Shown here piece after piece: positions 1-64,000 of a stretch of DNA of 64,000 bases (its first letter is position 1; every line of letters starts with the position of its first letter). The notes beneath the pieces are model-generated. The model was not told where the DNA came from, did no database searches, and saw only the letters and a program-made list of their open reading frames with translations. The stretch spans positions 1-64,000 of the forward strand of contig JAAWGR010000005.1 of the NCBI GenBank assembly GCA_022795445.1, read 5' to 3'. Both the position numbers and the translations under genes were made by a program. Source of the stretch: Oscillibacter sp. (GTDB taxonomy: Bacteria; Bacillota; Clostridia; Oscillospirales; Oscillospiraceae).

Positions 1-1172
1 ATGGCGCAGAGGTTCTCCCGCGCCGCCTGGTCCTCCCGGCTCATGGAGGACGCCCGCCGCCCGGCGGCCAGGGCCTCCCGCTGGCTCTTGAGCTGTCCCA
101 CCAGCAGCTTGGACGCCTCCGCTCCCGGCTTGGCCAGCTCCGTCCGCACCGTCTTCAGTCCCGCCAGAAGAAGGGTCTGGACCGTCTCGGCGGCGCACAC
201 GGCCCGCAGATACTCTGTCACCCCGTCCAGCAGCAGCCCCAGCAGGGACAGCCGCTCGTCAAACTGCGCCTCCCGGGCCCGGTCGTGGATGGCCTGGTCC
301 GCCTTGCCGGAGAGGATCTTGTCTACCTGATAGTCGGAGCGGTACTTCTTGAACAGGTCGTAGTACACGGAAAAATCCTTGGCAATTTTCCGGTTCTGGA
401 GGTACTGGCCCGCCAGGTTCTCATCGATGGTCAGGCCGTGCTGCTCATACAGCCGCATCATGTCCGACAGGTCCGACCAGCCCCGGGCGGTGACGAACCG
501 CTTGCCGTCCACCGTGGTCTCCACCTGGTAAAAATCCGACTTTTTGATCTCCAGATAGGTCATCACCGCCGGGTGGGTCCCCCGCTGGTAGGCGTACTCC
601 TTCCAGGCGTCGAAATCCGGCTCCACGTCCACCCGCTTGAGCCGGTCCCAGGTGACGATGTCGAACTCCCGGACGGAGCTGTTATACTCCGGCGGGTTGC
701 CTGCCGTCACCACGATCCAGCCCTCAGGGACCCGGTGCCGCCCAAAAATCTTATACTGCAAAAACTGGAGCATGGAGGGGGCCAGGGTCTCGGACACGCA
801 GTTGATCTCGTCCAGAAAGAGAATGCCCTCCTTCACTCCGGCGTCCTCCATCAGGTCGTAAACAGAGGCGATGATCTCGCTCATGGTGTACTCGGACACG
901 TCGTACTCCTTGCCGCCGTAAGTTTTGCGGACGATGAAGGGCAGGCCCAGTGCGCTCTGGCGGGTGTGGTGGGTCATAGAGTAGCTCACCAGGCCCACCC
1001 CCAGCTCCGATGCGATCTGCTCCATGATGGCCGTCTTGCCGATGCCCGGAGGGCCCATCAGAAACACGGGCCGCTGCTGTTCGATGGGGATGACATAATT
1101 GCCGAACTGGTCCTTGGTGAAATACGCCGTCATGGCGTTTTGAATCTGCGTTTTGGCTTGTTTGATATTCAT
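1..1172 (-). CDS. MoxR-family AAA+ ATPase (C-terminus cut by window edge)
   Basis: About 390 residues are visible, reading leftwards from an ATG at 1172; the 3' end lies outside the window. Walker A is GPPGIGKT at residues 40-47 and Walker B is ILFLDEIN at about 117-124. This fits a MoxR-type AAA+ chaperone ATPase, a group that works with a VWA-domain partner to remodel or load metal and cofactor proteins. Such a partner lies on the same strand at 2521-3933, and a DUF4132 pseudogene lies beyond it. That is the gene set of the E. coli yehI/yehL/yehP region, which makes a YehL-type MoxR the best guess (inferred from known families). A toxin-antitoxin pair and a broken LRR gene now separate ATPase and VWA. 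No lesion was seen in the visible part. Confidence 0.85.
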   Translation of the reverse strand, partial: MNIKQAKTQIQNAMTAYFTKDQFGNYVIPIEQQRPVFLMGPPGIGKTAIMEQIASELGVGLVSYSMTHHTRQSALGLPFIVRKTYGGKEYDVSEYTMSEIIASVYDLMEDAGVKEGILFLDEINCVSETLAPSMLQFLQYKIFGRHRVPEGWIVVTAGNPPEYNSSVREFDIVTWDRLKRVDVEPDFDAWKEYAYQRGTHPAVMTYLEIKKSDFYQVETTVDGKRFVTARGWSDLSDMMRLYEQHGLTIDENLAGQYLQNRKIAKDFSVYYDLFKKYRSDYQVDKILSGKADQAIHDRAREAQFDERLSLLGLLLDGVTEYLRAVCAAETVQTLLLAGLKTVRTELAKPGAEASKLLVGQLKSQREALAAGRRASSMSREDQAARENLCA

Positions 1173-1200
1173 GTAAAAACCCTTCTTTTCAAAATTCTGA

Positions 1201-1229
1201 TTGTATTTTGTATGAAATTATGATATACT
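1201..1229 (+). promoter_or_regulatory. Sigma-A promoter of the toxin-antitoxin pair
   Basis: TTGTAT, 17 bases, TATACT. It is followed by a strong AAGGAGGTGG ribosome binding site ending a few bases before the antitoxin ATG at 1250. Confidence 0.6.
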
Positions 1230-1249
1230 GCTTGTAAGGAGGTGGTATT

Positions 1250-1522
1250 ATGCCAAACATTCGCCCGATCTCCGATTTACGGAGCAGCGCCAATGAAATT
1301 TCCGATTTCTGCCGTCAGACCGGGGAGCCGGTCTATATCACCCGCAACGGGACGGGGGACATGGTGGTGGTCAGCATGGAGGCTTACGAACGCCAGCAGG
1401 CCCTAATCGACCTGTACGGAAAGCTGGCCGTGGCGGAACAGGAGATCGCCTCCGGCGCGGAGGGGGAAGACTTTCTGACCTTCGCCCGCCGGTTGAGGGA
1501 GTCTGTGCATGGAGCGGTATAA
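1250..1522 (+). CDS. Type II antitoxin, Phd/YefM family
   Basis: A 90-residue protein. The N-terminus (MPNIRPISDLRSSANEI) and the following segment with VYITRNG and MVVVSMEAYE are typical of Phd/YefM antitoxins: an N-terminal DNA-binding part with a C-terminal tail that neutralises the toxin. It overlaps the next gene by 14 bases, the usual antitoxin-first arrangement with coupled translation. Antitoxins of this family normally repress their own promoter, here probably the one at 1201-1229. The pair sits on the strand opposite to the MoxR/VWA genes around it, which suggests a later insertion. Confidence 0.88.
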   Translation: MPNIRPISDLRSSANEISDFCRQTGEPVYITRNGTGDMVVVSMEAYERQQALIDLYGKLAVAEQEIASGAEGEDFLTFARRLRESVHGAV

Positions 1523-1811
1523 GGTCAAAATCTATCCCACCGCCCAGCAGGACCTGCGGGAGATCGCGGACTATCTCAATACCCTCTCGCCCAGTGCCGC
1601 CCTGCGGTATTACGACAAGCTGACCGAGGAGATCGCCGGCCTGTCAACCATGCCGGAGCGGTGCCCCAAGCCACAGAACCTGGCGTTGGCGGCAAAAGGC
1701 TACCGGTATCTGATTGTGGAAAACTATCTGATTTTTTATGTCGTGTCCGGAGGCACGGTGCAGATACGGCGCATCCTATACGGCCGCAGAGATTACCGCG
1801 CACTGCTTTGA
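1509..1811 (+). CDS. Type II toxin, RelE/ParE family
   Basis: A 100-residue basic protein of the usual RelE/ParE size. It has the N-terminal YKVKIYPTAQQDLREIADYL helix pattern, a central PERCPKP turn and a C-terminal RRILYGRRDYRALL strand. RelE members cleave mRNA on the ribosome and ParE members poison gyrase; sequence alone does not separate them here. The start at 1509 overlaps the antitoxin end. The reading frame is intact, so the pair may still work. Confidence 0.87.
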   Translation: MERYKVKIYPTAQQDLREIADYLNTLSPSAALRYYDKLTEEIAGLSTMPERCPKPQNLALAAKGYRYLIVENYLIFYVVSGGTVQIRRILYGRRDYRALL

Positions 1812-1866
1812 AGTAAATTTGAATGATCCCCGCCCGCCGGAGCTGCCCGGCGGGCGGATGTTTGTT

Positions 1867-2549
1867 TTACAGATTTTTCAGTTTGAATTCGTTCATCGGA
1901 TCCGCAGGCTTGAGGCTTTTCCCTGCATACTCCAGCACCGCCGCTTTGGCGGCAATGTTGTTCTGCCTGTCGCACTCCTCCAGCAGGGGGTCGATGTCCT
2001 TGCGGACAATCATCTTCTCGGCAAACATGAGCCGCAAAAGCGCCTCGTGTTGGATGGCTTTAGGATACAGCCGCTTTTTCTGTCCCTTGATGTACTTGAG
2101 ATACCCCGCTTTGATTTCCTCGTCCAGCGCTGCGCCGTCCAGGTACAGCTTGGCAAAGCCGCGGCACGCGCCGGGCTTGCCCGCCGCGTCAAAACCGCCA
2201 ACGGGGATATGGGGCGCGATGATTGCCGGGCGACTGTTCTTAAATACGGACTTGTCGATCGTCGTGACGCTCTCTGGGATGGTCACGCTGGTCAGGCCCG
2301 TGCAGCCTCCTCGATTGCCGTGACGCCCGCCGGAATGGTCACGCTAGTCAGGCCCGTGCAGTAATAGAAGGTATTGTCCCAAATTGCCGTGACGCCCTCC
2401 GGGATGGTCACGCTGGTCAGGCCCGTGCAGTCCTCAAAGGCATAATCGCCGATTTTCGTGACGCCCGCCGGGATGGCGACATCGCCGCCGGGACCGGTGT
2501 ACTTGGTCAAAACGCCGTTCTTAATGACAAAATCCTGCTTGTTTTCCAT
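1867..2549 (-). pseudogene. Frameshifted BspA-type leucine-rich-repeat protein
   Basis: Two consecutive frames make one former protein. The first (2549 to 2292) starts after AGGAGG and carries a DFVIKNGVLTKYTGPGGDV cap and LRR_5 repeats of the TGLTSVTIPEGVTAI type. It ends early after TAIEEAARA. The second (from about 2310 to 1867) resumes with TGLTSVTIPESVTTI in another frame and runs on into a charged helical tail ending DPMNEFKLKNL. A short deletion inside one repeat unit, near 2300-2315, explains the shift. The gene lies just downstream of the VWA gene and was probably co-transcribed with it. Its cap and tail resemble those of the DUF4132 pseudogene at 4060-6009. Role unknown. Confidence 0.7.
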
Positions 2550-3933
2550 GGTAAAATACCTCCTGAAAAATATTTGAATTTGACAAAATTAAATTTCGTC
2601 CTTCTGCAAAATCAGCTTGATGGCCCAGGAGGGGCACGTCGGGGTTATTATACTCGTCCTCCACAAAGACGAAGGCGGCGGCGTAGTCCGGTTTTTTCTC
2701 CGGGAAGCTGCCGTACCCGTCGGTGAAGTAGATGAGGCCTCTGAGGTTCTGAAACTCTTTTTTCCGCCGCAGCTCGTCCACACGGGCGAACACGGGCCGG
2801 AAGTCGGTGCCCCCCAGGCCCTTGATGGTCATGGTTTTTAGGTATGCGTCAAATTCCTCCTGGCTGGTGATCTTCACATCCTCCTGAATGTCCGCGTCGC
2901 ACTGGAGGATGTGGAGATTGATTTTTGAGAAAAAGCTCTCGGTGGATTTCAGCACATTATAGGTCTTCTGGACAAATTTCTGCACCAGCTCCCCAGAGGT
3001 GGACCCGGAGGTGTCAATGGCAATCACAAATTCCCGGATGCGCTTGACCTCCCGGTATTCCAGCGGTTCGATGAGGGGCATATTTTGATAGAGCTTCAGC
3101 CCGTAGGTGTAGTAGACGTAGTCGAACTCGTCCGGGTCCAGCCGCATGACCTCCCCACGGACGGCGAACTTTTTCAAAAAGGCGGTGTAGTCGTACTGCT
3201 CCCGGTTGACGGCCTGTAGGTTCTGGGTCAGCGACCCGGCCCGGTCCCCCTGGAGCTTGGAGAAGGTTTCCAGCTCCATCTGCATCCGCTGGGAAATATC
3301 CTTCCAGGTCTGCTCCATGGACGCGGAAGCGCTGCCGGAGCTGTTTTCACCGCCTCTCCCGTCTCCGTTTTCACCGCCGCGCTGACCGCTGTTTCCGTCT
3401 GCTGCCGCCTGGTCCTTGGGCGGGAGATACCAGGGGGCGTGGTCGTCCCCCTGAAACAGCTCCCGCAGGGCCTCCGGTTTTTTGGGCGGGTGGTCGAGAA
3501 AATAGCGATAGAGCTTTTCGGCAGTGAGCTGCTTGACCTCGCCCCGGAGCCGCCCCAACTCGGCGGCCTGCCGCTCCTGGCGCCTGGCGGCGGTACTGGG
3601 GAGCAGCAGGCCGTTGATGACCTCCTCCACCGCAATGTCACAGGCCAGGTTCCACAGCGGCTTGTTCACCAGAGTGTGTATGTACATATGCCGGAAGACA
3701 CAGTGCATCACCAGATGGAGGTAGTCCCGAACAGCCTGCTCCTTCTCCTCCTTGTAGCGCAGAAGGACGTGGCGGGGGTCGTAGTACAGCCGATGTCCGT
3801 CGGTGGCAAAGGACAGCGGCGCGGGGGTGAGGACGAATTGGCTCAGGGCGGCGTCCAGAAAGCGCAGATTGACCAAAAGAGTGTTCCAGGAGAGCAAAAG
3901 CACCTCACGGGCCAGCGATTCCGCTTGTGTCAT
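2521..3933 (-). CDS. DUF2201 metallopeptidase-like / VWA protein, 3' end frameshifted
   Basis: 470 residues as read, starting at ATG 3933 after AGGAGG. The N-terminal part (about 1-170) is the helical DUF2201 metallopeptidase-like region with a His cluster at 73, 77, 82 and 86. A Gly/Ser/Asn-rich linker follows at about 178-205. The C-terminal VWA domain has a MIDAS motif DTSGS at 307-311, then GGTDFRP and FTDGYG. Proteins of this kind are the usual partners of MoxR ATPases. Near 2628-2634 an extra C in a C4 run appears to shift the frame. Without it the protein would end WAIKLILQKDEI at about 2589, a natural VWA ending; as read it has an unrelated tail to 2521 that overlaps the LRR gene. Confidence 0.8.
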   Translation of the reverse strand: MTQAESLAREVLLLSWNTLLVNLRFLDAALSQFVLTPAPLSFATDGHRLYYDPRHVLLRYKEEKEQAVRDYLHLVMHCVFRHMYIHTLVNKPLWNLACDIAVEEVINGLLLPSTAARRQERQAAELGRLRGEVKQLTAEKLYRYFLDHPPKKPEALRELFQGDDHAPWYLPPKDQAAADGNSGQRGGENGDGRGGENSSGSASASMEQTWKDISQRMQMELETFSKLQGDRAGSLTQNLQAVNREQYDYTAFLKKFAVRGEVMRLDPDEFDYVYYTYGLKLYQNMPLIEPLEYREVKRIREFVIAIDTSGSTSGELVQKFVQKTYNVLKSTESFFSKINLHILQCDADIQEDVKITSQEEFDAYLKTMTIKGLGGTDFRPVFARVDELRRKKEFQNLRGLIYFTDGYGSFPEKKPDYAAAFVFVEDEYNNPDVPLLGHQADFAEGRNLILSNSNIFQEVFYHGKQAGFCH

Positions 3934-3972
3934 GGCGGGTCCCTCCTGTTGTTCAACTATGCTGTCTGCATA

Positions 3973-4001
3973 TTGTTTTTGCGCCCCGGATATGATAAAA
4001 T
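3973..4001 (+). promoter_or_regulatory. Sigma-A promoter of the DUF4132 pseudogene
   Basis: TTGTTT, 17 bases, TAAAAT. It lies about 60 bases before the ATG at 4060, which has a GGAGGA ribosome binding site. The control region looks intact although the gene is broken. Confidence 0.5.
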
Positions 4002-4059
4002 AGTAAAAATTTTTTGCGAACTGCGCCCCGGCCAAACATAAAAAGCGGAGGAACACGAT

Positions 4060-6009
4060 ATGAGCGGAAAATCGGATTTTGTCATTGAGAACGGCGTTTT
4101 GAAAAAGTACAAAGGTCCCGGCGGGGATGTCACCATCCCAGAGGGTGTCACGGAAATCGGTGATGATGCCTTCTCCAGCTGCATAAACCTGAAAACTATG
4201 GCGCTGCCCATGAGCATCGAGGATTTTGGGGGGCATTTTCCAGAAGGCAGTCAAGAGAAAGCCCTGCTTCGCCCAACAGCTGGAGGAAGAGAGCACGCGT
4301 GAACGGATGACAGCAAAGGACTTGGCGGGGTCTGGCTGTTCCAGAACGCAAAGGCATTCGAGAACCTTTGCAAGAAGTACATAAAAGCGCCGCTGGAGCC
4401 CAATGTGGAGGCCATGGCGGAGCTGCTGCTGGAGTGCGGCAAGGCCGCCCACTTCAAGCGCGGGACAAATTTCGTGCTGGACCATGCGGACGCGCTGGAC
4501 CCGGCGGTAATCCAGAAGCTCTATGACGCGGCGGAGGCCACAAAGGCCCCGGCCTTTGTGGTCCTGTGCGCTATCGTGCCCTATGCCAGTCAATATGAAC
4601 GCCCCGCCGGCATCGGGTGGTATGAATTCCACTATATCCAGGTGAAAAATGTGAAGGCCGCGGACGAAACCGCGGCGCTGCTGGACCAGGAGTCCCTGCT
4701 GGCCCTGCTGGAGGCCCTGGCCCAAAATCACGCCTCCTGGTATATCCCCTACTGCCGCTGCGCCGACGGCAAGCGGATTGCCTCCCTGGTCAGCCAGATG
4801 CGCGCCTGGGCCAGTTGGTATATATACGGCGCCACAGACCGGAGCAATATCATGACGGTCCGAGACGCCCTGATGCTCAGCGACACCCGGGAGGCTATGC
4901 TGTACCTGGGCCAAGGAAAGCGCAGCTTTTTGGAAGAGTATGCCAAGCTCCAGGGCACCAATGCCGATCCCCTGCGGGATACGGTGCTGGCGGACTTCGG
5001 CCTGGACGAGAACGGCAAGAAGGTCTACGACCTGGGCGGGAACACCGTGACCGTCCCCCTGGCTCAGGACCTGACTTTGGGCATTTATGACGAAAACGTC
5101 CAAAAGGCAGTAAAATCCGTTCCCAAGAAGGGAGCGGATGAGGCGAAGTGCACCGCCGCCAAGGCGGACGTGGCCGAGCTGAAGAAGAACATCAAAAAAG
5201 TGGTCAAGGCCCGGTACGCCCAGCTTTTTGAGCGCTTTCTGGACAGCAAGACCTGAAAAGCCGATGGGTGGATAACGGCCTATGCCGGAGAAAATCCCGT
5301 CCTGCGCCAGGTGGCCAGCCTGCTGGTCTGGAGCCAGGACGGCAGGACCTTTACCCTCCGGGAAGGAGCGCTCATCGACAGCGGCGAACAGCCCTATACC
5401 TTTGGCAGCAAGCCCATCCGGCTCGCTCACCCCATGGAGATGAAGCCGGGGGATGTGTCCGCGTGGCAGAGATATTTCAACGGCCACGCCATTAAGCAGC
5501 CCTTCGCCCAGGTCTGGGAGCCGTTCATGCGCCCGGAGACCGTCCGTGTGGACCGTTATCAGGGCTGTGAAGTCCCGGTGTACCGCTTCAAGGGCCAGGA
5601 GAAGCATGGTATCGACTTCGAGTATGACCAATGGAGCTCGGACCAGGACCTGAGCATCTATTTCTCCGATCATGCATTGGAGTTTAATGCGGGTGCGGTA
5701 TTGGGACGGTATGAGATCTACCTGGACAAGCCCCTGACTCTTGGGAAATTCACCTCCAAGACCTACACCCGGCTGACCAACCACATCGTGGCCCGGCTGG
5801 ACCAGTGGACCATTATCGGGCGGATCATGAGGGACGACGTTACCATCATGGCCCAGATGAAGGGGACCACCCTAGCCTAGGTGATGCAGTACCTGAACCT
5901 GGCCATCGACAACGGCAAGACCAACATCACCGCCGAGCTGCTCAACTATAAAAATGAGCACTTCCCCGGCTTCGACCCCATGGCGGAGTTTACCTTGGAC
6001 GATCTGTAA
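4060..6009 (+). pseudogene. LRR-cap plus DUF4132 (MolR/YehI-like) protein, multiply interrupted
   Basis: One former reading frame runs from ATG 4060 to TAA 6007-6009. It starts with a DFVIENGVLKKYKGPGGDV cap and one LRR_5 unit. The long C-terminal region, with WLFQNAKAFENLCKKYI, a repeated helical stretch, DWS/QRYF-type segments and the tail DPMAEFTLDDL, I recognise as DUF4132. In-frame stops are TGA at 4300-4302, TGA at 5254-5256 and TAG at 5878-5880. Between about 4270 and 4325 a different frame reads QQLEEESTRERMTAKDL, so a pair of compensating frameshifts is likely there too. The TAG may come from a TGG codon. Promoter and ribosome binding site remain. The E. coli counterpart lies next to MoxR and VWA genes, as here. 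Confidence 0.75.
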
Positions 6010-6718
6010 CGTTTTGTTACCAAAAACAAGGGCGAAATGAGATTCAAAGCATTATTGCAATGAAGTATAGTAGCGGTAAGCAATGCGCCGGTATAGGCCG
6101 ATGTTCATAAAACAGTGTCAGCGGTATTGTGTCGGGGACAAGGCTTTCAAAAAGCCCTATGCGGCGGCATAGGCGTTTTGTCCTGTCCTTGCGCTCCTGT
6201 GCCTTTTGCTCCTGCACGAGCTGTCTGCGCCTGTTTTCAAGCTGTCGGATTTCTTCTTCAATGCTCATGATTTTTTCGGTTTTGGTCTTTGCCACGGCTC
6301 AAAGGGTGAATTTCCCCGTCCCCGTTTGGTCGCTTGACGAGGGCATTTTCCAAAATCCGCTGTACGTTTTCAAAGTCGGCGCGGTCAACAACCGGCTCAT
6401 GCACATTTTCCGTAATCTGCCACAGGGATTTGTCCCGCAGGTGGTAGTTGGACATCACCGTGTACCCCTTGTTCCTCTCCACGCGGAATACTGACATGGT
6501 TCTCCGCTCCTTTCGGTGTCTGGACATGAAAAAACGCCGCAGACTTTTCATTATCTGCGGCGTTAGCCTGTCCTTGTTCTATTCGGTTTTTGTGTTCCCA
6601 CACTCCATATCAATAACGACCGAAACGGTGATGTAGTCCTCAACGCGCTCATTGCGGAGTTTATCGCCCTCGGCGTCAAACACCACATGACGGGCAAAGT
6701 GCTGAAAACGCAGGATTT
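6010..6718 (-). mobile_element. Scar of an integrative conjugative element (scrambled gene fragments)
   Basis: No intact gene. On the minus strand a frame from about 6497 begins MSVFRVERNKGYTVMSN, the start of a replication-initiator protein common in clostridial conjugative elements. It passes directly into WQITENVHEPVVDRADFENV, which looks like the middle of a large serine recombinase. A DUF3847 start follows (see 6044-6295). At about 6612-6725 the plus strand reads DVVLNALIAEFIALGVKHH, an unplaced fragment. Pieces of at least three element genes have been fused by deletions. No terminal repeats or attachment sites could be identified. Confidence 0.55.
6044..6295 (-). pseudogene. DUF3847 mobile-element protein, truncated
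   Basis: 83 residues from a GTG start. The N-terminal half (MAKTKTEKIMSIEEEIRQLE, then RKDRTKRLCRRIGLFES and LVPDTIPLT) matches the charged coiled-coil protein DUF3847, found beside mobilisation genes in Firmicutes conjugative elements. After DTIPLT the sequence departs from the family and ends in unrelated hydrophobic residues, so the 3' part has been lost. It belongs to the scar at 6010-6718. Confidence 0.6.
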
Positions 6719-8071
6719 CTACGAGTTTCCTCTTTGTAGCACCACAATCGTCTCCACATGTGCAGTTTTAGGGAACATATCAACTGCAACAGCGCGGGCT
6801 GCCGTGTATCCGCTTTCCGCAAAAAGCCTCACATCCCTGCCGAGTGTAGCGGGGTCGCAGGACACATACACGACTCGCTTTGGCTTCATGCCTACAATCG
6901 CTGCAATTACCTCTGGCGCCAGTCCCTTGCGCGGCGGGTCTACCGTAATAACGTCTGGCCGCAGTCCCTCCATGGCCAGTCTAGCCGCAATACTTGATGC
7001 ATCGCCATTAAAAAACTCTGCGTTTTGTATCCCATTCCGTACAGCGTTCTCTTCCGCATCCCGGATGGCCGCCGGCACAATTTCCGCACCAATTACACGC
7101 TTTGCCTGGCGCGCCATACACAGTGTAATCGTCCCCGCTCCACAGTACAAATCCAGCGCCGTTTCTTCGCCTGTCAGCGCAGAAAACTCCAGCGCCTTGC
7201 CATAAAGCACCTCCGCCTGGGCTGGATTCACTTGGTAAAACGATGGCACAGACAGCTTGAATGTCAAGCCGCAGAGAGTATCCAGCAAGAAACTGCGCCC
7301 CCAAACCGTTCGGAAATGCTCACCTAAAATCACATTGCTTTTCTTTGTATTCACGTTCAGCACAACACCCACGGTTTTCGGCACAACGGCTAGAACCATC
7401 GCCGTCAGTTCCGCTTCTTTCGGTAGTTTCTTACCATTTGCCACAACACAGCAAAGACTTTCGCCCTGCCGGTTAACCCGCACATAAATGTGCCGGATTA
7501 AGCCCCGGCCTGTCTTCTCATCATAGGCGGAAACTGCATACCGCCGCATCCAGTTCCCTACTGCCTTTGCGGTCTGGTCACAGGCTTCTGGTTGGAGCAA
7601 ACAGCGATCTACTGGCACTATCTGATGGCTCCGCGCTTGGTAAAAACCAATCTCACCACCACATCCAACCGGGTATTGACTCTTATTGCGGTAACAGAAT
7701 GGATTTTTCGCCCCTAGAATTTCCTCCACCTGCACAGAGGAACCGCCAAGCCGAAACAACGCATCCTGAACACGCTGCCGTTTTGCCAGCAATTCTTCTG
7801 TATAATCCAAATGCCGGAAATCACAGCCCCCGCATTTCCCAAAGTATGGACAATCCGGCTCTACCCGGGCTGGTGAAGGCTCAAGAACCCTCACCAGCTC
7901 TCCGGCAGCGCTTGACTTCATTATTTTACTAATCCGAAGCTCGATGGCCTCTCCCCGGATAACTCCCGGCACAAAAACCACCACGCCATTTACGCGGACA
8001 ATTCCCAACCCTTCGCTGGAATACCCCTCTACCAAACCAGAGTATACTGCATTTTTCTCCAAATTCTCCAT
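6719..8071 (-). CDS. rlmD: 23S rRNA (uracil-1939-C5)-methyltransferase-like RNA methyltransferase
   Basis: 450 residues. An N-terminal TRAM domain (about 1-60) precedes an Fe-S cluster region with CPYFGKCGGC and a later Cys (DRCLLQPEAC). The C-terminal SAM-binding fold has DLYCGAGTITLC and DPPRKGL, and the catalytic Cys lies in YVSCDPATLGRD. This is the TrmA/RlmD family, which methylates C5 of uridine in rRNA or tRNA using SAM; RlmD and RlmCD are not distinguishable here. I choose ATG 8071 because AAAGGA lies 11 bases upstream; a TTG nine bases earlier is too close to it. The gene follows the beta-CASP nuclease gene by about 40 bases, a likely operon. Confidence 0.9.
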   Translation of the reverse strand: MENLEKNAVYSGLVEGYSSEGLGIVRVNGVVVFVPGVIRGEAIELRISKIMKSSAAGELVRVLEPSPARVEPDCPYFGKCGGCDFRHLDYTEELLAKRQRVQDALFRLGGSSVQVEEILGAKNPFCYRNKSQYPVGCGGEIGFYQARSHQIVPVDRCLLQPEACDQTAKAVGNWMRRYAVSAYDEKTGRGLIRHIYVRVNRQGESLCCVVANGKKLPKEAELTAMVLAVVPKTVGVVLNVNTKKSNVILGEHFRTVWGRSFLLDTLCGLTFKLSVPSFYQVNPAQAEVLYGKALEFSALTGEETALDLYCGAGTITLCMARQAKRVIGAEIVPAAIRDAEENAVRNGIQNAEFFNGDASSIAARLAMEGLRPDVITVDPPRKGLAPEVIAAIVGMKPKRVVYVSCDPATLGRDVRLFAESGYTAARAVAVDMFPKTAHVETIVVLQRGNS

Positions 8072-8110
8072 CCAACACAAAATCCTTTAATTGAAACTGA
8101 CCTTTTAGGC

Positions 8111-9712
8111 TTACGCCTCCCACTTCTCCAACAACTGCCGCAGCTGATCGGCGTATTTGGCGAGGGACTTGTTGTCCCGTCCCTTGCTGCGCTTGATGAA
8201 CTCTGTAAGCATGCCGCCGATGGACACCAGCCGGTCGTAAGCCGGAGCATTCTTGGAACTGCCTGCAACCTTGGCTTTCCGTTCCGGCAGATAACCACGC
8301 TCCAAAATCGCATTGGTTTCCAAGTCATACACTTCCGTATACTGCGGCGCATGGGCCGGAATGCCCATCCCCACCAACGTTTGGGCGAAGAATGGCGCAA
8401 CCTCCCGGTCGCCGTGCACCACGAATACCTGCTGCGGTTTTGGGTCCTTGAAATTCGAGATCCAGTGCAGCAGATGGTCCCGGTCCGCATGGGAACTCAG
8501 GCCGGTAAAATTCTCCAAATGCGCTTGGACCGAAATTTCCTCGCCAAACAGTTTTACGCTTGTTGCACCTTCCAAAAGCTGGCGGCCCAAGGTTCCCTCA
8601 CCCTGATAGCCTACAAACAAAACCGTACATTCCGGCCGCCAGAGATTATGCTTCAAGTGGTGGCGTATACGGCCCGCGTCGCACATGCCGGAGGCGGAGA
8701 TGATCACCTTCGGCGTAGGGTCTTCGTTCAGGGCCTTGGACTCCTCGCTGCTCTCCGTCAGGCACAGGTTAGGGAAGCGGAACATATTGGTTCCCTTTCG
8801 GACAAGCCACACGGCATCATGATCCATGTAGCCCCGAAGGTCGCTGTCGAAAATTGAGGTTGCTTTTTTCGCCAGGGGAGAGTCGATGTAAACAGGGAAA
8901 TCCGGGCGAGAATGTACCATATGTTTTTCTTTTATTTCCCGGATAAAATACAGTAGCTCCTGTGTACGGCCTACGGCGAAGGACGGGATGATCACATTGC
9001 CGCCTCTGGCCATGGTTTCGTCAATGATCCGAGCCAGATTCTCCGTATAGCCCCAGTTTTCGGGATGGTTGCGGTCGCCGTAAGTAGATTCCATCACGAC
9101 GTAATCCGCGCCGCAGAGCTGCACAGGGTCCCGAATGATAGGTTGGTTAATGTTGCCGATGTCGCCGGAAAAGACGATGCTCTTTTTCACGCCATTCTCC
9201 GTCAAATCCATGGCGATGAACGCCGAGCCCAGCAGATGTCCGGCGTCTACAAACTCCACCTCTACCCCCTCGCAGAGGCTGACGAACTGGCCATATTCGC
9301 AAGTGGTCATATACTGCATGACTTTCTCTGCGTCTTCCACCGTGTAGAGCGGTTCTGTCCGGGGCGCGCCGGAACGCTCACCCTTGCGGTTCCGCCACTC
9401 AGCGTCCTGCTCTTGGATGTGGGCAGAGTCCAGGAGCATGATCTCCAGTAATTCCGCCGTAAGGCGCGTGGTGAGGATCCGGCCTTGGAAGCCTTGCTTG
9501 ACCAGCATGGGGATTCGCCCCGAGTGGTCAATATGGGCATGGGTCACGAGGACAAAATCGATGGTATTTGGGGCAAAGGGAAATTCGCCGTTGGAAACTT
9601 CATCCCGTCCCTGCTGCAAGCCGCAGTCAATCAGGATGCGCTTCCCGTTAATTTCCAGGCAATGGCAGCTGCCAGTTACACATTGATCTGCGCCGTAAAA
9701 ACTAAGCTTCAT
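8111..9712 (-). CDS. Metallo-beta-lactamase / beta-CASP RNA-processing exonuclease-like protein
   Basis: 533 residues. The zinc-binding HAHIDH motif is at 58-63, and a beta-CASP domain follows with ISASGMCDAGRIRHHL and the C-terminal motif VHGDRE. The family (YSH1/CPSF-73-like, TTHA0252-like) contains RNA endo- and exonucleases that cut near zinc. The C-terminal about 80 residues are helical and charged and may be lineage-specific. ATG 9712 is chosen because GGGAGGG lies 7-8 bases upstream; longer readings have no ribosome binding site. A good promoter lies at 9779-9807. Confidence 0.88.
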   Translation of the reverse strand: MKLSFYGADQCVTGSCHCLEINGKRILIDCGLQQGRDEVSNGEFPFAPNTIDFVLVTHAHIDHSGRIPMLVKQGFQGRILTTRLTAELLEIMLLDSAHIQEQDAEWRNRKGERSGAPRTEPLYTVEDAEKVMQYMTTCEYGQFVSLCEGVEVEFVDAGHLLGSAFIAMDLTENGVKKSIVFSGDIGNINQPIIRDPVQLCGADYVVMESTYGDRNHPENWGYTENLARIIDETMARGGNVIIPSFAVGRTQELLYFIREIKEKHMVHSRPDFPVYIDSPLAKKATSIFDSDLRGYMDHDAVWLVRKGTNMFRFPNLCLTESSEESKALNEDPTPKVIISASGMCDAGRIRHHLKHNLWRPECTVLFVGYQGEGTLGRQLLEGATSVKLFGEEISVQAHLENFTGLSSHADRDHLLHWISNFKDPKPQQVFVVHGDREVAPFFAQTLVGMGIPAHAPQYTEVYDLETNAILERGYLPERKAKVAGSSKNAPAYDRLVSIGGMLTEFIKRSKGRDNKSLAKYADQLRQLLEKWEA

Positions 9713-9778
9713 TCTATATGCCCTCCCGATCGTTATTTTTGTAAAGGGTGCCAAAAACTCCAAAATGCTGCTGGCTTC

Positions 9779-9807
9779 AGTATAGCACAATTTGACAAGA
9801 TTTACAA
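9779..9807 (-). promoter_or_regulatory. Sigma-A promoter of the beta-CASP/rlmD operon
   Basis: On the minus strand: TTGTAA, 17 bases, TATACT. It points leftwards and is back-to-back with the promoter at 9841-9869. Confidence 0.6.
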
Positions 9808-9840
9808 CGGGAGATTTTCGTTTTCCTTCCCAGCAAAACC

Positions 9841-9869
9841 TGGACAGGTATGAACAGATATTGTATAAT
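9841..9869 (+). promoter_or_regulatory. Sigma-A promoter of the 2-hydroxyacyl-CoA dehydratase-like gene
   Basis: TGGACA, 17 bases, TATAAT, about 60 bases before the ATG at 9929. Confidence 0.7.
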
Positions 9870-9928
9870 GTATATATCCTTTATTATGTTCTATAAACAA
9901 AACATTTTGCTGTTTGGAAGGAACTGCC

Positions 9929-11092
9929 ATGTCCCTTGAAACATTGCTGATTCCCGCCCTGTTTGACCATCATTGGCCCCTCCTGCGCTGGGCGTTTGAA
10001 ACGCCGAAGCGGCGCGCCGTAATTTTGGAGGAGGGAAATGGGATAGAAGAATTGGGCTTACGGCATCTGCACAACGATTTATGCTACCCCTTTGTTTTGA
10101 TTGCCGGTCAGGTGCTTGCCGCCCTGCGGTCAGGGAAGTACGACCTGGCCCACACTTCCATTTTGATCTCCCAGGCTGCCGACGCCTGCCGGGGGTCCTG
10201 TTTGATCCGCCTTCTGCGGCCCGTGCTGAACCGGGAAGGATTTGCGCAAGTGCAGCTGTTGTCCTTAAACACCAGGGGGCTGGAGCATAACTGCGCTTTG
10301 CCGGTAAGCCTTACAATGGCCCGCCGCGCCTTAGCGGCGGTCTTTTGGGGCGATGCGCTGATGCTCTTGAGCCATCAGGTACGGCCCTATGAGGCTCAGG
10401 CGGGTGATGTAAACCGGCTGGTTCAACGCTGGACGCAGACACTTTCCGACGATTTACAGGCAGGGCGGAATTTGCTTCCGAAGGGGATTCTTCAACGATG
10501 CCGGGAGATTGCAGCGGATTTCCAAGCGGTTCCGATCATGCAGCGTCCTGTGCAGAAAGTTGCCGTTGTCGGGGAATTATATACCAAATACTGCCATTTA
10601 GGCAATTGGGATTTGGAAGCTTATTTAGAAGGACTTAGCTGTGAAGTTGGGGTAAACGGTTTGACCTGGTACGCTCTTTACTATATGGATACCCATCTGA
10701 AGGAAAGTCCGCTTCCGGTCCGGCTGGGCGGAAAGGCATTGATAGCTTGGGCTTTGCGGTTTCAGCGGAAGTTTGTGGAAGCTTTGCAGGGAGCAGGATT
10801 TACCGTTTTGCCGCTCTATCCGAAGCTGAAAGCGATGGCACGGCCGTCAGGGTGTGCATTGGGGTGCGGATGGCTGTTATCCGCAGAGGCTGCTGCCTGG
10901 GTGCAGGCGGGGTATCGGAAAGTACTCAGCGCCATGCCGTTTGGCTGTTTGCCGGGGCATGTTTATGCCAGAGGGATTTATGCGCAATTGCAGAGGGAAC
11001 TGCCAGATGGGCTAATCGTAGGGGTCGATTATGATGCATCCACAAGAGAGGGAACGGTACAAAACCGTATCCGAATGTTGGTTGACAGCTAG
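9929..11092 (+). CDS. 2-hydroxyacyl-CoA dehydratase-like protein (DUF2229-type), stand-alone
   Basis: 387 residues from ATG 9929 with GGAAGGAA upstream. It resembles the DUF2229/HgdB-like half of the large fused 2-hydroxyglutaryl-CoA dehydratase activator proteins. Features are an early YPFVLIAGQVLAAL strand-helix, the Cys motif ADACRGSC, a SLNTRGLEHN loop, VAVVGELYTKY, and a late GCALGCGWL and AMPFGCLPGHVYARG with conserved-looking Cys. These Cys residues could bind an Fe-S cluster (inferred). No ATP-binding activase (BadF/HgdC-like) domain is fused or adjacent, so its partner and substrate are unknown. It has its own promoter and terminator. Confidence 0.65.
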   Translation: MSLETLLIPALFDHHWPLLRWAFETPKRRAVILEEGNGIEELGLRHLHNDLCYPFVLIAGQVLAALRSGKYDLAHTSILISQAADACRGSCLIRLLRPVLNREGFAQVQLLSLNTRGLEHNCALPVSLTMARRALAAVFWGDALMLLSHQVRPYEAQAGDVNRLVQRWTQTLSDDLQAGRNLLPKGILQRCREIAADFQAVPIMQRPVQKVAVVGELYTKYCHLGNWDLEAYLEGLSCEVGVNGLTWYALYYMDTHLKESPLPVRLGGKALIAWALRFQRKFVEALQGAGFTVLPLYPKLKAMARPSGCALGCGWLLSAEAAAWVQAGYRKVLSAMPFGCLPGHVYARGIYAQLQRELPDGLIVGVDYDASTREGTVQNRIRMLVDS

Positions 11093-11137
11093 GGGAACCA
11101 TTTCCTTTCGGAATGCGTCTCCACAGCCTTCCTTCTT

Positions 11138-11173
11138 TTCACAAACGAAAAAAGAGCTTTTTGTGAATTTTTT
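11138..11173 (+). terminator. Intrinsic terminator after the dehydratase-like gene
   Basis: TTCACAAA pairs with TTTGTGAA across a 14-base loop region and is followed by six T. Confidence 0.7.
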
Positions 11174-11193
11174 GGAAAAGCGGCCTTTTTCCT

Positions 11194-11222
11194 TTGCAAT
11201 TCCTGGGCGGTTGTGGTATGCT
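11194..11222 (+). promoter_or_regulatory. Sigma-A promoter of secA
   Basis: TTGCAA, 17 bases, TATGCT, about 75 bases before the secA start. Confidence 0.55.
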
Positions 11223-11297
11223 ACACTTGCTTTTTTATGTGCATTCCTGCTTTCCAAATAGGAAAGCGGCGGAATTTGAAAGGATGTTGAAACAATC

Positions 11298-14042
11298 ATG
11301 GGTCTGATGAAAAAGCTATTTGGCGATTACAGCTCGCGAGAGCTGAAATCGATCTATCCAATTGTAGACAAAATCGAGGCGATGGCCGATGAGTACAAAG
11401 CCATGAGCGATGCGGAACTGCAAGCCAAAACACCGGAATTTAAAAACCGCTTGGCTAACGGCGAAACCCTGGACGATATCCTGCCGGAAGCCTTTGCAGC
11501 CGTGCGGGAAGCCTCCGACCGTGTGCTGGGCCTGCGGCCCTACCGTGTGCAGCTGGTGGGCGGCATCGTCCTCCACCAAGGCCGCATCGCGGAGATGAAA
11601 ACCGGTGAAGGCAAAACCCTTGTGGCTACTCTCCCCGCTTACCTCAACGCTCTGGAGGGCAACGGCGTCCACATTGTCACCGTCAACGACTACCTTGCCA
11701 AGCGCGACAGTGAGTGGATGGGCAAAGTCCACCGTTTCCTGGGCCTGAAAGTGGGCTTGATCGTTCACGGTCTGACCTCCCAGCAGCGGCAGGCTGCTTA
11801 CGCCGCTGATATCACTTACGGCACCAACAACGAGATGGGATTCGACTATCTTCGGGACAATATGTGCATCTATTCTACGGAACTCGTCCAGCGGGGTCAT
11901 GCCTTCGCCATCGTCGACGAGGTGGACTCCATCCTCATCGACGAGGCCCGGACACCTTTGATCATTTCCGGCCAGGGGGAAAAATCTACCCAGCTCTATG
12001 ATATGGCAGAAATGTTTGTTTCCCGGCTGAAAAAACAGGTCGTTGTTCAAGTGGACAACAAAGAAGAAGAAGATACGGAAATCGACGCCGACTATATCGT
12101 CGACGAAAAGGCCAAAACCGCTACCCTCACCGCTCCTGGCATCGCCAAGGCGGAAGCATACTTTCATGTGGAAAATCTCTCCGACCCTTCTAACGCTACC
12201 CTCAGCCACCACATCAACCAAGCCCTGAAAGCCCATGGTACGATGAAGCGAGACATTGACTACGTGGTCAAGGACGGCGAAGTCATCATCGTCGACGAGT
12301 TCACCGGCCGCCTGATGTTTGGTCGGCGTTACTCTAACGGCCTCCATCAGGCCATCGAAGCTAAGGAACACGTTGATGTCAACAGCGAGAACAAAACCCT
12401 TGCGACCATCACCTTCCAGAACTATTTTCGGCTCTACAACAAGCTCTCCGGCATGACCGGTACCGCTATGACCGAACAGGAAGAATTCGGCACGATTTAT
12501 AATTTGGACATCATCGAAATCCCCACCAACCGTCCCAACCAGCGCAACGACCATCATGACGTGGTTTATAAAACAGAAGCGGGAAAGTTCCGCGCCGTTA
12601 TCGCGCAAATCAAAGAATGCCACGAAAAGGGCCAACCGGTGCTGGTGGGCACCGTCTCCATTGAGAAAAACGAACTTCTCAGCTCGCTCCTGTCCCGGGA
12701 GGGCATCAAGCACAACCTCCTCAACGCCAAGAACCATGAAAAAGAAGCCGAGATTGTCGCCCAGGCCGGCAAGCTGGGGGCTGTCACAGTCGCAACGAAC
12801 ATGGCGGGCCGCGGCACCGACATTATGCTGGGCGGCAACGCCGAGTATCTCGCACGGGCAGACCTGTCGAAGGCGGGTTACTCTGACGAGGTTATCACGG
12901 ACGCCACCGGCTACGCCGACACTGACAACCAGGAAATCCTTGACGCGAGAAAGCTCTTTGCAGAAAAAATGGCTCAACACAAGGCGGAAATCGCCGACGA
13001 AGCCGATCAGGTGCGGGAAGTCGGCGGCCTGTTCATCATCGGTACCGAGCGCCACGAATCCCGCCGGATCGATAACCAGCTCCGTGGCCGTGCCGGCCGT
13101 CAGGGCGACCCCGGCGAGACCCGGTTCTATATCTCCTTGGAAGACGACCTCATGCGCCTCTTTGGTGGAGACCGGATCACTAACATGATGGAGCGCTTTG
13201 ATCTGGACGAGGATACCCCCATCGAAAACAAAATGCTGACGAAAGCAATCGAAAATGCCCAAACCACTGTGGAATCCCGGAACTTCCAATCTCGTAAATC
13301 CGTTCTGGAATACGACGACGTGATGAACAAGCAGCGGGAGCTGATCTATAGCCAGCGGCGGCAGGTGCTGGACGGCATGGACATCAAGGAAACCGTGCTG
13401 AATATGATGCACACCTCCATTGCAAACCATGTCGCAATGGCCTTTTCTGAAAAAACGTCCTTGGATGCGGCAGCGTGCCAGGAAATGCTGCGTGGCCTGG
13501 AAGGCACCTATTTTGCCAAAGGCACAGTATCCGTCGCCGGATGTGAGGGCAACAGCCAGGAACAGTTCACCAACCAATTCACCGCCGCGGCCGAAAAGAC
13601 CTACGAGGCCAAAGAGCAGGAAATTACCCCCACCATTATGCGGGAGCTGGAGCGGGTCATTATGCTGCGGGTGGTGGACGAATACTGGATGGACCACATC
13701 GACGCGATGGATGATCTGAAACAGGGCATCCGCCTTCAAGCGTATGGCAACAACAATCCGGTTGACGTTTACAAGCGGGAATCCCTGGCGATGTTCGAGG
13801 AAATGGTTGCGGCCATCCAGGATGAAACCGTCCGCCGCATGTACTCCGTGCGGCTCCGGAAGGACGAGGAAGTCAAGCGGGAACGGGTGGCTAAGGGTAT
13901 GGTTGAGAACGTGGGCGGCGACGGAACCGCCCCGAAGAAACAGCCCATTAAGGTCATTAAAATCGGCAAAAACGATCCCTGCCCCTGCGGCAGCGGCCTG
14001 AAATGGAAAAAGTGTACTTGCCCGGAATACCACAAGGGTTAA
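11298..14042 (+). CDS. secA: Preprotein translocase ATPase SecA
   Basis: 914 residues, full length. SecA drives proteins through SecYEG by ATP hydrolysis at the inner face of the membrane. Walker A is KTGEGKTL at 101-108, and the DEAD-like motif is [15 protein letters not shown]. Also seen are [24 protein letters not shown] and the wing/scaffold region. The C-terminus carries the zinc-binding SEC-C motif [14 protein letters not shown]. An ATG three codons downstream is also possible. It is transcribed alone from 11194-11222. Codon use is strongly biased to C/G third positions, as expected of a highly expressed gene; the antisense strand is therefore free of stops over nearly the whole length. 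Confidence 0.98.
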
Positions 14043-14087
14043 CCAAAACAGATTTTCTATAAATCATATTTTTGTATCAGTCCTATC

Positions 14088-14116
14088 TTGCAATCGGATT
14101 AACCGGGTGTTATAAT
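14088..14116 (+). promoter_or_regulatory. Near-consensus sigma-A promoter of the broken gene at 14150
   Basis: TTGCAA, 17 bases, TATAAT. An AAAGGAG ribosome binding site and ATG 14150 follow. Confidence 0.7.
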
Positions 14117-14149
14117 GTGGGTACAAATTGTAAAGGAGATGCTATACCC

Positions 14150-14773
14150 ATGCGTTTTTTTTGACGAAAAGTTCTATCCTGTTTTCCGGACAAGGGAACT
14201 CAAACTGAGGGGCATTGGATTCTGGCTTTTAAAGGCACAAAGGCTGAAATTGAGGAAGTTTATGACTACGTTCTTACCGCGAAAGAGGATTTTTATGGAG
14301 AAGATTATCCCGATTTCGTGCATGATTTCGAGGAAACCAAGCAGTTCTTTGTAAAAAAGGAAGACAAGTGGACGCCCTGTAAATGGGAGGACTGCAAGGA
14401 CACCGACCGGGTGCTTCTGCGCGCAAACAGCCTTAACCCCTGTGATATTGAAAGGCTGGAAGATCACACCCTTTTCTTCGATCTTGTGGACGATACGGAC
14501 GCTTCATCGCAGATCGAGGAGGTTTACTGTATTTGGCCTTTGGATTCTAAGCTGAACGGATATCTTTGTTATCGTTTTTCCGATTACAAAAGACCGGGCT
14601 TCTGGATTAACGATGATTACAGTGTCGTCCTTGAGCGGGATCCGGACCGGATTCCCCCGGTTATCAGTGATTTCGCCAGATTTGAGCACGACGAATGCGG
14701 GGGAATGTTTGTGGAAGGTGATGTGGATATAGATTATATATTGGATTATCTGGGAATGGAATGGAGCAAGTGA
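14150..14773 (+). pseudogene. Small acidic protein of unknown function with an early stop
   Basis: ATG 14150 has a good promoter and AAAGGAG, but codon five is TGA (14162-14164), after a run of eight T. The same frame is then open to 14773. It reads GTQTEGHWILAFKGTKAEIE, then an acidic stretch rich in Asp, Glu, Phe and Trp, ending YILDYLGMEWSK. With one T fewer the start would read MRFFDEKFYPVFRT, but a second shift would then be needed to reach the long frame. Either way the 5' end is damaged. An internal GTG at 14318 could give about 151 residues, but I see no ribosome binding site there. I do not recognise the family; immunity-like or DUF proteins of this composition exist. Confidence 0.5.
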
Positions 14774-14997
14774 ATGACGGCCTCCTGGCCCTGCTGCAAG
14801 ACATCAAACAGATGATTTTCGGCTGCGGCCTCCTGCTGCTGGGCGGCATTCTGACGGTGATCTTCCTGCTGTTTGAGCGTATTTTCCTGTGGATTGTCTC
14901 CATTCCCGTCATGGTCTCCGGCTGCCTCTATATCTGGACCGGCTGGAACGCTCACGAAATTGTCAGCGGCCCCAAAAGCCAAGGCCCAAACCCATAA
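14761..14997 (+). CDS. Small two-helix membrane protein
   Basis: 78 residues. Two hydrophobic segments (about 18-39, MIFGCGLLLLGGILTVIFLL; and about 42-61, IFLWIVSIPVMVSGCLYIW) suggest two membrane helices, with a short polar tail. Its start overlaps the end of the preceding gene by 13 bases, and it ends 11 bases before pgeF, so it is probably co-transcribed. No family recognised. Confidence 0.55.
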   Translation: MEQVNDGLLALLQDIKQMIFGCGLLLLGGILTVIFLLFERIFLWIVSIPVMVSGCLYIWTGWNAHEIVSGPKSQGPNP

Positions 14998-15008
14998 AGG
15001 AGGTTTCC

Positions 15009-15812
15009 ATGCCCTTTGAAACCCACGAACAAAACGGCTTAATCTGGCTGTCCGCCTCGGTTTTATCCGGCGTGCGGCACGGCTTTTCCACCCGTCTCGG
15101 CGGCGTCTCTCCCGCCCCCTGGGACAGTCTGAACCTCCGCCCCGGCATGGGGGACGGACGGGAGGCCATGCTGGAAAACTACCGCCGTTTCTGCGCCTGC
15201 CTGGGTGCGGAACCGGAACACACCGTTTTATCCAGGCAAGTCCACGAAACCACCGTTCGCGCCTGTACGGCCGATGACGCTGGTAAGGGGTTGTTCCGTG
15301 ACCGTGATTATTCCGCCGACGCTTTGATTACTAACACCCCTGGCCTTACCCTGTTCGTCTTCTCCGCTGACTGCGGCACCATTTTGCTCCATGATCCAGA
15401 TACCAACGCCGTTGGGGCCATACATGCCGGCTGGCGGGGTTGTGCCAGAGGTATCGTTGAAAAAACGGTTCAGGAGCTGGAACGGCTATACGGCGCCAAA
15501 GCAGCAAATCTCCGCGCTGCCCTTGGTCCGTGTATTGGTCAGTGCTGCTTTGAAACCAACTCCGACGTCCCAGACGCCATGCGCGCCGCCTTGGGCGAAA
15601 CGGCGGCGCCGTACTTGGCACAGCACGGCCCCAAGTGGCATGTAGACTTGGAGGGTTTGAACCGCCAATGGCTGCTTCGCGCCGGAGTCCTGGCGAAGCA
15701 TATCGATACCGCTGGGCTTTGCACAGCTTGCCGGCCAGATTGGTTCTGGTCTCATCGGAAAATGGGCGAGACCCGCGGCCTACAGTGTGCCGCCATCGTT
15801 TGCCCCTCCTGA
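15009..15812 (+). CDS. pgeF: Peptidoglycan editing factor, YfiH/YlmD laccase-domain family
   Basis: 267 residues from ATG 15009, with AAAGGAGG seven bases upstream. Metal-ligand motifs of the family are all present: RQVHETTV, FSADCGTILLHD, GAIHAGWRGC and LGPCIGQCCFE. PgeF in E. coli removes wrongly placed serine from cell-wall precursors; relatives also act as purine nucleoside phosphorylases. The start and RBS are unambiguous. It lies just upstream of the lipoprotein gene at 15839. Confidence 0.9.
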   Translation: MPFETHEQNGLIWLSASVLSGVRHGFSTRLGGVSPAPWDSLNLRPGMGDGREAMLENYRRFCACLGAEPEHTVLSRQVHETTVRACTADDAGKGLFRDRDYSADALITNTPGLTLFVFSADCGTILLHDPDTNAVGAIHAGWRGCARGIVEKTVQELERLYGAKAANLRAALGPCIGQCCFETNSDVPDAMRAALGETAAPYLAQHGPKWHVDLEGLNRQWLLRAGVLAKHIDTAGLCTACRPDWFWSHRKMGETRGLQCAAIVCPS

Positions 15813-15838
15813 TCCCGCCTTTTCATCGAGGTGCTTCC

Positions 15839-17386
15839 ATGAAAAAACACCTATTTATATTGCTTTATCTAGTCTTGTCACTAATACTGCTCACCGGCTG
15901 CTGGCAGGCGGAAACATTGGAAGAGGAAGATTTGGCAAGCCTGCCCCCTATCCTAGAGATGGAAGAAACGCTAGAATCCCCTCGCATTATCCTGCCAGAA
16001 AATTTCTCCCTTCCTTATACTCCTGGTCAAACCCTAGACCCCATCGACTGTACTGATGGGATGCAGCAGGTTGTTGCCTCTCTTTTGTACGAAGGCCTGT
16101 TTCGCCTTGATCATGCTCTGGAGCCGCAGCTATCGCTGTGCTCCTCTTACACTTACGACCCAACTACCCACCGTTATGTTTTTACCATCCGAGAGGGCGT
16201 CCTCTTTTCGGATGGCTCCGCGCTCACAGCCGCCGACGTCCGGGCTACACTGGAGCGAGCACGGCAGTCAGACCGTTACCGCAGCCGCCTTTCTGGCGTT
16301 GCTTCCATCTCAAGCCGTGGGGCCAATGTTACGATCACCCTCACCAGCCCTAACACCGGTTTTCCCGCGCTGCTGAACATTCCCATCGTCAAATCCGGCA
16401 CACAGAAAAACACCGTCCCCATTGGAACCGGCCCCTATTGCTATACGGTAGAGGAGGGCAACGCCTATCTGACAGCCTCCCCCTCCTGGTGGCGCGGCGG
16501 AGGCCAGCCACTGGAACGGATTCCCCTGGTAGAAGCCGCTGATTATGATACCCTTCTCTACCGCTTTTCTTCCCATGATGTACAACTTATCACCGCCGAC
16601 CTTACCAGCGCAGAATCTGCCGCAACCACCGGAAAGGTTGACTGTTTAGACGCGGAAACGACCGTCCTGCAATACATCGGCTGCAATACCGCCCGTGCTC
16701 CGCTGGACAACTTGGCCCTCCGCCGTGCCCTTTGGAGCGGGGTCAACCGTGCTTATATCGTCAGCGCCTTTCTCTCCGGCCACGGAAATGCAGCACAATA
16801 TCCCGTCTCGCCGGTCTCGCCGCTGTATCCTACCGCATTAGAAGAAGCCTATTCGATCGAAGCATTCTCGACTGCCCTCGCTCAGAGCGGCTATGTTTCG
16901 GAACGCCCTTTGACGCTATTGGTCAATGAAGAGAACAGCTTCAAGCAAGCCATCGCTGGACATCTCGCAGAATCCTTCACCAAGGCTGGTCTTCCGGTCG
17001 AGGTACAGATTCTTCCTTGGGATGCATATAGCGCCGCTCTTGCTGCCGGAAATTTTGACCTCTATTATGGTGAAGTACGCCTTACCGCAGACTGGAACCT
17101 TTCCAGTCTCTTAACGGCTGGCAGCGCTTTGAATTATGGCAATTGGAACAATCCCCAGACCGACGCTCTGCTGGCAGACTTTGCCGCCGCAGAAGACCGT
17201 GCCGCGGCAATGAATACCCTTTGTGCCCACCTGCAAAGTCAAGTACCAATCATACCAGTTTGCTTCAAATCTACATCTGTCCTCTCCCAGGCAGATGTGC
17301 TGGAAAATCTCTCTCCTACTGCGGCAGAACCTTTTTATAACCTTACAGACTGTATTGTTCACCTCCGAGAACCGGAGGCTTCTTGA
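15839..17386 (+). CDS. Solute-binding lipoprotein, ABC transporter family 5 (oligopeptide-type)
   Basis: 515 residues. A lipoprotein signal (MKKHLFILLYLVLSLILLTG) ends at Cys with lipobox LLTGC. The body is a family 5 binding protein: LYEGLFRLD, YVFTIREGVLFSDGSALTAADV and GTGPYCYT match the characteristic early block, and the C-terminal lobe follows. Such proteins capture peptides, nickel or other solutes outside the membrane. No permease or ATPase genes are next to it, so it either uses a transporter encoded elsewhere or has another role. A strong terminator follows at 17394. Confidence 0.85.
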   Translation: MKKHLFILLYLVLSLILLTGCWQAETLEEEDLASLPPILEMEETLESPRIILPENFSLPYTPGQTLDPIDCTDGMQQVVASLLYEGLFRLDHALEPQLSLCSSYTYDPTTHRYVFTIREGVLFSDGSALTAADVRATLERARQSDRYRSRLSGVASISSRGANVTITLTSPNTGFPALLNIPIVKSGTQKNTVPIGTGPYCYTVEEGNAYLTASPSWWRGGGQPLERIPLVEAADYDTLLYRFSSHDVQLITADLTSAESAATTGKVDCLDAETTVLQYIGCNTARAPLDNLALRRALWSGVNRAYIVSAFLSGHGNAAQYPVSPVSPLYPTALEEAYSIEAFSTALAQSGYVSERPLTLLVNEENSFKQAIAGHLAESFTKAGLPVEVQILPWDAYSAALAAGNFDLYYGEVRLTADWNLSSLLTAGSALNYGNWNNPQTDALLADFAAAEDRAAAMNTLCAHLQSQVPIIPVCFKSTSVLSQADVLENLSPTAAEPFYNLTDCIVHLREPEAS

Positions 17387-17393
17387 AAGCAGA

Positions 17394-17425
17394 ACAGGAG
17401 ACCGGAAACCCGGTCTCCTGTTTGC
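17394..17425 (+). terminator. Intrinsic terminator after the solute-binding lipoprotein
   Basis: A 12-base perfect stem, ACAGGAGACCGG with CCGGTCTCCTGT, followed by a short T run. Confidence 0.75.
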
Positions 17426-17444
17426 CCGTTCACATGAAAGCAGA

Positions 17445-17476
17445 AAAACGCTGTGCCAGGACTGACACAGCGTTTT
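17445..17476 (-). terminator. Intrinsic terminator of rpsU
   Basis: AAAACGCTGTG pairs with CACAGCGTTTT across a ten-base loop. The U tract is on the minus strand, just after the rpsU stop. Confidence 0.75.
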
Positions 17477-17481
17477 CAAGA

Positions 17482-17664
17482 TCAATAATAACGCTTCTTG
17501 TTCTTGCGCGCAGCCTCCGATTTTTTACGGCGCTTGACGCTGGGACTCTCATAATGCTCTCTTTTGCGAACCTCGGCCAAAACGCCGGACTTGGCACAGC
17601 TGCGCTTAAAACGCTTCAATGCACTGTCAATGGATTCGTTTTCTTTCACATGGATCTCAGACAT
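17482..17664 (-). CDS. rpsU: 30S ribosomal protein S21
   Basis: 60 residues, with the family's start ([20 protein letters not shown]), the central [19 protein letters not shown] and a basic Lys/Arg tail. S21 sits at the 30S platform near the anti-Shine-Dalgarno end of 16S rRNA. The ribosome binding site is GGAGGGAGGG. It has its own consensus promoter (17743-17771) and terminator, so it forms a single-gene unit. Confidence 0.97.
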
Positions 17665-17742
17665 CTATATTTCCCTCCCTCCGAAACATCCGGCTTCATC
17701 CAGGATGCTTTAAGGGCCATACATCATGGCTTTATCAAAATT

Positions 17743-17771
17743 ATTATACAGATTCCGTCCGTTCTTGTCAA
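17743..17771 (-). promoter_or_regulatory. Consensus sigma-A promoter of rpsU
   Basis: On the minus strand: TTGACA, 17 bases, TATAAT, an exact match to consensus and spacing. About 75 bases upstream of the rpsU start. Confidence 0.85.
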
Positions 17772-17839
17772 GAGAATTTCCGAAATCTTCCCTCGAAAAT
17801 CGTCTTTTTCACCCCACAGGTTTCCCGAACCGTGTCAAA

Positions 17840-18583
17840 TTATGTTCGCTGGCCTGCGGAAAAGGCTGTGGCAAATTCCAACACAAACTCCGAAAAATGC
17901 ATATTTTCTGGGCAAATCCGTACATTTTCGCCTCCCACAAGGCGGGCCAGTTCCAGATTGGGGACTAATGCCGTTTTGGCCAAGCGCAGCATTGGGACAT
18001 CCAAGGCGCTGTCTCCGGCGCAGATTTCCGGCGGTGAAAGACGGTTCAGCGCCGCGCCTTTATCCAGTCCGGGCGGGAAAAAGTACAGCTTCCGTCCTGA
18101 CGGTTCTACCGTCAAAGGCGTGCATCCATGATATTCCTTTGCATAGTCTGCAAGATTTCCTTCGCAGACGGCAAACAAATATAAGCCATCCACCATTTTC
18201 CGGCGCAAGCACCAAGACCGTTTTGTAAGCTCCTGGTAAAGGCGTCCAAGCTCCGCCTGATATGGTTCTGCCAATTTTTGTGACCATGCCAGCCAAGCCG
18301 CATCTGGCACATCGTCCCGCAAGAGGATTCCGCCATTTGTTGTGACCGTCCATTTTGGCTCTGCCGGCAGCTGAATTCGCCGGTATTGCTCAACAGAACG
18401 TGTCGTTACCGGCAGGAAATCCATAGCAGAAGCTGCATCTTTCAGCAGCGCATATGCACGCTGCGTCATAAAGCTCTGTTCCCGGCCGTCAAGCCATTCC
18501 ACACACACATCCCCTGGATGGCAATGCTTATAGGAGAAAATCAACGTATTGTCCAAGTCACTCGCAAATAAAATCCGCTTCAT
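17840..18583 (-). CDS. HAD-family phosphatase of the Ter operon
   Basis: 247 residues from ATG 18583 with GAGG upstream. Motif I is DLDNTL near the start, and the C-terminal motif is GDSALDVPML. This is the HAD hydrolase regularly found with PRTase and TerD genes in Ter stress operons, where it is thought to remove phosphate from a nucleotide-like product (published inference for the cluster). It is the last gene of the 14-gene operon. No terminator was recognised between it and rpsU. Confidence 0.85.
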   Translation of the reverse strand: MKRILFASDLDNTLIFSYKHCHPGDVCVEWLDGREQSFMTQRAYALLKDAASAMDFLPVTTRSVEQYRRIQLPAEPKWTVTTNGGILLRDDVPDAAWLAWSQKLAEPYQAELGRLYQELTKRSWCLRRKMVDGLYLFAVCEGNLADYAKEYHGCTPLTVEPSGRKLYFFPPGLDKGAALNRLSPPEICAGDSALDVPMLRLAKTALVPNLELARLVGGENVRICPENMHFSEFVLEFATAFSAGQRT

Positions 18584-18591
18584 TCCGCGCC

Positions 18592-19638
18592 TCAATTATC
18601 CGCTAGTTTACGGATCAATCCACAGGCCCGGTAGTTTTGAAGCGGATACTCAACAACCTCTACTCGCTTCTCCCGTGCCAATTGGTACAGATGCCCCAGA
18701 TGCGCCTCGTCGTCCAAAGATCGTACCAGCACCTTCCACGGTACCCTCCGCAGCAGCACACGCGTCGCCTCTCCAATTCCGGGTTTTACCAAATTGATAT
18801 CTTCCATCCCGAACTCCTGGCAGATTTCCTGCACTTCCTCCAATCCTGTCCGGTTCCTGTCGAAAATCCGTATCGGAGCGGGCGGTGCATCTGGAAAATG
18901 TGCCTCGACTGCGTTAATGAAGGTATAGGTCAAATCCTGGCCCAGTAATTCCCGATAAAAGGCCGCGCCATGGAATTCGCTGGGACGGATCATATCGCTG
19001 CGGTAAAACGTGCGGCTCAAGAGGCCAGAAACCGTAGAATTCAGGCAAGAACTGGCAATCAGGAAATCTTCCTGTGTACCGCTGACCGCCGCCACTCTGG
19101 CAGGGTCTGACAGCACTGCAAGCCCTGGGTCGACACTGGGATAATCCTCCATAGCCTGGTGCAGTTCTCTCTGGATCGCCCCTTTGCCTGTCCAGCCGTC
19201 AACAAACTGGATGGAGGATGCCGGATGACGTTCCAAAATCCAATCCATCGCAGCCCGATCGATCCCTCTTCCGCGGATGATCGAAATTGAGTAGTGGGGC
19301 GCATCGACGCCAAGACGCCTCAAGTAGTGCTTGATCAACACACCAATGGACGTACCTGCCCGCGCCAGAGACACTAGGACGACATCCCCTTTGCGTTCCA
19401 ACAGCTGTCCTGCAACAGACGCCGCCGCCAGAGCCGTCGTTTCTGCGTAACGTTCCAAGGCGTCCTGATACGCCCGCAGGTAGGCTGGAGATGGCTCATA
19501 TTCCAGAGGCAGCATTTCTGAATAATGGGTACCCTGTTGGATACGGGATTCCCGCTCCTTTGTGTCAAGGGGTTTTACCAAGCCAGTAATATCCTTTAGA
19601 AGGATGGTTACATCTTCTGTCCGGTATGTGCCAAACAT
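18592..19638 (-). CDS. StiP / PRTase-associated family protein (PF11202-type)
   Basis: 348 residues. It matches the Ter-operon family once called a phosphoribosyltransferase and now often named cysteine protease StiP. Blocks seen are the early YRTEDVTILLKDITG, VVLVSLARAGTSIGVLIKHY, SIIRGRGID and SSCLNSTVSGLLSRT, with a Cys at SSCLNS. Its ATG overlaps the stop of the PRTase gene by one base (TGATG), so translation is coupled. Likely acts with the PRTase and HAD enzyme on a shared metabolite; its chemistry is not settled. Confidence 0.82.
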   Translation of the reverse strand: MFGTYRTEDVTILLKDITGLVKPLDTKERESRIQQGTHYSEMLPLEYEPSPAYLRAYQDALERYAETTALAAASVAGQLLERKGDVVLVSLARAGTSIGVLIKHYLRRLGVDAPHYSISIIRGRGIDRAAMDWILERHPASSIQFVDGWTGKGAIQRELHQAMEDYPSVDPGLAVLSDPARVAAVSGTQEDFLIASSCLNSTVSGLLSRTFYRSDMIRPSEFHGAAFYRELLGQDLTYTFINAVEAHFPDAPPAPIRIFDRNRTGLEEVQEICQEFGMEDINLVKPGIGEATRVLLRRVPWKVLVRSLDDEAHLGHLYQLAREKRVEVVEYPLQNYRACGLIRKLADN

Positions 19639-20747
19639 CACAGCTCTCCTCCTACAAAAAAGAGTTTTCCACAGCCGTGGATATTCAGCGCCGCTGACAG
19701 GGAACGCAGCCCCGCCGCGCAGGTCCCGTCCGAGACAACAATCCCTGCGTCATAAGCGTCCAGGTTGTAGAGGAAAGTCTCCCGGTTCGCATCGTAAAAA
19801 CTCTTCAGCCGCCAGCCCTCACGGATGGGATACCCTTCCTCCCGGCTGACGCCGATGGGACTTCGCGTCGTCGCGTGGCAGCGGACGGACAGCCCCTGGG
19901 CTTCCAGCACTGCGCCTAAAACCAGTGCTGGGAACATACATTCCTCCGTACCCAACACCAGGATTTTTCCGGTGGGCTCCAATGCTTTCTGGAAATGGGG
20001 AAGCAGGTTTTTGGCTTTGCGGCAGCAAACATCCAGGTAGTCAAATGGCAAAACACCCATACGGGGCTTACAAAAACTAGCCGGAATATGTTCCCATTCC
20101 AGCGGCGGGCTCTCTGGCTCTGCCGCCTCCGTGACCGAAAAACGGACTGCCGCTGCGGTATAATCCTCGTCTGGCAGTTTCACCAAGTACCGGCTGACAA
20201 TGCCGGCAGCCTCCAAACGGGCCTCGTTCTCCGGCGTCAGGCGGTTCAGGATGGAAGCAGCAACCAATTTCTTCTTCCGCAGCGCAGGAAAACAGCCTGC
20301 CAACTGTTCCACCATGTTGAGGAGCGTCTTTCCGGTAGAAAGCTCATCGTCGATGAAAATCACCCTTCCCACCTCATCCAGCCAGGATTCCATTTCCCGG
20401 CAGTACAGGGCCTGTTCTACAGCGTGGCTGTGTTCCTCCTGGAACAAAATCGCGCTGCCTTCCGGAAGCGGCTCCCGGGTAGTGTGGATATAGATGCTGT
20501 CCGATTCAAAACAGGACGCCGCCATTGCGCCCACAGCCGTCGCCGTCTCGGCGAAGCCGATCAACAAGGTGGGTTCCGGAAACTCCTCCGCCAACCGCTC
20601 CCCCAGCGTCTGCATCATCTTCAAAGCCGCCTGGGGACTGACCGGCAAATGCTTGCCCTGCAAGGGATTCACCAGCAAATAGGCCCGTTTTGAATTGTTG
20701 ACGCGCCGGGCGATACGCAGGGTATCTGCCGCCGTATATTCCGCCAT
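19638..20747 (-). CDS. Phosphoribosyltransferase with C-terminal TRSP domain
   Basis: 369 residues, start at ATG 20747 after GAGGAGGAA. The N-terminal part is a PRTase fold with the PRPP-binding motif VIFIDDELSTGKTLLN at about 137-152. A TRSP-type C-terminal domain follows, with VLGTEECMFPALVLG and a late DGTCAAGLRSL. This is a core enzyme of the Ter biosynthetic module, predicted to build a ribosylated or nucleoside-like compound. Preceded closely by the CitE-like gene. Confidence 0.85.
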   Translation of the reverse strand: MAEYTAADTLRIARRVNNSKRAYLLVNPLQGKHLPVSPQAALKMMQTLGERLAEEFPEPTLLIGFAETATAVGAMAASCFESDSIYIHTTREPLPEGSAILFQEEHSHAVEQALYCREMESWLDEVGRVIFIDDELSTGKTLLNMVEQLAGCFPALRKKKLVAASILNRLTPENEARLEAAGIVSRYLVKLPDEDYTAAAVRFSVTEAAEPESPPLEWEHIPASFCKPRMGVLPFDYLDVCCRKAKNLLPHFQKALEPTGKILVLGTEECMFPALVLGAVLEAQGLSVRCHATTRSPIGVSREEGYPIREGWRLKSFYDANRETFLYNLDAYDAGIVVSDGTCAAGLRSLSAALNIHGCGKLFFVGGEL

Positions 20748-20764
20748 CAAACTGGTTCCTCCTC

Positions 20765-21727
20765 TCATTCCGACCGTATGCCGTAAATTTCCGCCAGCTT
20801 ACTCACGCGCATTGCCCACTGGGTATGGCACTTGACCTCGTTCATCCGTCCGCCTCCGGCGCTCTTAGCGACGCCGTACCCCTCAGCGTTCCAGCCAAGA
20901 ATCTGTCGGGCATCCTCGTAGTCCTCCCGGCTGATTTGCAAGCCCTCATAAATTACCGGAAGCTGGATAGGATGCACAGCGGTTTTGCCAATAAAGCCAT
21001 TGAGCCGGTCCAACTCCAGTTCCGCCCGGAGCCCTGCGGCCCAAAGCCCAGAGGAGTCTTCTCCAAAATATTCCCACACTGGCCCAGATACCACATAATC
21101 CGTCGAAAACACCCGCAGAATGTCCGCAAGAATGTCCCGGACTACGCTGATCTCGTAAATATTCTGCCGCACGGACCGCCGAAGGCCATAGACGTTGCAG
21201 AAGTCGTTTCCTCCAACGCGGATGTTCAGCACCCACTTTTTTACACAGTTCAGCACTTCTTTAATACGCAGGAGTACGCTGTCCCGGCTCTCTGGGAGCG
21301 CGATCATACGGCTTTCCAGCGTAGGCATGATATACAGCGGCGCGAGCCTTCCAGCGTTGTATGTTTCAATCAGCCCCGCATATTCATTGCAGTTTGCCAA
21401 GTCGAATTTCGGCAGGATGTACCCTGTCAAGAGACTTTCCAGCGTCCCCAATTGCCTGTGGACACGCTCTAAATGCCTTGGGTTTCGCACCCGTACAAAC
21501 AGTAAGGGCCGCTCTGGTGCATCCGTCAGCGCGTCCAGCGTCCGCAGCAAATTTTTTTCTGCCAACGGCAGCGCCGTGTCCTGGATGGAATCCTCCAAAC
21601 AAAACGCCACAGAGGTCAGCCTCGGATAGATCTGTTCTTTGATTTTCTGCGCCATTCCGGCGTTCAGCGCGGGCGTATACAGCAGCCCGCCCAGGCGGTA
21701 CGGCAGCAGCTCATCTGCCTTCCACAT
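20765..21727 (-). CDS. HpcH/HpaI aldolase / citrate lyase beta-like protein
   Basis: 320 residues from ATG 21727 with AAAGGAG upstream. It has the TIM-barrel CitE-like signatures: LYTPALNAGM, the acidic CLEDSIQD loop, PLLFVRVRN, IMPTLESR and a later GKTAVHPIQL. The family makes or breaks carbon-carbon bonds in acyl-CoA or oxo-acid substrates with a divalent metal. This version is the one associated with Ter operons; its substrate is unknown. It lies between the TerD fusion gene and the PRTase. Confidence 0.82.
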   Translation of the reverse strand: MWKADELLPYRLGGLLYTPALNAGMAQKIKEQIYPRLTSVAFCLEDSIQDTALPLAEKNLLRTLDALTDAPERPLLFVRVRNPRHLERVHRQLGTLESLLTGYILPKFDLANCNEYAGLIETYNAGRLAPLYIMPTLESRMIALPESRDSVLLRIKEVLNCVKKWVLNIRVGGNDFCNVYGLRRSVRQNIYEISVVRDILADILRVFSTDYVVSGPVWEYFGEDSSGLWAAGLRAELELDRLNGFIGKTAVHPIQLPVIYEGLQISREDYEDARQILGWNAEGYGVAKSAGGGRMNEVKCHTQWAMRVSKLAEIYGIRSE

Positions 21728-21740
21728 CGGCCTCACTCCT

Positions 21741-22949
21741 TTATTCCACTTCCACTCCGTAGCTCTCGCACAGCCGCCGCAGGCCGTCCCGGTAGCCAGA
21801 GGCCACAAAGTTCACCTTCCATTGGCCCTTATGGCGGTAGATTTCCACAGCAACCAATGTTTTTTCGATTGTCAAACGATCCAGCTTCAGACGGTAAAGC
21901 TCCCGTTCTCCTGCAAAAATCCGAAGCAATGGTTCCTGCACCTGGGAAAAGTTTTTCCCAGGTTCCTCGCCATAGATGGAATAACAGACTGCTAACCGCT
22001 CCACCGATGCATCCAACTGCTCCAGGGATGCCAATGCCAGAGGGCACATCCCGCTGCTTCCAAAACGCACGGCATGGTCAGGAGATTCCGGGTTGCCAAA
22101 GAACACAAAATCGGAATCTCCCCGCACTTTCCCATTTTTTTGCAAGAGGAATATGTAGCTGTCCAGCTCCATCGGCACGCGGGTCCCTTGGTACTCCAGT
22201 GCAACCTTTACCACGCCCTTGCCCAACTCTGGGGCACCGACCCGCTGGCCCCGGGCCATATAGGGAACACTCTCATCCAAAGCCGACGGCGCCAGCAAAT
22301 CCACTGGCGCAGACACCTGCACAGGTTCCCGATTGGCAGGAATCGTTGCCGGAACATTCTTCTGGATGGGCACACCCTTCTTAGCCCTGCCGGTTACGCA
22401 GATATGCCGGATCACCCGGCTTCTCACCAGAATTTCACCATACAATACCGTGTTGTCCCGCAGTTCATCGGTCTTGAGGGAAATCCGCTGCCGTCCCCCT
22501 GGGACGTTCACTGGGCTGACCGTTACTCCACCGATAGTACACGCCAATTCCGCAGGGCCTGCCAACTGAACCGGGATGGAAAACACATTCTCTGCCCCAG
22601 CGGCAAATTCTCCCAGCGAAACCAGGGACGGCAAATCCCAATGCGGCGGTTCGCCAGGAACGCCTTCCACATCCCCGCCAACCTCCACCTGATCAAAAAC
22701 CGTGTCGGCGGCCTCCGTCCGGACAGCCGTCCGATTCGCTGCCCCTGTCTCTGTGACTTCCACCCGCAGGTTCTTCAAGATTACCCCGCGGGAAGCCACC
22801 GTCAAAACCGGCCCGCAAGCCGCCCACACCGTTGCCCCGCCGCCGTCAATCACACACGGCCGGACCACCCGGATTGGCCCTTCGTACTCTCCGGGCGCCA
22901 AAACCAGGCTGTTTCCGCATTGTTCCAGCTGTTTTTGCAGCTCGTTCAT
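21741..22949 (-). CDS. Beta-helix / TerD fusion protein
   Basis: 402 residues. The first about 110 residues read as short repeated strands ending in Gly or Val turns (VVRPCVIDGGGATVW, GPVLTVASRGVILKNLRVEV), as in pectate-lyase-like beta-helices. A middle region of about 100 residues looks like a small beta domain with a linker. The C-terminal about 170 residues are a TerD domain: VKVALEYQG, DSYIFLLQKNGKV, DFVFFGNPESPDH, and the ending WKVNFVASGYRDGLRRLCES. The usual Ca2+-binding GxGDDE stretch is replaced by SSGMCPLALASLEQ, so calcium binding may be lost. Fourteen bases separate it from the CitE-like gene. Confidence 0.75.
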   Translation of the reverse strand: MNELQKQLEQCGNSLVLAPGEYEGPIRVVRPCVIDGGGATVWAACGPVLTVASRGVILKNLRVEVTETGAANRTAVRTEAADTVFDQVEVGGDVEGVPGEPPHWDLPSLVSLGEFAAGAENVFSIPVQLAGPAELACTIGGVTVSPVNVPGGRQRISLKTDELRDNTVLYGEILVRSRVIRHICVTGRAKKGVPIQKNVPATIPANREPVQVSAPVDLLAPSALDESVPYMARGQRVGAPELGKGVVKVALEYQGTRVPMELDSYIFLLQKNGKVRGDSDFVFFGNPESPDHAVRFGSSGMCPLALASLEQLDASVERLAVCYSIYGEEPGKNFSQVQEPLLRIFAGERELYRLKLDRLTIEKTLVAVEIYRHKGQWKVNFVASGYRDGLRRLCESYGVEVE

Positions 22950-23020
22950 CCTTTACACGCCCCGTTCCATTCGCAGGAGCGGGCGCGGGGACTGCTTTCC
23001 CCGCGCCCTGCCCGCCGTTT

Positions 23021-23608
23021 TTATTCCACGTCTACGCCGTAACTCTGGCACAGAGCCGCCAAACCGCCCTGGTAGCCCGCGCCGACAGCATTGAACTTCC
23101 AATCCGCGCCATTGCGGTAAATCTCACAAACTACCAACGCCGTTTCGATGGAAAATTCCTCCACCAGATCGAACCGCAGAACCTCGCTGCCCACCATATC
23201 CTCGGGGTTCGACATCCGCGCCACACGGACGTAGGCATTCGAAACCTGGCCGAAATTCTGGCGGCGCTCTTGCGCCTCATAAATCGTCACCGTAATGGCA
23301 ATCTTCTGGACATCGGGGGGGATTTTGGTGAAATCAATAATCAGGACCTCGTCGTCACCGTCGCCTGCACCGGTGCGGTTATCACCGGTATGGGTGATAG
23401 AACCGTCCACGCTTTTCAGATTTCCATAGAAAATGAAATCCTTCTCGGTGCGAACCTTGCCGTTTGCCCCCAGGACAAAGGCGCTGGCATCCAAGTCAAA
23501 ATCCGCGCCGCCGTCGTACTGGTTCACATCCCAGCCCAGGCCCACCAAGGCCATCGTCATGGTCTTATCCAGGCTGACGCGCTGGCCTTTCGCCAAATTC
23601 ACTGCCAT
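23021..23608 (-). CDS. TerD-family protein
   Basis: 195 residues. It begins with the family cap AVNLAKGQRVSLDKT and has GLGWDVNQYDGGADFDLDAS, VRTEKDFIFYGN and the calcium site HTGDNRTGAGDGDDE. It ends WKFNAVGAGYQGGLAALCQ. TerD proteins are cytosolic Ca2+-binding proteins tied to tellurite, phage and oxidative stress resistance. The most canonical calcium site of the set. Confidence 0.93.
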   Translation of the reverse strand: MAVNLAKGQRVSLDKTMTMALVGLGWDVNQYDGGADFDLDASAFVLGANGKVRTEKDFIFYGNLKSVDGSITHTGDNRTGAGDGDDEVLIIDFTKIPPDVQKIAITVTIYEAQERRQNFGQVSNAYVRVARMSNPEDMVGSEVLRFDLVEEFSIETALVVCEIYRNGADWKFNAVGAGYQGGLAALCQSYGVDVE

Positions 23609-23652
23609 AATATTTTCCTCCCTGTTTCAATTTTCACAGATACGACCGCTGC

Positions 23653-24243
23653 TCAGCGGAATCGCGCCGCAAGCTCGCTCACATTGTCATCACGGGTCGC
23701 CTGGCCGATCGCGTTGAACTTCCACTGCCCCTTGTAAAGGTACAGTTCACCAAACACCATAGCCGTCATGCCGTCGTAGTTCTCCGACAGGTTGTACTTA
23801 CAAAGTTCCTGGTTTGTCTCCCCGTCACAGATGCGGATGAAGGCGTTTTCGATCATGCCGAAGTGCTGTTTCCGTTCAGAGGCCCGGTAGATGTTGACCA
23901 CAAAAATGATCTTATCATACTGCCCAGGCAAGGACGTCAAATCCACCAGAATCTGCTCGTCGTCGCCCTCGCCCGCGCCGGTGAGGTTATCCCCCAGGTG
24001 GACCACCGCGCCGCTTTTATGCTTGAGCCTGCCGAAATACACCACATCGTCGTTATCGGCCAGCTTACCATTTGCGCACACAAACGCAGATGCGTCACAG
24101 TCGATAGCATGGGGCTTGGGGGCAAAAAAACCGCCTTTTTGCTTCGCCTCATCCCATCCAAGGCCCACCATCACTTGGCGGAGCGTTCCGCCGTCGCTCT
24201 TGCGCAGGTCGACCTTCTGGCCTTTTTGGAGATTGACAGACAT
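23653..24243 (-). CDS. TerD-family protein
   Basis: 196 residues. Cap MSVNLQKGQKVDLRKS, then VGLGWDEAKQ and an insertion FFAPKPHAIDCD, and the calcium site [15 protein letters not shown]. It ends in WKFNAIGQATRDD. A second TerD paralog; the FAPKPHAIDCD insertion resembles the one in the divergent paralog at 24957, suggesting those two are closer to each other. Followed by another paralog after 44 bases. Confidence 0.92.
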   Translation of the reverse strand: MSVNLQKGQKVDLRKSDGGTLRQVMVGLGWDEAKQKGGFFAPKPHAIDCDASAFVCANGKLADNDDVVYFGRLKHKSGAVVHLGDNLTGAGEGDDEQILVDLTSLPGQYDKIIFVVNIYRASERKQHFGMIENAFIRICDGETNQELCKYNLSENYDGMTAMVFGELYLYKGQWKFNAIGQATRDDNVSELAARFR

Positions 24244-24275
24244 TGATTAAGTCTCCCTTCGTAAAATCAACCCTC

Positions 24276-24956
24276 TTAGCTGCTGGGGATCATCCCCCGT
24301 ATCCAGTTGGCAAAGCTGCCCGGGTTCCGCGTTTGGATGAGCACCACGCCCGGTCCCCGGAAGCGGCAAACCAGGCATTCACCGGATGCGATGCTGGAAA
24401 ACCATCCACTGGAAGCCTTTTCGATCTTATAATTCATATAATCTGGCCAGGCAACCAGATGGCCATTGTCAACCACGACTTCCTCGTTCGGCTCCAAGTT
24501 AATTGCGTGGATGGCGCCATAACTGCTGAGGAAGACTGTGCCCTTCCCATGGACGTTCAGGACGAAAAAACCTTCTTTCGACAAGAAGCCTTGGGCCAGG
24601 TTCTGTACAGCGGTATCGATCTCCACACTCTCCTCCGCTGCCAGGAACCCGCCCTTCTGAACCCTCATGCCATAAGAACCGTCCAGGTTCACATCAATAA
24701 TCCCGCCGGGGACCGGGTGCCCCAGCAGCGCGTAGCCTGGGCCGCGGGAGGCAATCAAGCGCTGGAAGAAAAAGCTCTCGCCTGTAAACATACGGCGGGC
24801 AAGGCCGCCCAGCAGGCCGCGTTCCATACTGCCTTCCACATCCAGCGTCGCGGACATGGCAACCATCGCGTCTGATTCCGCCTTTACGGCTTCCCCGCGA
24901 TTCAGGTTGACCTGAACCACAGGGAACGCGTCCTGATATAAAATTTTATAATCCAC
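24276..24956 (-). CDS. AIM24 / TIGR00266-family protein
   Basis: 226 residues of the AIM24 beta-barrel family: FPVVQVNLNRGEAVKAESDAM, GGLARRMFTGESFFFQR, GEGYALLGHPVPGGIID-like and the late SGEGLVCRFRGPG-like block. The start is a GTG that directly abuts the TAA of the upstream gene; I see no separate ribosome binding site, so translation is probably coupled. The family often accompanies TerD genes; its molecular role is unknown. Here it sits in the middle of the TerD genes. Confidence 0.85.
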   Translation of the reverse strand: MDYKILYQDAFPVVQVNLNRGEAVKAESDAMVAMSATLDVEGSMERGLLGGLARRMFTGESFFFQRLIASRGPGYALLGHPVPGGIIDVNLDGSYGMRVQKGGFLAAEESVEIDTAVQNLAQGFLSKEGFFVLNVHGKGTVFLSSYGAIHAINLEPNEEVVVDNGHLVAWPDYMNYKIEKASSGWFSSIASGECLVCRFRGPGVVLIQTRNPGSFANWIRGMIPSS

Positions 24957-25547
24957 TTACTTCGACCCGGCTACCCACTTCAAGCCCCAGCCGAAAGCCG
25001 CATCCATGTCGGGATGGCTCTTGAAGAAACGCACAACCTTCTCCACGCTGAAGGTCTCATTGTTCTGGTTCTCCAGCAGCGCGATGGCGCACATGCCCAG
25101 CTTGGAACCATACTCGTCCATACGGACCACAATGTCCTCACTGCCGGGACACTTCACTGTGACTATGCCATCTGCCTGCTGCCAGTTGGCGACGCCCTCA
25201 TAAATGAAGGTATACACCAGAATCCGCCGGATATACGCAATCTGCCCGCCGTTTACACGCAGGTTCTCGCCGCCAATGGCTTCGCCGGTGCGGTCATCGC
25301 CGTCCAGGGCGATGAAGGGGGGCTGATAGAGGCTGCCAAAGGCGTTGCCCAGCGCCTGAACACAGCCCTTCGCACCATTGGAAAGCTCAAAGAGGCAACC
25401 CAGGTCCAGGTCAATGCTCTTAGGCTTCGGGGAAAACAAGCCCCGCTTCTTGGGCTGGCTCCAATTTAGATTGATCAAAATCTCGCCCAGCTCCGCTCCG
25501 CCTTTTTTCAGGTTAACTTTTTGCCCTTTTTTCAGTTCGACAGCCAT
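24957..25547 (-). CDS. Divergent TerD-like protein (TerA-type)
   Basis: 196 residues. It keeps the TerD cap (AVELKKGQKVNLKKG) and the SPKPKSIDLDLGCLFEL block, but the calcium site reads DGDDRTGEAIGGENL in place of GxGDDE. The C-terminal half (VYTFIYEGVANWQQADGIVT, then KSHPDMDAAFGWGLKWV) departs from TerD and matches the TerA-like branch. Probably a structural or assembly partner with altered calcium binding (inferred). Confidence 0.8.
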   Translation of the reverse strand: MAVELKKGQKVNLKKGGAELGEILINLNWSQPKKRGLFSPKPKSIDLDLGCLFELSNGAKGCVQALGNAFGSLYQPPFIALDGDDRTGEAIGGENLRVNGGQIAYIRRILVYTFIYEGVANWQQADGIVTVKCPGSEDIVVRMDEYGSKLGMCAIALLENQNNETFSVEKVVRFFKSHPDMDAAFGWGLKWVAGSK

Positions 25548-25647
25548 AATCTCTCGTTCCTCCTAATATATGTCTTTTTCTTCTGGCAAAGCAAGGCTTT
25601 GCCTTGTGAATCCTCTATATCTCTTTTTCCCAGAAAGCGAACCGCTT

Positions 25648-26226
25648 TTATACGTTTACGCCGTAATTCTGGCAAAGCGCATGGAGTCCGCCCTGGAACC
25701 CGCTGCCGATCGCGTTGAACTTCCACTCGCCGTTGTTGCGGTAAATCTCACCAACAACCACTGCCGTCTCAATCGAAAAATCCTCGCCCAGGTCATAACG
25801 GATCAGCTCAGTGCCAGTCGCCTCGTCCACCACGCGGATGAATGCATTGCTGACCTGCCCGAAATTCTGGTGACGCTCTTCCGCCTCGTAAATCGTAACC
25901 GTGAAATCAATCTTCTCCACACTGGCAGGCACGGCAGACAGGTCTACCTTAATCTGCTCATCGTCGCCTTCGCCCGCGCCGGTGAGGTTGTCCCCCAGGT
26001 GCTCTACGCTGCCAGAGGCGTGCTTAAGGTTGCCGTAAAAGACGAAATCCGCATCGCTTGCAACTTTGCCCGCGCCGCTCAGCAAAAAGGCAGCCGCGTC
26101 CAAGTCGAAGTCAGAGCCTCCATCGTACTTGTTCACATCCCAGCCCAAGCCGATCAGCAGCTTGCTCAGACCAGGATTACCCTTTGTCAGGTCTACTTTC
26201 TGACCTTTGGTCAAACTAACAGCCAT
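25648..26226 (-). CDS. terD: TerD-family protein
   Basis: 192 residues, canonical throughout: [35 protein letters not shown], the calcium site [34 protein letters not shown] and the ending [19 protein letters not shown]. It follows the Ca2+ ATPase gene by 43 bases. Very similar to the protein at 23021, which points to tandem duplication followed by divergence. Confidence 0.94.
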
Positions 26227-26269
26227 TTGAAATTTCCTCCTGAATTTGATTTTATTCCAAGCCGGGTGA

Positions 26270-28924
26270 TTATCCGTTGTTCTTCATCACCAGCTTGCGC
26301 ACAAGGTCTACCGGAATGATGGTGAACGCCATCACCAGCACGAAAATCCACTCGCTGGCGTTCAAGCCGTAGCAGCGAAGGATCACGCCGCCGCAGTACG
26401 TCATAATTACCTGTACAACCACAATCGCGCCCATAACCCGCAGAAAGCCGCGGTTACCGCCGAGGTTATCAAACAGGTTCAGTTGCTCCGTACGAGCGTT
26501 AAACGCATTGAAAACCGAAGTAAAAATAAAGAAAGCAAAGTAGCCAGTGAGGAGGTATGCCTCCGGATCCACTGGGCTGGTGCGGAAGAAGGAGCGGGCG
26601 AAAGGCGTAAGGATAAACACCAAACTCAATGCGAACGTCCAGCCTGCGCCGATCAGGATCGAGCTCCACATATAACGGCTGACAATGTGCTCATCCCGGC
26701 GCTTGGGCTTCTCCTCCATATAACGCTGGAGGGCCGGCTCACCGCCGAAAGCTAAGGCCGCCAAGGTATCCATAACCAAGTTAACCCACAAAATCTGCGT
26801 AATAGAGAGGGGATTTTCGATGCCCAGCAGGGGGGAAACGAAGGACACCAGCACGGCTGCGACATTGATGGTCAGCTGGAAGATGATGAACTTGCGGATA
26901 CTGTTGAAAATTGTGCGTCCGTAAAGGATGGCCCTCTCGATCGAATTAAAATTGTCGTCAAGGATGACGATTTCGCTGGCCTCCTTGGCAACTTCCGTAC
27001 CGCCGCCCATGGCAAAGCCTACATCTGCCCGCTTCAAAGCGGGAGAATCGTTCACACCGTCGCCAGTCATGCCGACCACTAGGTTCAGCTCCTGGGCAAC
27101 CCGCACAAAACGGCTCTTATCGCTGGGCAGCGCCCGAGCCACAACACGAATCGACGCCAGCTTCTGTTTCAGTTCTTCATCACTCAACTGCGCCAGCTCG
27201 TCCGAAGTCATTACAAGATCTGTCTCATTCTTCAAAAGCCCCGCTTCTTTGGCGATGGCCATAGCCGTATCCTTCCGGTCGCCAGTGATCATAACCACCT
27301 GCACGCCCGCACGCTGCACCTGGGCAATGGCTTCCACAGACTCTGGACGCACCTCGTCCCGGATGCCCACAACGCCCACAAGGGTCCACTCACCCTCGGG
27401 GAGCGCATTGTCCTCAAAGTTCCGGTCGCTGACTGCCAGAGCCAGCACACGGATGGCACGGCCTGCCAGCTCATCAATCTTCGCCTCGACATTCGAACCG
27501 CCGCTCTTAAACGGCTTGCGAGTGCCGTCAATGTCATAGTAAAAGCTGCACTTGCTCAAGATTTTCTCTGGCGCGCCCTTGATCAGTGAGAGGCTGTAAT
27601 CGCCCTCCACCCGGGCGACGGAGTACTTGTTCTGGCTGTTGAAGGGAATACTGCCCGTCACTTCTACTTTTGCGGCAGCATCCGCTGCGGCAAAGCTCAG
27701 AATCGCCCGCTCGGTTGCGTTGCCGCCCACGGCGCGGGCAGATGCGCCTTCGCCTGTAATCACAGCGCTGGTGTTATAGCGCACACCCAGGGACACCAAT
27801 CGTCCCAGCTCGCCGGGAATCTCGGCGCGGGTCTTATAGGCCCGGCCTTCCCCATCCACAAACGCGACAGCCTCCAGCTGTCCTTTTGTGATGGTGCCGG
27901 TCTTGTCGCTGAACAGGATGTTCAGGCTGCCGGCAGTTTCAATGCCGGAGACCTTGCGCACCAGCACGTTATCCTTGAGCATCTTGCCCATGTTCTGGGC
28001 GGAGACGATGGCGATCATCAGCGGCAGGCCCTCGGGTACCGCCATAACAATGATGATCACCGCCAGCATCACGGCTTCCACAAGGTTGTTGAGCATCTGC
28101 ATCCAACTGTGAAGCTCTACGGAAATGCTGAAGACAGGAAGGAACGAGATGGTGACAATGCGCTGGAACATGAACGCAACCGCAATGGCGATACCGCCGA
28201 TATACCCGAACTTGCTGATCTGCCCCGCCAGATGGCCCAGCTTGAGCTTGAGGGGGGTGTCACGGTCGTCATCCGCCTGCAGCTCGCTGGCGATCTGCCC
28301 ATAGACCGACTTGTCGCCAACGGTGGACACTTCCATCACAGCATTGCCGGAGCACACCACGGAACCGCGGAACACCTTATATGGGTTCAGGAAATCCATT
28401 GCCGCCTCCGTCTCCTGATAATCCGCAGGCATGACGTTCTTGGTGGCTTCCTTCGCCTCACCATTCAGCACAGACTGGTCAACCTGAATGGTTCCCTCTG
28501 CCAGAATACCATCAGCAGGAACCTTGTCGCCGGACTGGAGCAAAACCCAATCGCCAACCACAATGTCTTGGATGGCAATTTCCACCAGCTCATTATTCCG
28601 ATAAACTTTGCATTTGATCTGGGAAGCTTCCTCTTGAAGCTTTTGAAACGCGCTCTCGTTTTTATATTCAGAGAGTGTGGAAACAAACGTCGCCAGCAAT
28701 ACCGCCAGGGCAATACCGACCGATTCATACCATTCCGCTTGTCCCAAGAAGGCGAAAATCACGTTGATAATCAGGGCAACACAGAGAATTTTAATCATTG
28801 GGTCACCAAAGTTTCCCCGCAGTTTCTCCCAAAAACTCTCCGACGCCTGCTCTGTCAAGTGGTTGTCGCCATGCTGTTCCCTTGACGCACGGACTTGCTC
28901 GTCCGTCAGACCACGTGTATACAT
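26270..28924 (-). CDS. Calcium-transporting P-type ATPase, PMCA-like
   Basis: 884 residues from ATG 28924 after GGAAAGGAAG. The phosphorylation motif is [11 protein letters not shown]. Before it, the PEGLP segment in membrane helix 4 ([12 protein letters not shown]) is typical of Ca2+ pumps. Also present are the [19 protein letters not shown] hinge and a C-terminal block of about four to six helices. The N-terminus has a cation-transporter domain. It exports Ca2+ or a similar ion. In this operon it may set the calcium level sensed by the TerD proteins (inferred). Confidence 0.93.
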
Positions 28925-29055
28925 TCTGCAAATCTTCCTTTCCTTTTTCCTTTGCAAATGGATATTAATTCATATTACCCCGTAGGGATAAAATAAATAT
29001 GAATAAATTATGAACCTTCTGTTTCAGAACGATTAAATTCTTCCAAAATTGCCCT

Positions 29056-30534
29056 CTACCGGCCACAACGAACCTCAATCAGAAAACCACGGTCCTCACC
29101 AGAGGCCCGGAATACCGCTCCATCCCGCAGCACTACCGCCTGCCCAACTGGCACAAGGCCGCCATGAGGCGAGGTCATCCCCCGCACCTTATGGTTTACC
29201 AGCAGCCACTGCCCTTGGTGCCTGCAAACATAGGCCTGCATCTCCCGGCTGGTTTTTTCGTCGGGGAATGTATTGGCCAGAATATGCCACTTAAAAAGCG
29301 GCATATGGTCATACACATCCACCTCTCCTGCGTGCATCCACTGGCCATACCGGCCCCGGAGCGGACTTTTCAGATGCAGCCGCACAATATTCTCACGCTT
29401 CACCCGCGTCCCGCAGAACGGGCACACCGGCCGCTGCACATCATAAAGAACAAACCATTTGGCCGCACAATCCGGATTCTCACACGGATGCAGCAAGTCC
29501 CAGGTTTTTACAAGGCCTTTTTCCCATTCCATTGCTGTCGGGCGGCTGTCAGGGCAATGTAAGCCGTCCACAAAGGCCCGGAGAAACAACTCTTCCAGGT
29601 ATGGCCCCATATCATGGACGGTAAGCTCCAAATCCGGAGGACGGTTGCTGGTATCATGGGGATCTTCGATGAATGTGGCCTTTGGGCCGAAAGCAAGGTA
29701 GTCATCTTCGTCCGGCGAGTTGGGGGAATAGATTTTCGGTCCTTCCAAGGGATGACGCATCAAGAGGTATTCGTACAGCAGCACCGCCAGGGCATGGAGG
29801 TCGGTATAGGCGCTGGGCGATTTACGGCCAGGACTGTCCGAGGGCAGGTCGAGCGTCTCCAAAACCTCAGGAGCGATATATCCATGCGTCCCCACAACCT
29901 CTGGCGGAAACAGTCCCGGCACCACCAGAGAATCGATGTCAATCACGACACAGCTCCCAGATTTTGGATCAATCAGCACATTATTGCAGCTAAGATCCGA
30001 GTGGGCAAGCCCTGCCTGGTGCATCCGCCGGATTGACCGCGCCAGGGAGGTCGACAATTGCAGCATCGCCCGAAAATCGCCCACTTCTTCCGGTTCCAGA
30101 TATTGCCGGTTCCGGGAGGAAGTAAACCACTTACTCCGCTTGTCCCGGCCCTTCAAGGGCAGCGCTAGGGAAGCTTCTTCTGTAAAGAAAAAGTTCTCCG
30201 GGTATGCTGGGCAGACGATTCCAAACTCCGGTGAACAGACGGTTGCCGTTGGCCAGCAGAATAGGTCCGCAAAATACGCCGCCATCGACGGACTGTTGCC
30301 GGGCGCGCCGCCGTCGGCCTCCGGACGGGTAGGATTGTATTTTCCGATAATCGCCTCCAAACGCCTGTGGGTGTTTGGGTCTGCGGCGATCATGGGATTG
30401 TTGAAAAACTGCACTACATAGGATTTATCCGGTGCAAAATAGGTATATTTCATGCCGCCTCTGGGGGGATCGTCCCGGATGACATAGGGCAGCCTTCGCC
30501 CATCCGCCAGTACGGCTTCCGCAATGCCCGGCAT
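29056..30534 (-). CDS. Ter-operon serine/threonine-type protein kinase with zinc ribbon
   Basis: 492 residues. The N-lobe is unusual: YVVQFFNNP carries no clear VAIK motif. The catalytic loop HSDLSCNNVLID at about 178-189 is good, and the DFG position reads DIDSL. GTHGYIAPEVL and a distal Arg helix follow. After the kinase comes a zinc ribbon (CENPDCAAKW ... CPFCGTRV) and a beta-rich tail of about 120 residues. This is the kinase of the TerY-phosphatase-kinase triad; it is expected to phosphorylate a target that the PP2C at 30538 reverses. Confidence 0.85.
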   Translation of the reverse strand: MPGIAEAVLADGRRLPYVIRDDPPRGGMKYTYFAPDKSYVVQFFNNPMIAADPNTHRRLEAIIGKYNPTRPEADGGAPGNSPSMAAYFADLFCWPTATVCSPEFGIVCPAYPENFFFTEEASLALPLKGRDKRSKWFTSSRNRQYLEPEEVGDFRAMLQLSTSLARSIRRMHQAGLAHSDLSCNNVLIDPKSGSCVVIDIDSLVVPGLFPPEVVGTHGYIAPEVLETLDLPSDSPGRKSPSAYTDLHALAVLLYEYLLMRHPLEGPKIYSPNSPDEDDYLAFGPKATFIEDPHDTSNRPPDLELTVHDMGPYLEELFLRAFVDGLHCPDSRPTAMEWEKGLVKTWDLLHPCENPDCAAKWFVLYDVQRPVCPFCGTRVKRENIVRLHLKSPLRGRYGQWMHAGEVDVYDHMPLFKWHILANTFPDEKTSREMQAYVCRHQGQWLLVNHKVRGMTSPHGGLVPVGQAVVLRDGAVFRASGEDRGFLIEVRCGR

Positions 30535-30537
30535 TGC

Positions 30538-31785
30538 TCATGCCTCCTTCATTTCCACGATAACTAAGGTACGGTCATCGAACGAACCGCGCTCCACATA
30601 GTTATCCAGCCAGCGCTGCAAACGCGCCTCCGGCTGTTCCAATGCCAACTGCCCCGCCAAATCCCGGCGAGCCAGCGCCATAATTCCCCGGTTACCCCAG
30701 AGATTTTCCAACCGCAGGCCTGTACTTTCCATAATCCGCCGGGTGTAATGCAGCGGAATCTGGACGCTCTGATCATTCACCCAGGGATAACCGAGCGGCT
30801 CCGGCAGTTTTTGGCTGCCCGTCAAGGCTTCATCCTCCGGCGTATCCCGTTCCAAAATTCCGTTAACCGCCAAATCGCAATATAAACGGCGTATTTCCGT
30901 TTCGTGGGGAAAATAATCGTCGGCAACACCGTCGGTCATCATCAAAAGAATGTCTGAATGGCTCCTGGAAAGCTTTGTCCGGCTTTGCAGAGCCTCCTGT
31001 GTTCCCATACGGGCAGAAATCAGGAACTCTGTTTCACCAGAAAACACTCCGCTGTCCGGCGCACCCATCAGCTTTACTGACGCGGCAAAAGGAGCCTTGG
31101 AATCTATCAGGGCAATTATGCCGTCGCCAATCTGGCAGGTAATCGTCAGCTTCCCCGCCGCCCCGGCAGGGAAAACTGCCGCTACAAGCAGCGTCCCCGC
31201 AAAGTCCTTCCATTCCAATGGACGGCCCAACGCCGCTGTGTAAGCTGGGTCCGCAGAGCGCGTGAGGAACGCAGTCTCTACCGCTTCCCGCGCCTTCAGA
31301 ACCGCTTGCCGTACCACGCCCGCCAAAACCCGGCAGGCATCCATGCATCGCTCATCGCCGAATTCCAAAGCGATGTGTTCAGAAAGCTCCGGCTGTTGAA
31401 CCCAGAGCGTTTCAAACGTGCTTACCAGATACCCTACCGCAGCGCGGCAGGACTCTCTTGCGCCGATGCGGGAGAACTTACGGGAGCCTGCGCCGTCCGA
31501 GACGGCAGCGAACACCAGCTCGCCTACAGACGATTCTTCAAACCAGTCGTCACAGTTGTTTCCCTCATGCTTATGCTTCTTTCCCCGAACGTTGGCGGCA
31601 ATCACCGTCCCGCCGGGATGAGTCCGGCAGGAAACCCGGCATTCCGGAAACGGTTCCAATTCCTCCGTCGGAACAGGATGGTATTTCCAAAGTGCCGCTG
31701 TATAGCCCGTGACGGCCTCGTTGCTCAGCGGCGCAGGCTGGGGCTGCGTTTCCAGCGGGACATCCTGTCCCGTTCGCTTCTCCAT
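30538..31785 (-). CDS. PP2C-family protein phosphatase
   Basis: 415 residues. PP2C motifs are present: an early GKKHKHEGNNCDDWFE with the acidic metal site, VFAAVSDGAGSRKFSRIGA, TCQIGDGIIALI, LLMMTDGVADDYF and the late GSFDDRTLVIVE. PP2C enzymes remove phosphate from Ser/Thr with Mn2+ or Mg2+. It is spaced four bases from the kinase and 23 from terY, so all three are co-expressed. Confidence 0.9.
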   Translation of the reverse strand: MEKRTGQDVPLETQPQPAPLSNEAVTGYTAALWKYHPVPTEELEPFPECRVSCRTHPGGTVIAANVRGKKHKHEGNNCDDWFEESSVGELVFAAVSDGAGSRKFSRIGARESCRAAVGYLVSTFETLWVQQPELSEHIALEFGDERCMDACRVLAGVVRQAVLKAREAVETAFLTRSADPAYTAALGRPLEWKDFAGTLLVAAVFPAGAAGKLTITCQIGDGIIALIDSKAPFAASVKLMGAPDSGVFSGETEFLISARMGTQEALQSRTKLSRSHSDILLMMTDGVADDYFPHETEIRRLYCDLAVNGILERDTPEDEALTGSQKLPEPLGYPWVNDQSVQIPLHYTRRIMESTGLRLENLWGNRGIMALARRDLAGQLALEQPEARLQRWLDNYVERGSFDDRTLVIVEMKEA

Positions 31786-31808
31786 CTTTTATCCTCCACG
31801 GCCGCCTG

Positions 31809-32456
31809 TCAGGGCACCACAACGAAACCATCCGGCGGCGGAGGCAGCTGGTTTGGTGCGCCAGGCTTAGCGTCCATGCCCTTGGAGGACATCTTGATCG
31901 AACCGGAAACCCAAGCAAAGAACCGCGCCAAATCACCCGCGGAAAGAGTATTCATCATCAACACATTATCTGTGATCCTCTTTAAGCAGGCCGTATCCGC
32001 CTTTGCACCTGCCGCACATGCGACAATGCTGGCAACCTTCAAATCCTTCACCGCCTGGACTGCCTGCCCAAACGTTTCCACATCCGTGGGGGAACCATCT
32101 GTCAGGATAAACACCAGAGGCCGCCAATCGCCCTTCTGGGTGGGCGAAGCCTTGCGGACTTCCGTATTCACACAGTCGATCAGCACATTCAGCGCCCCTC
32201 CCAGGGCCGTTGCGCCGCTGGCCTTGATCTGCGGTTCTTGGAACTGCATCAGCTCGGTCAACGGCGCCACCTGCCGTGCGGCGCTGTCAAAAGTAATCAC
32301 AGAAAGATACGCCGTCTCCAATGCTTGGGGATCTCCCTTGAGCTCGGAAAGCAGCGCTTTCACGCCTTGGCGTACCGCTTCAATTGGTTCTCCCATCATA
32401 GAGCCGGAACAATCCAGCAGCAAATAGACCGGAAGTCTGCGCGTATAGTCTGCCAT
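31809..32456 (-). CDS. terY: TerY-type VWA-domain protein
   Basis: 215 residues: a single VWA domain with an intact MIDAS, DCSGSM near residues 16-21, GATALGGAL and LTDGSP, followed by a short Pro-rich tail (PPPPDGFVV). TerY binds a divalent metal and nucleates the kinase/phosphatase triad in Ter systems. It is the first gene of the operon and has the promoter at 32575-32603. The ribosome binding site AAAGGAG is close to the start. Confidence 0.92.
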   Translation of the reverse strand: MADYTRRLPVYLLLDCSGSMMGEPIEAVRQGVKALLSELKGDPQALETAYLSVITFDSAARQVAPLTELMQFQEPQIKASGATALGGALNVLIDCVNTEVRKASPTQKGDWRPLVFILTDGSPTDVETFGQAVQAVKDLKVASIVACAAGAKADTACLKRITDNVLMMNTLSAGDLARFFAWVSGSIKMSSKGMDAKPGAPNQLPPPPDGFVVVP

Positions 32457-32574
32457 ATGGATCGATCTCCTTTATACTATTGGGGCGCATGCAAAAATAC
32501 GGCAAAGAGCGCCCAGTTCTTCCGCAAAAAAGCGTCGGTTTTCCCGGCGCAAGTTCAATGTCGGTAGCACAGTA

Positions 32575-32603
32575 ATTCTATCATGTTTTCCTACTTTTGA
32601 CAA
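32575..32603 (-). promoter_or_regulatory. Sigma-A promoter of the Ter operon
   Basis: On the minus strand: TTGTCA, 17 bases, TAGAAT. The leader to terY is about 110 bases. Apart from a 131-base gap before the ATPase, the genes behind it are spaced too closely for many further promoters. Confidence 0.7.
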
Positions 32604-32650
32604 GGGGGGATTTTAGAAGGCCGCCCACGTTTTCCAACCGGCAAAAAACG

Positions 32651-32680
32651 CTGGACGGACCTCCCTTCCCGTGCTATAAT
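32651..32680 (+). promoter_or_regulatory. Sigma-A promoter of the Cys-rich protein
   Basis: CTGGAC, 18 bases, TATAAT. Divergent from the Ter promoter, about 50 bases away. Confidence 0.5.
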
Positions 32681-32777
32681 CGGGATAATCCGCCTGCCTG
32701 TTCGGAAATCCGGCGGAAGTTTACAACCTGTTAGGATTCCCGCGGGGCATTTCCCCGCTTGTTTACGAGGTGTTTTT

Positions 32778-33380
32778 ATGCGCGAGGAAATGCGGACATT
32801 CGGCTATCTCTGCCCCAAATGCAAAAAAACCGTTATGGCGGCGCGGTCTGTTTTCGCCCTGGAAGCCGCCGGGGCCGAAGTGGAATGCAGCTGCGGCAGC
32901 TCCGCCCTTCGGGCTGTTTCCGACGGGGAAAAATACCGCATCCAAGTCCCCTGCGGACTTTGTGGGGAAACCCATGGGGCCACCTGCACCCCATCCCAGG
33001 TCCTGGACGGCGCTTCCGCTTTGGCTTGCACCAAGACCAAACAATTCTGCTGCTTCATCGGCCCGGAGGGGGCCGTGGAAAAACAGTTGCAGGAACTGTC
33101 CATCCTGGCGGAAAAAGAGCAGCGCGGCGACGGCTCTGAGGCCTTTCTGGACAGTGTGATCATGTACGAAGTCCTGTCGGAACTGAAGGACATTGCCTCC
33201 CGCTCCGATGGCCTCACGTGCGGCTGCGGAAGCCGGGGGATTCGTATGGAAATCCGCCGTTCTGCTGTGGATTTGATTTGCAGCGACTGCGGCGCAAAAC
33301 TCCGTATCCCTGCCGCTACCGACCAGGATTTGGACAACCTCTGCTGTCGAATGAAGCTGGTCCTGCCTGGCCGTAAATAA
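32778..33380 (+). CDS. Cys-rich multi-zinc-ribbon protein of unknown function
   Basis: 200 residues with at least five Cys pairs: CPKCKK near 12, CSCGSS near 39, CGLCGE near 59, then CGCGSR and CSDCGAK near the C-terminus. The pairs are arranged like three zinc ribbons separated by helical linkers. No enzymatic motif was found. It is transcribed divergently from the Ter operon and toward the CDF gene 78 bases downstream. Might be a metal sensor or a scaffold, which is a guess. Conserved enough in reading frame and codon use to be a real gene. Confidence 0.75.
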   Translation: MREEMRTFGYLCPKCKKTVMAARSVFALEAAGAEVECSCGSSALRAVSDGEKYRIQVPCGLCGETHGATCTPSQVLDGASALACTKTKQFCCFIGPEGAVEKQLQELSILAEKEQRGDGSEAFLDSVIMYEVLSELKDIASRSDGLTCGCGSRGIRMEIRRSAVDLICSDCGAKLRIPAATDQDLDNLCCRMKLVLPGRK

Positions 33381-33458
33381 CCGGCTGGCATACCGCGCCA
33401 TTCCCGGCATATACTGAATGTATCCTCTTTTTAAGTTTTTCCTTTTGGAGCTGATTCC

Positions 33459-34625
33459 ATGATCACACTGCTCGCACAGCTGTTCCTCAAACCTGAGGGA
33501 CGGTCTGAAACTGCTCTGCGGAGGGGCTATGGCGTCCTCTGCGGAGGGGTAGGCATTGCGCTGAACCTTCTTCTGTTCCTTGCCAAACTGCTGGCAGGCT
33601 TGGCCTCCGGCTCTATCGCCGTAGTAGCCGACGCTGTGAACAATCTCTCAGACGCCGCTTCCTCATTCGTTACCCTGGCCGGATTCCTGCTGGGCGGCCA
33701 AAAGCCCGATGGGCACCATCCTTTTGGCCATGGTAGGCTGGAATACCTGTCAGGGCTGGCCGTCTCTGTCCTGATCCTCCTGATGGGCTTTGAACTCGCC
33801 AAATCCTCTCTGGGACGAATTCTGTCCCCTCCGCCTCCGGCGGCGGGCGTCAGCTGGACCGCCCCTCTCTTATGCGCCGCTATCGGCGTAAAATTTTATA
33901 TGGCTTGTTATAACCGGCATTTCGGCAAACGATTCCACTCTGCTGCTATGGAAGCTTCCGCCGTGGATTCCCTCAGCGATTGTGCCGCGACAACTGCCGC
34001 GCTGGTTCCAATTCTGGCGGGGCGCTTTACTGCGCTCCCTTTAGACGGCTGGTGTGGCTTGCTGGTCGCAGCATTTATCCTCTGGTCCGGCTTCCAGGCT
34101 GCGAAATCCACCTTGGACCCCCTCCTGGGTACCCCGCCGCCTCCAGAATTCGTAGAACAAATCCGTTCGCTGGTGTTGGCCTGCCCTTCCGTCTTCGATT
34201 TTCATGATTTGATCGTCCATGACTACGGCCCCGGCCGCACGATGATCTCCCTCCATGCCGAAGTACCTGCCGGCGGCAGCCTGCTGGCGCTTCATGAGGA
34301 AATTGACCAGTTGGAGCGGGAATTGCGGGAACATCTTGGCTGTGAGGCGGTCATCCACATGGACCCCGTGATTACGGACGACTGCGCGACAGCCGAAACC
34401 CGCCGCCGGGTGGAGGACTTGGTGCGCTGTATCGACGACGGCATTGCGATCCATGACTTCCGTATTGTCCCTTGCGGGCAGCTGTCTAATGTGATCTTCG
34501 ACGCGGTTGTTCCCTTCCACTTCCGTCTCAACGACGGTGAAGTGGAAGAAAAAATCAAAACTGCTGTCCGCACCTTAGATGACAACTTCCGTGCTGTCGT
34601 CAACGTTGAACGTTCCTATACCTGA
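33459..34625 (+). CDS. Cation diffusion facilitator (CDF) metal exporter
   Basis: 388 residues. Membrane helices cover about 28-210. The metal site in helix 2 is VADAVNNLSDAASSF (D58, D65), and helix 5 has SAVDSLSDC. HHPFGHGRLEYL after helix 2 is the loop seen in the family. The cytosolic C-terminal domain (about 230-300) is ferredoxin-like, and a further about 85 residues form a second such domain. CDF proteins export Zn2+, Mn2+, Fe2+ or Co2+ by proton exchange; the metal is not decided by these motifs. No terminator follows. Confidence 0.9.
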   Translation: MITLLAQLFLKPEGRSETALRRGYGVLCGGVGIALNLLLFLAKLLAGLASGSIAVVADAVNNLSDAASSFVTLAGFLLGGQKPDGHHPFGHGRLEYLSGLAVSVLILLMGFELAKSSLGRILSPPPPAAGVSWTAPLLCAAIGVKFYMACYNRHFGKRFHSAAMEASAVDSLSDCAATTAALVPILAGRFTALPLDGWCGLLVAAFILWSGFQAAKSTLDPLLGTPPPPEFVEQIRSLVLACPSVFDFHDLIVHDYGPGRTMISLHAEVPAGGSLLALHEEIDQLERELREHLGCEAVIHMDPVITDDCATAETRRRVEDLVRCIDDGIAIHDFRIVPCGQLSNVIFDAVVPFHFRLNDGEVEEKIKTAVRTLDDNFRAVVNVERSYT

Positions 34626-34653
34626 ACGCTCCTGCTGCGCAGGAGGAAAACTC

Positions 34654-34681
34654 TTGCAAAATCCCGGAAACCTGTTATAAT
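34654..34681 (+). promoter_or_regulatory. Sigma-A promoter of the cobalamin-riboswitch operon
   Basis: TTGCAA, 16 bases, TATAAT, about 30 bases before the riboswitch. Confidence 0.7.
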
Positions 34682-34711
34682 GGGTTTCGGACCTCTGGAC
34701 AACTGAATTTT

Positions 34712-34876
34712 ATATGCAGGTGCATCCCCGCCGCAGGATGCTGAAAAAGGAAGCGGGTGCAAATCCCGCACGGAGCCGCCGCTGTATATGGCGAGCGCTT
34801 GCAGATACGCCACTGGCATTCGCTGGGAAGGCTGTAAGTGCGTTGACCCATGAGTCAGAAGACTTGCCTGACATTG
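34712..34876 (+). ncRNA. Cobalamin (B12) riboswitch
   Basis: The conserved order of elements is present: GGTGCATCC near the 5' end, GAAGCGGGTGCAAATCCCGC, then CGGAGCCGCCGCTGT, and TGAGTCAGAAGACTTGCCT at the 3' side. The peripheral stems appear complete. Adenosyl- or aquocobalamin binding is expected to switch transcription of the downstream genes off through the terminator at 34931. Confidence 0.93.
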
Positions 34877-34930
34877 TTTGCTGCATTTTCACGTGCGATT
34901 TGAAAGCGCAGTCGTCGATTTTTGGCAGAA

Positions 34931-34968
34931 ACGGGCCATTACAAATTGTAATGGCCCGTTTTATTATT
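34931..34968 (+). terminator. Terminator of the cobalamin riboswitch expression platform
   Basis: ACGGGCCATTAC pairs with GTAATGGCCCGT around a five-base loop, followed by TTTATTATT. It lies between the riboswitch and the first gene, so it must be bypassed for expression; B12 shortage should favour that. Confidence 0.82.
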
Positions 34969-34996
34969 GCAGTTTGTATACAAAAGGAGTGTTTTT

Positions 34997-35404
34997 ATGA
35001 CAAATCCATCCCCCAAAGCCGCCAGCTCTAAAAAAATCCTTATTGGCATCATCGTGCTCATTCTACTGGCAGCGGGCATGTTCTTCCTCTGGAAGTCCTC
35101 CCAAGCCGCGCCGTCTGAAGGCGGAAAAGCCATCACAGTTACCGTTATCCACAGTGGCGGGGATGAGGCGGAATTTTCTTACCAGACGGATCTCACCTAC
35201 CTTGGCGAGCTGCTGCAAAGCGAAGGGCTGATCTCCGGTGAGGAAGGTCCCTATGGTTTGTTTGTAGACACTGTGGATGGCGAGACTGTTTCCGGCAGCG
35301 ACTGGTGGAGCCTGGCCTGCAACGGCGAGGCCGCCCAAACTGGCGTGGACAGCGTAGCCATCGAAGATGGGAGCACGTATAGTTGGACCTATACGCCCGG
35401 TTGA
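34997..35404 (+). CDS. DUF4430 surface protein under B12 control
   Basis: 135 residues, start ATG 34997 after AAAAGGAG. A membrane anchor (about 14-33, KILIGIIVLILLAAGMFFLW) is followed by a DUF4430 domain with TYLGELLQSEGLI and the ending WWSLACNGEAAQTGVDSVAI followed by STYSWTYTPG. The domain resembles the C-terminal part of transcobalamin/intrinsic-factor proteins. With the riboswitch and the ECF subunit, a role in binding a corrinoid at the cell surface is likely (inferred). Confidence 0.8.
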   Translation: MTNPSPKAASSKKILIGIIVLILLAAGMFFLWKSSQAAPSEGGKAITVTVIHSGGDEAEFSYQTDLTYLGELLQSEGLISGEEGPYGLFVDTVDGETVSGSDWWSLACNGEAAQTGVDSVAIEDGSTYSWTYTPG

Positions 35405-35408
35405 CACA

Positions 35409-35909
35409 ATGAAACTGTCCGTGCGTGAAATGGTTCTGTTTGGCTTGCTGGGCGGGCTGATGTTCGCGGCAAAAATCGTCGTGGCTCACCTGCCGAACAT
35501 TGAACCGGTTTCCCTGTTTGTCATACTCATTGCGGCCTGTTTCAGCTGGAAGGGTCTATACGCAGTTTATACCTATGTCTTTTTGGAATATGCCGTCTGG
35601 GGCTTTGGCCTGTGGTCGGTGTGTTACTTGTATGTCTGGCTTATCCTCTTCTGTGCCGCGAGGCTGCTGCGGAATATGGAATCCCGTCTTGGCTGGGCTG
35701 TCCTTGCAGGCGGCTTCGGATTGCTGTTTGGCGCATTGTGTGCTCTCGTATACTGGGTCAGCGGCGGATGGGCCGCGGCAGTCGCGTGGTGGATTTCCGG
35801 CATCCCAATGGATTTGATGCACGGCGCAGGCAATTTCGTAATCACCTTCGCGCTCTTTCTCCCTTTGCGCAAACGGCTAATGACCCTTCGGCGGCAGTAT
35901 CAATTATGA
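35409..35909 (+). CDS. ECF transporter substrate-binding (S) subunit, predicted for cobalamin or a corrinoid
   Basis: 166 residues with about five or six hydrophobic segments, the size and layout of an S component. It starts with MKLSVREMVLFGLLGGLMF and has a conserved-looking Trp-rich middle (YVFLEYAVWGFGLWSVCYLY). S subunits bind a vitamin and dock on a shared EcfAAT module, which is encoded elsewhere. Its place behind a B12 riboswitch and a DUF4430 gene suggests a corrinoid substrate. Three bases separate it from the DUF4430 stop. Confidence 0.8.
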   Translation: MKLSVREMVLFGLLGGLMFAAKIVVAHLPNIEPVSLFVILIAACFSWKGLYAVYTYVFLEYAVWGFGLWSVCYLYVWLILFCAARLLRNMESRLGWAVLAGGFGLLFGALCALVYWVSGGWAAAVAWWISGIPMDLMHGAGNFVITFALFLPLRKRLMTLRRQYQL

Positions 35910-36031
35910 AAGCCTTGTCCGCTCGCAGGAACCATGTTTTCTCCTGGATCTCCAAAAGCTCTGCCAGTTTCTTATATCTTCCAAAATTTTTGCCGGCATT
36001 TATGCAATCTCTTAACAGGGATCACTCAAAA

Positions 36032-36075
36032 CACGCCGCACAGAGTCTGTTTACTCTGCGCGGCGTGCTCTTTTT
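36032..36075 (+). terminator. Intrinsic terminator of the B12 operon
   Basis: CACGCCGC and CAGAGT pair with ACTCTG and GCGGCGTG around CTGTTT, followed by a T-rich run. Confidence 0.8.
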
Positions 36076-36265
36076 TATTTTTCCGGTGACAGCCCCATAT
36101 ATTTGGCACTTACATTTCTATATTCCACTGATCAACAGAAAGGTACATACCAACCTTCCGGAACCCACATATAAAACAAAAGCTCTCGCCTGAAAGGACA
36201 GCATGTGGTATACTATTCACAGCACACAGCAAACGCCAAGAGCCATAGAGAAAAGGAGCGGCAGT

Positions 36266-37717
36266 ATGCACAAAGGGATTAATCAAACTTTAGAGGAATT
36301 GTTTGCCCAAGTGGATTTTCGGGAAGTCTGCCAAAACCTTTACGACGGTATCCATATCGCAGACGGAGAAGGCCGCGTCCTTTTTATCAATGCGGCATAC
36401 ACCCGAACCACCGGCATCACGCCGGAGGAGATCTTGGGCCGGAAGGTAGCGGAAATTGAAGCGGAAGGAAAACTCTACAAAGGCTCTGTCACGTCTCGGG
36501 TAATCGCAACCAAGGCGCGGGCGGACTCTGTAGCTACTATCCATAAAATGAAAAAAGACGTTCTTGTTACTGGAATCCCGGTTTTCGATGCCGCTGGAAA
36601 CGTCAAAATGGTCGTTACCAACACACGGGATTTTCCAGAACTCAAGCATCTGGAACAGGAGCTGCTTGCATTGACGGAAGAACAGCGGAAAACAAAAGAA
36701 GAACTGGTTTTTCTTCGCCGCCAGCAGGCAGGAGGACAGCCGCTGATCTATCGCAGCGCCGCCATGCAGTCGGTTATGGAACTCATCCAAACCGTTGCCA
36801 AAACAGATGTTACGGTCCTCATTACCGGAGAATCCGGAACAGGAAAGGAACTTGTTGCAAATGAGCTCTATCAAAACAGCAGCCGCCGGGACAAGCCGTT
36901 CATCAAGGTGAATTGTGCGGCGATCCCATCCGATTTGCTGGAATCGGAACTGTTTGGCTATGAGGAAGGCGCATTCACCAGGGCGCGCCGGGAAGGACGG
37001 ACCGGCATGTTTGAACTGGCCAATACCGGAATGCTCCTCCTGGATGAAATCGGCGATATGCCGCTGGCCCTTCAAACCAAACTGCTGCGTGTACTTCAGC
37101 AGCGGGAACTTATGCGCATCGGCGGCACACGCGCCGTCAAGCTGGATGTTCGGCTCATTGCCTCCACTAACAAAGACCTGCGGGAGGAGGTCCGCCAGGG
37201 CCGCTTCCGGGAAGACCTGTACTACCGGCTGAACGTAATCCCCATTGAACTGAAGCCTCTGCGGGAACGCAAGGCGGATATCTCCTTTTTGGCAACCGAA
37301 TTTTTCTCCAAATTCTGCAAGAAATATGGGAAAACCATGCGCCTGAGCCCTGGCGGCATGGAATTGCTTCTGGAATATCCCTGGCCGGGGAATATCCGGG
37401 AACTAGAGAATCTGGTGGAACGCATTGTCGTCACCAATACTGGTGAAACCACCGTCAGCCACAGCCATATTTTCACGGCGCTGAACCTTGGCAAGGTACC
37501 TTTACAGCCGCATGGGACGGAGACGCACACACTCAAGGAACAGGTTGCGGTCTATGAACGGGAGATCATCCTCCGCTCCATTGAGAAGGCTGGTTCCATC
37601 CGCCGGGCTGCAAAGGCTTTGGGCGTGGACCATTCGACGCTTGTCAAGAAGTGCAAGCAATATGAAATGCTACCGGACAGCAAGAATGGTGAATTTTATC
37701 ACCAATACGGTGAATAA
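36266..37717 (+). CDS. Sigma-54-dependent activator with PAS, AAA+ and Fis domains
   Basis: 482 residues from ATG 36266 after AAAAGGAG. A PAS domain spans about 22-125. The AAA+ domain has Walker A GESGTGKE at 188-195, a GAFTRA motif at 235-240 in the sigma-54 contact loop where GAFTGA is usual, and Walker B LLLDEIGD at 257-264. A Fis-type helix-turn-helix ([20 protein letters not shown]) is at the C-terminus. The PAS likely senses a small molecule. Three dyads just beyond the gene and a -24/-12 promoter before the next operon make that operon its target. Confidence 0.93.
37687..37704. promoter_or_regulatory. Upstream activator dyad 1
   Basis: TGGTGA, six bases, TCACCA. It overlaps the last codons of the sigma-54 activator gene and is about 240 bases before the sigma-54 promoter. 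Confidence 0.65.
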
Positions 37718-37726
37718 AATCACCGT
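37707..37726. promoter_or_regulatory. Upstream activator dyad 2
   Basis: ACGGTGA, six bases, TCACCGT. It starts two bases after dyad 1. The GGTGA-N6-TCACC core is the same in all three. Confidence 0.7.
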
Positions 37727-37827
37727 TCAATTTGCAAGCTTGAGGTTTTAGAATTTATTTCTATTTTCCTCCGTTTTTTGCAATGTTTTCAACATTTTCG
37801 TCAAAAAGACATAGCAGCTTCCGTTTG

Positions 37828-37862
37828 CGAGCGGTGAATTATTTCACCGCTCGCGCCTTTTT
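37828..37862 (+). terminator. Activator dyad 3 doubling as an intrinsic terminator
   Basis: CGAGCGGTGAA, four bases, TTCACCGCTCG, a stem longer than the other dyads, then GCGCC and TTTTTT. The GGTGA-N6-TCACC core matches dyads 1 and 2, so it can be a binding site for the activator and also the terminator of its gene. Confidence 0.65.
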
Positions 37863-37935
37863 TCTTGGATTTCAGGAGTATGCTCAGCGGAATTTTCTGT
37901 ACTGCCACAACGGTTTCCCGTTCTTCCGCTCACAA

Positions 37936-37951
37936 TTGGCACAGTTTTTGC
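37936..37951 (+). promoter_or_regulatory. Sigma-54 (-24/-12) promoter of the beta-keto acid operon
   Basis: TTGGCACAGTTTTTGC: the GG and GC pairs are separated by ten bases, as required by RpoN. It is about 65 bases before the first gene of the operon. Dyads 1-3 lie roughly 85-250 bases upstream, a normal enhancer range. Confidence 0.88.
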
Positions 37952-38014
37952 TTCCAATTTACATATATGGCGCAATGATCACGGTCTTCAATTTTTTTAG
38001 AGAGGTGTGTTTCC

Positions 38015-38854
38015 ATGAAAAAGACAATCATCACTGTGGCAACGACCGGCGCTTGGCCTAAAAAGGAGAACAACCCCAATGTTCCTATGACCCCTTCCGA
38101 GATTGCCGACGACGTATATGCCTGCTGGAAAGTGGGCGCGGCGGTGGCCCATCTGCATATGCGCGACGATGCAGGCAACGGCACTATGAGTACGGAAAAA
38201 TTCCGCGAAACCGTCTCCCTCATACGGAAGCGCTATCCGGACTGCGATATCGTGCTGAACCTGACCACTTCCGGCGACCTGAACGCCACAGAGGAAACCC
38301 GTCAGGCACATTTAAAAGAACTGCGTCCGGAAATGGGTTCCTTTGACTGCGGTTCTATGAATTGGCTGCACTCCGGCCTGTTCCTGAATCCCCCCAAGTT
38401 CCTGGAGCAGTTGGGCGCGAATATGCAGGCATGGGGCGTCAAGCCCGAGATCGAAGCGTTTGACCCCGGCATGATCGCCAACGCCGCTTACTATCTCAAA
38501 AAAGGCGTTCTCAAGGCCCCCCTCCACTTCCAACTCTGTATGGGCTGTGCAAACGGCATCCCCGGCAGCATGAAGAACCTGGTGTTCATGAAGGAGACGA
38601 TGGATCAGCTTTGCCCGGGTTCTACCTGGAGCTGCTTCGGCGTGGGGCACTCCGCCATGGAAATGCTCTACGGTGCCGTCGCCATGGGCGGCCATGTGCG
38701 CGTGGGCATGGAGGACAACGTGATGTATGCCAAAGATCAGCTGGCGGAAAGCAATGTGCAGTTTGTTGAGCGGGCCGTGCGGGTGATCCGTGAGTTTGGC
38801 CGGGAGCCCGCTACCCCTGACGAGGCGCGTGAAATTCTGGGCCTGAAAAAATGA
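38015..38854 (+). CDS. Beta-keto acid cleavage enzyme (BKACE / 3-keto-5-aminohexanoate cleavage family)
   Basis: 279 residues. Metal-ligand His are in HLHMRDD (H46, H48) and at H212 in GVGHSAMEM; the GGHVRVGMEDN motif holds the acyl-binding Arg/Glu pair (R229, E233). The family adds acetyl-CoA to a beta-keto acid and splits it into acetoacetate and an acyl-CoA. Members act in lysine fermentation and carnitine breakdown; no lysine-fermentation genes are near, so the substrate is unknown. It is the first gene behind the sigma-54 promoter and overlaps the next start by the ATGA. Confidence 0.92.
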   Translation: MKKTIITVATTGAWPKKENNPNVPMTPSEIADDVYACWKVGAAVAHLHMRDDAGNGTMSTEKFRETVSLIRKRYPDCDIVLNLTTSGDLNATEETRQAHLKELRPEMGSFDCGSMNWLHSGLFLNPPKFLEQLGANMQAWGVKPEIEAFDPGMIANAAYYLKKGVLKAPLHFQLCMGCANGIPGSMKNLVFMKETMDQLCPGSTWSCFGVGHSAMEMLYGAVAMGGHVRVGMEDNVMYAKDQLAESNVQFVERAVRVIREFGREPATPDEAREILGLKK

Positions 38855-39045
38855 GCTGGGGCGTTTACTGGATGTTTTACCGCTGTCCGGTTTGTCAGAA
38901 AAAATTCAAATCCGGAGCCGATACCATTATCGAGCCATCCTTTGGCCGCTGCCCTCGCTGCCATGCCGAAGGGCAGCTGATTGGCGAGAGCGGGAAAAAT
39001 CCCCCAGAAGACCCAAACGCCTATGAGGATACGGCGGATTACTGA
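38851..39045 (+). CDS. Small C4 zinc-ribbon protein coupled to the BKACE gene
   Basis: 64 residues with CPVCQ and CPRCH, spaced like one zinc ribbon, then an acidic tail (PPEDPNAYEDTADY). The start overlaps the BKACE stop as ATGA, so its translation is coupled. A later ATG at 38872 is also possible. Function unknown; the coupling suggests a helper for the pathway. Confidence 0.65.
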   Translation: MSWGVYWMFYRCPVCQKKFKSGADTIIEPSFGRCPRCHAEGQLIGESGKNPPEDPNAYEDTADY

Positions 39046-39062
39046 AAAAGGAGTGAAACATC

Positions 39063-39992
39063 ATGAAAAACATCAAGTATATCCTGATCTGCGGCGCTGG
39101 CATGATGGGGAAGAATATCGCCTTTGTCATGGCATCCAATCCTGCGTATGAGGTTGGCGTTTACGATCTGTACGAAACGGACGTACACGGCGGCATCCGG
39201 AACAATACGAAACCGCTGGTGGAAAAGGGCGTGCTTTCAACCGAAGAGCTGGAGGGCCGTCTCTCCCGCATCTCTTTTACCACCGATATGGACAGCGAAC
39301 TGGTCAGCCGCGCCGACCTGGTGATCGAGGCTGTGTTTGAGGATATGAAGATCAAGCGGGAGACCTTCGCCAAGCTGGAGGCGTGCTGCCGGCCTGATAC
39401 CATCTTCTGCACCAATTCCTCCGTCATGAGTCCCAGCGAAATCTCCGCTGAACTCACCCACCGGGAGCGCTTTGTGGGCACCCACTTCTGGAATCCCGGC
39501 CATCTAATCCCTCTGGTGGAAGTGGTCAAGTCGGACGCTTCCAGCGATGAGACCGCCCAGACCGTTATGGAGGTGCTGGCCTCTGCCGGGAAAGAACCGG
39601 TACTGTGCCGGAAAGACGTTCCCGGATTCATTGCCAACCGGATGCAGCACGCTCTTTGGCGCGAAGCCATCTCCATCGTGGAACGGGGTATCGCAGATGC
39701 CGCTACGGTGGACAAGGCGGTGCGTTTCTCCTTCGGCCTGCGCCTGCCGCAGCTTGGCCCCCTGGAAAATGCCGATATGGTAGGAACCGATCTGACGTAC
39801 AACATCCATGATTACATCCTCAAGGACTTGGAGGATTCCCACACGCCCTCCCCGCTGCTGAAGCAGCTTCGGGATGAGGGGAAAATTGGCTTCAAGACCG
39901 GCGAAGGCTTCCAGGCCTGGAAGCCGGAGGCTGCAAAAAAGTCGGCAGACGATCTGAACGAATACTTGGTTCGGATGCTTTACGGAAAATAA
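39063..39992 (+). CDS. 3-hydroxyacyl-CoA dehydrogenase-family oxidoreductase
   Basis: 309 residues. The NAD site is GAGMMG at 11-16, and the catalytic His is H141 in VGTHFWNPGHLIPLVEVV, where hydroxyacyl-CoA dehydrogenases have HFFNP. It is short like 3-hydroxybutyryl-CoA and carnitine dehydrogenases. With BKACE in the same operon, a likely job is oxidising a 3-hydroxy acid or its CoA ester to the 3-keto form. The carnitine pathway of other bacteria pairs these two enzyme types in the same way. Directly follows the zinc-ribbon gene. Confidence 0.88.
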   Translation: MKNIKYILICGAGMMGKNIAFVMASNPAYEVGVYDLYETDVHGGIRNNTKPLVEKGVLSTEELEGRLSRISFTTDMDSELVSRADLVIEAVFEDMKIKRETFAKLEACCRPDTIFCTNSSVMSPSEISAELTHRERFVGTHFWNPGHLIPLVEVVKSDASSDETAQTVMEVLASAGKEPVLCRKDVPGFIANRMQHALWREAISIVERGIADAATVDKAVRFSFGLRLPQLGPLENADMVGTDLTYNIHDYILKDLEDSHTPSPLLKQLRDEGKIGFKTGEGFQAWKPEAAKKSADDLNEYLVRMLYGK

Positions 39993-40046
39993 TGGGAACC
40001 GCCGCCTGCGGCGCGTTTCAGTATGAGAAAGAAAGGAAAATGATTG

Positions 40047-41435
40047 ATGTCTGAACATACGGAAAAGAGTAATGGCACGTTTCTTTGGCGCATCAGCAAG
40101 AAATTCAGCTTTGCAGCCGAGAAAATCATTCCGGATTCCTTCGTATTCTGCGTCATTTTGATGCTGGTCGTGTTTGTATGCTCTCTGTTGTGCGGCAAAG
40201 GCCCCCTGGAGCTGCTGAATGCTTGGTGGGATGGCCTGAGCAGCCAATTCACTCTGGCTTTCCAGATGGGCCTGATGGTCATCGTGTGCGCGACCTGCGC
40301 CCGCAGTCCGCAGGTCGCCAAGCTGCTGAATAAACTGGCAAGCCTGGTGCATACCCGCACTGCCGCGCTGATTGTTTTGATGCTCTTCGGCTATGTGACT
40401 TCCATGCTGAACTGGGCATTCTGCACCATTGTTACCCCTATCCTTGCCATGCACATGGCAAAACGCATCAAGGGACTCCACTTCCCCATGATGGTGGCTG
40501 GCGGATACTCCTGCATGATTTTGGGCCAATGTCTCGGGCCCTCTGCAACGCTGTACTCCAACCTGGCTACGGAGGGCAGTTCTTATGCCGAAATCGTTGG
40601 TCAGAGCATGAGCGTGGCAGATACCTGCTATAACCCTATGAATATCATCCTTTTCACCATCCTGGCAATTGTGTTTGTCCTCCTGGTCCTCTTTACCCAG
40701 CCTGGCCAGAATGAACTGGTGGAACTGGGCGATATCGCCACTGAGGCGGATGTAGTCCCCGCCTCCTACAAAAACACAGACCCCGCTGTCACGGCCGCGG
40801 AAAAGATGAACACCTTCAAGCCGTTCATGTGGATTACCGGCGCGTTCATCTTTATCTACATTATCACCTCTGTTGTGCAAAAGGGCCTGCTGGGCGCGCT
40901 GAACATGAACCTGGTGATCTTCATGTTCGTTGGCATCAACTGCTTCCTGTTCCCCGAGCCGCACCAATGGATTGAAGCGCATAAAAATAGTATGCATTTG
41001 GCAACGGACGTTATGCTCCAGTTCCCCTTCTATGGGGCTATCATGGGCATGATGTACCTGGAAGGCGGTCTCGGTTCTGTGCTGATTGGCGCAATCGTCT
41101 CCGTGTCCAACGCCCAAACTCTGCCGATTTTCTCCTTCCTCTCCGCCTGTGTTACGAATCTGTTCATTCCTTCCCAAGGCGGACAGTTCACCGTTCAGGG
41201 TCCGCTGATCGTCGAAGCAGCAAAGGCCATCCCTGGTGCAAATCTGGTCAACTGCCTGAATGCCTTTGTTTATGGAGACGAATGCACCAACCTTCTCCAG
41301 CCTCTGTACGTCATCCCTGCTCTGTCGGTAGTGGGAATGAAACTGAAAGATGTATGGGGCTTTATGGCCTTTATCTGTGTGTTCTGGGCCATCATCGTCT
41401 GTGGAGGACTTTATTTCATCCCAATGTTCGTGTAA
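40047..41435 (+). CDS. AtoE-like short-chain fatty acid carrier
   Basis: 462 residues with about ten hydrophobic segments. Matches the AtoE/TIGR00366 family: FVFCVILMLVVFVCSLLCGK near the start, then NWAFCTIVTPILAMHMAKRI, and later SQGGQFTVQGPLIVEAA. These carriers move short-chain fatty or hydroxy acids with protons. In this operon it probably imports the substrate or exports acetoacetate. ATG 40047 is used; GAAAGGAAAA lies upstream. Terminator at 41479. Confidence 0.9.
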   Translation: MSEHTEKSNGTFLWRISKKFSFAAEKIIPDSFVFCVILMLVVFVCSLLCGKGPLELLNAWWDGLSSQFTLAFQMGLMVIVCATCARSPQVAKLLNKLASLVHTRTAALIVLMLFGYVTSMLNWAFCTIVTPILAMHMAKRIKGLHFPMMVAGGYSCMILGQCLGPSATLYSNLATEGSSYAEIVGQSMSVADTCYNPMNIILFTILAIVFVLLVLFTQPGQNELVELGDIATEADVVPASYKNTDPAVTAAEKMNTFKPFMWITGAFIFIYIITSVVQKGLLGALNMNLVIFMFVGINCFLFPEPHQWIEAHKNSMHLATDVMLQFPFYGAIMGMMYLEGGLGSVLIGAIVSVSNAQTLPIFSFLSACVTNLFIPSQGGQFTVQGPLIVEAAKAIPGANLVNCLNAFVYGDECTNLLQPLYVIPALSVVGMKLKDVWGFMAFICVFWAIIVCGGLYFIPMFV

Positions 41436-41478
41436 GCATCTAAGGATCTTTTCAGCAAAAATCATCATGTTTTGAAAA

Positions 41479-41516
41479 AGAAGGCTGTTCTGTGTAGACA
41501 GAACAGCCTTCTTTCT
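41479..41516 (+). terminator. Intrinsic terminator of the beta-keto acid operon
   Basis: A 15-base stem, AGAAGGCTGTTCTGT with ACAGAACAGCCTTCT, around a four-base loop, followed by T-rich sequence. Confidence 0.88.
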
Positions 41517-41559
41517 GCAATCTTAGTACGTTCATCTTTATATTTCTTTCAAATTCGCT

Positions 41560-41713
41560 CCGTGATCCGCATCGCCAGAGGCAATCGGAGGGCATTGCGG
41601 CGGCACAGGAGTGCGGGATGCCGCTGTCTATCTTTCATTGCCGGGCGGAGATTTGCAAAAAAGCCAAGTTTTATAAGAGGGGCAAATTTACAGGAATGTG
41701 TACGTTTCTGTAA
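41560..41713 (+). pseudogene. Remnant of a small serine recombinase (resolvase)
   Basis: The frame QRQSEGIAAAQ at 41576 matches the helix after the catalytic domain of small serine recombinases; one base is missing just before it. It runs directly into ECGMPLSIFHCRAE, which resembles the C-terminal helix-turn-helix (usually ...GMPRSTFYRRA). The about 35 residues normally between them are gone, and the frame ends at TAA 41711-41713. The rest of the 450-base gap (41436-41887) holds a terminator and a promoter and nothing else I can name. Confidence 0.5.
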
Positions 41714-41791
41714 ACAACGTTTCTATTGAGAACAATTTTAGTTTAACAGAGAAAGCCAGGGATTTCAATACCTTTGTTGAAATTTTTCGGG

Positions 41792-41820
41792 TTACAAAAA
41801 AGCCTGCAAAATTGTACACT
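41792..41820 (+). promoter_or_regulatory. Probable sigma-A promoter of the gtrA operon
   Basis: TTACAA, 17 bases, TACACT, about 70 bases before the gtrA start. Confidence 0.5.
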
Positions 41821-41887
41821 ATATTACAAAACAGACAACATCCGTTATTATTCCAGCATTCTAGGTTTTCTGGTATTGGAGGGAGCC

Positions 41888-42301
41888 ATGACATCAAAAA
41901 TAATTGTCCTTATAACCCGATATCGGGAGCAGATATCCTACTTAATCGTAGGCTGTATAACCACCCTTGTAAATTACATCGCCTTTGCACTGTTAACGCA
42001 TATCGCCGGATTTTACTATCTTCTCAGCAATATTGCCGCTTGGACTGCCGCTGTGATTTTCTCCTACTTTGCCAATGGCCAATGGGTTTATCGCTCCGCC
42101 TCCCGCCGAAGCCTGCAGGAAGCGGTCTCATTCGTGCTCTCCCGCCTGTTCTCCCTAGGACTGGAAACGCTTTTGCTGTTCCTGCTGGTCAGCCTGCTTG
42201 GGATTGGTGAGATGGCAGCTAAACTCCTGTTAGCGGCATTGGTCGTTGTTGTCAATTACTTGACTGGCCTTTTGGTATTTAAATCCAGGAAGGGGGCTTA
42301 A
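41888..42301 (+). CDS. GtrA-family membrane protein
   Basis: 137 residues with four hydrophobic segments and the family start YREQISYLIVGCITTLVNYI. ATG 41888 follows GGAGGGAG. GtrA proteins are thought to flip a lipid-linked sugar across the membrane. The next two genes encode the GtrB-like transferase and a glucosyltransferase-type protein, so the three form a surface glycosylation set. Confidence 0.87.
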   Translation: MTSKIIVLITRYREQISYLIVGCITTLVNYIAFALLTHIAGFYYLLSNIAAWTAAVIFSYFANGQWVYRSASRRSLQEAVSFVLSRLFSLGLETLLLFLLVSLLGIGEMAAKLLLAALVVVVNYLTGLLVFKSRKGA

Positions 42302-42307
42302 ACAGAT

Positions 42308-43240
42308 ATGCTTTCTGTTGTAATCCCCGCCTATAATGAGGCGGGAGCGATTTTACAGGCTGTCCGGGGTGTCGGCAGGGTTCTTCATGATGCAGGCATT
42401 TTGTATGAACTTATCTTTGTAGACGATGGGTCTGTCGATGATACCTGGAAGGAAATCACATTAGCCGCAGAACAGGACTCCGCTGTTCGCGGCGTCAGTT
42501 TTTCCCGGAACTTTGGAAAGGAAGCAGCCATCTTCGCTGGCATGGAAGCCGCTGCGGGGGATTGCTGTGCGGTGATGGACTGTGATTTGCAGCATCCACC
42601 GGAAAAACTGCCGGAGATGTATGCTCTCTGGCAGCAAGGCTGGGAAGTTGTCAACGGCGTGAAGGCAGACCGCGGCCAGGAAAGTGGCTTTCATCGCTTT
42701 GCTGCCAAAAGTTTTTATAAAATGATGAGCAAGGCCGTGGGGATCGATATGTCCCAGGCCTCTGACTTCAAATTGATGGATCGGCGGGTTGTTAAAACGT
42801 TACTGGCACTGTCTGAGCATAAGACCTTTTTCCGTGCCTTAGCGGCTTGGGTGGGGTTCCATGCTACAGAGGTAGCGTTCCATGTGGAGGAACGGACGGT
42901 GGGCGATACACACTGGTCTGCAAGGTCCCTGTTCCGCTATGCTGTTTCCAACATCGCCTCCTATTCATCTGCGCCCATGCAGATCGTCACAGTTTTAGGG
43001 GCGCTAACACTGTTGTTGTCCCTGGCTCTTGGCGTGCAGACGTTGATCAATTGGGTCCGGGGCAGAGCAGCGGACGGCTTCACAACGGTTATCATATTGA
43101 TGCTTCTGATCGGCAGTATCCTCATGATAAGTCTGGGAATTATTGGGTATTATATTGCACAGATTTTCATAGAGGTAAAAGCCCGGCCCCGCTATCTGGT
43201 GGCCAGGGCCTGCGGACAGGAAAGGGGCAGCCGGACATGA
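42308..43240 (+). CDS. GtrB/DPM1-like family 2 glycosyltransferase
   Basis: 310 residues. The GT-A domain has VVIPAYNEAG at the start, the DDGSVDDTW metal region and MDCDLQHPPE. Two C-terminal membrane helices follow (about 230-290, VTVLGALTLLLSLALGVQTL and TTVIILMLLIGSILMISLGI). The family loads a sugar onto polyprenyl phosphate. It starts seven bases after gtrA and overlaps the next gene by four. Confidence 0.92.
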   Translation: MLSVVIPAYNEAGAILQAVRGVGRVLHDAGILYELIFVDDGSVDDTWKEITLAAEQDSAVRGVSFSRNFGKEAAIFAGMEAAAGDCCAVMDCDLQHPPEKLPEMYALWQQGWEVVNGVKADRGQESGFHRFAAKSFYKMMSKAVGIDMSQASDFKLMDRRVVKTLLALSEHKTFFRALAAWVGFHATEVAFHVEERTVGDTHWSARSLFRYAVSNIASYSSAPMQIVTVLGALTLLLSLALGVQTLINWVRGRAADGFTTVIILMLLIGSILMISLGIIGYYIAQIFIEVKARPRYLVARACGQERGSRT

Positions 43241-44814
43241 GGGAATTACACACAACATTCAAAACGCCCGAAACTTGTTTTTCCAGCTTGCGGAAATGTA
43301 TTCCGCCGTATATCCGGCTGACTTTTGCCGCTGCTGTCGTCCTGGGGCTTGTCACGCATCTTTACGCCTTCACAAACAAACTGCCCAACCTGGACGATAC
43401 GCTCTATCTGTTCGGCACCACCTATGGGCGCGGTTCTGGACGCTGGCTCCTTCCCACGGTTCTGCTTTGGGATGGAAGCTACAGTATGCCATGGCTGATT
43501 GGCGTACTTTCTATCTTTTGCATTGCAGCTGCCGCCTGCTTGACGGTCCAGCTCCTCCGCATCCGCGGACCTCTTGCATGCATCATCGCCGCTGGTATCC
43601 TTGTTGCCTTTCCTTCGACCGCAGAGACATTTTCCTATACATTTTCCGCGGATTCCTATTTCTTGTCTTTGGCGTTGGCGGCGTTTGGCGCATACGCCGC
43701 GGTATCATTCCCGAAAGGCATAAACTTCGCAGTGGGTAGTCTGGCTGTCACACTGTCGATGGGAATTTATCAAAGTTATTTTTCGGTAGCAGCCGCCCTG
43801 ATGGTAGGAGCTTTGATTTTTGAAACCTTAGAAGGAAAACGAAGTCTTTCCAATCTTCTTTTTCGAAGCGTCATGCTGGCAGGCACACTGTTCACATCAC
43901 TGCTGTTGTATCTTCTTCTGGTGCGCGTCAGCCTGCCCTCCGGGAATCTGACGCCCTATATGGGAATCTCAGAAATGGGCCACATTTCTATTCAAGAGCT
44001 TCCCGCACGTGTGCTGTTATGCTACGGGAAGTATTATATGACCTTTTGGAAAAACGATTCCCATTTTCACTTTACCTTCCTTCGGTATGCATTTGCCTTG
44101 ACTGCACTCTGTTCAGTTGCTCTGCTGGTTTGGATCATTCGGAAAAAACGGCTCGCGCCGCTTCAAACCATCCTGATTATACTCCTTGTGCTCCTCTATC
44201 CCTTAGCGGGAGACCTGATTTATGTCATGGCGCCCCACAGCCCAGTTTATATGCGGATGATCTATGGGCTTTGCTATATTCTCCTTGCGCCTCTTGCCTT
44301 GGTTGATTTTGCGGCACAGGAGCGGAAACCAGAATTTGAAAAATCTGCCCTCCAAACCGCGGCCAGCTGGATAATTCTGTTAACAATGGCGCTTACTGCG
44401 TATTCTTATGTTATCCATTGTAATAAAGCCTATTTCAAGATCGACCTGAGCCGTCAGCAATGCGCCTCTTATTCCACGCGGCTCTTAGAGCGGATCGAAG
44501 CCTGCGAGGGATATACAAGCAAGGCGCCGGTAATCCTTGTCGGCAGTACAGGGCAGGATCTGGTCAATCCCACGCCGGAATTGGGCGAGGTGGTGCTGGA
44601 TGGGATTTACGATTTTCCCCAGCTTCGCCGCAGCTACAGCTATGGCATATACCTGCGCGATTATATGGGCTTCCCAAATCCTGTGCAGGTTGGGAACAGC
44701 AACGAGGCGCTGGCGCTTGAAAAAACGGAAGAAGTGTCCAATATGCCGGTCTATCCCGCCGCAGGCAGCATTCAGGTAATAGAGGGCGCTGTGGTTGTAA
44801 AGCTAGACAGTTGA
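43237..44814 (+). CDS. Gtr-type glucosyltransferase-domain membrane protein
   Basis: 525 residues from ATG 43237, overlapping the GT2 stop as ATGA. About ten to eleven hydrophobic helices; the early NKLPNLDDTLYLFG loop has the Asp pair typical of the PF14264 family, which uses lipid-linked sugar to modify a surface polymer. The C-terminal about 120 residues are soluble and probably extracellular. The acceptor is unknown. Confidence 0.85.
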   Translation: MRELHTTFKTPETCFSSLRKCIPPYIRLTFAAAVVLGLVTHLYAFTNKLPNLDDTLYLFGTTYGRGSGRWLLPTVLLWDGSYSMPWLIGVLSIFCIAAAACLTVQLLRIRGPLACIIAAGILVAFPSTAETFSYTFSADSYFLSLALAAFGAYAAVSFPKGINFAVGSLAVTLSMGIYQSYFSVAAALMVGALIFETLEGKRSLSNLLFRSVMLAGTLFTSLLLYLLLVRVSLPSGNLTPYMGISEMGHISIQELPARVLLCYGKYYMTFWKNDSHFHFTFLRYAFALTALCSVALLVWIIRKKRLAPLQTILIILLVLLYPLAGDLIYVMAPHSPVYMRMIYGLCYILLAPLALVDFAAQERKPEFEKSALQTAASWIILLTMALTAYSYVIHCNKAYFKIDLSRQQCASYSTRLLERIEACEGYTSKAPVILVGSTGQDLVNPTPELGEVVLDGIYDFPQLRRSYSYGIYLRDYMGFPNPVQVGNSNEALALEKTEEVSNMPVYPAAGSIQVIEGAVVVKLDS

Positions 44815-44837
44815 TGTACAATGCGCCGAGCCGGCGG

Positions 44838-45434
44838 TTATCCAAATTCTGCCCGTCCCATAAGGTTCTGTAAAGCCGCACTGCCGGATGCCGCTGCGGC
44901 CGGAAGGAGCCATAGGCTCCCACCGCTTCGCCGCATCACATAGGCCAGCAAGGCCGTCAGGCCCAGTGCAAATACCGTACCTGTCCAACGGGCGGCAGCT
45001 TCTCCCGCTGATGGCCCAGCCAGCCAGGATACCGCTAAGTACAGCGCCCGTCCGCCGTCCAAAGGGACAACCGGCAGCAGATTAAAGACGCATAGAACAA
45101 GGTGCGCGCCTGTCAAGGCAGGCCAACGGCCTCCGCCGAAAGCCGTCAGGCCCAGCGCACACAGCAGGTTCGCTCCCGGTCCTGCCAGCACTGCCGCCAG
45201 CTCCTGCCCATAAGACAACCGCACACCGTCCGTTTCCAGCACTGCGCCTAAGGCGCTGAGCCGTAATCCGGAAACCCGCGCCCCAAAGGTGTACAGCACC
45301 AGATAATGCCCCAACTCATGGACGGCGGCAGCCCCCAGCACAGTAACAAGCGGCTGCCAGCCGTTAACAAGGGCGAACCATGCCGCCAGAAGGACGAATC
45401 CTCCTGTCATTTGGAGACTATGCGGCTGAGACAT
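44838..45434 (-). CDS. SpoIVFB-like site-2 protease (M50)
   Basis: 198 residues with HELGH at 39-43 and LDGGR at about 125-129, the zinc ligands of intramembrane M50 proteases, and four to five membrane helices. SpoIVFB cuts pro-sigma-K in the mother cell of spore formers. The gene overlaps the M23 protein upstream by 17 bases, the same pairing as SpoIVFA-SpoIVFB. Its 198 residues are shorter than B. subtilis SpoIVFB, which also has a CBS domain; none was seen here. Confidence 0.85.
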   Translation of the reverse strand: MSQPHSLQMTGGFVLLAAWFALVNGWQPLVTVLGAAAVHELGHYLVLYTFGARVSGLRLSALGAVLETDGVRLSYGQELAAVLAGPGANLLCALGLTAFGGGRWPALTGAHLVLCVFNLLPVVPLDGGRALYLAVSWLAGPSAGEAAARWTGTVFALGLTALLAYVMRRSGGSLWLLPAAAASGSAALQNLMGRAEFG

Positions 45435-46416
45435 AGTAAATCGGGTTCAAATATATCCCATCCTTTTGCAGCTCAAAATGAAGGTGCGGCCCAGTCGCCA
45501 TACCGGTAGACCCCACTTCTGCTATCTTCTGGCTGCGGGCGACCTGCGCGCCGGAGCTGACCACCACGCGGCTGCAATGGGCATAAAGCGTGGAATAGCC
45601 GCCTTCATGGGCCACAATGCAGTAACGCCCATAACTGCTGCTCTCCCCTACCGCTGTTACTGTGCCGTCAGCAAAGCAATTCACTTCCATCCCCTCGTCT
45701 GCCGCCAAGTCTACACCGTAGTGGAAACGTTCCTCCCCCTCTACAGGATGCTCCCGGTAGCCAAACGCGGAGCTTAACACACCGCTCACCGGCGTATAAT
45801 ATTCAAACCCTAAAACCGCCTGCTCCATACTGACGGTATCTGGTAAGTTCTCCTCTGAATACTGTACATACGCCAGCGTGGACGCATCTGCGGAAGCTTC
45901 GCTAGGGTCTTCCTCCGCCGTCTCGGATGGCTCCCCTTCTGAGGCAGGAGGGTCCTCCGGTGCTTTGCGGTAGCTCCGCAGCATATCCATCGCCAGATTG
46001 TCCTGGATTTTCACCTGCTCCGCTGTCTCAACGACGGCGGCTTTCCCGTCTTCTTCATCTGGGTGAAACACCGCCTGGTAGACATCTTCCATCGTGCCGC
46101 TTACCCCTCCGTCAAAGGCCCGGCCCACCGCCGAAAATACTGCCTGTACATCCATGTTTTTTTGCAGCGCTGCAGACAGTTTATCATTGAATTCTGCCAT
46201 TTTCCCTGGAAGCAGCAGCTTTGCCGCCACCAAAAGCACAAAAATGCTCCCGCACGCCACTAGCTGTGCCAACCGCCGCAGTTCCTTTGGCCGCAACGGT
46301 TCATCCATCCTCCGCGGACGCGCTGTGCCTCGGCTTGCGCCGCTGGTCCGTGAACTGCTCCGGGGACGCTGCGCCGTAAATTTCTGCATCCGCCGTCCTG
46401 CCTGCCTTGAGGTCAT
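45418..46416 (-). CDS. SpoIVFA-like M23 peptidase-domain protein
   Basis: 332 residues from ATG 46416 after GGGAGGG. A basic, Ser/Arg-rich N-terminus precedes one membrane helix (about 53-69, LAQLVACGSIFVLLVAAKLL), then a stalk and a C-terminal LytM/M23 domain. Both metal motifs are complete: HYGVDLA and HLHFEL, plus YAHCS. SpoIVFA binds and restrains SpoIVFB; the full set of catalytic residues here suggests it may still be an active peptidase. Overlaps the SpoIVFB-like gene. Confidence 0.82.
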   Translation of the reverse strand: MTSRQAGRRMQKFTAQRPRSSSRTSGASRGTARPRRMDEPLRPKELRRLAQLVACGSIFVLLVAAKLLLPGKMAEFNDKLSAALQKNMDVQAVFSAVGRAFDGGVSGTMEDVYQAVFHPDEEDGKAAVVETAEQVKIQDNLAMDMLRSYRKAPEDPPASEGEPSETAEEDPSEASADASTLAYVQYSEENLPDTVSMEQAVLGFEYYTPVSGVLSSAFGYREHPVEGEERFHYGVDLAADEGMEVNCFADGTVTAVGESSSYGRYCIVAHEGGYSTLYAHCSRVVVSSGAQVARSQKIAEVGSTGMATGPHLHFELQKDGIYLNPIYYVSAA

Positions 46417-46549
46417 ATCCGTTCCCTCCCTAGCTTCATCTTTTAGGCAGTTTATGAAGAATGTCCATAAAAAATACCAGCCCTGCCAGAGCTGGGAAAA
46501 ACATCCAAAATAGGACTTTGAAAAGCCGAACAAAGTTTCCAAAAACAGC

Positions 46550-46579
46550 TCGACAGTATCTGTATGTGTATAGTATAAT
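46550..46579 (+). promoter_or_regulatory. Sigma-A promoter of the hypothetical gene at 46623
   Basis: TCGACA, 18 bases, TATAAT, about 45 bases before the start. Confidence 0.55.
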
Positions 46580-46622
46580 TCTAATTACCCAAAACTGGGA
46601 AATAGAAAAAGGAGGCCTTTAC

Positions 46623-47192
46623 ATGTCCAGAAATTATGGCACCGTCGCGTTTGCCTTTCATGGCAGGGTGGATTGCCTGAAAGAGCTTACCGCAGAGGCA
46701 GACAAACAATTTGCGTCCTATTTTGTAGAAGAACGTTCCCTCGCCGAATGCTGGGCAAACTGCTGGAAGGGCTGCGAGGCAGCTGCGGAAATCACGGTAT
46801 TTCATGAAAAATTTTTTGATCACAGCATTGACGTTTTTGTGGAAGACCTGGACAAGCTGGCGCGGGCAAAACCGGAGATTGAAATCGCGGCAATGGTGAA
46901 ATTTGCCAACTCTGTTACCGACTGCTACGAATACGCGGCTTTTTACTCTCCGGCAGGCTCTGCTACCATCCGTAACCTGGAGAACGGCGATCAAGGTCTG
47001 ATTTTGTACGAAGGGCTGGAGGGTGAAGTGGACAATTACAGCGGGGATAACGATTCGGAACATGCAGGGTTTGATGGCTGGGGTGGACCTGCACCCAGCC
47101 TGGATGACGACCCGCCGGACGCTCCGGACTGGATTCACGAGTGGGAAAAACAGGTGCGTTTCACTGTTGACTGGGGTGACGAAGACTGGTAA
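46623..47192 (+). CDS. Acidic protein of unknown function
   Basis: 189 residues, start ATG 46623 with AAAGGAGG upstream. Cys- and Trp-rich in the middle (ECWANCWKGCE), strongly acidic C-terminus with PAPSLDDDPPDAPDW and a Trp-rich end (FTVDWGDEDW). No signal peptide or membrane segment. I do not recognise the family. Own promoter and terminator, so a one-gene unit. Confidence 0.75.
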   Translation: MSRNYGTVAFAFHGRVDCLKELTAEADKQFASYFVEERSLAECWANCWKGCEAAAEITVFHEKFFDHSIDVFVEDLDKLARAKPEIEIAAMVKFANSVTDCYEYAAFYSPAGSATIRNLENGDQGLILYEGLEGEVDNYSGDNDSEHAGFDGWGGPAPSLDDDPPDAPDWIHEWEKQVRFTVDWGDEDW

Positions 47193-47197
47193 ACACA

Positions 47198-47232
47198 AAC
47201 CAGGAGGTCTAAAAAAGACCCCCTGGTTTTTT
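47198..47232 (+). terminator. Intrinsic terminator after the acidic protein
   Basis: AACCAGGAGGTC pairs with GACCCCCTGGTT (one mismatch) around TAAAAAA, then TTTT. Confidence 0.75.
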
Positions 47233-47236
47233 GCGC

Positions 47237-48595
47237 TCAATTCCGCAGGCTGTGGAGCGGCGCGGGAATTCGTCCGCCTCGGGTAATAAACACCGCAGAG
47301 GATTCCGGATGCACCGGCATCACTGGGGCGCTGCCCAGCAAGCCGCCCAGCTCGATGGTGTCCCCCACCGTTTTACCTGGCGCGAGCAGGAGCCGGACGG
47401 CGGTGGTCTTGTTATTCACCATACCAATGGCAGCCTCATCAGCGATAATCGCCGCAATCGTCTCCGCTGGAGTGTCGCCGGGAACGGCAATCATATCCAA
47501 GCCCACAGAACACACACAGGTCATGGCTTCCAGCTTGTCCACACACAGGGCGCCTGCACGGGCAGCAGCAATCATGCCCTCATCCTCACTGACGGGAATA
47601 AACGCCCCTGAAAGCCCGCCTACGGAGGACGACGCCATCACGCCGCCCTTCTTCACTGCGTCATTCAGCAGGGCCAAAGCGGCTGTCGTACCATGGGTAC
47701 CGCAGACCTCTACGCCCAGCTCCTCCAGAATCCGCGCTACGCTGTCCCCTACGGCAGGTGTGGGCGCAAGGCTCAGGTCCACGATGCCAAAGGGCGTATC
47801 CAAGCGGCGGCTGGCCTCTTGGGCCACCAGCTGGCCCATACGCGTCACGCGGAAAGCCGTCTTCTTGATAGTTTCCGCCACAACGTCCAGGGGCTGACCC
47901 TTCACAGCTTGCAGCGCATGGTATACCACACCAGGACCAGACACGCCAACGTTAATCACCCGCTCCGCCTCGCCAGGACCGTGGAACGCCCCCGCCATAA
48001 ACGGGTTGTCCTCCACAGCATTACAAAAGATTACCAGCTTCGCACAGCCCAAGCCGTCCCGGTCCGCCGTTGCGGCGGCGGTGTCTTTCACCGTCTGCCC
48101 CAGCATGGCAACCGCGTCCATGTTGATGCCTGCCCGGGTGGAGCCTACATTGACAGACGAACAAACCAACTCCGTCCGCGCCAAGGCTTCCGGGATGGAC
48201 TGGATCAACTTTTTATCAGCTTCTGTAAATCCCTTCTGCACCAACGCGGAATAGCCGCCAATAAAATCCACCCCGCAGGTTTTGGCCGCCCGGTCCATAG
48301 CCATCGCAAACGGCACATAGTCCTCTGTATGGCTGGCCCCGGCTACCAAGGCCATTGGCGTTACAGAAATGCGTTTGTTTACAATCGGAATTCCGAATTC
48401 CCGCTCGATATCCTCGCCGGTTTTTACCAGGTTTTCTGCGTAACGGGTAATTTTTTCGTAGATTTTCATGCAGGCTTTCTGCCAGAATCCATCGCAGCAG
48501 TCCAGCAGAGAAATCCCCATGGTAATCGTCCGAATGTCCAAATGCTGCTGGTCAATCATCTCAATCGTTGAGAGAATATCTTTTTGGTTGAGCAT
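47237..48595 (-). CDS. DUF711 / UPF0210 (PFL-family) protein
   Basis: 452 residues, start near ATG 48595 (48598 is equally possible) after GAGGGGGG. It has the family's Gly-rich blocks: [46 protein letters not shown] and [21 protein letters not shown]. It looks like a pyruvate formate-lyase-like barrel, but I see no radical Gly motif. Function unproven; it forms a conserved pair with the ACT-domain gene next to it. Confidence 0.87.
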
Positions 48596-48609
48596 CATCC
48601 TGCCCCCCC

Positions 48610-48879
48610 TCAAATGCGGTGCATAGCGTCGAAAATTTCCTCCCGCTGGATGCGGATGGAAATTTCCATCTCTTTTCCCAATGCCTCCAGCTGCTCCCGC
48701 AGCTCCCCTACAGAAACGCTGGCTTTTTCCACATCAACCGCCATCACCATGGTAAACGCGCCTTGCAGGATGGTCTGCGAAATGTCCAGGATGTTCACAT
48801 TATTCTTCGCCAGCAGGGCGCATACTGCCGCGGCGATCCCCACTTTGTCCTGTCCCAGGACGGTCACAATTGCATTCAT
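48610..48879 (-). CDS. ACT-domain protein paired with DUF711
   Basis: 89 residues, one ACT domain: [20 protein letters not shown], then [22 protein letters not shown] domains bind amino acids; this one probably regulates or partners the DUF711 protein encoded just downstream. Start at ATG 48879 after GGAGAAGG. The lysC gene ends 85 bases upstream. Confidence 0.85.
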
Positions 48880-48963
48880 AGATAACCCTTCTCCTTTTCC
48901 GTTCTTCCGCATAGGCGGCGCAGAGGCCGCACATAAAAAGCGCGGCCTCCTGCCATATGCTCC

Positions 48964-50172
48964 TTATTCATCAAAGAATTTCGAGTGGATGGCCTTTACA
49001 GCCCGGTTGACGTCCTCCTCGTCCAGCAGGACGGAAACACGGATCTCCGAGGTATTGATCATCTGGATGTTGATACCCGCCTCATACAGCGCCTCAAACA
49101 TCTTTGCCGCCACACCGCAGTTGCTCATCAGGCCCACGCCCACAATGGACACCTTGCCAATCTGATCGTCAGACTCGATGTGGTCGAACCGCAGGGAATC
49201 CTTATGATCGTTCAGGATGCTTTCCGCCTCCTCACGGTCCTTTTTATGGATGGTAAAAGAAATATCCTTCGTATCGCCCCGGCCAATGGACTGCAAAATG
49301 ATATCCACATTGATATTGTGCTTGCCCAGCAGGTCGAACACTTGGAACGCTACGCCGGGATTGTGCTGCAAACCGATCAGAGCCACCCGAGCGATGCTTG
49401 TATCCTTGGCAACACCAGCAATATTCGTCTTTTCCACTTTCGTAACCTCCTTTACTTTCGTGCCCGGCTTGCGTTCCAGGCTCGAAAGCACTTCCAAATT
49501 CACACGGAATTTTTTTGCCAGTTCCACACTCCGGTTGTGCAGCACCTGCGCCCCCTGAGAAGCCAGCTCCAGCATCTCGTCATAAGCAATTTCTTCCAGC
49601 TTTTTGGCCTCGGGGACAATCCGCGGGTCCGTTGTGTACACACCGTCCACATCGGTGTAAATCTGGCACAGGTCCGCGTGGAACGCTGCTGCCAGGGCTA
49701 CCGCGCTGGTATCGGAGCCGCCCCGGCCCAGGGTCGTCACATCGCCATTGCGGTCCACACCCTGAAAGCCTGTCACAATTACAATCCGATGCTGGTCCAG
49801 CTCGGAGCGGATGCGCTCGGAATCAATTTTTTTAATGCGTGCATCCGAATGGACGCCGGTAGACTGGATACCCACCTGCCAGCCCGTCAGGGACACGCAG
49901 GGCAGCCCCATCGCTTCCAGCGCCATCGCACACAGCGCTACCGAAATCTGCTCCCCTGTGGACAGCAGCATATCCATCTCCCGCTTAGAGGCATGAGGAT
50001 TGATTTCCTCCGCTTTGGCAATCAGGTCATCGGTGGTATCCCCCTGGGCGGACAATACGACAATTACATCGTTGCCCTCCAGGTAAGTCTCCGCGATAAT
50101 TCCGGCGACATTTCGGACCCGCTTGGCATCCCGCACGGAGCTGCCGCCGAATTTCTGTACAATTAAACTCAT
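48964..50172 (-). CDS. lysC: Aspartate kinase
   Basis: 402 residues from ATG 50172. The kinase part starts with LIVQKFGGSSVRDAKRV and has VTLGRGGSDTSAVALAAA; two C-terminal ACT domains follow (VALIGLQHNPGVAFQVFDLL and VSIVGVGLMSNCGVAAKMFE). It phosphorylates aspartate, the first step to lysine, threonine and methionine, and the ACT domains sense Lys and/or Thr. Transcribed behind hom in the same direction; a hairpin at 50203-50239 may thin out transcription between them. Confidence 0.95.
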   Translation of the reverse strand: MSLIVQKFGGSSVRDAKRVRNVAGIIAETYLEGNDVIVVLSAQGDTTDDLIAKAEEINPHASKREMDMLLSTGEQISVALCAMALEAMGLPCVSLTGWQVGIQSTGVHSDARIKKIDSERIRSELDQHRIVIVTGFQGVDRNGDVTTLGRGGSDTSAVALAAAFHADLCQIYTDVDGVYTTDPRIVPEAKKLEEIAYDEMLELASQGAQVLHNRSVELAKKFRVNLEVLSSLERKPGTKVKEVTKVEKTNIAGVAKDTSIARVALIGLQHNPGVAFQVFDLLGKHNINVDIILQSIGRGDTKDISFTIHKKDREEAESILNDHKDSLRFDHIESDDQIGKVSIVGVGLMSNCGVAAKMFEALYEAGINIQMINTSEIRVSVLLDEEDVNRAVKAIHSKFFDE

Positions 50173-50202
50173 GGTAATGCTTCCTTTATCAAAAATACAT
50201 GA

Positions 50203-50239
50203 CAAAAGCCAAAAATTCCCTTGGATTTTTCGGCTTTTG
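50203..50239 (-). terminator. Hairpin between hom and lysC
   Basis: AAAAGCCAAAAATTCC pairs imperfectly with ATTTTTCGGCTTTT around CTTGG. On the minus strand it ends in TTTT, so partial termination is possible. Confidence 0.5.
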
Positions 50240-50310
50240 CGGATGCGAGAACTTTGCCCTAGCCGCTTTTGCGGCTATCCTATTATACGCAGCAGCCAGC
50301 CCAAAGGGAA

Positions 50311-51504
50311 TCAAGCCAGCACCCGCATACACGCCAACACCTTCAAAGACTGGGATAGCTGCGCCGCTTCCTGTCCGCTGACCGCTTCCGTAAGGAAAGC
50401 CGTCTCACCGTTCTCGCTGAGAACTTCTACCTGGCCAAAGACCGCGGCAGCATCTGCAAGGCTGCCTGCAATGCGGAAATAATGGCGGCTTTTCAGTGAC
50501 AGGGGGTCCGCAAAGCCTTCTGTACCGCCGTCCCAGCCAATCTCGTCCCGCCGTGGGCTGGCTTGCAGGCACTCCATCACATCCGCAACACAGGCAGAAG
50601 CCGTAGGCAGTTCCCCCGCGCCCTTGCCGTAGAACATCACATCACCGGTGGCATTGCCCCGCACCATGACGGCGTTAAACACATCTTCCACATTGGCAAT
50701 GGGGTTGTCTTCTGGAATCAAGTGGGGCGCTACATAGGCTGTCCGCCCGCTGCCGGGGAGGCGCACCGCCCGGCCCAAGAGCTTGATCCGGTACCCTGCC
50801 CGCTGGGCAATTTTTACATCTTGCAGGGACAGCTTACAGATCCCCTCCATTGGCACCGCCTCCGGGTCCATTTGCCGCCCGAAGGCCAAATCCCCCAAGA
50901 TACAGATCTTGCGGCCCGCGTCGATGCCTTCCACATCGGCAGTGGGGTCCGCCTCGGCGTAACCCTTCTCTTGGGCTTCCCGAAGTGCGTCCTGGAATGT
51001 GGCGCCTGCCCGGACCATCCGGGTCAGGATATAGTTTGTCGTCCCGTTGAGAATTCCATAAATCTCATCAATACGGTTCGCGGCCATGCACTGGGTCAGC
51101 GGGTGCAGAATCGGGATGCCGCCCCCAACGCTGGCCTCAAAAAGATAACTGACATTTTTCCGCTTTGCCAATTCCAGCAGCTCACAGCCATGCTCGGCTA
51201 CCAGCTGCTTGTTGGCGGTAACAACATGTTTCCCAGCTTCCAGCGCCCGGCGGGTATACTCATAGGCCGCCTCCACGCCGCCGATCGTTTCCACTACGAC
51301 CCGGATCTCTGGGTCGTTTTCAATCTTCTGAAAATCATTGGTCATCAATTGGCGGTACAGTCCATCTTTAAAATGCCGGACAAGGACGGTCTTGACCTCC
51401 AAAGGCTCCCCAAGCTTCCGCTCAATCTGCCGTTTGTTTTCTGCCACAACCTTGGCTACACCGGTACCGACCGTGCCCAGACCCAAAATTGCAATCTGAA
51501 TCAT
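50311..51504 (-). CDS. hom: Homoserine dehydrogenase
   Basis: 397 residues from ATG 51504. NAD(P) site IAILGLGTVGTGVAKV at the start; catalytic region GGGIPILHPLTQCMAANRID, and GYAEADPTADVEGIDAGRKI. The C-terminal about 80 residues look like an ACT-like domain. It reduces aspartate semialdehyde to homoserine for threonine and methionine. Lies 17 bases after the ACT regulator gene. Confidence 0.95.
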   Translation of the reverse strand: MIQIAILGLGTVGTGVAKVVAENKRQIERKLGEPLEVKTVLVRHFKDGLYRQLMTNDFQKIENDPEIRVVVETIGGVEAAYEYTRRALEAGKHVVTANKQLVAEHGCELLELAKRKNVSYLFEASVGGGIPILHPLTQCMAANRIDEIYGILNGTTNYILTRMVRAGATFQDALREAQEKGYAEADPTADVEGIDAGRKICILGDLAFGRQMDPEAVPMEGICKLSLQDVKIAQRAGYRIKLLGRAVRLPGSGRTAYVAPHLIPEDNPIANVEDVFNAVMVRGNATGDVMFYGKGAGELPTASACVADVMECLQASPRRDEIGWDGGTEGFADPLSLKSRHYFRIAGSLADAAAVFGQVEVLSENGETAFLTEAVSGQEAAQLSQSLKVLACMRVLA

Positions 51505-51521
51505 TCTGTTTCCTTTCTCTA

Positions 51522-51962
51522 TCACCCAGCTAGGATCTCAAATTTAACAACACCGTTCAACGCTGCCACATCGCTTATCAGCTGCTCCAGAGACTCCTCC
51601 ATCCGGCTGGTCTCGGCGGAGATCGTCACCGCTGCACAGCCGTTGGTGGGGATGCTCTGGTTTATGGTGAGGATGTTGGCCCCCGAAGCCGCAAAGACCG
51701 TCAGCACGCCTGAGAGGATTCCTGCCATATCCTTCAGCATCGCGTAGAAGGTGATAATATGTTCCGCCTTCATGTCGTTAAAGGGCTGCACAGAATCCTT
51801 ATACTTATAAAATGCGCTGCGGCTGATGCCAGCCAGGCGGGTTGCCGCGCCGACCGTCTCTGCCTCGCCAGTCTGCATCATGCGCTTAGCCTCTGCTACT
51901 TTCACGAAAATTTCCGGCAGTGCATCCGCCGCCACGATGTAATATTTGATTGGTTTCCCCAT
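51522..51962 (-). CDS. ACT-domain regulator of the threonine branch (ThrR/PheB-like, UPF0735)
   Basis: 146 residues: an N-terminal helix-turn-helix-like part (TRLAGISRSAFYKYKDSVQ) and a C-terminal ACT domain (FYAMLKDMAGILSGVLTVFA). B. subtilis ThrR is a repressor that responds to threonine. Its place before hom fits that role. ATG 51962 after GAGGTGG-like sequence. Confidence 0.85.
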   Translation of the reverse strand: MGKPIKYYIVAADALPEIFVKVAEAKRMMQTGEAETVGAATRLAGISRSAFYKYKDSVQPFNDMKAEHIITFYAMLKDMAGILSGVLTVFAASGANILTINQSIPTNGCAAVTISAETSRMEESLEQLISDVAALNGVVKFEILAG

Positions 51963-51997
51963 CCCGTCCACCTCTTGCGGTCATTTGTCTTTCATAG

Positions 51998-52026
51998 ATA
52001 CTACCACATTTTTTGCCCGCCCGCAA
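51998..52026 (-). promoter_or_regulatory. Sigma-A promoter of the ACT-hom-lysC operon
   Basis: On the minus strand: TTGCGG, 17 bases, TAGTAT, about 35 bases before the ACT regulator start. I saw no T-box or other leader. Confidence 0.55.
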
Positions 52027-52192
52027 CCAAAAATCCAAAACTTCTTTTGTCGGAATCAGGAAATCTTTCCGCACATTCCATCTCGCCTTCCGGCAAAATG
52101 CCGGACGTTCCTTTTGGCTGACAAATTTCGGAAAACTATGGAAGTTTACAAAATAGGGCTTGCAGCAGGGACCGGGAAAGCGAGGGAACCCT

Positions 52193-53317
52193 ATGAAACA
52201 AAAACTGGTCTCCCTGGCGTTCGCTCTGGCGCTGCTGGCGGGTACGGTGTCCGCCGCCGCGTTTGTTGACGTAGACCAAGACCATTATTACGCCCAAGCC
52301 GTTGCCTGGGCAGTGGAAAAGGGGATTACCACCGGTACGACAGAATCTACCTTTTCTCCAAACGGAATCTGCACTCGGGGACAAATTCTCACCTTCCTGT
52401 GGCGGGCCGCCGGGTCCCCAGAACCAGAATCCACAGAGAGTCCCTTCGATGATGTTACGCCGGACTTGAACCCGGATTTCTACAAGGCGATCCTTTGGGC
52501 TGCCGAACAGAGTATCATCTCAGATCAGGCTGATGGAAGCTTTTTCCCCAACAATCCATGCAGTCGTGGTGATACCACACGGTTCCTCTGGCGCTACGCT
52601 GGGAGTCCCAAGCCCTATTTCCCTGCCGAGTTTGACGATGTTCCCCCTAATACGGACTATGCGGAAGCTGTGGGCTGGGCGGTGGAAAATGGCATCACCA
52701 GCGGCGTAACGGAAACCAGTTTTTCCCTGGACGCCCCCTGCACTCGCGGGCAGATCGTAACCTTCCTCTACCGTTCCCTCGGGGCCGACACAGATTTTCT
52801 GGAAGTCCCCGCCCATACGCCGCCCGCAGCGCCCCAGCAACCGGAACAGCGCCCCCTTCAGACCCTTACCGGCGACGGATATGCCTATTCCCTTGGCTTG
52901 GACGGCAGCGAGTTCACCAGCGAAAACGCCTATGAATCGACGGTTCAAGTAGACATTTACTCAGACGTTGAGGCAGTCTTGACCGTCCAAGTCCCCTTCC
53001 CCCTCTTCCAAGCTTGGGACTATTCTGTCCGTTTCGCCTCGGAAGATGTCTCTTACCTCTTTACCTACTCCCGTTGGGATGAGGCGTTTGCAGATATGGT
53101 TTCCTGGACGGGGGACCACAACCTCTACCGCATGACCATCGACTATGCCAGCACGGCCAAGTCAACCGAAACCATCCCTCTGGAAGTGGAAATCTCCAGT
53201 GACAATCGTATGGGTGGAATGGTCTCCTGGCAGGTTATTCTGCCTCCGGACTGTGGTTTCCGCTTCAACAACCTGGAAAACTTTACGCTGAGCTGTGAAG
53301 TCAGCTCCAGTGCATAA
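52193..53317 (+). CDS. Secreted S-layer-homology protein
   Basis: 374 residues, ATG 52193. A signal peptide (KQKLVSLAFALALLAGTVSA) is followed by three SLH repeats (about 23-75, 85-130, 140-190; each with a W..E.G or G.T.TSF.P pattern, e.g. AVEKGITTGTTESTFSPNG). A Pro-rich linker leads to a beta-rich domain of about 150 residues with no recognised family. It probably binds the cell wall through secondary polymers. Confidence 0.87.
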   Translation: MKQKLVSLAFALALLAGTVSAAAFVDVDQDHYYAQAVAWAVEKGITTGTTESTFSPNGICTRGQILTFLWRAAGSPEPESTESPFDDVTPDLNPDFYKAILWAAEQSIISDQADGSFFPNNPCSRGDTTRFLWRYAGSPKPYFPAEFDDVPPNTDYAEAVGWAVENGITSGVTETSFSLDAPCTRGQIVTFLYRSLGADTDFLEVPAHTPPAAPQQPEQRPLQTLTGDGYAYSLGLDGSEFTSENAYESTVQVDIYSDVEAVLTVQVPFPLFQAWDYSVRFASEDVSYLFTYSRWDEAFADMVSWTGDHNLYRMTIDYASTAKSTETIPLEVEISSDNRMGGMVSWQVILPPDCGFRFNNLENFTLSCEVSSSA

Positions 53318-53333
53318 CGGCAATACGGCAAAC

Positions 53334-53371
53334 AAAAAGCAGGCTGTGCAGATATACAGCCTGCTTTTTTT
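53334..53371 (+). terminator. Bidirectional terminator between SLH gene and aminopeptidase gene
   Basis: AAAAAGCAGGCTGT pairs with ACAGCCTGCTTTTTTT. T runs on both strands let it serve both genes. Confidence 0.82.
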
Positions 53372-53373
53372 GT

Positions 53374-54780
53374 TTACTTTTCCGCGTGGAATACAGCTTT
53401 CATGCCTTTATAGGTCTCGTAGCAGTCCAACTTGGAAACCGTCTCAAACGGCGCGTGCATACTCAGCACTGGAACGCCCGCATCCAAAGTACGGATGTTG
53501 CGGTTGGCCATATACATGGCAACGGTTCCGCCGCCGCCTGCGTCGACCTTGCCCAGCTCGCCGATCTGCCAGATAACCCCAGCTTCATCAAACAGCTGCC
53601 GGACGTAGGCCACGGTCTCCGCATCTGCGTCCGACGCGCCGGACTTGCCCCGCGCACCGGTGTACTTGCACAGGCCGATTCCGTAGTTGATATAGGCCTC
53701 ATTACGCTTTTCAAACACATCGGGGAAGTTGGGATCATACGCAGCGGTCACATCCGCGCTCAGGCAGAAAGAATTTTCAAAACAAGCCCGCAGCGGTACG
53801 TCCTGGGTGGCGCACAGGTCCTCCATGAAGCCGTCGAATGCAGCGGACTGCATACCGGTCACCCCGTTGGAGCCAATTTCTTCCTTATCTGCCAAGACGC
53901 AAACAGCAGTCTTCTGCGGAGCCTTCTGCAAATCCAGCAGAGCCTTCAGCGCTGCATAAGCGCATACGCGGTCATCGTGGCCATAAGCGCCAATCAGAGA
54001 GCGGTCCAAGCCAACATCGCAGGCATCCACAGCAGGCACAGCCTCCAGCTCAGCAGAGTTGAAATCGTCCTCTGTAATGCCATATTTCTCATGCAAAAGC
54101 TGCATGACGGACAGCTTCACCCGGCCCGCTTCATCCTCTCCGCCGATGGGACGACTGCCCAGCAGGATGTTCAGGGACTCGCCGGGGATGGCTTCGCCTA
54201 ATGGTTTTTTATTCTGCGCCGCACCCAGGTGGGGAAGCAAATCCGTAATCACCAAACGGGGGTCGCCTGCCTCGCCGCCGATGTTGACCTCCACCTTCGT
54301 CCCATCCTTCATTGCCACCACGCCATACAGCGCCAGGGGCAGCGTCACCCATTGATATTTTCGGACGCCGCCGTAATAGTGGGTCTTGAAATAGGCCAGC
54401 TCGTTTTCCTCATAAAGAGGGTTCGGCTTTAAATCCAAACGGGGAGAATCGATGTGGGCTGCCACAATCTGCACGCCCTCCGACAAAGGCTTCTGCCCAA
54501 TATGGGCCAGCATCACAGCTTTGCCGCGGTTGCAAAGGTACACCTTATCGTCGGCCTGCAAAGCCATTCCTCGAACGTAGGGCTTATAGCCCGCCTGCTC
54601 TGCCAGACGAATCGTCTCCTTTGTACAGAGCCGCTCGGTCCTGCTGGCATCTAAAAATGCTTTATACCGCGTGCAGTAGTCCTCCATTACATCCAAATCC
54701 TGCTCCTGGATAAGGTCATAGCCGTTTTTCTTGCTGGAAAAAAGCTTCTCCTTCAGCTCCTTATATGCAGACTTCTCCAT
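53374..54780 (-). CDS. M18-family aminopeptidase
   Basis: 468 residues. Metal ligands are in VAAHIDSPRLD, VDACDVGLDRSLIGAYGHDDR, the catalytic LADKEEIGSNG and the late SMHAPFE. M18 enzymes release N-terminal residues, often acidic or neutral, with two metal ions. Complete in length; first of a set of genes that run to prfA. Confidence 0.92.
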   Translation of the reverse strand: MEKSAYKELKEKLFSSKKNGYDLIQEQDLDVMEDYCTRYKAFLDASRTERLCTKETIRLAEQAGYKPYVRGMALQADDKVYLCNRGKAVMLAHIGQKPLSEGVQIVAAHIDSPRLDLKPNPLYEENELAYFKTHYYGGVRKYQWVTLPLALYGVVAMKDGTKVEVNIGGEAGDPRLVITDLLPHLGAAQNKKPLGEAIPGESLNILLGSRPIGGEDEAGRVKLSVMQLLHEKYGITEDDFNSAELEAVPAVDACDVGLDRSLIGAYGHDDRVCAYAALKALLDLQKAPQKTAVCVLADKEEIGSNGVTGMQSAAFDGFMEDLCATQDVPLRACFENSFCLSADVTAAYDPNFPDVFEKRNEAYINYGIGLCKYTGARGKSGASDADAETVAYVRQLFDEAGVIWQIGELGKVDAGGGGTVAMYMANRNIRTLDAGVPVLSMHAPFETVSKLDCYETYKGMKAVFHAEK

Positions 54781-54806
54781 GGTTTACATTCCTCCTAAAT
54801 GGTTTT

Positions 54807-56477
54807 TCATCCTACCGCGTTTTTTCGTTTTTCTTCCAAAATGGATTCCATCAGCCGCTCAAAGAACAGCCGCGCTTCCCGGTAAAAAACATCTGGCGAT
54901 TCTGATGCGTTGTTCAATTCACAGTCACATTTACTCCGGTAAAAATCATCCCCTTTTTGGGCAAACACCCGCAAGCGCGCATATTGCTCCGGGATGTCGT
55001 CCCGGGCCATGATCCGCCGCACCCGCAGCTCCGTCGGCGCAGTAACGGCTACCGTCCGGTCGCAGAGGCGGTCAAGGCCGCTCTCAAAGAGGTTGATCGC
55101 ATCCAGGGCATACAGTCCGTCGGCGGCCTCCACCTGCCGCTCCAGCTCTGGAACCAAGTAACGGAACACGATCTCGTTCAGCTCATCAAGCCGGTCCCGC
55201 TTCGCAAAGACCTCCTGCCCCAGCTTCCGCCGGTTCAGCTGTCCATTGGCGTTGAACACGCCAGGAAATTTTGCATTGATGGCATTTTGAAATTCAGCAT
55301 TCGCCTGCAATATCTCATGATATACCTGATCGCAGTCGATCACGGTACCGCCCATGGCCTGTAAGGCACGCAGGGCGCTGGACTTCCCCGCGCCGGTGCC
55401 GCCGGTCAGGCCCAGGATCACCCGTTGATTATCCGCCTCCAGGACGTGGAACCCAGCGGCTTTCTTCAGACGGTTCCCAATGGCAAACCCCAGCCCGCGG
55501 TTATCGGGGCACTGGGCATAGATTTCTGTCACGCCGCTGTGGTCAAAGCTCCGCAGCGCCTCAAACAGCCGCTGTGCCTGGATCTGCTTATCCTCACTCG
55601 GCCCAAGAGGCCGCACAACCTGCTTGGGGAACAAATGGGCATACTCGTCGAAGCAAATCACCCCGGAAGTCGGGCCAACCCGCTTCCCAATCTCCCGCGC
55701 CGACGCACCAGGCGCACCAGTAATCACCGTTACAGGTGCTTTGGGCGCATAGTGCCGGTACTTCATTCCAGGGGCCGCCGGGCGTTCGTGGGCCTCTATG
55801 GTTCCCAAAGCAGCTTTGTCAACATCAATATGCCCAATCAGCCGCTCCATATCCTCCAGCGGCAGTCCGCCTGGACGCAGGAGCCGGGGCGGCGTACATG
55901 TCAAATCCAACACCGTAGATTCCACACCTAATATACACGGACCGCCGTCCACAAGGCTGTCAATGCGTCCGCCCATGTCCTCCAGGACATCCTGCGCCGT
56001 TGTACAGCTGGGCCGCCCAGAAGTATTCGCGCTGGGAGCTGCAATCGGTACCCCCGCCTCCCGGATGATTGCCAGAGTCACTGGATGATTTGGGCACCGC
56101 ACGCCTACGGTATTCAGGCCCGCCGTGGTGGCATCCGGTACGAGGGGCTGACGCTTGAGGATCATCGTCAGCGGACCTGGCCAGAATTTGCGCGCCAGGA
56201 TATAGGCCATAGGCGGGATGTCTGCACAGTAGCGGGGAAGCCACTGCGCTCCTGTGACATGGAGGATCAGAGGATTATCCTGGGGCCGCCCCTTGACCGC
56301 AAAAATCCGCTGCACTGCCGCCGAGTCCAGCCCATTGGCGCCCAAACCATACACCGTTTCCGTAGGGATACCCACAAGGCCCCCTTCCCGCAGGATTTTT
56401 GCGGCGGCGGAAATTTTATCTTCAATTTCTTTCTGCTGTCCTTTGGTATCCCGCAAATCGTAATAAATCGTTTCCAT
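54807..56477 (-). CDS. Fusion of TsaC/Sua5 (tRNA t6A synthesis) and dephospho-CoA kinase
   Basis: 556 residues. Residues about 1-215 are a TsaC domain (GIPTETVYGLGANG, VKGRPQDNPLILH, APSANTSGRPS, GVESTVLDL) that makes threonylcarbamoyl-AMP. About 245-340 is the Sua5 domain. From about 353 a CoaE domain follows, with Walker A GGTGAGKS at 359-366 and VIDCDQVYHE, which phosphorylates dephospho-CoA in the last step of CoA synthesis. The two activities have no common pathway, so the fusion is unusual. The sequence is continuous, so it is not an assembly error seen as two genes. Confidence 0.93.
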   Translation of the reverse strand: METIYYDLRDTKGQQKEIEDKISAAAKILREGGLVGIPTETVYGLGANGLDSAAVQRIFAVKGRPQDNPLILHVTGAQWLPRYCADIPPMAYILARKFWPGPLTMILKRQPLVPDATTAGLNTVGVRCPNHPVTLAIIREAGVPIAAPSANTSGRPSCTTAQDVLEDMGGRIDSLVDGGPCILGVESTVLDLTCTPPRLLRPGGLPLEDMERLIGHIDVDKAALGTIEAHERPAAPGMKYRHYAPKAPVTVITGAPGASAREIGKRVGPTSGVICFDEYAHLFPKQVVRPLGPSEDKQIQAQRLFEALRSFDHSGVTEIYAQCPDNRGLGFAIGNRLKKAAGFHVLEADNQRVILGLTGGTGAGKSSALRALQAMGGTVIDCDQVYHEILQANAEFQNAINAKFPGVFNANGQLNRRKLGQEVFAKRDRLDELNEIVFRYLVPELERQVEAADGLYALDAINLFESGLDRLCDRTVAVTAPTELRVRRIMARDDIPEQYARLRVFAQKGDDFYRSKCDCELNNASESPDVFYREARLFFERLMESILEEKRKNAVG

Positions 56478-56488
56478 ATTCTGTGCCT

Positions 56489-56770
56489 CTATTTTTCAGA
56501 CCGGGCGTCCTTCGCCCGTGTTTTATATTGCATCAATATCCAAACAACCGTCCCTGCCAGGACCGCCAGAAACAGCGGCAGCAACAGCAGCGCACAAATG
56601 CCTGTAATTTCCGCTTCCTCGGCGGCATAGGGATTTTCGGCCGCGCCACAACGCATGACATACAGCGTCCCCCGCAGCCAATTTCCGGCGAATAACGACT
56701 CCAAGACGGCCAAGCAAGCCGTCAAGCCCAGGAGCAGTCCTGTCAGCAGCGCTTTCAGCAACTTCTTCAC
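56489..56770 (-). CDS. Small two-helix membrane protein
   Basis: 93 residues with hydrophobic segments near 8-27 and 58-78 ([20 protein letters not shown]) and a polar Glu-rich loop between. The start overlaps the prfA stop by four bases, and the TsaC-CoaE gene follows after 11 bases, so it belongs to that operon. No family recognised. Confidence 0.65.
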
Positions 56771-57831
56771 ACCGCACCGCCTTTCAGCTTCTCGGCCTGC
56801 TCCACGGTCGCCAGGGCATCGATGATCTCGTCCAGCGCACCGTCGAGAATCGCGTCCAGCTTATACAGCGTCAGTCCGATTCGGTGGTCGGTTACTCGGC
56901 CCTGTGGAAAATTATAAGTCCGCACCCGCTCGCTCCGGTCGCCGCTGCCCACCTGGCTCCGCCGTTCAGAAGCGGCGGCGGCGGCCTGTTTCTCCCGCTC
57001 CATCTCATACAGCCGGGAACGCAGCACCTTCATCGCCTTATCTTTGTTTTTATACTGGCTCCGCTCATCCTGGCATTCTACAACCAGCCCTGTGGGCAGG
57101 TGGGTGATCCGGATGGCAGATTCTGTTTTGTTCACATGCTGGCCCCCTGCGCCGGAAGAGCGGTAGGTATCAATCTGCAAATCCTTGGGATCGACCTCAC
57201 ACTCCACATCCTCAGCCTCCGGCAGCACAGCCACCGTGGCGGCGCTGGTGTGAATACGCCCGCCGGACTCCGTTTCCGGCACCCGCTGCACCCGGTGGAC
57301 GCCGCTCTCGTATTTCAGCCGGGAGAACACTCCCTCGCCTTCCACCAGGACACTGCACTCTTTCACACCGCCAAGCTCGGTCTCATTCAAACTCACAATA
57401 TCCAGCTTCCAACCCTGCCGCTGGGCATACATGGTATACATCCGCAGCAAAGAACCTGCAAACAATGCGCTTTCCTCGCCCCCAACGCCGCTCCGCAGTT
57501 CCAAGATGACATTGCGGTGATCGTTGGGGTCCTTCGGTAAGAGCAGAATGCGCACTTGTTCTTGGAGCGCCTCCAGCTCCGCACGGGCGGCGCTCAGTTC
57601 CTCCTGGGCCAGCTCCCGCAAGTCCGGGTCATGGAGCAGCACTTCCGCTTCGGCGCGGCGGCGCTCAGCATCCTCCCAGGCACGGCAGGCCTCCGTTACC
57701 GGAGATAGTTCCTTCAGTTCCCGCTGGATATCCCGCAGCCGGTTGGCATCTCCATAAACGGCCGGGTCAGATAGTTCTGTCTCCAAGGATTCCTGGCGCA
57801 CCGCCAGCTCCTTCAGTTTTTCTAGCAACAC
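56767..57831 (-). CDS. prfA: Peptide chain release factor 1
   Basis: 354 residues, full length. The GGQ motif is in [17 protein letters not shown], and [20 protein letters not shown] is the conserved block before it. RF1 reads UAA and UAG stops and cuts the peptide from tRNA. Start at ATG 57831. Upstream on the same strand lies the flavodoxin gene. Confidence 0.96.
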
Positions 57832-57865
57832 CTATCACCTCCCTGCACACAGCTTCAAAGCTCTG

Positions 57866-58354
57866 TCAGCTCTCCAAGAATTCCCGCGTCTCGCGGATAA
57901 ACTCTTCCTCCCAGAAGGCGTAACCCACCGAACCGCTCCGCAGGGACACTGCCGTCCGGTGTCCGCAGGACGTATATAAATCCATCTGCGCAAACACCCG
58001 CTCGCTTTTCTCCTCTGTTCCCCGCGTGAGGACATAGGAGGCATTCCGCAGCTCGCGCCCGTGCAGCTTCAAGAAACTCCGCACGACAGAGCTGCACCGT
58101 CCTGCCCAGACTGGTGAACCAACGACTACAAGCCGGTAATCGGTCAGAGGAAACCGCGTCTGATACTTGACAGGCTTTACTGTCCGGCGGGTTGCGTCCA
58201 TGCCGCTGCGCAGCCAGCCGCCCCAACCGGTACGGTCCACGCCGTCCCGCAGCTCTGCAATCTCCGCGCCCAGCGCTTTCGCAATCTCCTCCATTGCTTT
58301 TTTGGTATTGCCCGTCCTGGAATAATAAATGCACAGCACGTTGTTCCAAGCCAT
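57866..58354 (-). CDS. Flavodoxin-family protein
   Basis: 162 residues. FMN phosphate loop YSRTGNTKKAMEE near residue 12, and GSPVWAGRCSS in the FMN ring-binding part. Single-domain electron carriers or NAD(P)H-quinone reductase-like proteins. The partner enzyme is not apparent from neighbours. Confidence 0.88.
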   Translation of the reverse strand: MAWNNVLCIYYSRTGNTKKAMEEIAKALGAEIAELRDGVDRTGWGGWLRSGMDATRRTVKPVKYQTRFPLTDYRLVVVGSPVWAGRCSSVVRSFLKLHGRELRNASYVLTRGTEEKSERVFAQMDLYTSCGHRTAVSLRSGSVGYAFWEEEFIRETREFLES

Positions 58355-58368
58355 GTGCTCATCCTTTC

Positions 58369-59139
58369 TTATCTGTCAAACAGCGCCGTTTTCACCACTG
58401 CAAAGGCTTCCCGCAGGTAATAGTTTGCTGTCAGCCACCACCATGGCAGTTCTGCCGGCACATCAATCGTCCGCAGTCCCTGCCTCTGGGCGATCATGTG
58501 CGCCCGGAAGCAGTGGAAATCATTCGTCACAACAGCAATAACTGCCGTCTCCGTGTCCAAGCCATAAGCCGACAGCAATTCTTTGGAGTACGCAAAGTTT
58601 TCTGCTGTGTTGGTCGACTGTTCTTCTAACAAATAGCGGGTGTTTTCCGCTTCATTATCCGTCCACAATGCCCGGCGCATGGCCTCGGCCTCGGAGATAT
58701 TCTCCCCACCGCCCTTGCCGCCGGACAAGACCACTGGCACATCCGGATGGTCCTTCAAATACACCGCGGCAGCCTGGATACGTGTCCAAAGGGCCGCCGA
58801 CGGTTCCTCGCCATTGACCCCAGCCCCCAGGACGATCACGGCATCCACCGGCAGGGCAGAGTTGTCCGCCTCACCCCGGCAGATAACGGTCGCCTCGATG
58901 CCGCACAGGATGCTGACACCAGCCGCTAATCCCACCAGAAAAATCCGGCTGCAGAGTTTCCCGGCCTTGGACGTCTTCGCCCAGCGGTTCAGCAGCAGCC
59001 CCAAAATCCAGACCACTGCAATGCCCAGCAGAAAAAAGCCGGTAAACCGCATCCCATTTGGTATCACAGCCAAGGCCAATCCCAAGGCCGTTAACCCCCC
59101 AATTATCCAATAAACCATCCGTTTTCGTCGAAATCTCAT
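58369..59139 (-). CDS. YdcF/ElyC/SanA-family membrane protein (DUF218)
   Basis: 256 residues. Two or three N-terminal hydrophobic helices, then a DUF218 domain: AVIVLGAGVNGEEPSAAL, VLSGGKGGGENISEAEAM, EEQSTNTAENFAYSKELL and VTNDFHCFRAHMIA. SanA and ElyC relatives affect envelope integrity; the reaction is unknown. Close to the ABC-F gene upstream. Confidence 0.85.
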   Translation of the reverse strand: MRFRRKRMVYWIIGGLTALGLALAVIPNGMRFTGFFLLGIAVVWILGLLLNRWAKTSKAGKLCSRIFLVGLAAGVSILCGIEATVICRGEADNSALPVDAVIVLGAGVNGEEPSAALWTRIQAAAVYLKDHPDVPVVLSGGKGGGENISEAEAMRRALWTDNEAENTRYLLEEQSTNTAENFAYSKELLSAYGLDTETAVIAVVTNDFHCFRAHMIAQRQGLRTIDVPAELPWWWLTANYYLREAFAVVKTALFDR

Positions 59140-59154
59140 CTCTGTTTTGCTGTC

Positions 59155-61050
59155 CTATCCCTCTGCAAGCTCGCTGAGCCGTTCCCACCGCTCGTATAGC
59201 GCATCCAGGGCGGCCTGCGCTGTTTCCCGGGCCTGCGTCAGTTCTGTCAGTTTTTCATAATCACAAGCAGCGGCCTCCATATCGGCCTCCAAAGCCACCA
59301 TTTCCTCCTCCGCCTTGGCAATGTCGCGTTCACAGATCGTCAGCTGCCGCCGGGCGTTCTGCTGGGCACGGTTGCCCCGCGCCGGACGCTCCCCTTTTTC
59401 CTTCGCCGGCTTCACCGGTTCCGGCTTTGCGGCTTCCTCCTGGGCCTTCATCTGCCGGTACTGCGCAAAGCCCATAGGATAATCTGTAATGGTCTCCCCC
59501 GCCAGTTCCCAGACGCGGGTCGCAAAACGGTTGATGAAATACCGGTCATGGCTGACGAACAATAAGGTCCCGTCATAGGCCTCCACTGCTTCCTCGATCC
59601 ATTCTCTGGAAGCAATATCCAAGTGGTTCGTCGGCTCATCCAAAATCAGAAAGTTGATCTCGTCATCCATCAGCATACAAAGCCGCAGGCGGCTCTGCTC
59701 CCCGCCAGAGAGCACTGAGACAGGCTTCATCACGTCTTCACCACGGAAGTCGTACGCCGCCAAGCGGTTTCGGGCGCTCTGGGCCGACAGTCCCCGTTTT
59801 GCGGCCATCATATTCTCCACCAGATTCCAATCTGGATGTTCAAAATGGATGATCTGCGGCAAGTACGCCGCCCGCACCTGGGGACCAAACCGGATACGGC
59901 CTTCATCGGGGTACAGCTCGCCCATAATCATCTTGATCAGGGTAGATTTCCCCGTCCCATTGTCGCCCAGCAGAGCAATACGCTCACCGCCCTCAACCTT
60001 CAGGCTCACGCCGTCAAACAGGTGCTTGTCCCCATAAGACTTTCCAATCCCCCGCAGGGCGAGGGCCTCATCACCATGAAACTCGGCGGTGGAAAACCGG
60101 GCGTCCATTTTCCGAGCTTTGACCGGCTTTTCCGTCGTCCGCATACGCTCAATCCGGCGCTCAATGTTGATCGCCCGCCGGTAGGTTTTGTCCATACCTT
60201 GGAACGCCCACAGCCGCAGCTGGTCCGCAGCTCTCTCCAACTGCTCGATCTTTGCCTGTTCTTTCTGGTATTGCTTCAAGCGTTCCTGATAACGCCGCTC
60301 TTTCTCCACGACATAGAAACTATAATTCCCACTATAAAACTCCGCCTTGCCGTCCTCAATTTCGATCACACGCTTGACCACCCGGTCCAAGAAATAACGG
60401 TCGTGGGAAATCGCCACGACTGTACCCCGGAAGCCCCGGATATATTCCTCCAGCCACTCGGTTGCATGAAGATCCAAATGGTTTGTCGGTTCGTCCAGCA
60501 ACAGGATATCGGTGTCCTCCAAAATCAGCCGCCCCAGGTTCACCCGGGTCTTTTCCCCTCCGGAGAGGCTGTCAAACAGCTGCGTCCGCATTTCCTCCGG
60601 AATGGACAGCCCTTTTGCAATCTTATTCACAGCAACATCGGTATCATAGCCGCCAAACACCTCGAAGCGTTCACTGAGGGCGCCGTAGCGCCGCAGGATG
60701 GCAGGATCGGATTCCCCCGCCGCCATGCGGCCCGCCAAAGCCTCCATCTCTTTCGCTAACGCTTCCAAGCGAGCGAAAGCAGAACGCAAAACATCCTCTA
60801 CCGTATACCCGGCCGGATATACGGGAATCTGGGAAATCAGCCCCAACCGCCGCCCCTGGCCGATCACCACCTGCCCTTCGTCGGCATCCAGCTCGCCGGT
60901 GAGGATTCGGAACAGGGTGGTTTTGCCTGCGCCATTGCGGCCCAACAGGCCCACCCGTTCCCCTTGGTCGATCTGAAAGGTTAAATTTTCGAAAACATTA
61001 TGTCCAACCTCGAAAGATTTTACAAGGCTGTTCACTTGTAGGTCAATCAT
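59155..61050 (-). CDS. ABC-F family ATPase
   Basis: 631 residues with two ABC domains and no membrane part. Walker A motifs are GRNGAGKTTL and GDNGTGKSTL; signatures are LSGGEKTRVN and LSGGEQSRLR. A linker rich in Arg and Glu between them and a C-terminal coiled coil fit ribosome-bound ABC-F proteins that rescue stalled ribosomes or protect against antibiotics. Overlaps murF by eight bases. Confidence 0.93.
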   Translation of the reverse strand: MIDLQVNSLVKSFEVGHNVFENLTFQIDQGERVGLLGRNGAGKTTLFRILTGELDADEGQVVIGQGRRLGLISQIPVYPAGYTVEDVLRSAFARLEALAKEMEALAGRMAAGESDPAILRRYGALSERFEVFGGYDTDVAVNKIAKGLSIPEEMRTQLFDSLSGGEKTRVNLGRLILEDTDILLLDEPTNHLDLHATEWLEEYIRGFRGTVVAISHDRYFLDRVVKRVIEIEDGKAEFYSGNYSFYVVEKERRYQERLKQYQKEQAKIEQLERAADQLRLWAFQGMDKTYRRAINIERRIERMRTTEKPVKARKMDARFSTAEFHGDEALALRGIGKSYGDKHLFDGVSLKVEGGERIALLGDNGTGKSTLIKMIMGELYPDEGRIRFGPQVRAAYLPQIIHFEHPDWNLVENMMAAKRGLSAQSARNRLAAYDFRGEDVMKPVSVLSGGEQSRLRLCMLMDDEINFLILDEPTNHLDIASREWIEEAVEAYDGTLLFVSHDRYFINRFATRVWELAGETITDYPMGFAQYRQMKAQEEAAKPEPVKPAKEKGERPARGNRAQQNARRQLTICERDIAKAEEEMVALEADMEAAACDYEKLTELTQARETAQAALDALYERWERLSELAEG

Positions 61051-62419
61051 AAGAATCTCCGCTCAATTGTTCCGTCATCTTTTCAAAATGCATCGCATGG
61101 GACGCCTTAACCAGCACTGCCGTACCGGGGCGCAGCTGCCGCCGCAATTCTGGAAGGGCTTCCTCCTGGCTGGTAAAATACAAGACGGAGCTGCCGCTCT
61201 GAGCGGCGCCGTCGGCGATTTTAGCGGCCTTGTCGCCGATGGCTACCACCATATCCACCCCCAGCATTGCCGCCAAGGCTCCCATATTATAGTGGGCACG
61301 GTCGGTCAGCTCGCCCAGCTCGCCCATATCCCCCAGTACCGCGACTTTGCGGTCGCAGTCCGTCCGCGCCAGCACCTCCAGCGCCGCCGCTACAGACTGG
61401 GGATTTGCGTTATAGCAATCGTCCAGGATAATGCGTCCGCAGGACTTGCGCAGCACCCGCATACGGGAACCGGCAGGCACATAGGCCGCCACCCCCCGGA
61501 CGATCTCGTCATGGCCCAAGCCTAGGGACTCCGCCACGGCTACAGCAATCGAGGCCGAATAGGCCATATACTCTCCCGGTGTAGAAATGGTCAGGGCATA
61601 CTGGTCTTTTTCTGTCGTAACCGTGCAGGTGATGCCTCCCACGCCGCGGTCGGTCAGCTCGGTAATCCGGGCCTGACAGTGCCGGGACTTGCCGCAGCGA
61701 ACGGTGGGAAAATTGACCGACACGGTATCCAGCAGCGGGTCATCGCCGTTGAGGACAACCAACCCGCCGGGCTTCAGGTGGGTGAAAATCTCGCACTTTG
61801 CCCGTAAAATCCCCTGACGGCTGCCCAGGAACTCAATATGGGCGTCGCCAATATTGGAGATGACCGCGATGTCCGGACGCACCATTTCCCCGAGATATTC
61901 GATCTCGCCGAAATGGTTCATCCCCGTCTCAATCACCGCCGCCTCGTGCTCCGGGCCTATGTCCAAAAGTGTCAGCGGGGTCCCGATATCATTGTTAAAA
62001 TTACCCGGCGTCTTGAATACCCGCAGCTTTGCGCCTAAGACAGAAGCAATCATTTCCTTGGTGGTCGTTTTTCCTACGCTGCCGGTGATCTGGACCACCG
62101 GCAGCGAAAACCGGCTCCGGTAAGCAGACGCCAACGCCCGCAGAGCCAAACGGGTATCTGGTACCTGGATATAGAACTTGCCGTCTTTCAATCTCTCCGG
62201 CGCACGGGCGCAGAGGCAGCCCGCCGCCCCTGCGTCCAGCGAGGCGTCGATAAAATCATGGCCGTCAAAACGCTCCCCCACCCAGGGCAGGAACAGACAG
62301 CCCGGCGTAATCTTCCGGCTGTCGGTGCAGACGGAAGAGATTACAGGATCTCCCTCCCAGGGGTTCAGCCACACGCCGTCCACGGCGGCAACGATTTCCT
62401 TCACTGTCATGGGCTGCAT
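61043..62419 (-). CDS. murF: UDP-N-acetylmuramoyl-tripeptide-D-alanyl-D-alanine ligase
   Basis: 458 residues, start ATG 62419 after GGGGGAGG. Mur-ligase ATP loop ITGSVGKTTTKEMI, the GNFNNDIGTPLTLL block, and DDCYNANPQSVAAAL late in the protein. MurF adds D-Ala-D-Ala to the cell-wall precursor. The preceding gene, ddl, makes that dipeptide, so the two form a functional pair. Confidence 0.94.
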   Translation of the reverse strand: MQPMTVKEIVAAVDGVWLNPWEGDPVISSVCTDSRKITPGCLFLPWVGERFDGHDFIDASLDAGAAGCLCARAPERLKDGKFYIQVPDTRLALRALASAYRSRFSLPVVQITGSVGKTTTKEMIASVLGAKLRVFKTPGNFNNDIGTPLTLLDIGPEHEAAVIETGMNHFGEIEYLGEMVRPDIAVISNIGDAHIEFLGSRQGILRAKCEIFTHLKPGGLVVLNGDDPLLDTVSVNFPTVRCGKSRHCQARITELTDRGVGGITCTVTTEKDQYALTISTPGEYMAYSASIAVAVAESLGLGHDEIVRGVAAYVPAGSRMRVLRKSCGRIILDDCYNANPQSVAAALEVLARTDCDRKVAVLGDMGELGELTDRAHYNMGALAAMLGVDMVVAIGDKAAKIADGAAQSGSSVLYFTSQEEALPELRRQLRPGTAVLVKASHAMHFEKMTEQLSGDSYD

Positions 62420-62449
62420 GAACCCGACCTCCCCCACGCTATATAGCGC

Positions 62450-63508
62450 TTAATTTCTCCGTTTCAAGTCATAAGACAGCCGCAGAATTTCCTCACACAG
62501 CTGTATGTAAGACATTCCGGCTGCGGCAGCTTCCTTCGGCACCAGACTGCCTGGGGTCAAACCCGGCAGGGAATTCAGCTCCAGGCACCAGAATTTTCCG
62601 GCCCTGTCCATAATGAAATCCGTCCGGGAATACACCGTCATCCCCAGCGCCCGGTGCAGCCGCAGGGCCAACTCCCCCGCCTCGGCCTGCTGCTCCGGCG
62701 TGATGGGGGCGGGGCAAAGCTCCTGCGCACCGCCGTTCTGGTACTTCGCCACATAATCAAATTCGCCTTCCGCAGGCAGGATTTCCAACGCCGGAAGGGC
62801 TTTATCTCCCAAAACACCGACGGTAATTTCCCGGCCATAGAGGCGCTCCTCCACCAAGACCTCTCCGCCGAAATCCAGCACCTTCACCAGCGCGTCCTCC
62901 AGTGCGGCACGGTCTTCTGGAAGGAACACGCCTAGAGACGAACCGCCTCCTGTAGTCTTTACCACACAGGGCATCGGCAGTTCCTTTGCCAGATGGGCAG
63001 CCTCCTCCTTGGCGTAAGGCGGCAGCACCTGCCATTTCGGCGTGGGCAGCCCCTCTGCGTCCATAATACGCTTGGTCATCGCCTTATCCATGGAAAGGCC
63101 GCTGGCCAGATAACCGCCGCCGGTGTAGCGGATACCCAAAAGATCAAACGATGCCTGGACACGACCATCCTCGCCATCTTGGCCGTGAAGGCCCAGGAAA
63201 ACAATATCCGCCATCGTGCAAAGCTCCAACACATTCGGCCCAAACACGCGGCTACTCTGGTCCTTCCGCTGGCGGCGGACCGCTGCCAAATCCGGCGCGA
63301 CGGCCTCAATGTATACATCCGAGCAAAGTCCGTCCGGCGCATCAAATAGTGTTCGTAAATCCTCCGGCGCATCCTCAACGCCAAGATACAAATCCACCAA
63401 AATCGCCTGGTGCCCGTTTTCCCGCAGAGCACGGCAGACATTGGTACCGGTGACAAGCGACACTGCGCGTTCGGCGGAGAGTCCCCCTGCCAAAACAACG
63501 ATTTTCAT
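62450..63508 (-). CDS. ddl: D-alanine-D-alanine ligase
   Basis: 352 residues from ATG 63508 after GGAGGAG. ATP-grasp ligase: VVLAGGLSAERAVSLVTG at the N-terminus, VKTTGGGSSLGVFL, EERLYGREITVGVLG and the metal-binding CLELNSLPGLTPGSLVPKEA. It joins two D-Ala with ATP. I do not see a clear D-Lac-type change, but the active-site loop was not compared in detail. Confidence 0.94.
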   Translation of the reverse strand: MKIVVLAGGLSAERAVSLVTGTNVCRALRENGHQAILVDLYLGVEDAPEDLRTLFDAPDGLCSDVYIEAVAPDLAAVRRQRKDQSSRVFGPNVLELCTMADIVFLGLHGQDGEDGRVQASFDLLGIRYTGGGYLASGLSMDKAMTKRIMDAEGLPTPKWQVLPPYAKEEAAHLAKELPMPCVVKTTGGGSSLGVFLPEDRAALEDALVKVLDFGGEVLVEERLYGREITVGVLGDKALPALEILPAEGEFDYVAKYQNGGAQELCPAPITPEQQAEAGELALRLHRALGMTVYSRTDFIMDRAGKFWCLELNSLPGLTPGSLVPKEAAAAGMSYIQLCEEILRLSYDLKRRN

Positions 63509-63698
63509 TCTAAAATCTCCTCCGGAGCTGTCTTTCAGCCATATGATGCCACATTTAAGCAAATTACGAGAAATACGCGAAGACACAACGGCTGCTGCGT
63601 AGCCATTGTACCATATTTTATTACAATCTGCTATAGTTTAGCACAAAGACGGCCCGAATACAACCGGGAAACGAAAAATTTGCCGAAAACTGCGGAAA

Positions 63699-63727
63699 GC
63701 CCGCCGGAAATATGCTTTCCAGCGGGC
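63699..63727 (-). terminator. Probable terminator of the SLH gene
   Basis: GCCCGCCGGAAA pairs with TTTCCAGCGGGC around a short loop; the minus strand continues in CTTTCC, so its U tract is weak. Confidence 0.5.
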
Positions 63728-63736
63728 CTCGCCTGC

Positions 63737-64000
63737 TTAATGGAACCAGCCAGAGCTTTCTCCGCCATCCATAAGGGTTTTTACAGCGGAGAGCATCTGC
63801 GCGGCGTCTGCGCGGGTGACAGCCTGTTCCATGGTCTGGCTGCCGAAGCTGCCTGCCGCCAGGACATTGACAGCCTCCATATTGGCAACCGCCTGTGCGG
63901 CCCAAGAGGGAACCGTCTCCTGGTCGGCATACCAGACATCAAGGTTCACGTCGCCCAGGTTCAGAACACGGTCAAGGACGGTGGCGGCCTCGTTGAAGCT
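63737..64000 (-). CDS. C-terminal end of an S-layer-homology protein (partial)
   Basis: About 87 residues are visible; the gene continues beyond the window edge at 64000. The frame starts SFNEAATVLDRVLNLGDVNL, then WYADQETVPSWAAQAVANME, a typical SLH unit, and a second one with TRADAAQMLSAVKTLM. The protein ends SSGWFH. An exported cell-wall-bound protein is likely. Confidence 0.8.
   Translation of the reverse strand, partial: SFNEAATVLDRVLNLGDVNLDVWYADQETVPSWAAQAVANMEAVNVLAAGSFGSQTMEQAVTRADAAQMLSAVKTLMDGGESSGWFH

Follow-up and report, generated by a model that had tools for sequence, protein, structure and literature searches.

A four-gene operon of Oscillibacter sp., preceded by the gene for a PAS/sigma-54 activator, most likely encodes only the two final steps of the anaerobic route that degrades the plant phenol phloroglucinol, set apart as a lower half under separate control (probability about 0.82). 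It lies in the first 64,000 nucleotides of contig JAAWGR010000005.1, the stretch analysed here as the window. Sequence comparison allows a substrate in this organism to be proposed with good confidence, and the operon varies a known pathway in its regulation and genomic arrangement rather than serving a new substrate. Its unusual point is that the predicted (S)-3-hydroxy-5-oxohexanoate dehydrogenase (TfD) and triacetate acetoacetate-lyase (TAL) form a separately regulated unit, a close dihydrophloroglucinol cyclohydrolase (DPGC) being found in neither the window's genome nor 10 of the 16 others with loci of this type (11 of 17 in all). The features of the locus are as follows.

36266..37717, + strand: PAS / AAA+ / HTH sigma-54-dependent activator, 483 aa (Pfam PF00989, PF00158, PF25601, PF18024); the + strand open reading frame opens at 36203, and ATG 36266 is the start chosen in the original prediction
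37688..37703, no strand: dyad 1, predicted activator site, within the activator gene near its 3' end
37709..37724, no strand: dyad 2, predicted activator site, 21 bp from dyad 1 and spanning the activator stop codon
37826..37855, + strand: terminator-like hairpin 3' of the activator gene, 13 pairs and then a T-rich tail
37833..37848, no strand: dyad 3, predicted activator site, exact GGTGAA-N4-TTCACC within the hairpin stem
37937..37952, + strand: -24/-12 sigma-54 promoter TGGCACAGTTTTTGCT, an exact pattern match at a site common to window-type loci
38015..38854, + strand: probable triacetate (3,5-dioxohexanoate) acetoacetate-lyase, TAL, of the BKACE family (PF05853, neighbours, tree, residues)
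38851..39045, + strand: 64-aa zinc-ribbon protein with two CxxC motifs, the start of its gene sharing 4 nt with the end of the BKACE gene
39063..39992, + strand: 3-hydroxyacyl-CoA-dehydrogenase-family enzyme, best read as TfD (PF02737 and PF00725, co-occurrence, tree, residues)
40047..41435, + strand: SCFA_trans (PF02667) carrier, starting at TTG 40044 or ATG 40047

Gene families and known systems

The four genes of the operon and their coordinates hold as originally described, and the Pfam domains PAS, AAA+ and HTH bear out the activator. These domains are shared with sigma-54 activators of the PrdR/NtrC type, and PrdR is the best NCBIfam model, but the score of 404.5 bits falls under its cut-off of 795. 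The BKACE scores 358.7 bits on PF05853 (cut-off 24.8). It reaches 207 bits on NF053538, the NCBIfam model for 3,5-dioxohexanoate:acetyl-CoA acetone transferase (cut-off 430), whose coverage of the C. scatologenes enzyme is uncertain, and a higher 295.9 bits on the lysine Kce model (cut-off 382). No Pfam or NCBIfam model matches the conserved 64-aa protein at E 0.001, and searches of PDB and Pfam gave only generic zinc-finger or zinc-ribbon matches.

The phloroglucinol cluster of C. scatologenes contains phloroglucinol reductase (PGR, an SDR), DPGC, TfD and TAL, and residue features and reverse reactions have been reported for CsTAL and CsTfD (Zhou et al., 2023; PMC10470551). The window operon has the dehydrogenase and BKACE families and the described key residues in common with this cluster, and close relatives of its enzymes lie beside DPGC and PGR genes. 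In contrast, PGR and DPGC are absent from the operon itself, a PAS/sigma-54 activator and a set of dyads accompany it, and its carrier is of the SCFA family, whereas the C. scatologenes paper names a 'major family transporter' (PMC10470551).

Two other BKACE systems were compared. The lysine-fermentation Kce shares the BKACE family, the zinc-ligand positions and several catalytic positions with the window enzyme. The original prediction that no lysine genes are near holds for the local region; contig C70 of the same genome carries a lysine-fermentation cluster that includes a separate Kce with Glu14 (gene names by ORF reading). The refuting condition set with the original prediction thus had a mixed outcome: lysine genes do occur elsewhere in the genome, but the window BKACE falls outside the Kce group. 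It shares 40% identity with the C70 Kce, it is without Glu14, and the neighbouring dehydrogenase is not Kdd. A lysine role was therefore rejected. The carnitine route likewise pairs a dehydrogenase of this family with a BKACE. The window dehydrogenase scores far under the cut-offs of both carnitine dehydrogenase models (139 of 592 and 124 of 414 bits), and on these scores this role was also rejected.

Neighbourhoods of related loci

The original prediction that the substrate is yet to be identified and the pathway new is not supported: the neighbours of 80 close relatives, co-occurrence, trees and residues all point to TfD and TAL. The set of 81 loci comprised the best 80 of 246 BKACE relatives together with L148; the BKACEs are 80-90% identical, and with all members at or above 80% the set is silent on distant BKACEs. 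Neighbours were clustered with filtering by codon score. DPGC lies within 7 kb of the BKACE in 51 of the 81 loci (full-cluster loci), and PGR is present as well in 42 of those 51. Where a dehydrogenase is near in full-cluster loci, 16 of 45 have one with only 48-60% identity to that of the window.

Loci were labelled window-type when a dehydrogenase but no PGR or DPGC was near the BKACE, together with a PAS/sigma-54 gene or an SCFA carrier; the absence of adjacent upper-pathway genes thus follows from the definition. Relatives of the activator (62-73% identity) occur in 13 of the 16 other window-type loci. Carrier relatives of at least 50% identity also occur in 13 of these 16 and in none of the 51 full-cluster loci. 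Among the three loci classed as hdh_only, the counts of activator and carrier are not independent, because both genes were used in the label.

Co-occurrence was also counted in a sample of the family. Among its 150 genomes, the dehydrogenase is present in 29, DPGC in 27 and both in 26 (Fisher p 1e-24). Only three genomes have the dehydrogenase without a DPGC match; in one of them, G075, part of DPGC is present at the end of a contig, and the other two (G000 and G093) are window-type.

Trees and active-site residues

Both window enzymes nest among phloroglucinol-cluster enzymes, with window-type rows intermixed with full-cluster rows. Well supported branches force at least five changes of label on the dehydrogenase tree and at least two on the BKACE tree. 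The window-type label is nevertheless more clustered than in shuffles on both trees, and some separate history is therefore possible.

Window residues were set against the published descriptions of CsTAL, UniProt A0A0E3M5J5, and of CsTfD, UniProt A0A0E3GQA2, not their sequences. The window BKACE retains His46, His48, Glu233, Arg229, Asp234 and Glu147, which we take to be zinc and catalytic positions of Kce. Among the ten positions compared, Trp14 replaces the amino-group-binding Glu14 of Kce, and Ser82, Thr106 and Asn108 also differ. All ten are identical in every one of the 51 full-cluster rows and the 16 other window-type rows, Trp14 included; Trp14 is not diagnostic of TAL alone, because the paralogues on contigs C58 and C79 carry it as well. 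Neither paralogue was taken as a duplicate of the window system: the C58 BKACE (in a group with a TRAP carrier and a dehydrogenase) is 57% and the C79 BKACE 50% identical, and both fall outside the 82-row clade that holds the window enzyme.

In the dehydrogenase, catalytic Ser120, His141 and Asn192 are kept, while Val57 and Arg227 stand where Hbd has Lys56 and Asn221. Absence of these two CoA-contacting residues with retention of Ser/His/Asn fits the reported free-acid enzyme (PMC10470551). Of five functional positions, four are invariant in all rows, and the fifth is variable among full-cluster and window-type rows alike; Lys is found at the Lys56 position in 2 of 44 aligned full-cluster dehydrogenases. 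The originally proposed logic, in which a carrier brings in a 3-hydroxy acid, the dehydrogenase makes the 3-keto acid, and BKACE with acetyl-CoA gives acetoacetate and an acyl-CoA, is supported.

Promoter and predicted activator sites

By sequence criteria, the operon has the parts of sigma-54 control, namely a -24/-12 promoter, upstream predicted sites and an AAA+ activator, in agreement with the circuit first proposed. The perfect promoter at 37937-37952 was found again as the sole exact match to TGGCACNNNNNTTGCW in the 64 kb, where 0.11 are expected; at least one exact match was present in 10 of 100 shuffles. A pattern scan also recovered the three dyads at 37688, 37709 and 37833. Allowing one mismatch, GGTGAA-N4-TTCACC has one further site in the window, at 26321, against a mean of 0.1 sites in ten shuffles of the window that preserve letter content only. 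The third predicted activator site sits in the activator's own terminator-like hairpin.

The conservation of these elements exceeds chance, the shuffles for this comparison likewise preserving letter content only, and they played no part in the window-type labelling. All 17 window-type loci, the window included, have at least one dyad, although the upstream stretch of L076 is only 345 bp. In 16 of the 17 a -24/-12 site lies within 160 bp before the BKACE (15 perfect, one with one mismatch), a count that covers the window-type loci only. In the 65 other loci, the region preceding the BKACE has no dyad. Because the BKACE is not the first gene in full clusters, its upstream region being mostly another gene, the fairer control is the whole 857 kb of these loci, which holds two dyads.

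Across the genome there are 27 sites within one mismatch, compared with 3 for a control pattern. Four of the 27 are in the window, three of them in the array, and outside the array no two of those listed lie less than 1 kb apart. No dyad occurs in the stretches read of contigs C19, C58, C79, C70, C142 and C126, nor in six upper-pathway stretches from other genomes.

The upper pathway and alternative explanations

PGR and DPGC were searched for in 15 of the 16 other window-type genomes (L148 was added later) and in four full-cluster controls. Close PGR relatives (64-84% identity) are present in 10 of these 19. In six of the 15 (G003, G004, G005, G008, G013 and G014), HxlR or cupin, PGR and DPGC genes stand together at a second locus, where the stretches read contain neither a dehydrogenase nor a BKACE; no BKACE other than the window-type one exceeds 51% identity in G003, G004, G005 and G013. 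On gene content, the pathway is split in these six relatives, with the window-type operon supplying the two predicted later enzymes. Both close PGR and close DPGC are missing in the other nine. In the window's own genome, an assembly of 151 contigs that is 92.9% complete, the best SDR is 30% identical to PGR, and the best DPGC matches are 39% and 52% identical, being two pieces of a cyclase on contig C19. With close PGR and DPGC both absent from this assembly, the upper steps are missing or external.

This incompleteness, together with the split arrangement in six relatives, is what would favour an organism that degrades phloroglucinol alone, its PGR and DPGC genes lost from the assembly or replaced by distant enzymes, and the operon being its own lower half. 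The C19 cyclase is a candidate substitute, adjoining an MFS carrier, a thiolase and a PAS/sigma-54 gene, but it reads W-P-S in place of the W-P-Y of the DPGCs read, and as assembled here its reading frame is interrupted. The nine genomes without either close gene also argue against such self-sufficiency, as do G093 (99% complete, seven contigs), G001, G009 and G010, which have the operon and no PF04199 match. We consider it rather unlikely. The originally proposed explanation, a different 3-hydroxy acid adopted through a change of specificity after the genes left the phloroglucinol cluster, is improbable: the 11 genomes without a close DPGC, the carrier family absent from full clusters and the clustered label speak for it, yet window-type enzymes form no single separate clade, the ten BKACE positions and four of five dehydrogenase positions are the same in both groups, and the operon completes the split pathway in six genomes. 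Reported reversibility of both assayed relatives (PMC10470551) and a carrier family named for short-chain fatty acids could also suit the opposite direction, in which acetoacetate and acetoacetyl-CoA form 3,5-dioxohexanoate for NADH-dependent reduction and export as an electron sink. Catabolism is favoured by the presence of a dedicated activator of the sensor type and by the association with a degradative pathway, making this very improbable.

Proposed function

As the lower half of phloroglucinol degradation, the operon would work as follows. The carrier is probably the importer of a C6 acid derived from the opened ring, for which (S)-3-hydroxy-5-oxohexanoate is the likeliest candidate and 3,5-dioxohexanoate the alternative, and the PAS activator is probably the sensor of this substrate. 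We infer that the activator, bound to the GGTGAA-N4-TTCACC dyads, turns on the -24/-12 promoter. The dehydrogenase would oxidize (S)-3-hydroxy-5-oxohexanoate to 3,5-dioxohexanoate (triacetate) with NAD(P)+, and the BKACE would convert the latter with acetyl-CoA to acetoacetate and acetoacetyl-CoA.

Whether the acid then comes from outside the cell is an even question. As the window's genome and 10 of the 16 other window-type genomes are without a close cyclohydrolase, an intermediate produced by other bacteria could plausibly be taken up, and the owner may live on a ring-opened intermediate released by neighbouring bacteria. More tentatively, and with a probability somewhat below even, some gut Oscillospiraceae could be scavengers that leave phloroglucinol itself alone and instead detect, take up and ferment (S)-3-hydroxy-5-oxohexanoate or triacetate, either released by phloroglucinol degraders or derived from other polyketide-like compounds, so that a polyphenol ring would be consumed through an interspecies division of labour. 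Should the acid indeed enter from outside, other gut bacteria would be fed by a diffusible intermediate of phloroglucinol degradation, and genomes could wrongly be counted among phloroglucinol or lysine degraders. An open-ended substrate search is narrowed to one testable compound, and an enzyme nearest to lysine degradation by family models is now linked to dietary polyphenol breakdown.

Acetoacetate and acetoacetyl-CoA would enter acetate/butyrate metabolism. Contig C126 of the same genome encodes a CoA-transferase subunit A (52% to CtfA) with a subunit B by ORF reading, a pair that is predicted to act on acetoacetate.

Operon Organization and Its Relatives

In the window, the operon and its control region are arranged as follows:

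36266-37717: PAS/AAA+/HTH activator, first in gene order
37688, 37709 and 37833: three dyads, next in order
37937-37952: -24/-12 promoter, 3' of the dyads
38015-38854: BKACE
38851-39045: 64-aa zinc-ribbon protein, its ATG overlapping the BKACE stop
39063-39992: 3-hydroxyacyl-CoA-dehydrogenase-family enzyme
end at 41435: SCFA_trans carrier, last of the operon

The original prediction described this region as a four-gene operon for a 3-hydroxy acid to which it gave no name. The form of that scheme is right, but the substrate can now be named with good confidence, since the clusters of the operon's relatives point to the phloroglucinol pathway. The enzyme pair is known, and the arrangement of the known pathway is new.

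In the genome collection, 246 relatives of the window BKACE were confirmed, and the best 80, which are 80-90% identical to it, were retained. Clustering of their neighbors yielded a recurring set: an HxlR regulator, a cupin, an SDR, a dehydrogenase, a 337-aa cyclase-family protein, BKACE, and a small zinc-ribbon protein, together with either an MFS carrier or a CoA-transferase. Apart from genes that matched ones in the window, these were named by reading. The set is the phloroglucinol cluster, reported in Flavonifractor plautii among others, of reductase PGR, cyclohydrolase DPGC, dehydrogenase TfD, and lyase TAL (Zhou et al., 2023; PMC10470551). The cyclases that were read (loci L011, L013, L112, and L116) carry Trp-Pro-Tyr near the N-terminus, which fits the Trp20/Tyr22 reported for CsDPGC, whereas the PGR motif given as TR(S/N) in that study is GR(S/N) in the PGRs read here (PMC10470551).

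Together with L148 from genome G093, 81 loci were compared. DPGC lies near BKACE in 51 (full-cluster loci), 42 of which also have PGR. The rest comprise 16 window-type loci (no PGR or DPGC near BKACE, but a dehydrogenase and either a PAS/sigma-54 gene or an SCFA carrier), 11 without a nearby dehydrogenase, and three with a dehydrogenase only. A dehydrogenase is close by in 45 of the full-cluster loci; it is 72-85% identical to the window's in 29 and 48-60% in 16.

Six of the 11 loci without a nearby dehydrogenase (L052, L059, L060, L061, L074, and L078) have a second cyclase-like protein of 259-287 aa upstream of BKACE, cut off in L060; L052 and L078 come from genomes in which PF04199 was confirmed. 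In L052, L061, and L078, a symporter, a CoA-transferase, and a thiolase (named by reading) lie between the two genes. This second protein could open a ring or lactone, e.g., triacetic lactone or the phloroglucinol keto form, straight to 3,5-dioxohexanoate. In Flavonifractor genomes (L034 and L048), three BKACE-like genes form one run, with a dehydrogenase-like gene between the first and second and a PAS/sigma-54 gene ahead.

Identity of the Enzymes

Trees of 65 dehydrogenases and 89 BKACEs, built by a quick method with SH-aLRT support only, intersperse window-type and full-cluster rows. The window-type label changes six times on the dehydrogenase tree (at least five forced by starred branches) and nine times on the BKACE tree (at least two forced). 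On both trees, none of 500 shuffles clustered the label as strongly, and it is thus partly inherited. The window's dehydrogenase groups with L005, L012, L027, and L148 (support 91), within a 24-row set that includes 14 full-cluster rows (support 96). Its BKACE falls within a set of six window-type and four full-cluster rows (support 89), inside an 82-row clade (support 98).

The window dehydrogenase retains Ser120, His141, and Asn192, with Val57 and Arg227 in place of Lys56 and Asn221 of CoA-using Hbd. Arg227 and the catalytic residues are identical in 44/44 full-cluster and 16/16 other window-type rows; the Lys56 position is variable, being Lys in two of the 44 full-cluster rows. The window BKACE has Trp14 where the lysine-fermentation enzyme Kce has Glu14. 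Two observations count against reading it as TAL: it scores far below the cut-off of the NCBIfam model for 3,5-dioxohexanoate-cleaving BKACE, and Trp14 also occurs in the BKACEs of contigs C58 and C79 of the same genome, which lie outside the 82-row clade.

That genome (G000; 3.24 Mb, 151 contigs, 92.9% complete) encodes four BKACEs. The one on C70, adjoined by Kdd, KamA, KamD, and KamE (named by reading the ORFs), is the lysine enzyme. The C79 BKACE is near a PAS/sigma-54 gene, and that on C58 has a different dehydrogenase and a TRAP carrier as partners. At its CoA-contact positions, the dehydrogenase of this latter locus (L096, 2934-7839) carries Tyr and Arg; the locus is possibly a second 3-hydroxy-acid unit. 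C126 carries a PAS/sigma-54 gene, a 3-hydroxybutyrate-dehydrogenase-like SDR, a CoA-transferase pair, a dehydrogenase, and a carrier (named by reading), a possible outlet for acetoacetate.

Distribution of the Upper Half

DPGC and PGR were sought in 15 window-type genomes and four full-cluster controls. All four controls have both, as do six window-type genomes (G003, G004, G005, G008, G013, and G014; DPGC 85-88%, PGR 64-84% identity), while the other nine yielded neither. In all six split genomes, the DPGC stretch reads as HxlR followed by cupin-PGR-DPGC (cupin match just 36% in two), and no dehydrogenase or BKACE match occurs in the 11-13 kb around DPGC. The window-type BKACE is the sole one above 51% identity in G003, G004, G005, and G013; G008 and G014 have a second (80 and 79%). 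Given this separate upper locus, the best interpretation of the window-type operon in the six genomes is that it forms the lower half of phloroglucinol degradation.

Close DPGC was not found in 11 of 17 window-type genomes, the window's included. Assembly gaps are unlikely to explain every case, since G093 (99% complete, seven contigs) has the operon but no DPGC or PF04199 match, and G001, G009, and G010 likewise gave no PF04199 match. Seven of these 11 genomes hold other PF04199 proteins (G007, G011, G012, and G015 one of 273-294 aa; G000, G002, and G006 further ones), so other ring-opening steps are possible there. In G000 there is no close PGR (best 30%), and the only DPGC-like protein is a more distant, frame-broken cyclase on C19. 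That locus (L095, 106-9804) also holds a thiolase, an MFS carrier, a PAS/sigma-54 gene, an iron alcohol dehydrogenase, and a TRAP carrier; the counterparts in L067, where BKACE adjoins, share 82% (thiolase), 85% (MFS carrier), and 69% (regulator) identity.

Across 150 genomes of the window's family (cut-offs E 1e-85 for dehydrogenase, 1e-100 for DPGC, and 1e-130 for BKACE), the dehydrogenase occurs in 29, DPGC in 27, and both in 26 (Fisher p 1e-24, counting related genomes as independent). DPGC without the dehydrogenase occurs in G038, and the reverse in G000, G075, and G093. In G075, part of a DPGC gene lies next to BKACE at the edge of a contig, leaving only G000 and the window-type G093 as exceptions. 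BKACE is present in 25 genomes, 21 of them with DPGC (without: G000, G075, G093, and G165). At these cut-offs, G101, a 98% complete genome of the window's genus, has none of the three, and the operon may therefore be patchy within the genus.

Among the open-licence papers listed, titles and abstract openings showed no sigma-54-regulated or split phloroglucinol pathway and no uptake of 3-hydroxy-5-oxohexanoate. Passages of two papers (PMC12652937; PMC5633678) describe this compound or its acid as a product of phloroglucinol breakdown and do not present it as cross-fed.

Regulation and Transport

The sigma-54 arrangement proposed in the original prediction is real and conserved. At least one dyad (GGTGAA-N4-TTCACC, at most one mismatch, within the 420 bp upstream of BKACE) is present in 17/17 window-type loci, the window's included; 10 loci have three dyads, five have two, and two have a single one. 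A -24/-12 site lies within the last 160 bp before BKACE in 16/17, 15 of them perfect; the site of L027 has one mismatch, and L016 has no site by the rule used. The window's promoter is the sole exact match within 64 kb (0.11 expected by shuffling). No dyad precedes BKACE in 65 other loci, whose entire 857 kb contain two. L007, L008, and L032, all window-type, keep the dyads and promoter with no close PAS/sigma-54 activator gene in the locus.

As the six upper-pathway stretches contain no dyads, the two halves appear to answer to different regulators, one HxlR-type and the other PAS/sigma-54. Separate PAS/sigma-54 control would suit a sensor of the ring-opened acid. The third dyad lies inside a terminator-like hairpin (37826-37855) 3' of the activator gene. 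A dyad occupies this zone in 16/17 window-type loci (6 to 20 perfect pairs, at least 12 in 11), with at least five T in the following 10 bases in 12 loci. This placement may link activator binding to read-through. An SCFA-family carrier is found in 13/16 other window-type loci versus 0/51 full-cluster loci; in L014, an MFS carrier of the full-cluster kind replaces it.

The Small Zinc-Ribbon Protein

A protein of ~62-71 aa with two CxxC pairs lies directly 3' of BKACE in 56/81 loci: 37/51 full-cluster, 12/16 window-type, 5/11 without dehydrogenase, and 2/3 with dehydrogenase only. It was not found there in any of the 14 loci titled Flavonifractor. It has no specific family match, and the terms searched retrieved no mention of a small or zinc-binding cluster protein in PMC10470551. 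In 25 loci, its start, called by script (the L020 and L058 starts look wrong), shares 4 nt with the BKACE stop, and alignment of the window protein with 35 of the 56 gives ten invariant columns.
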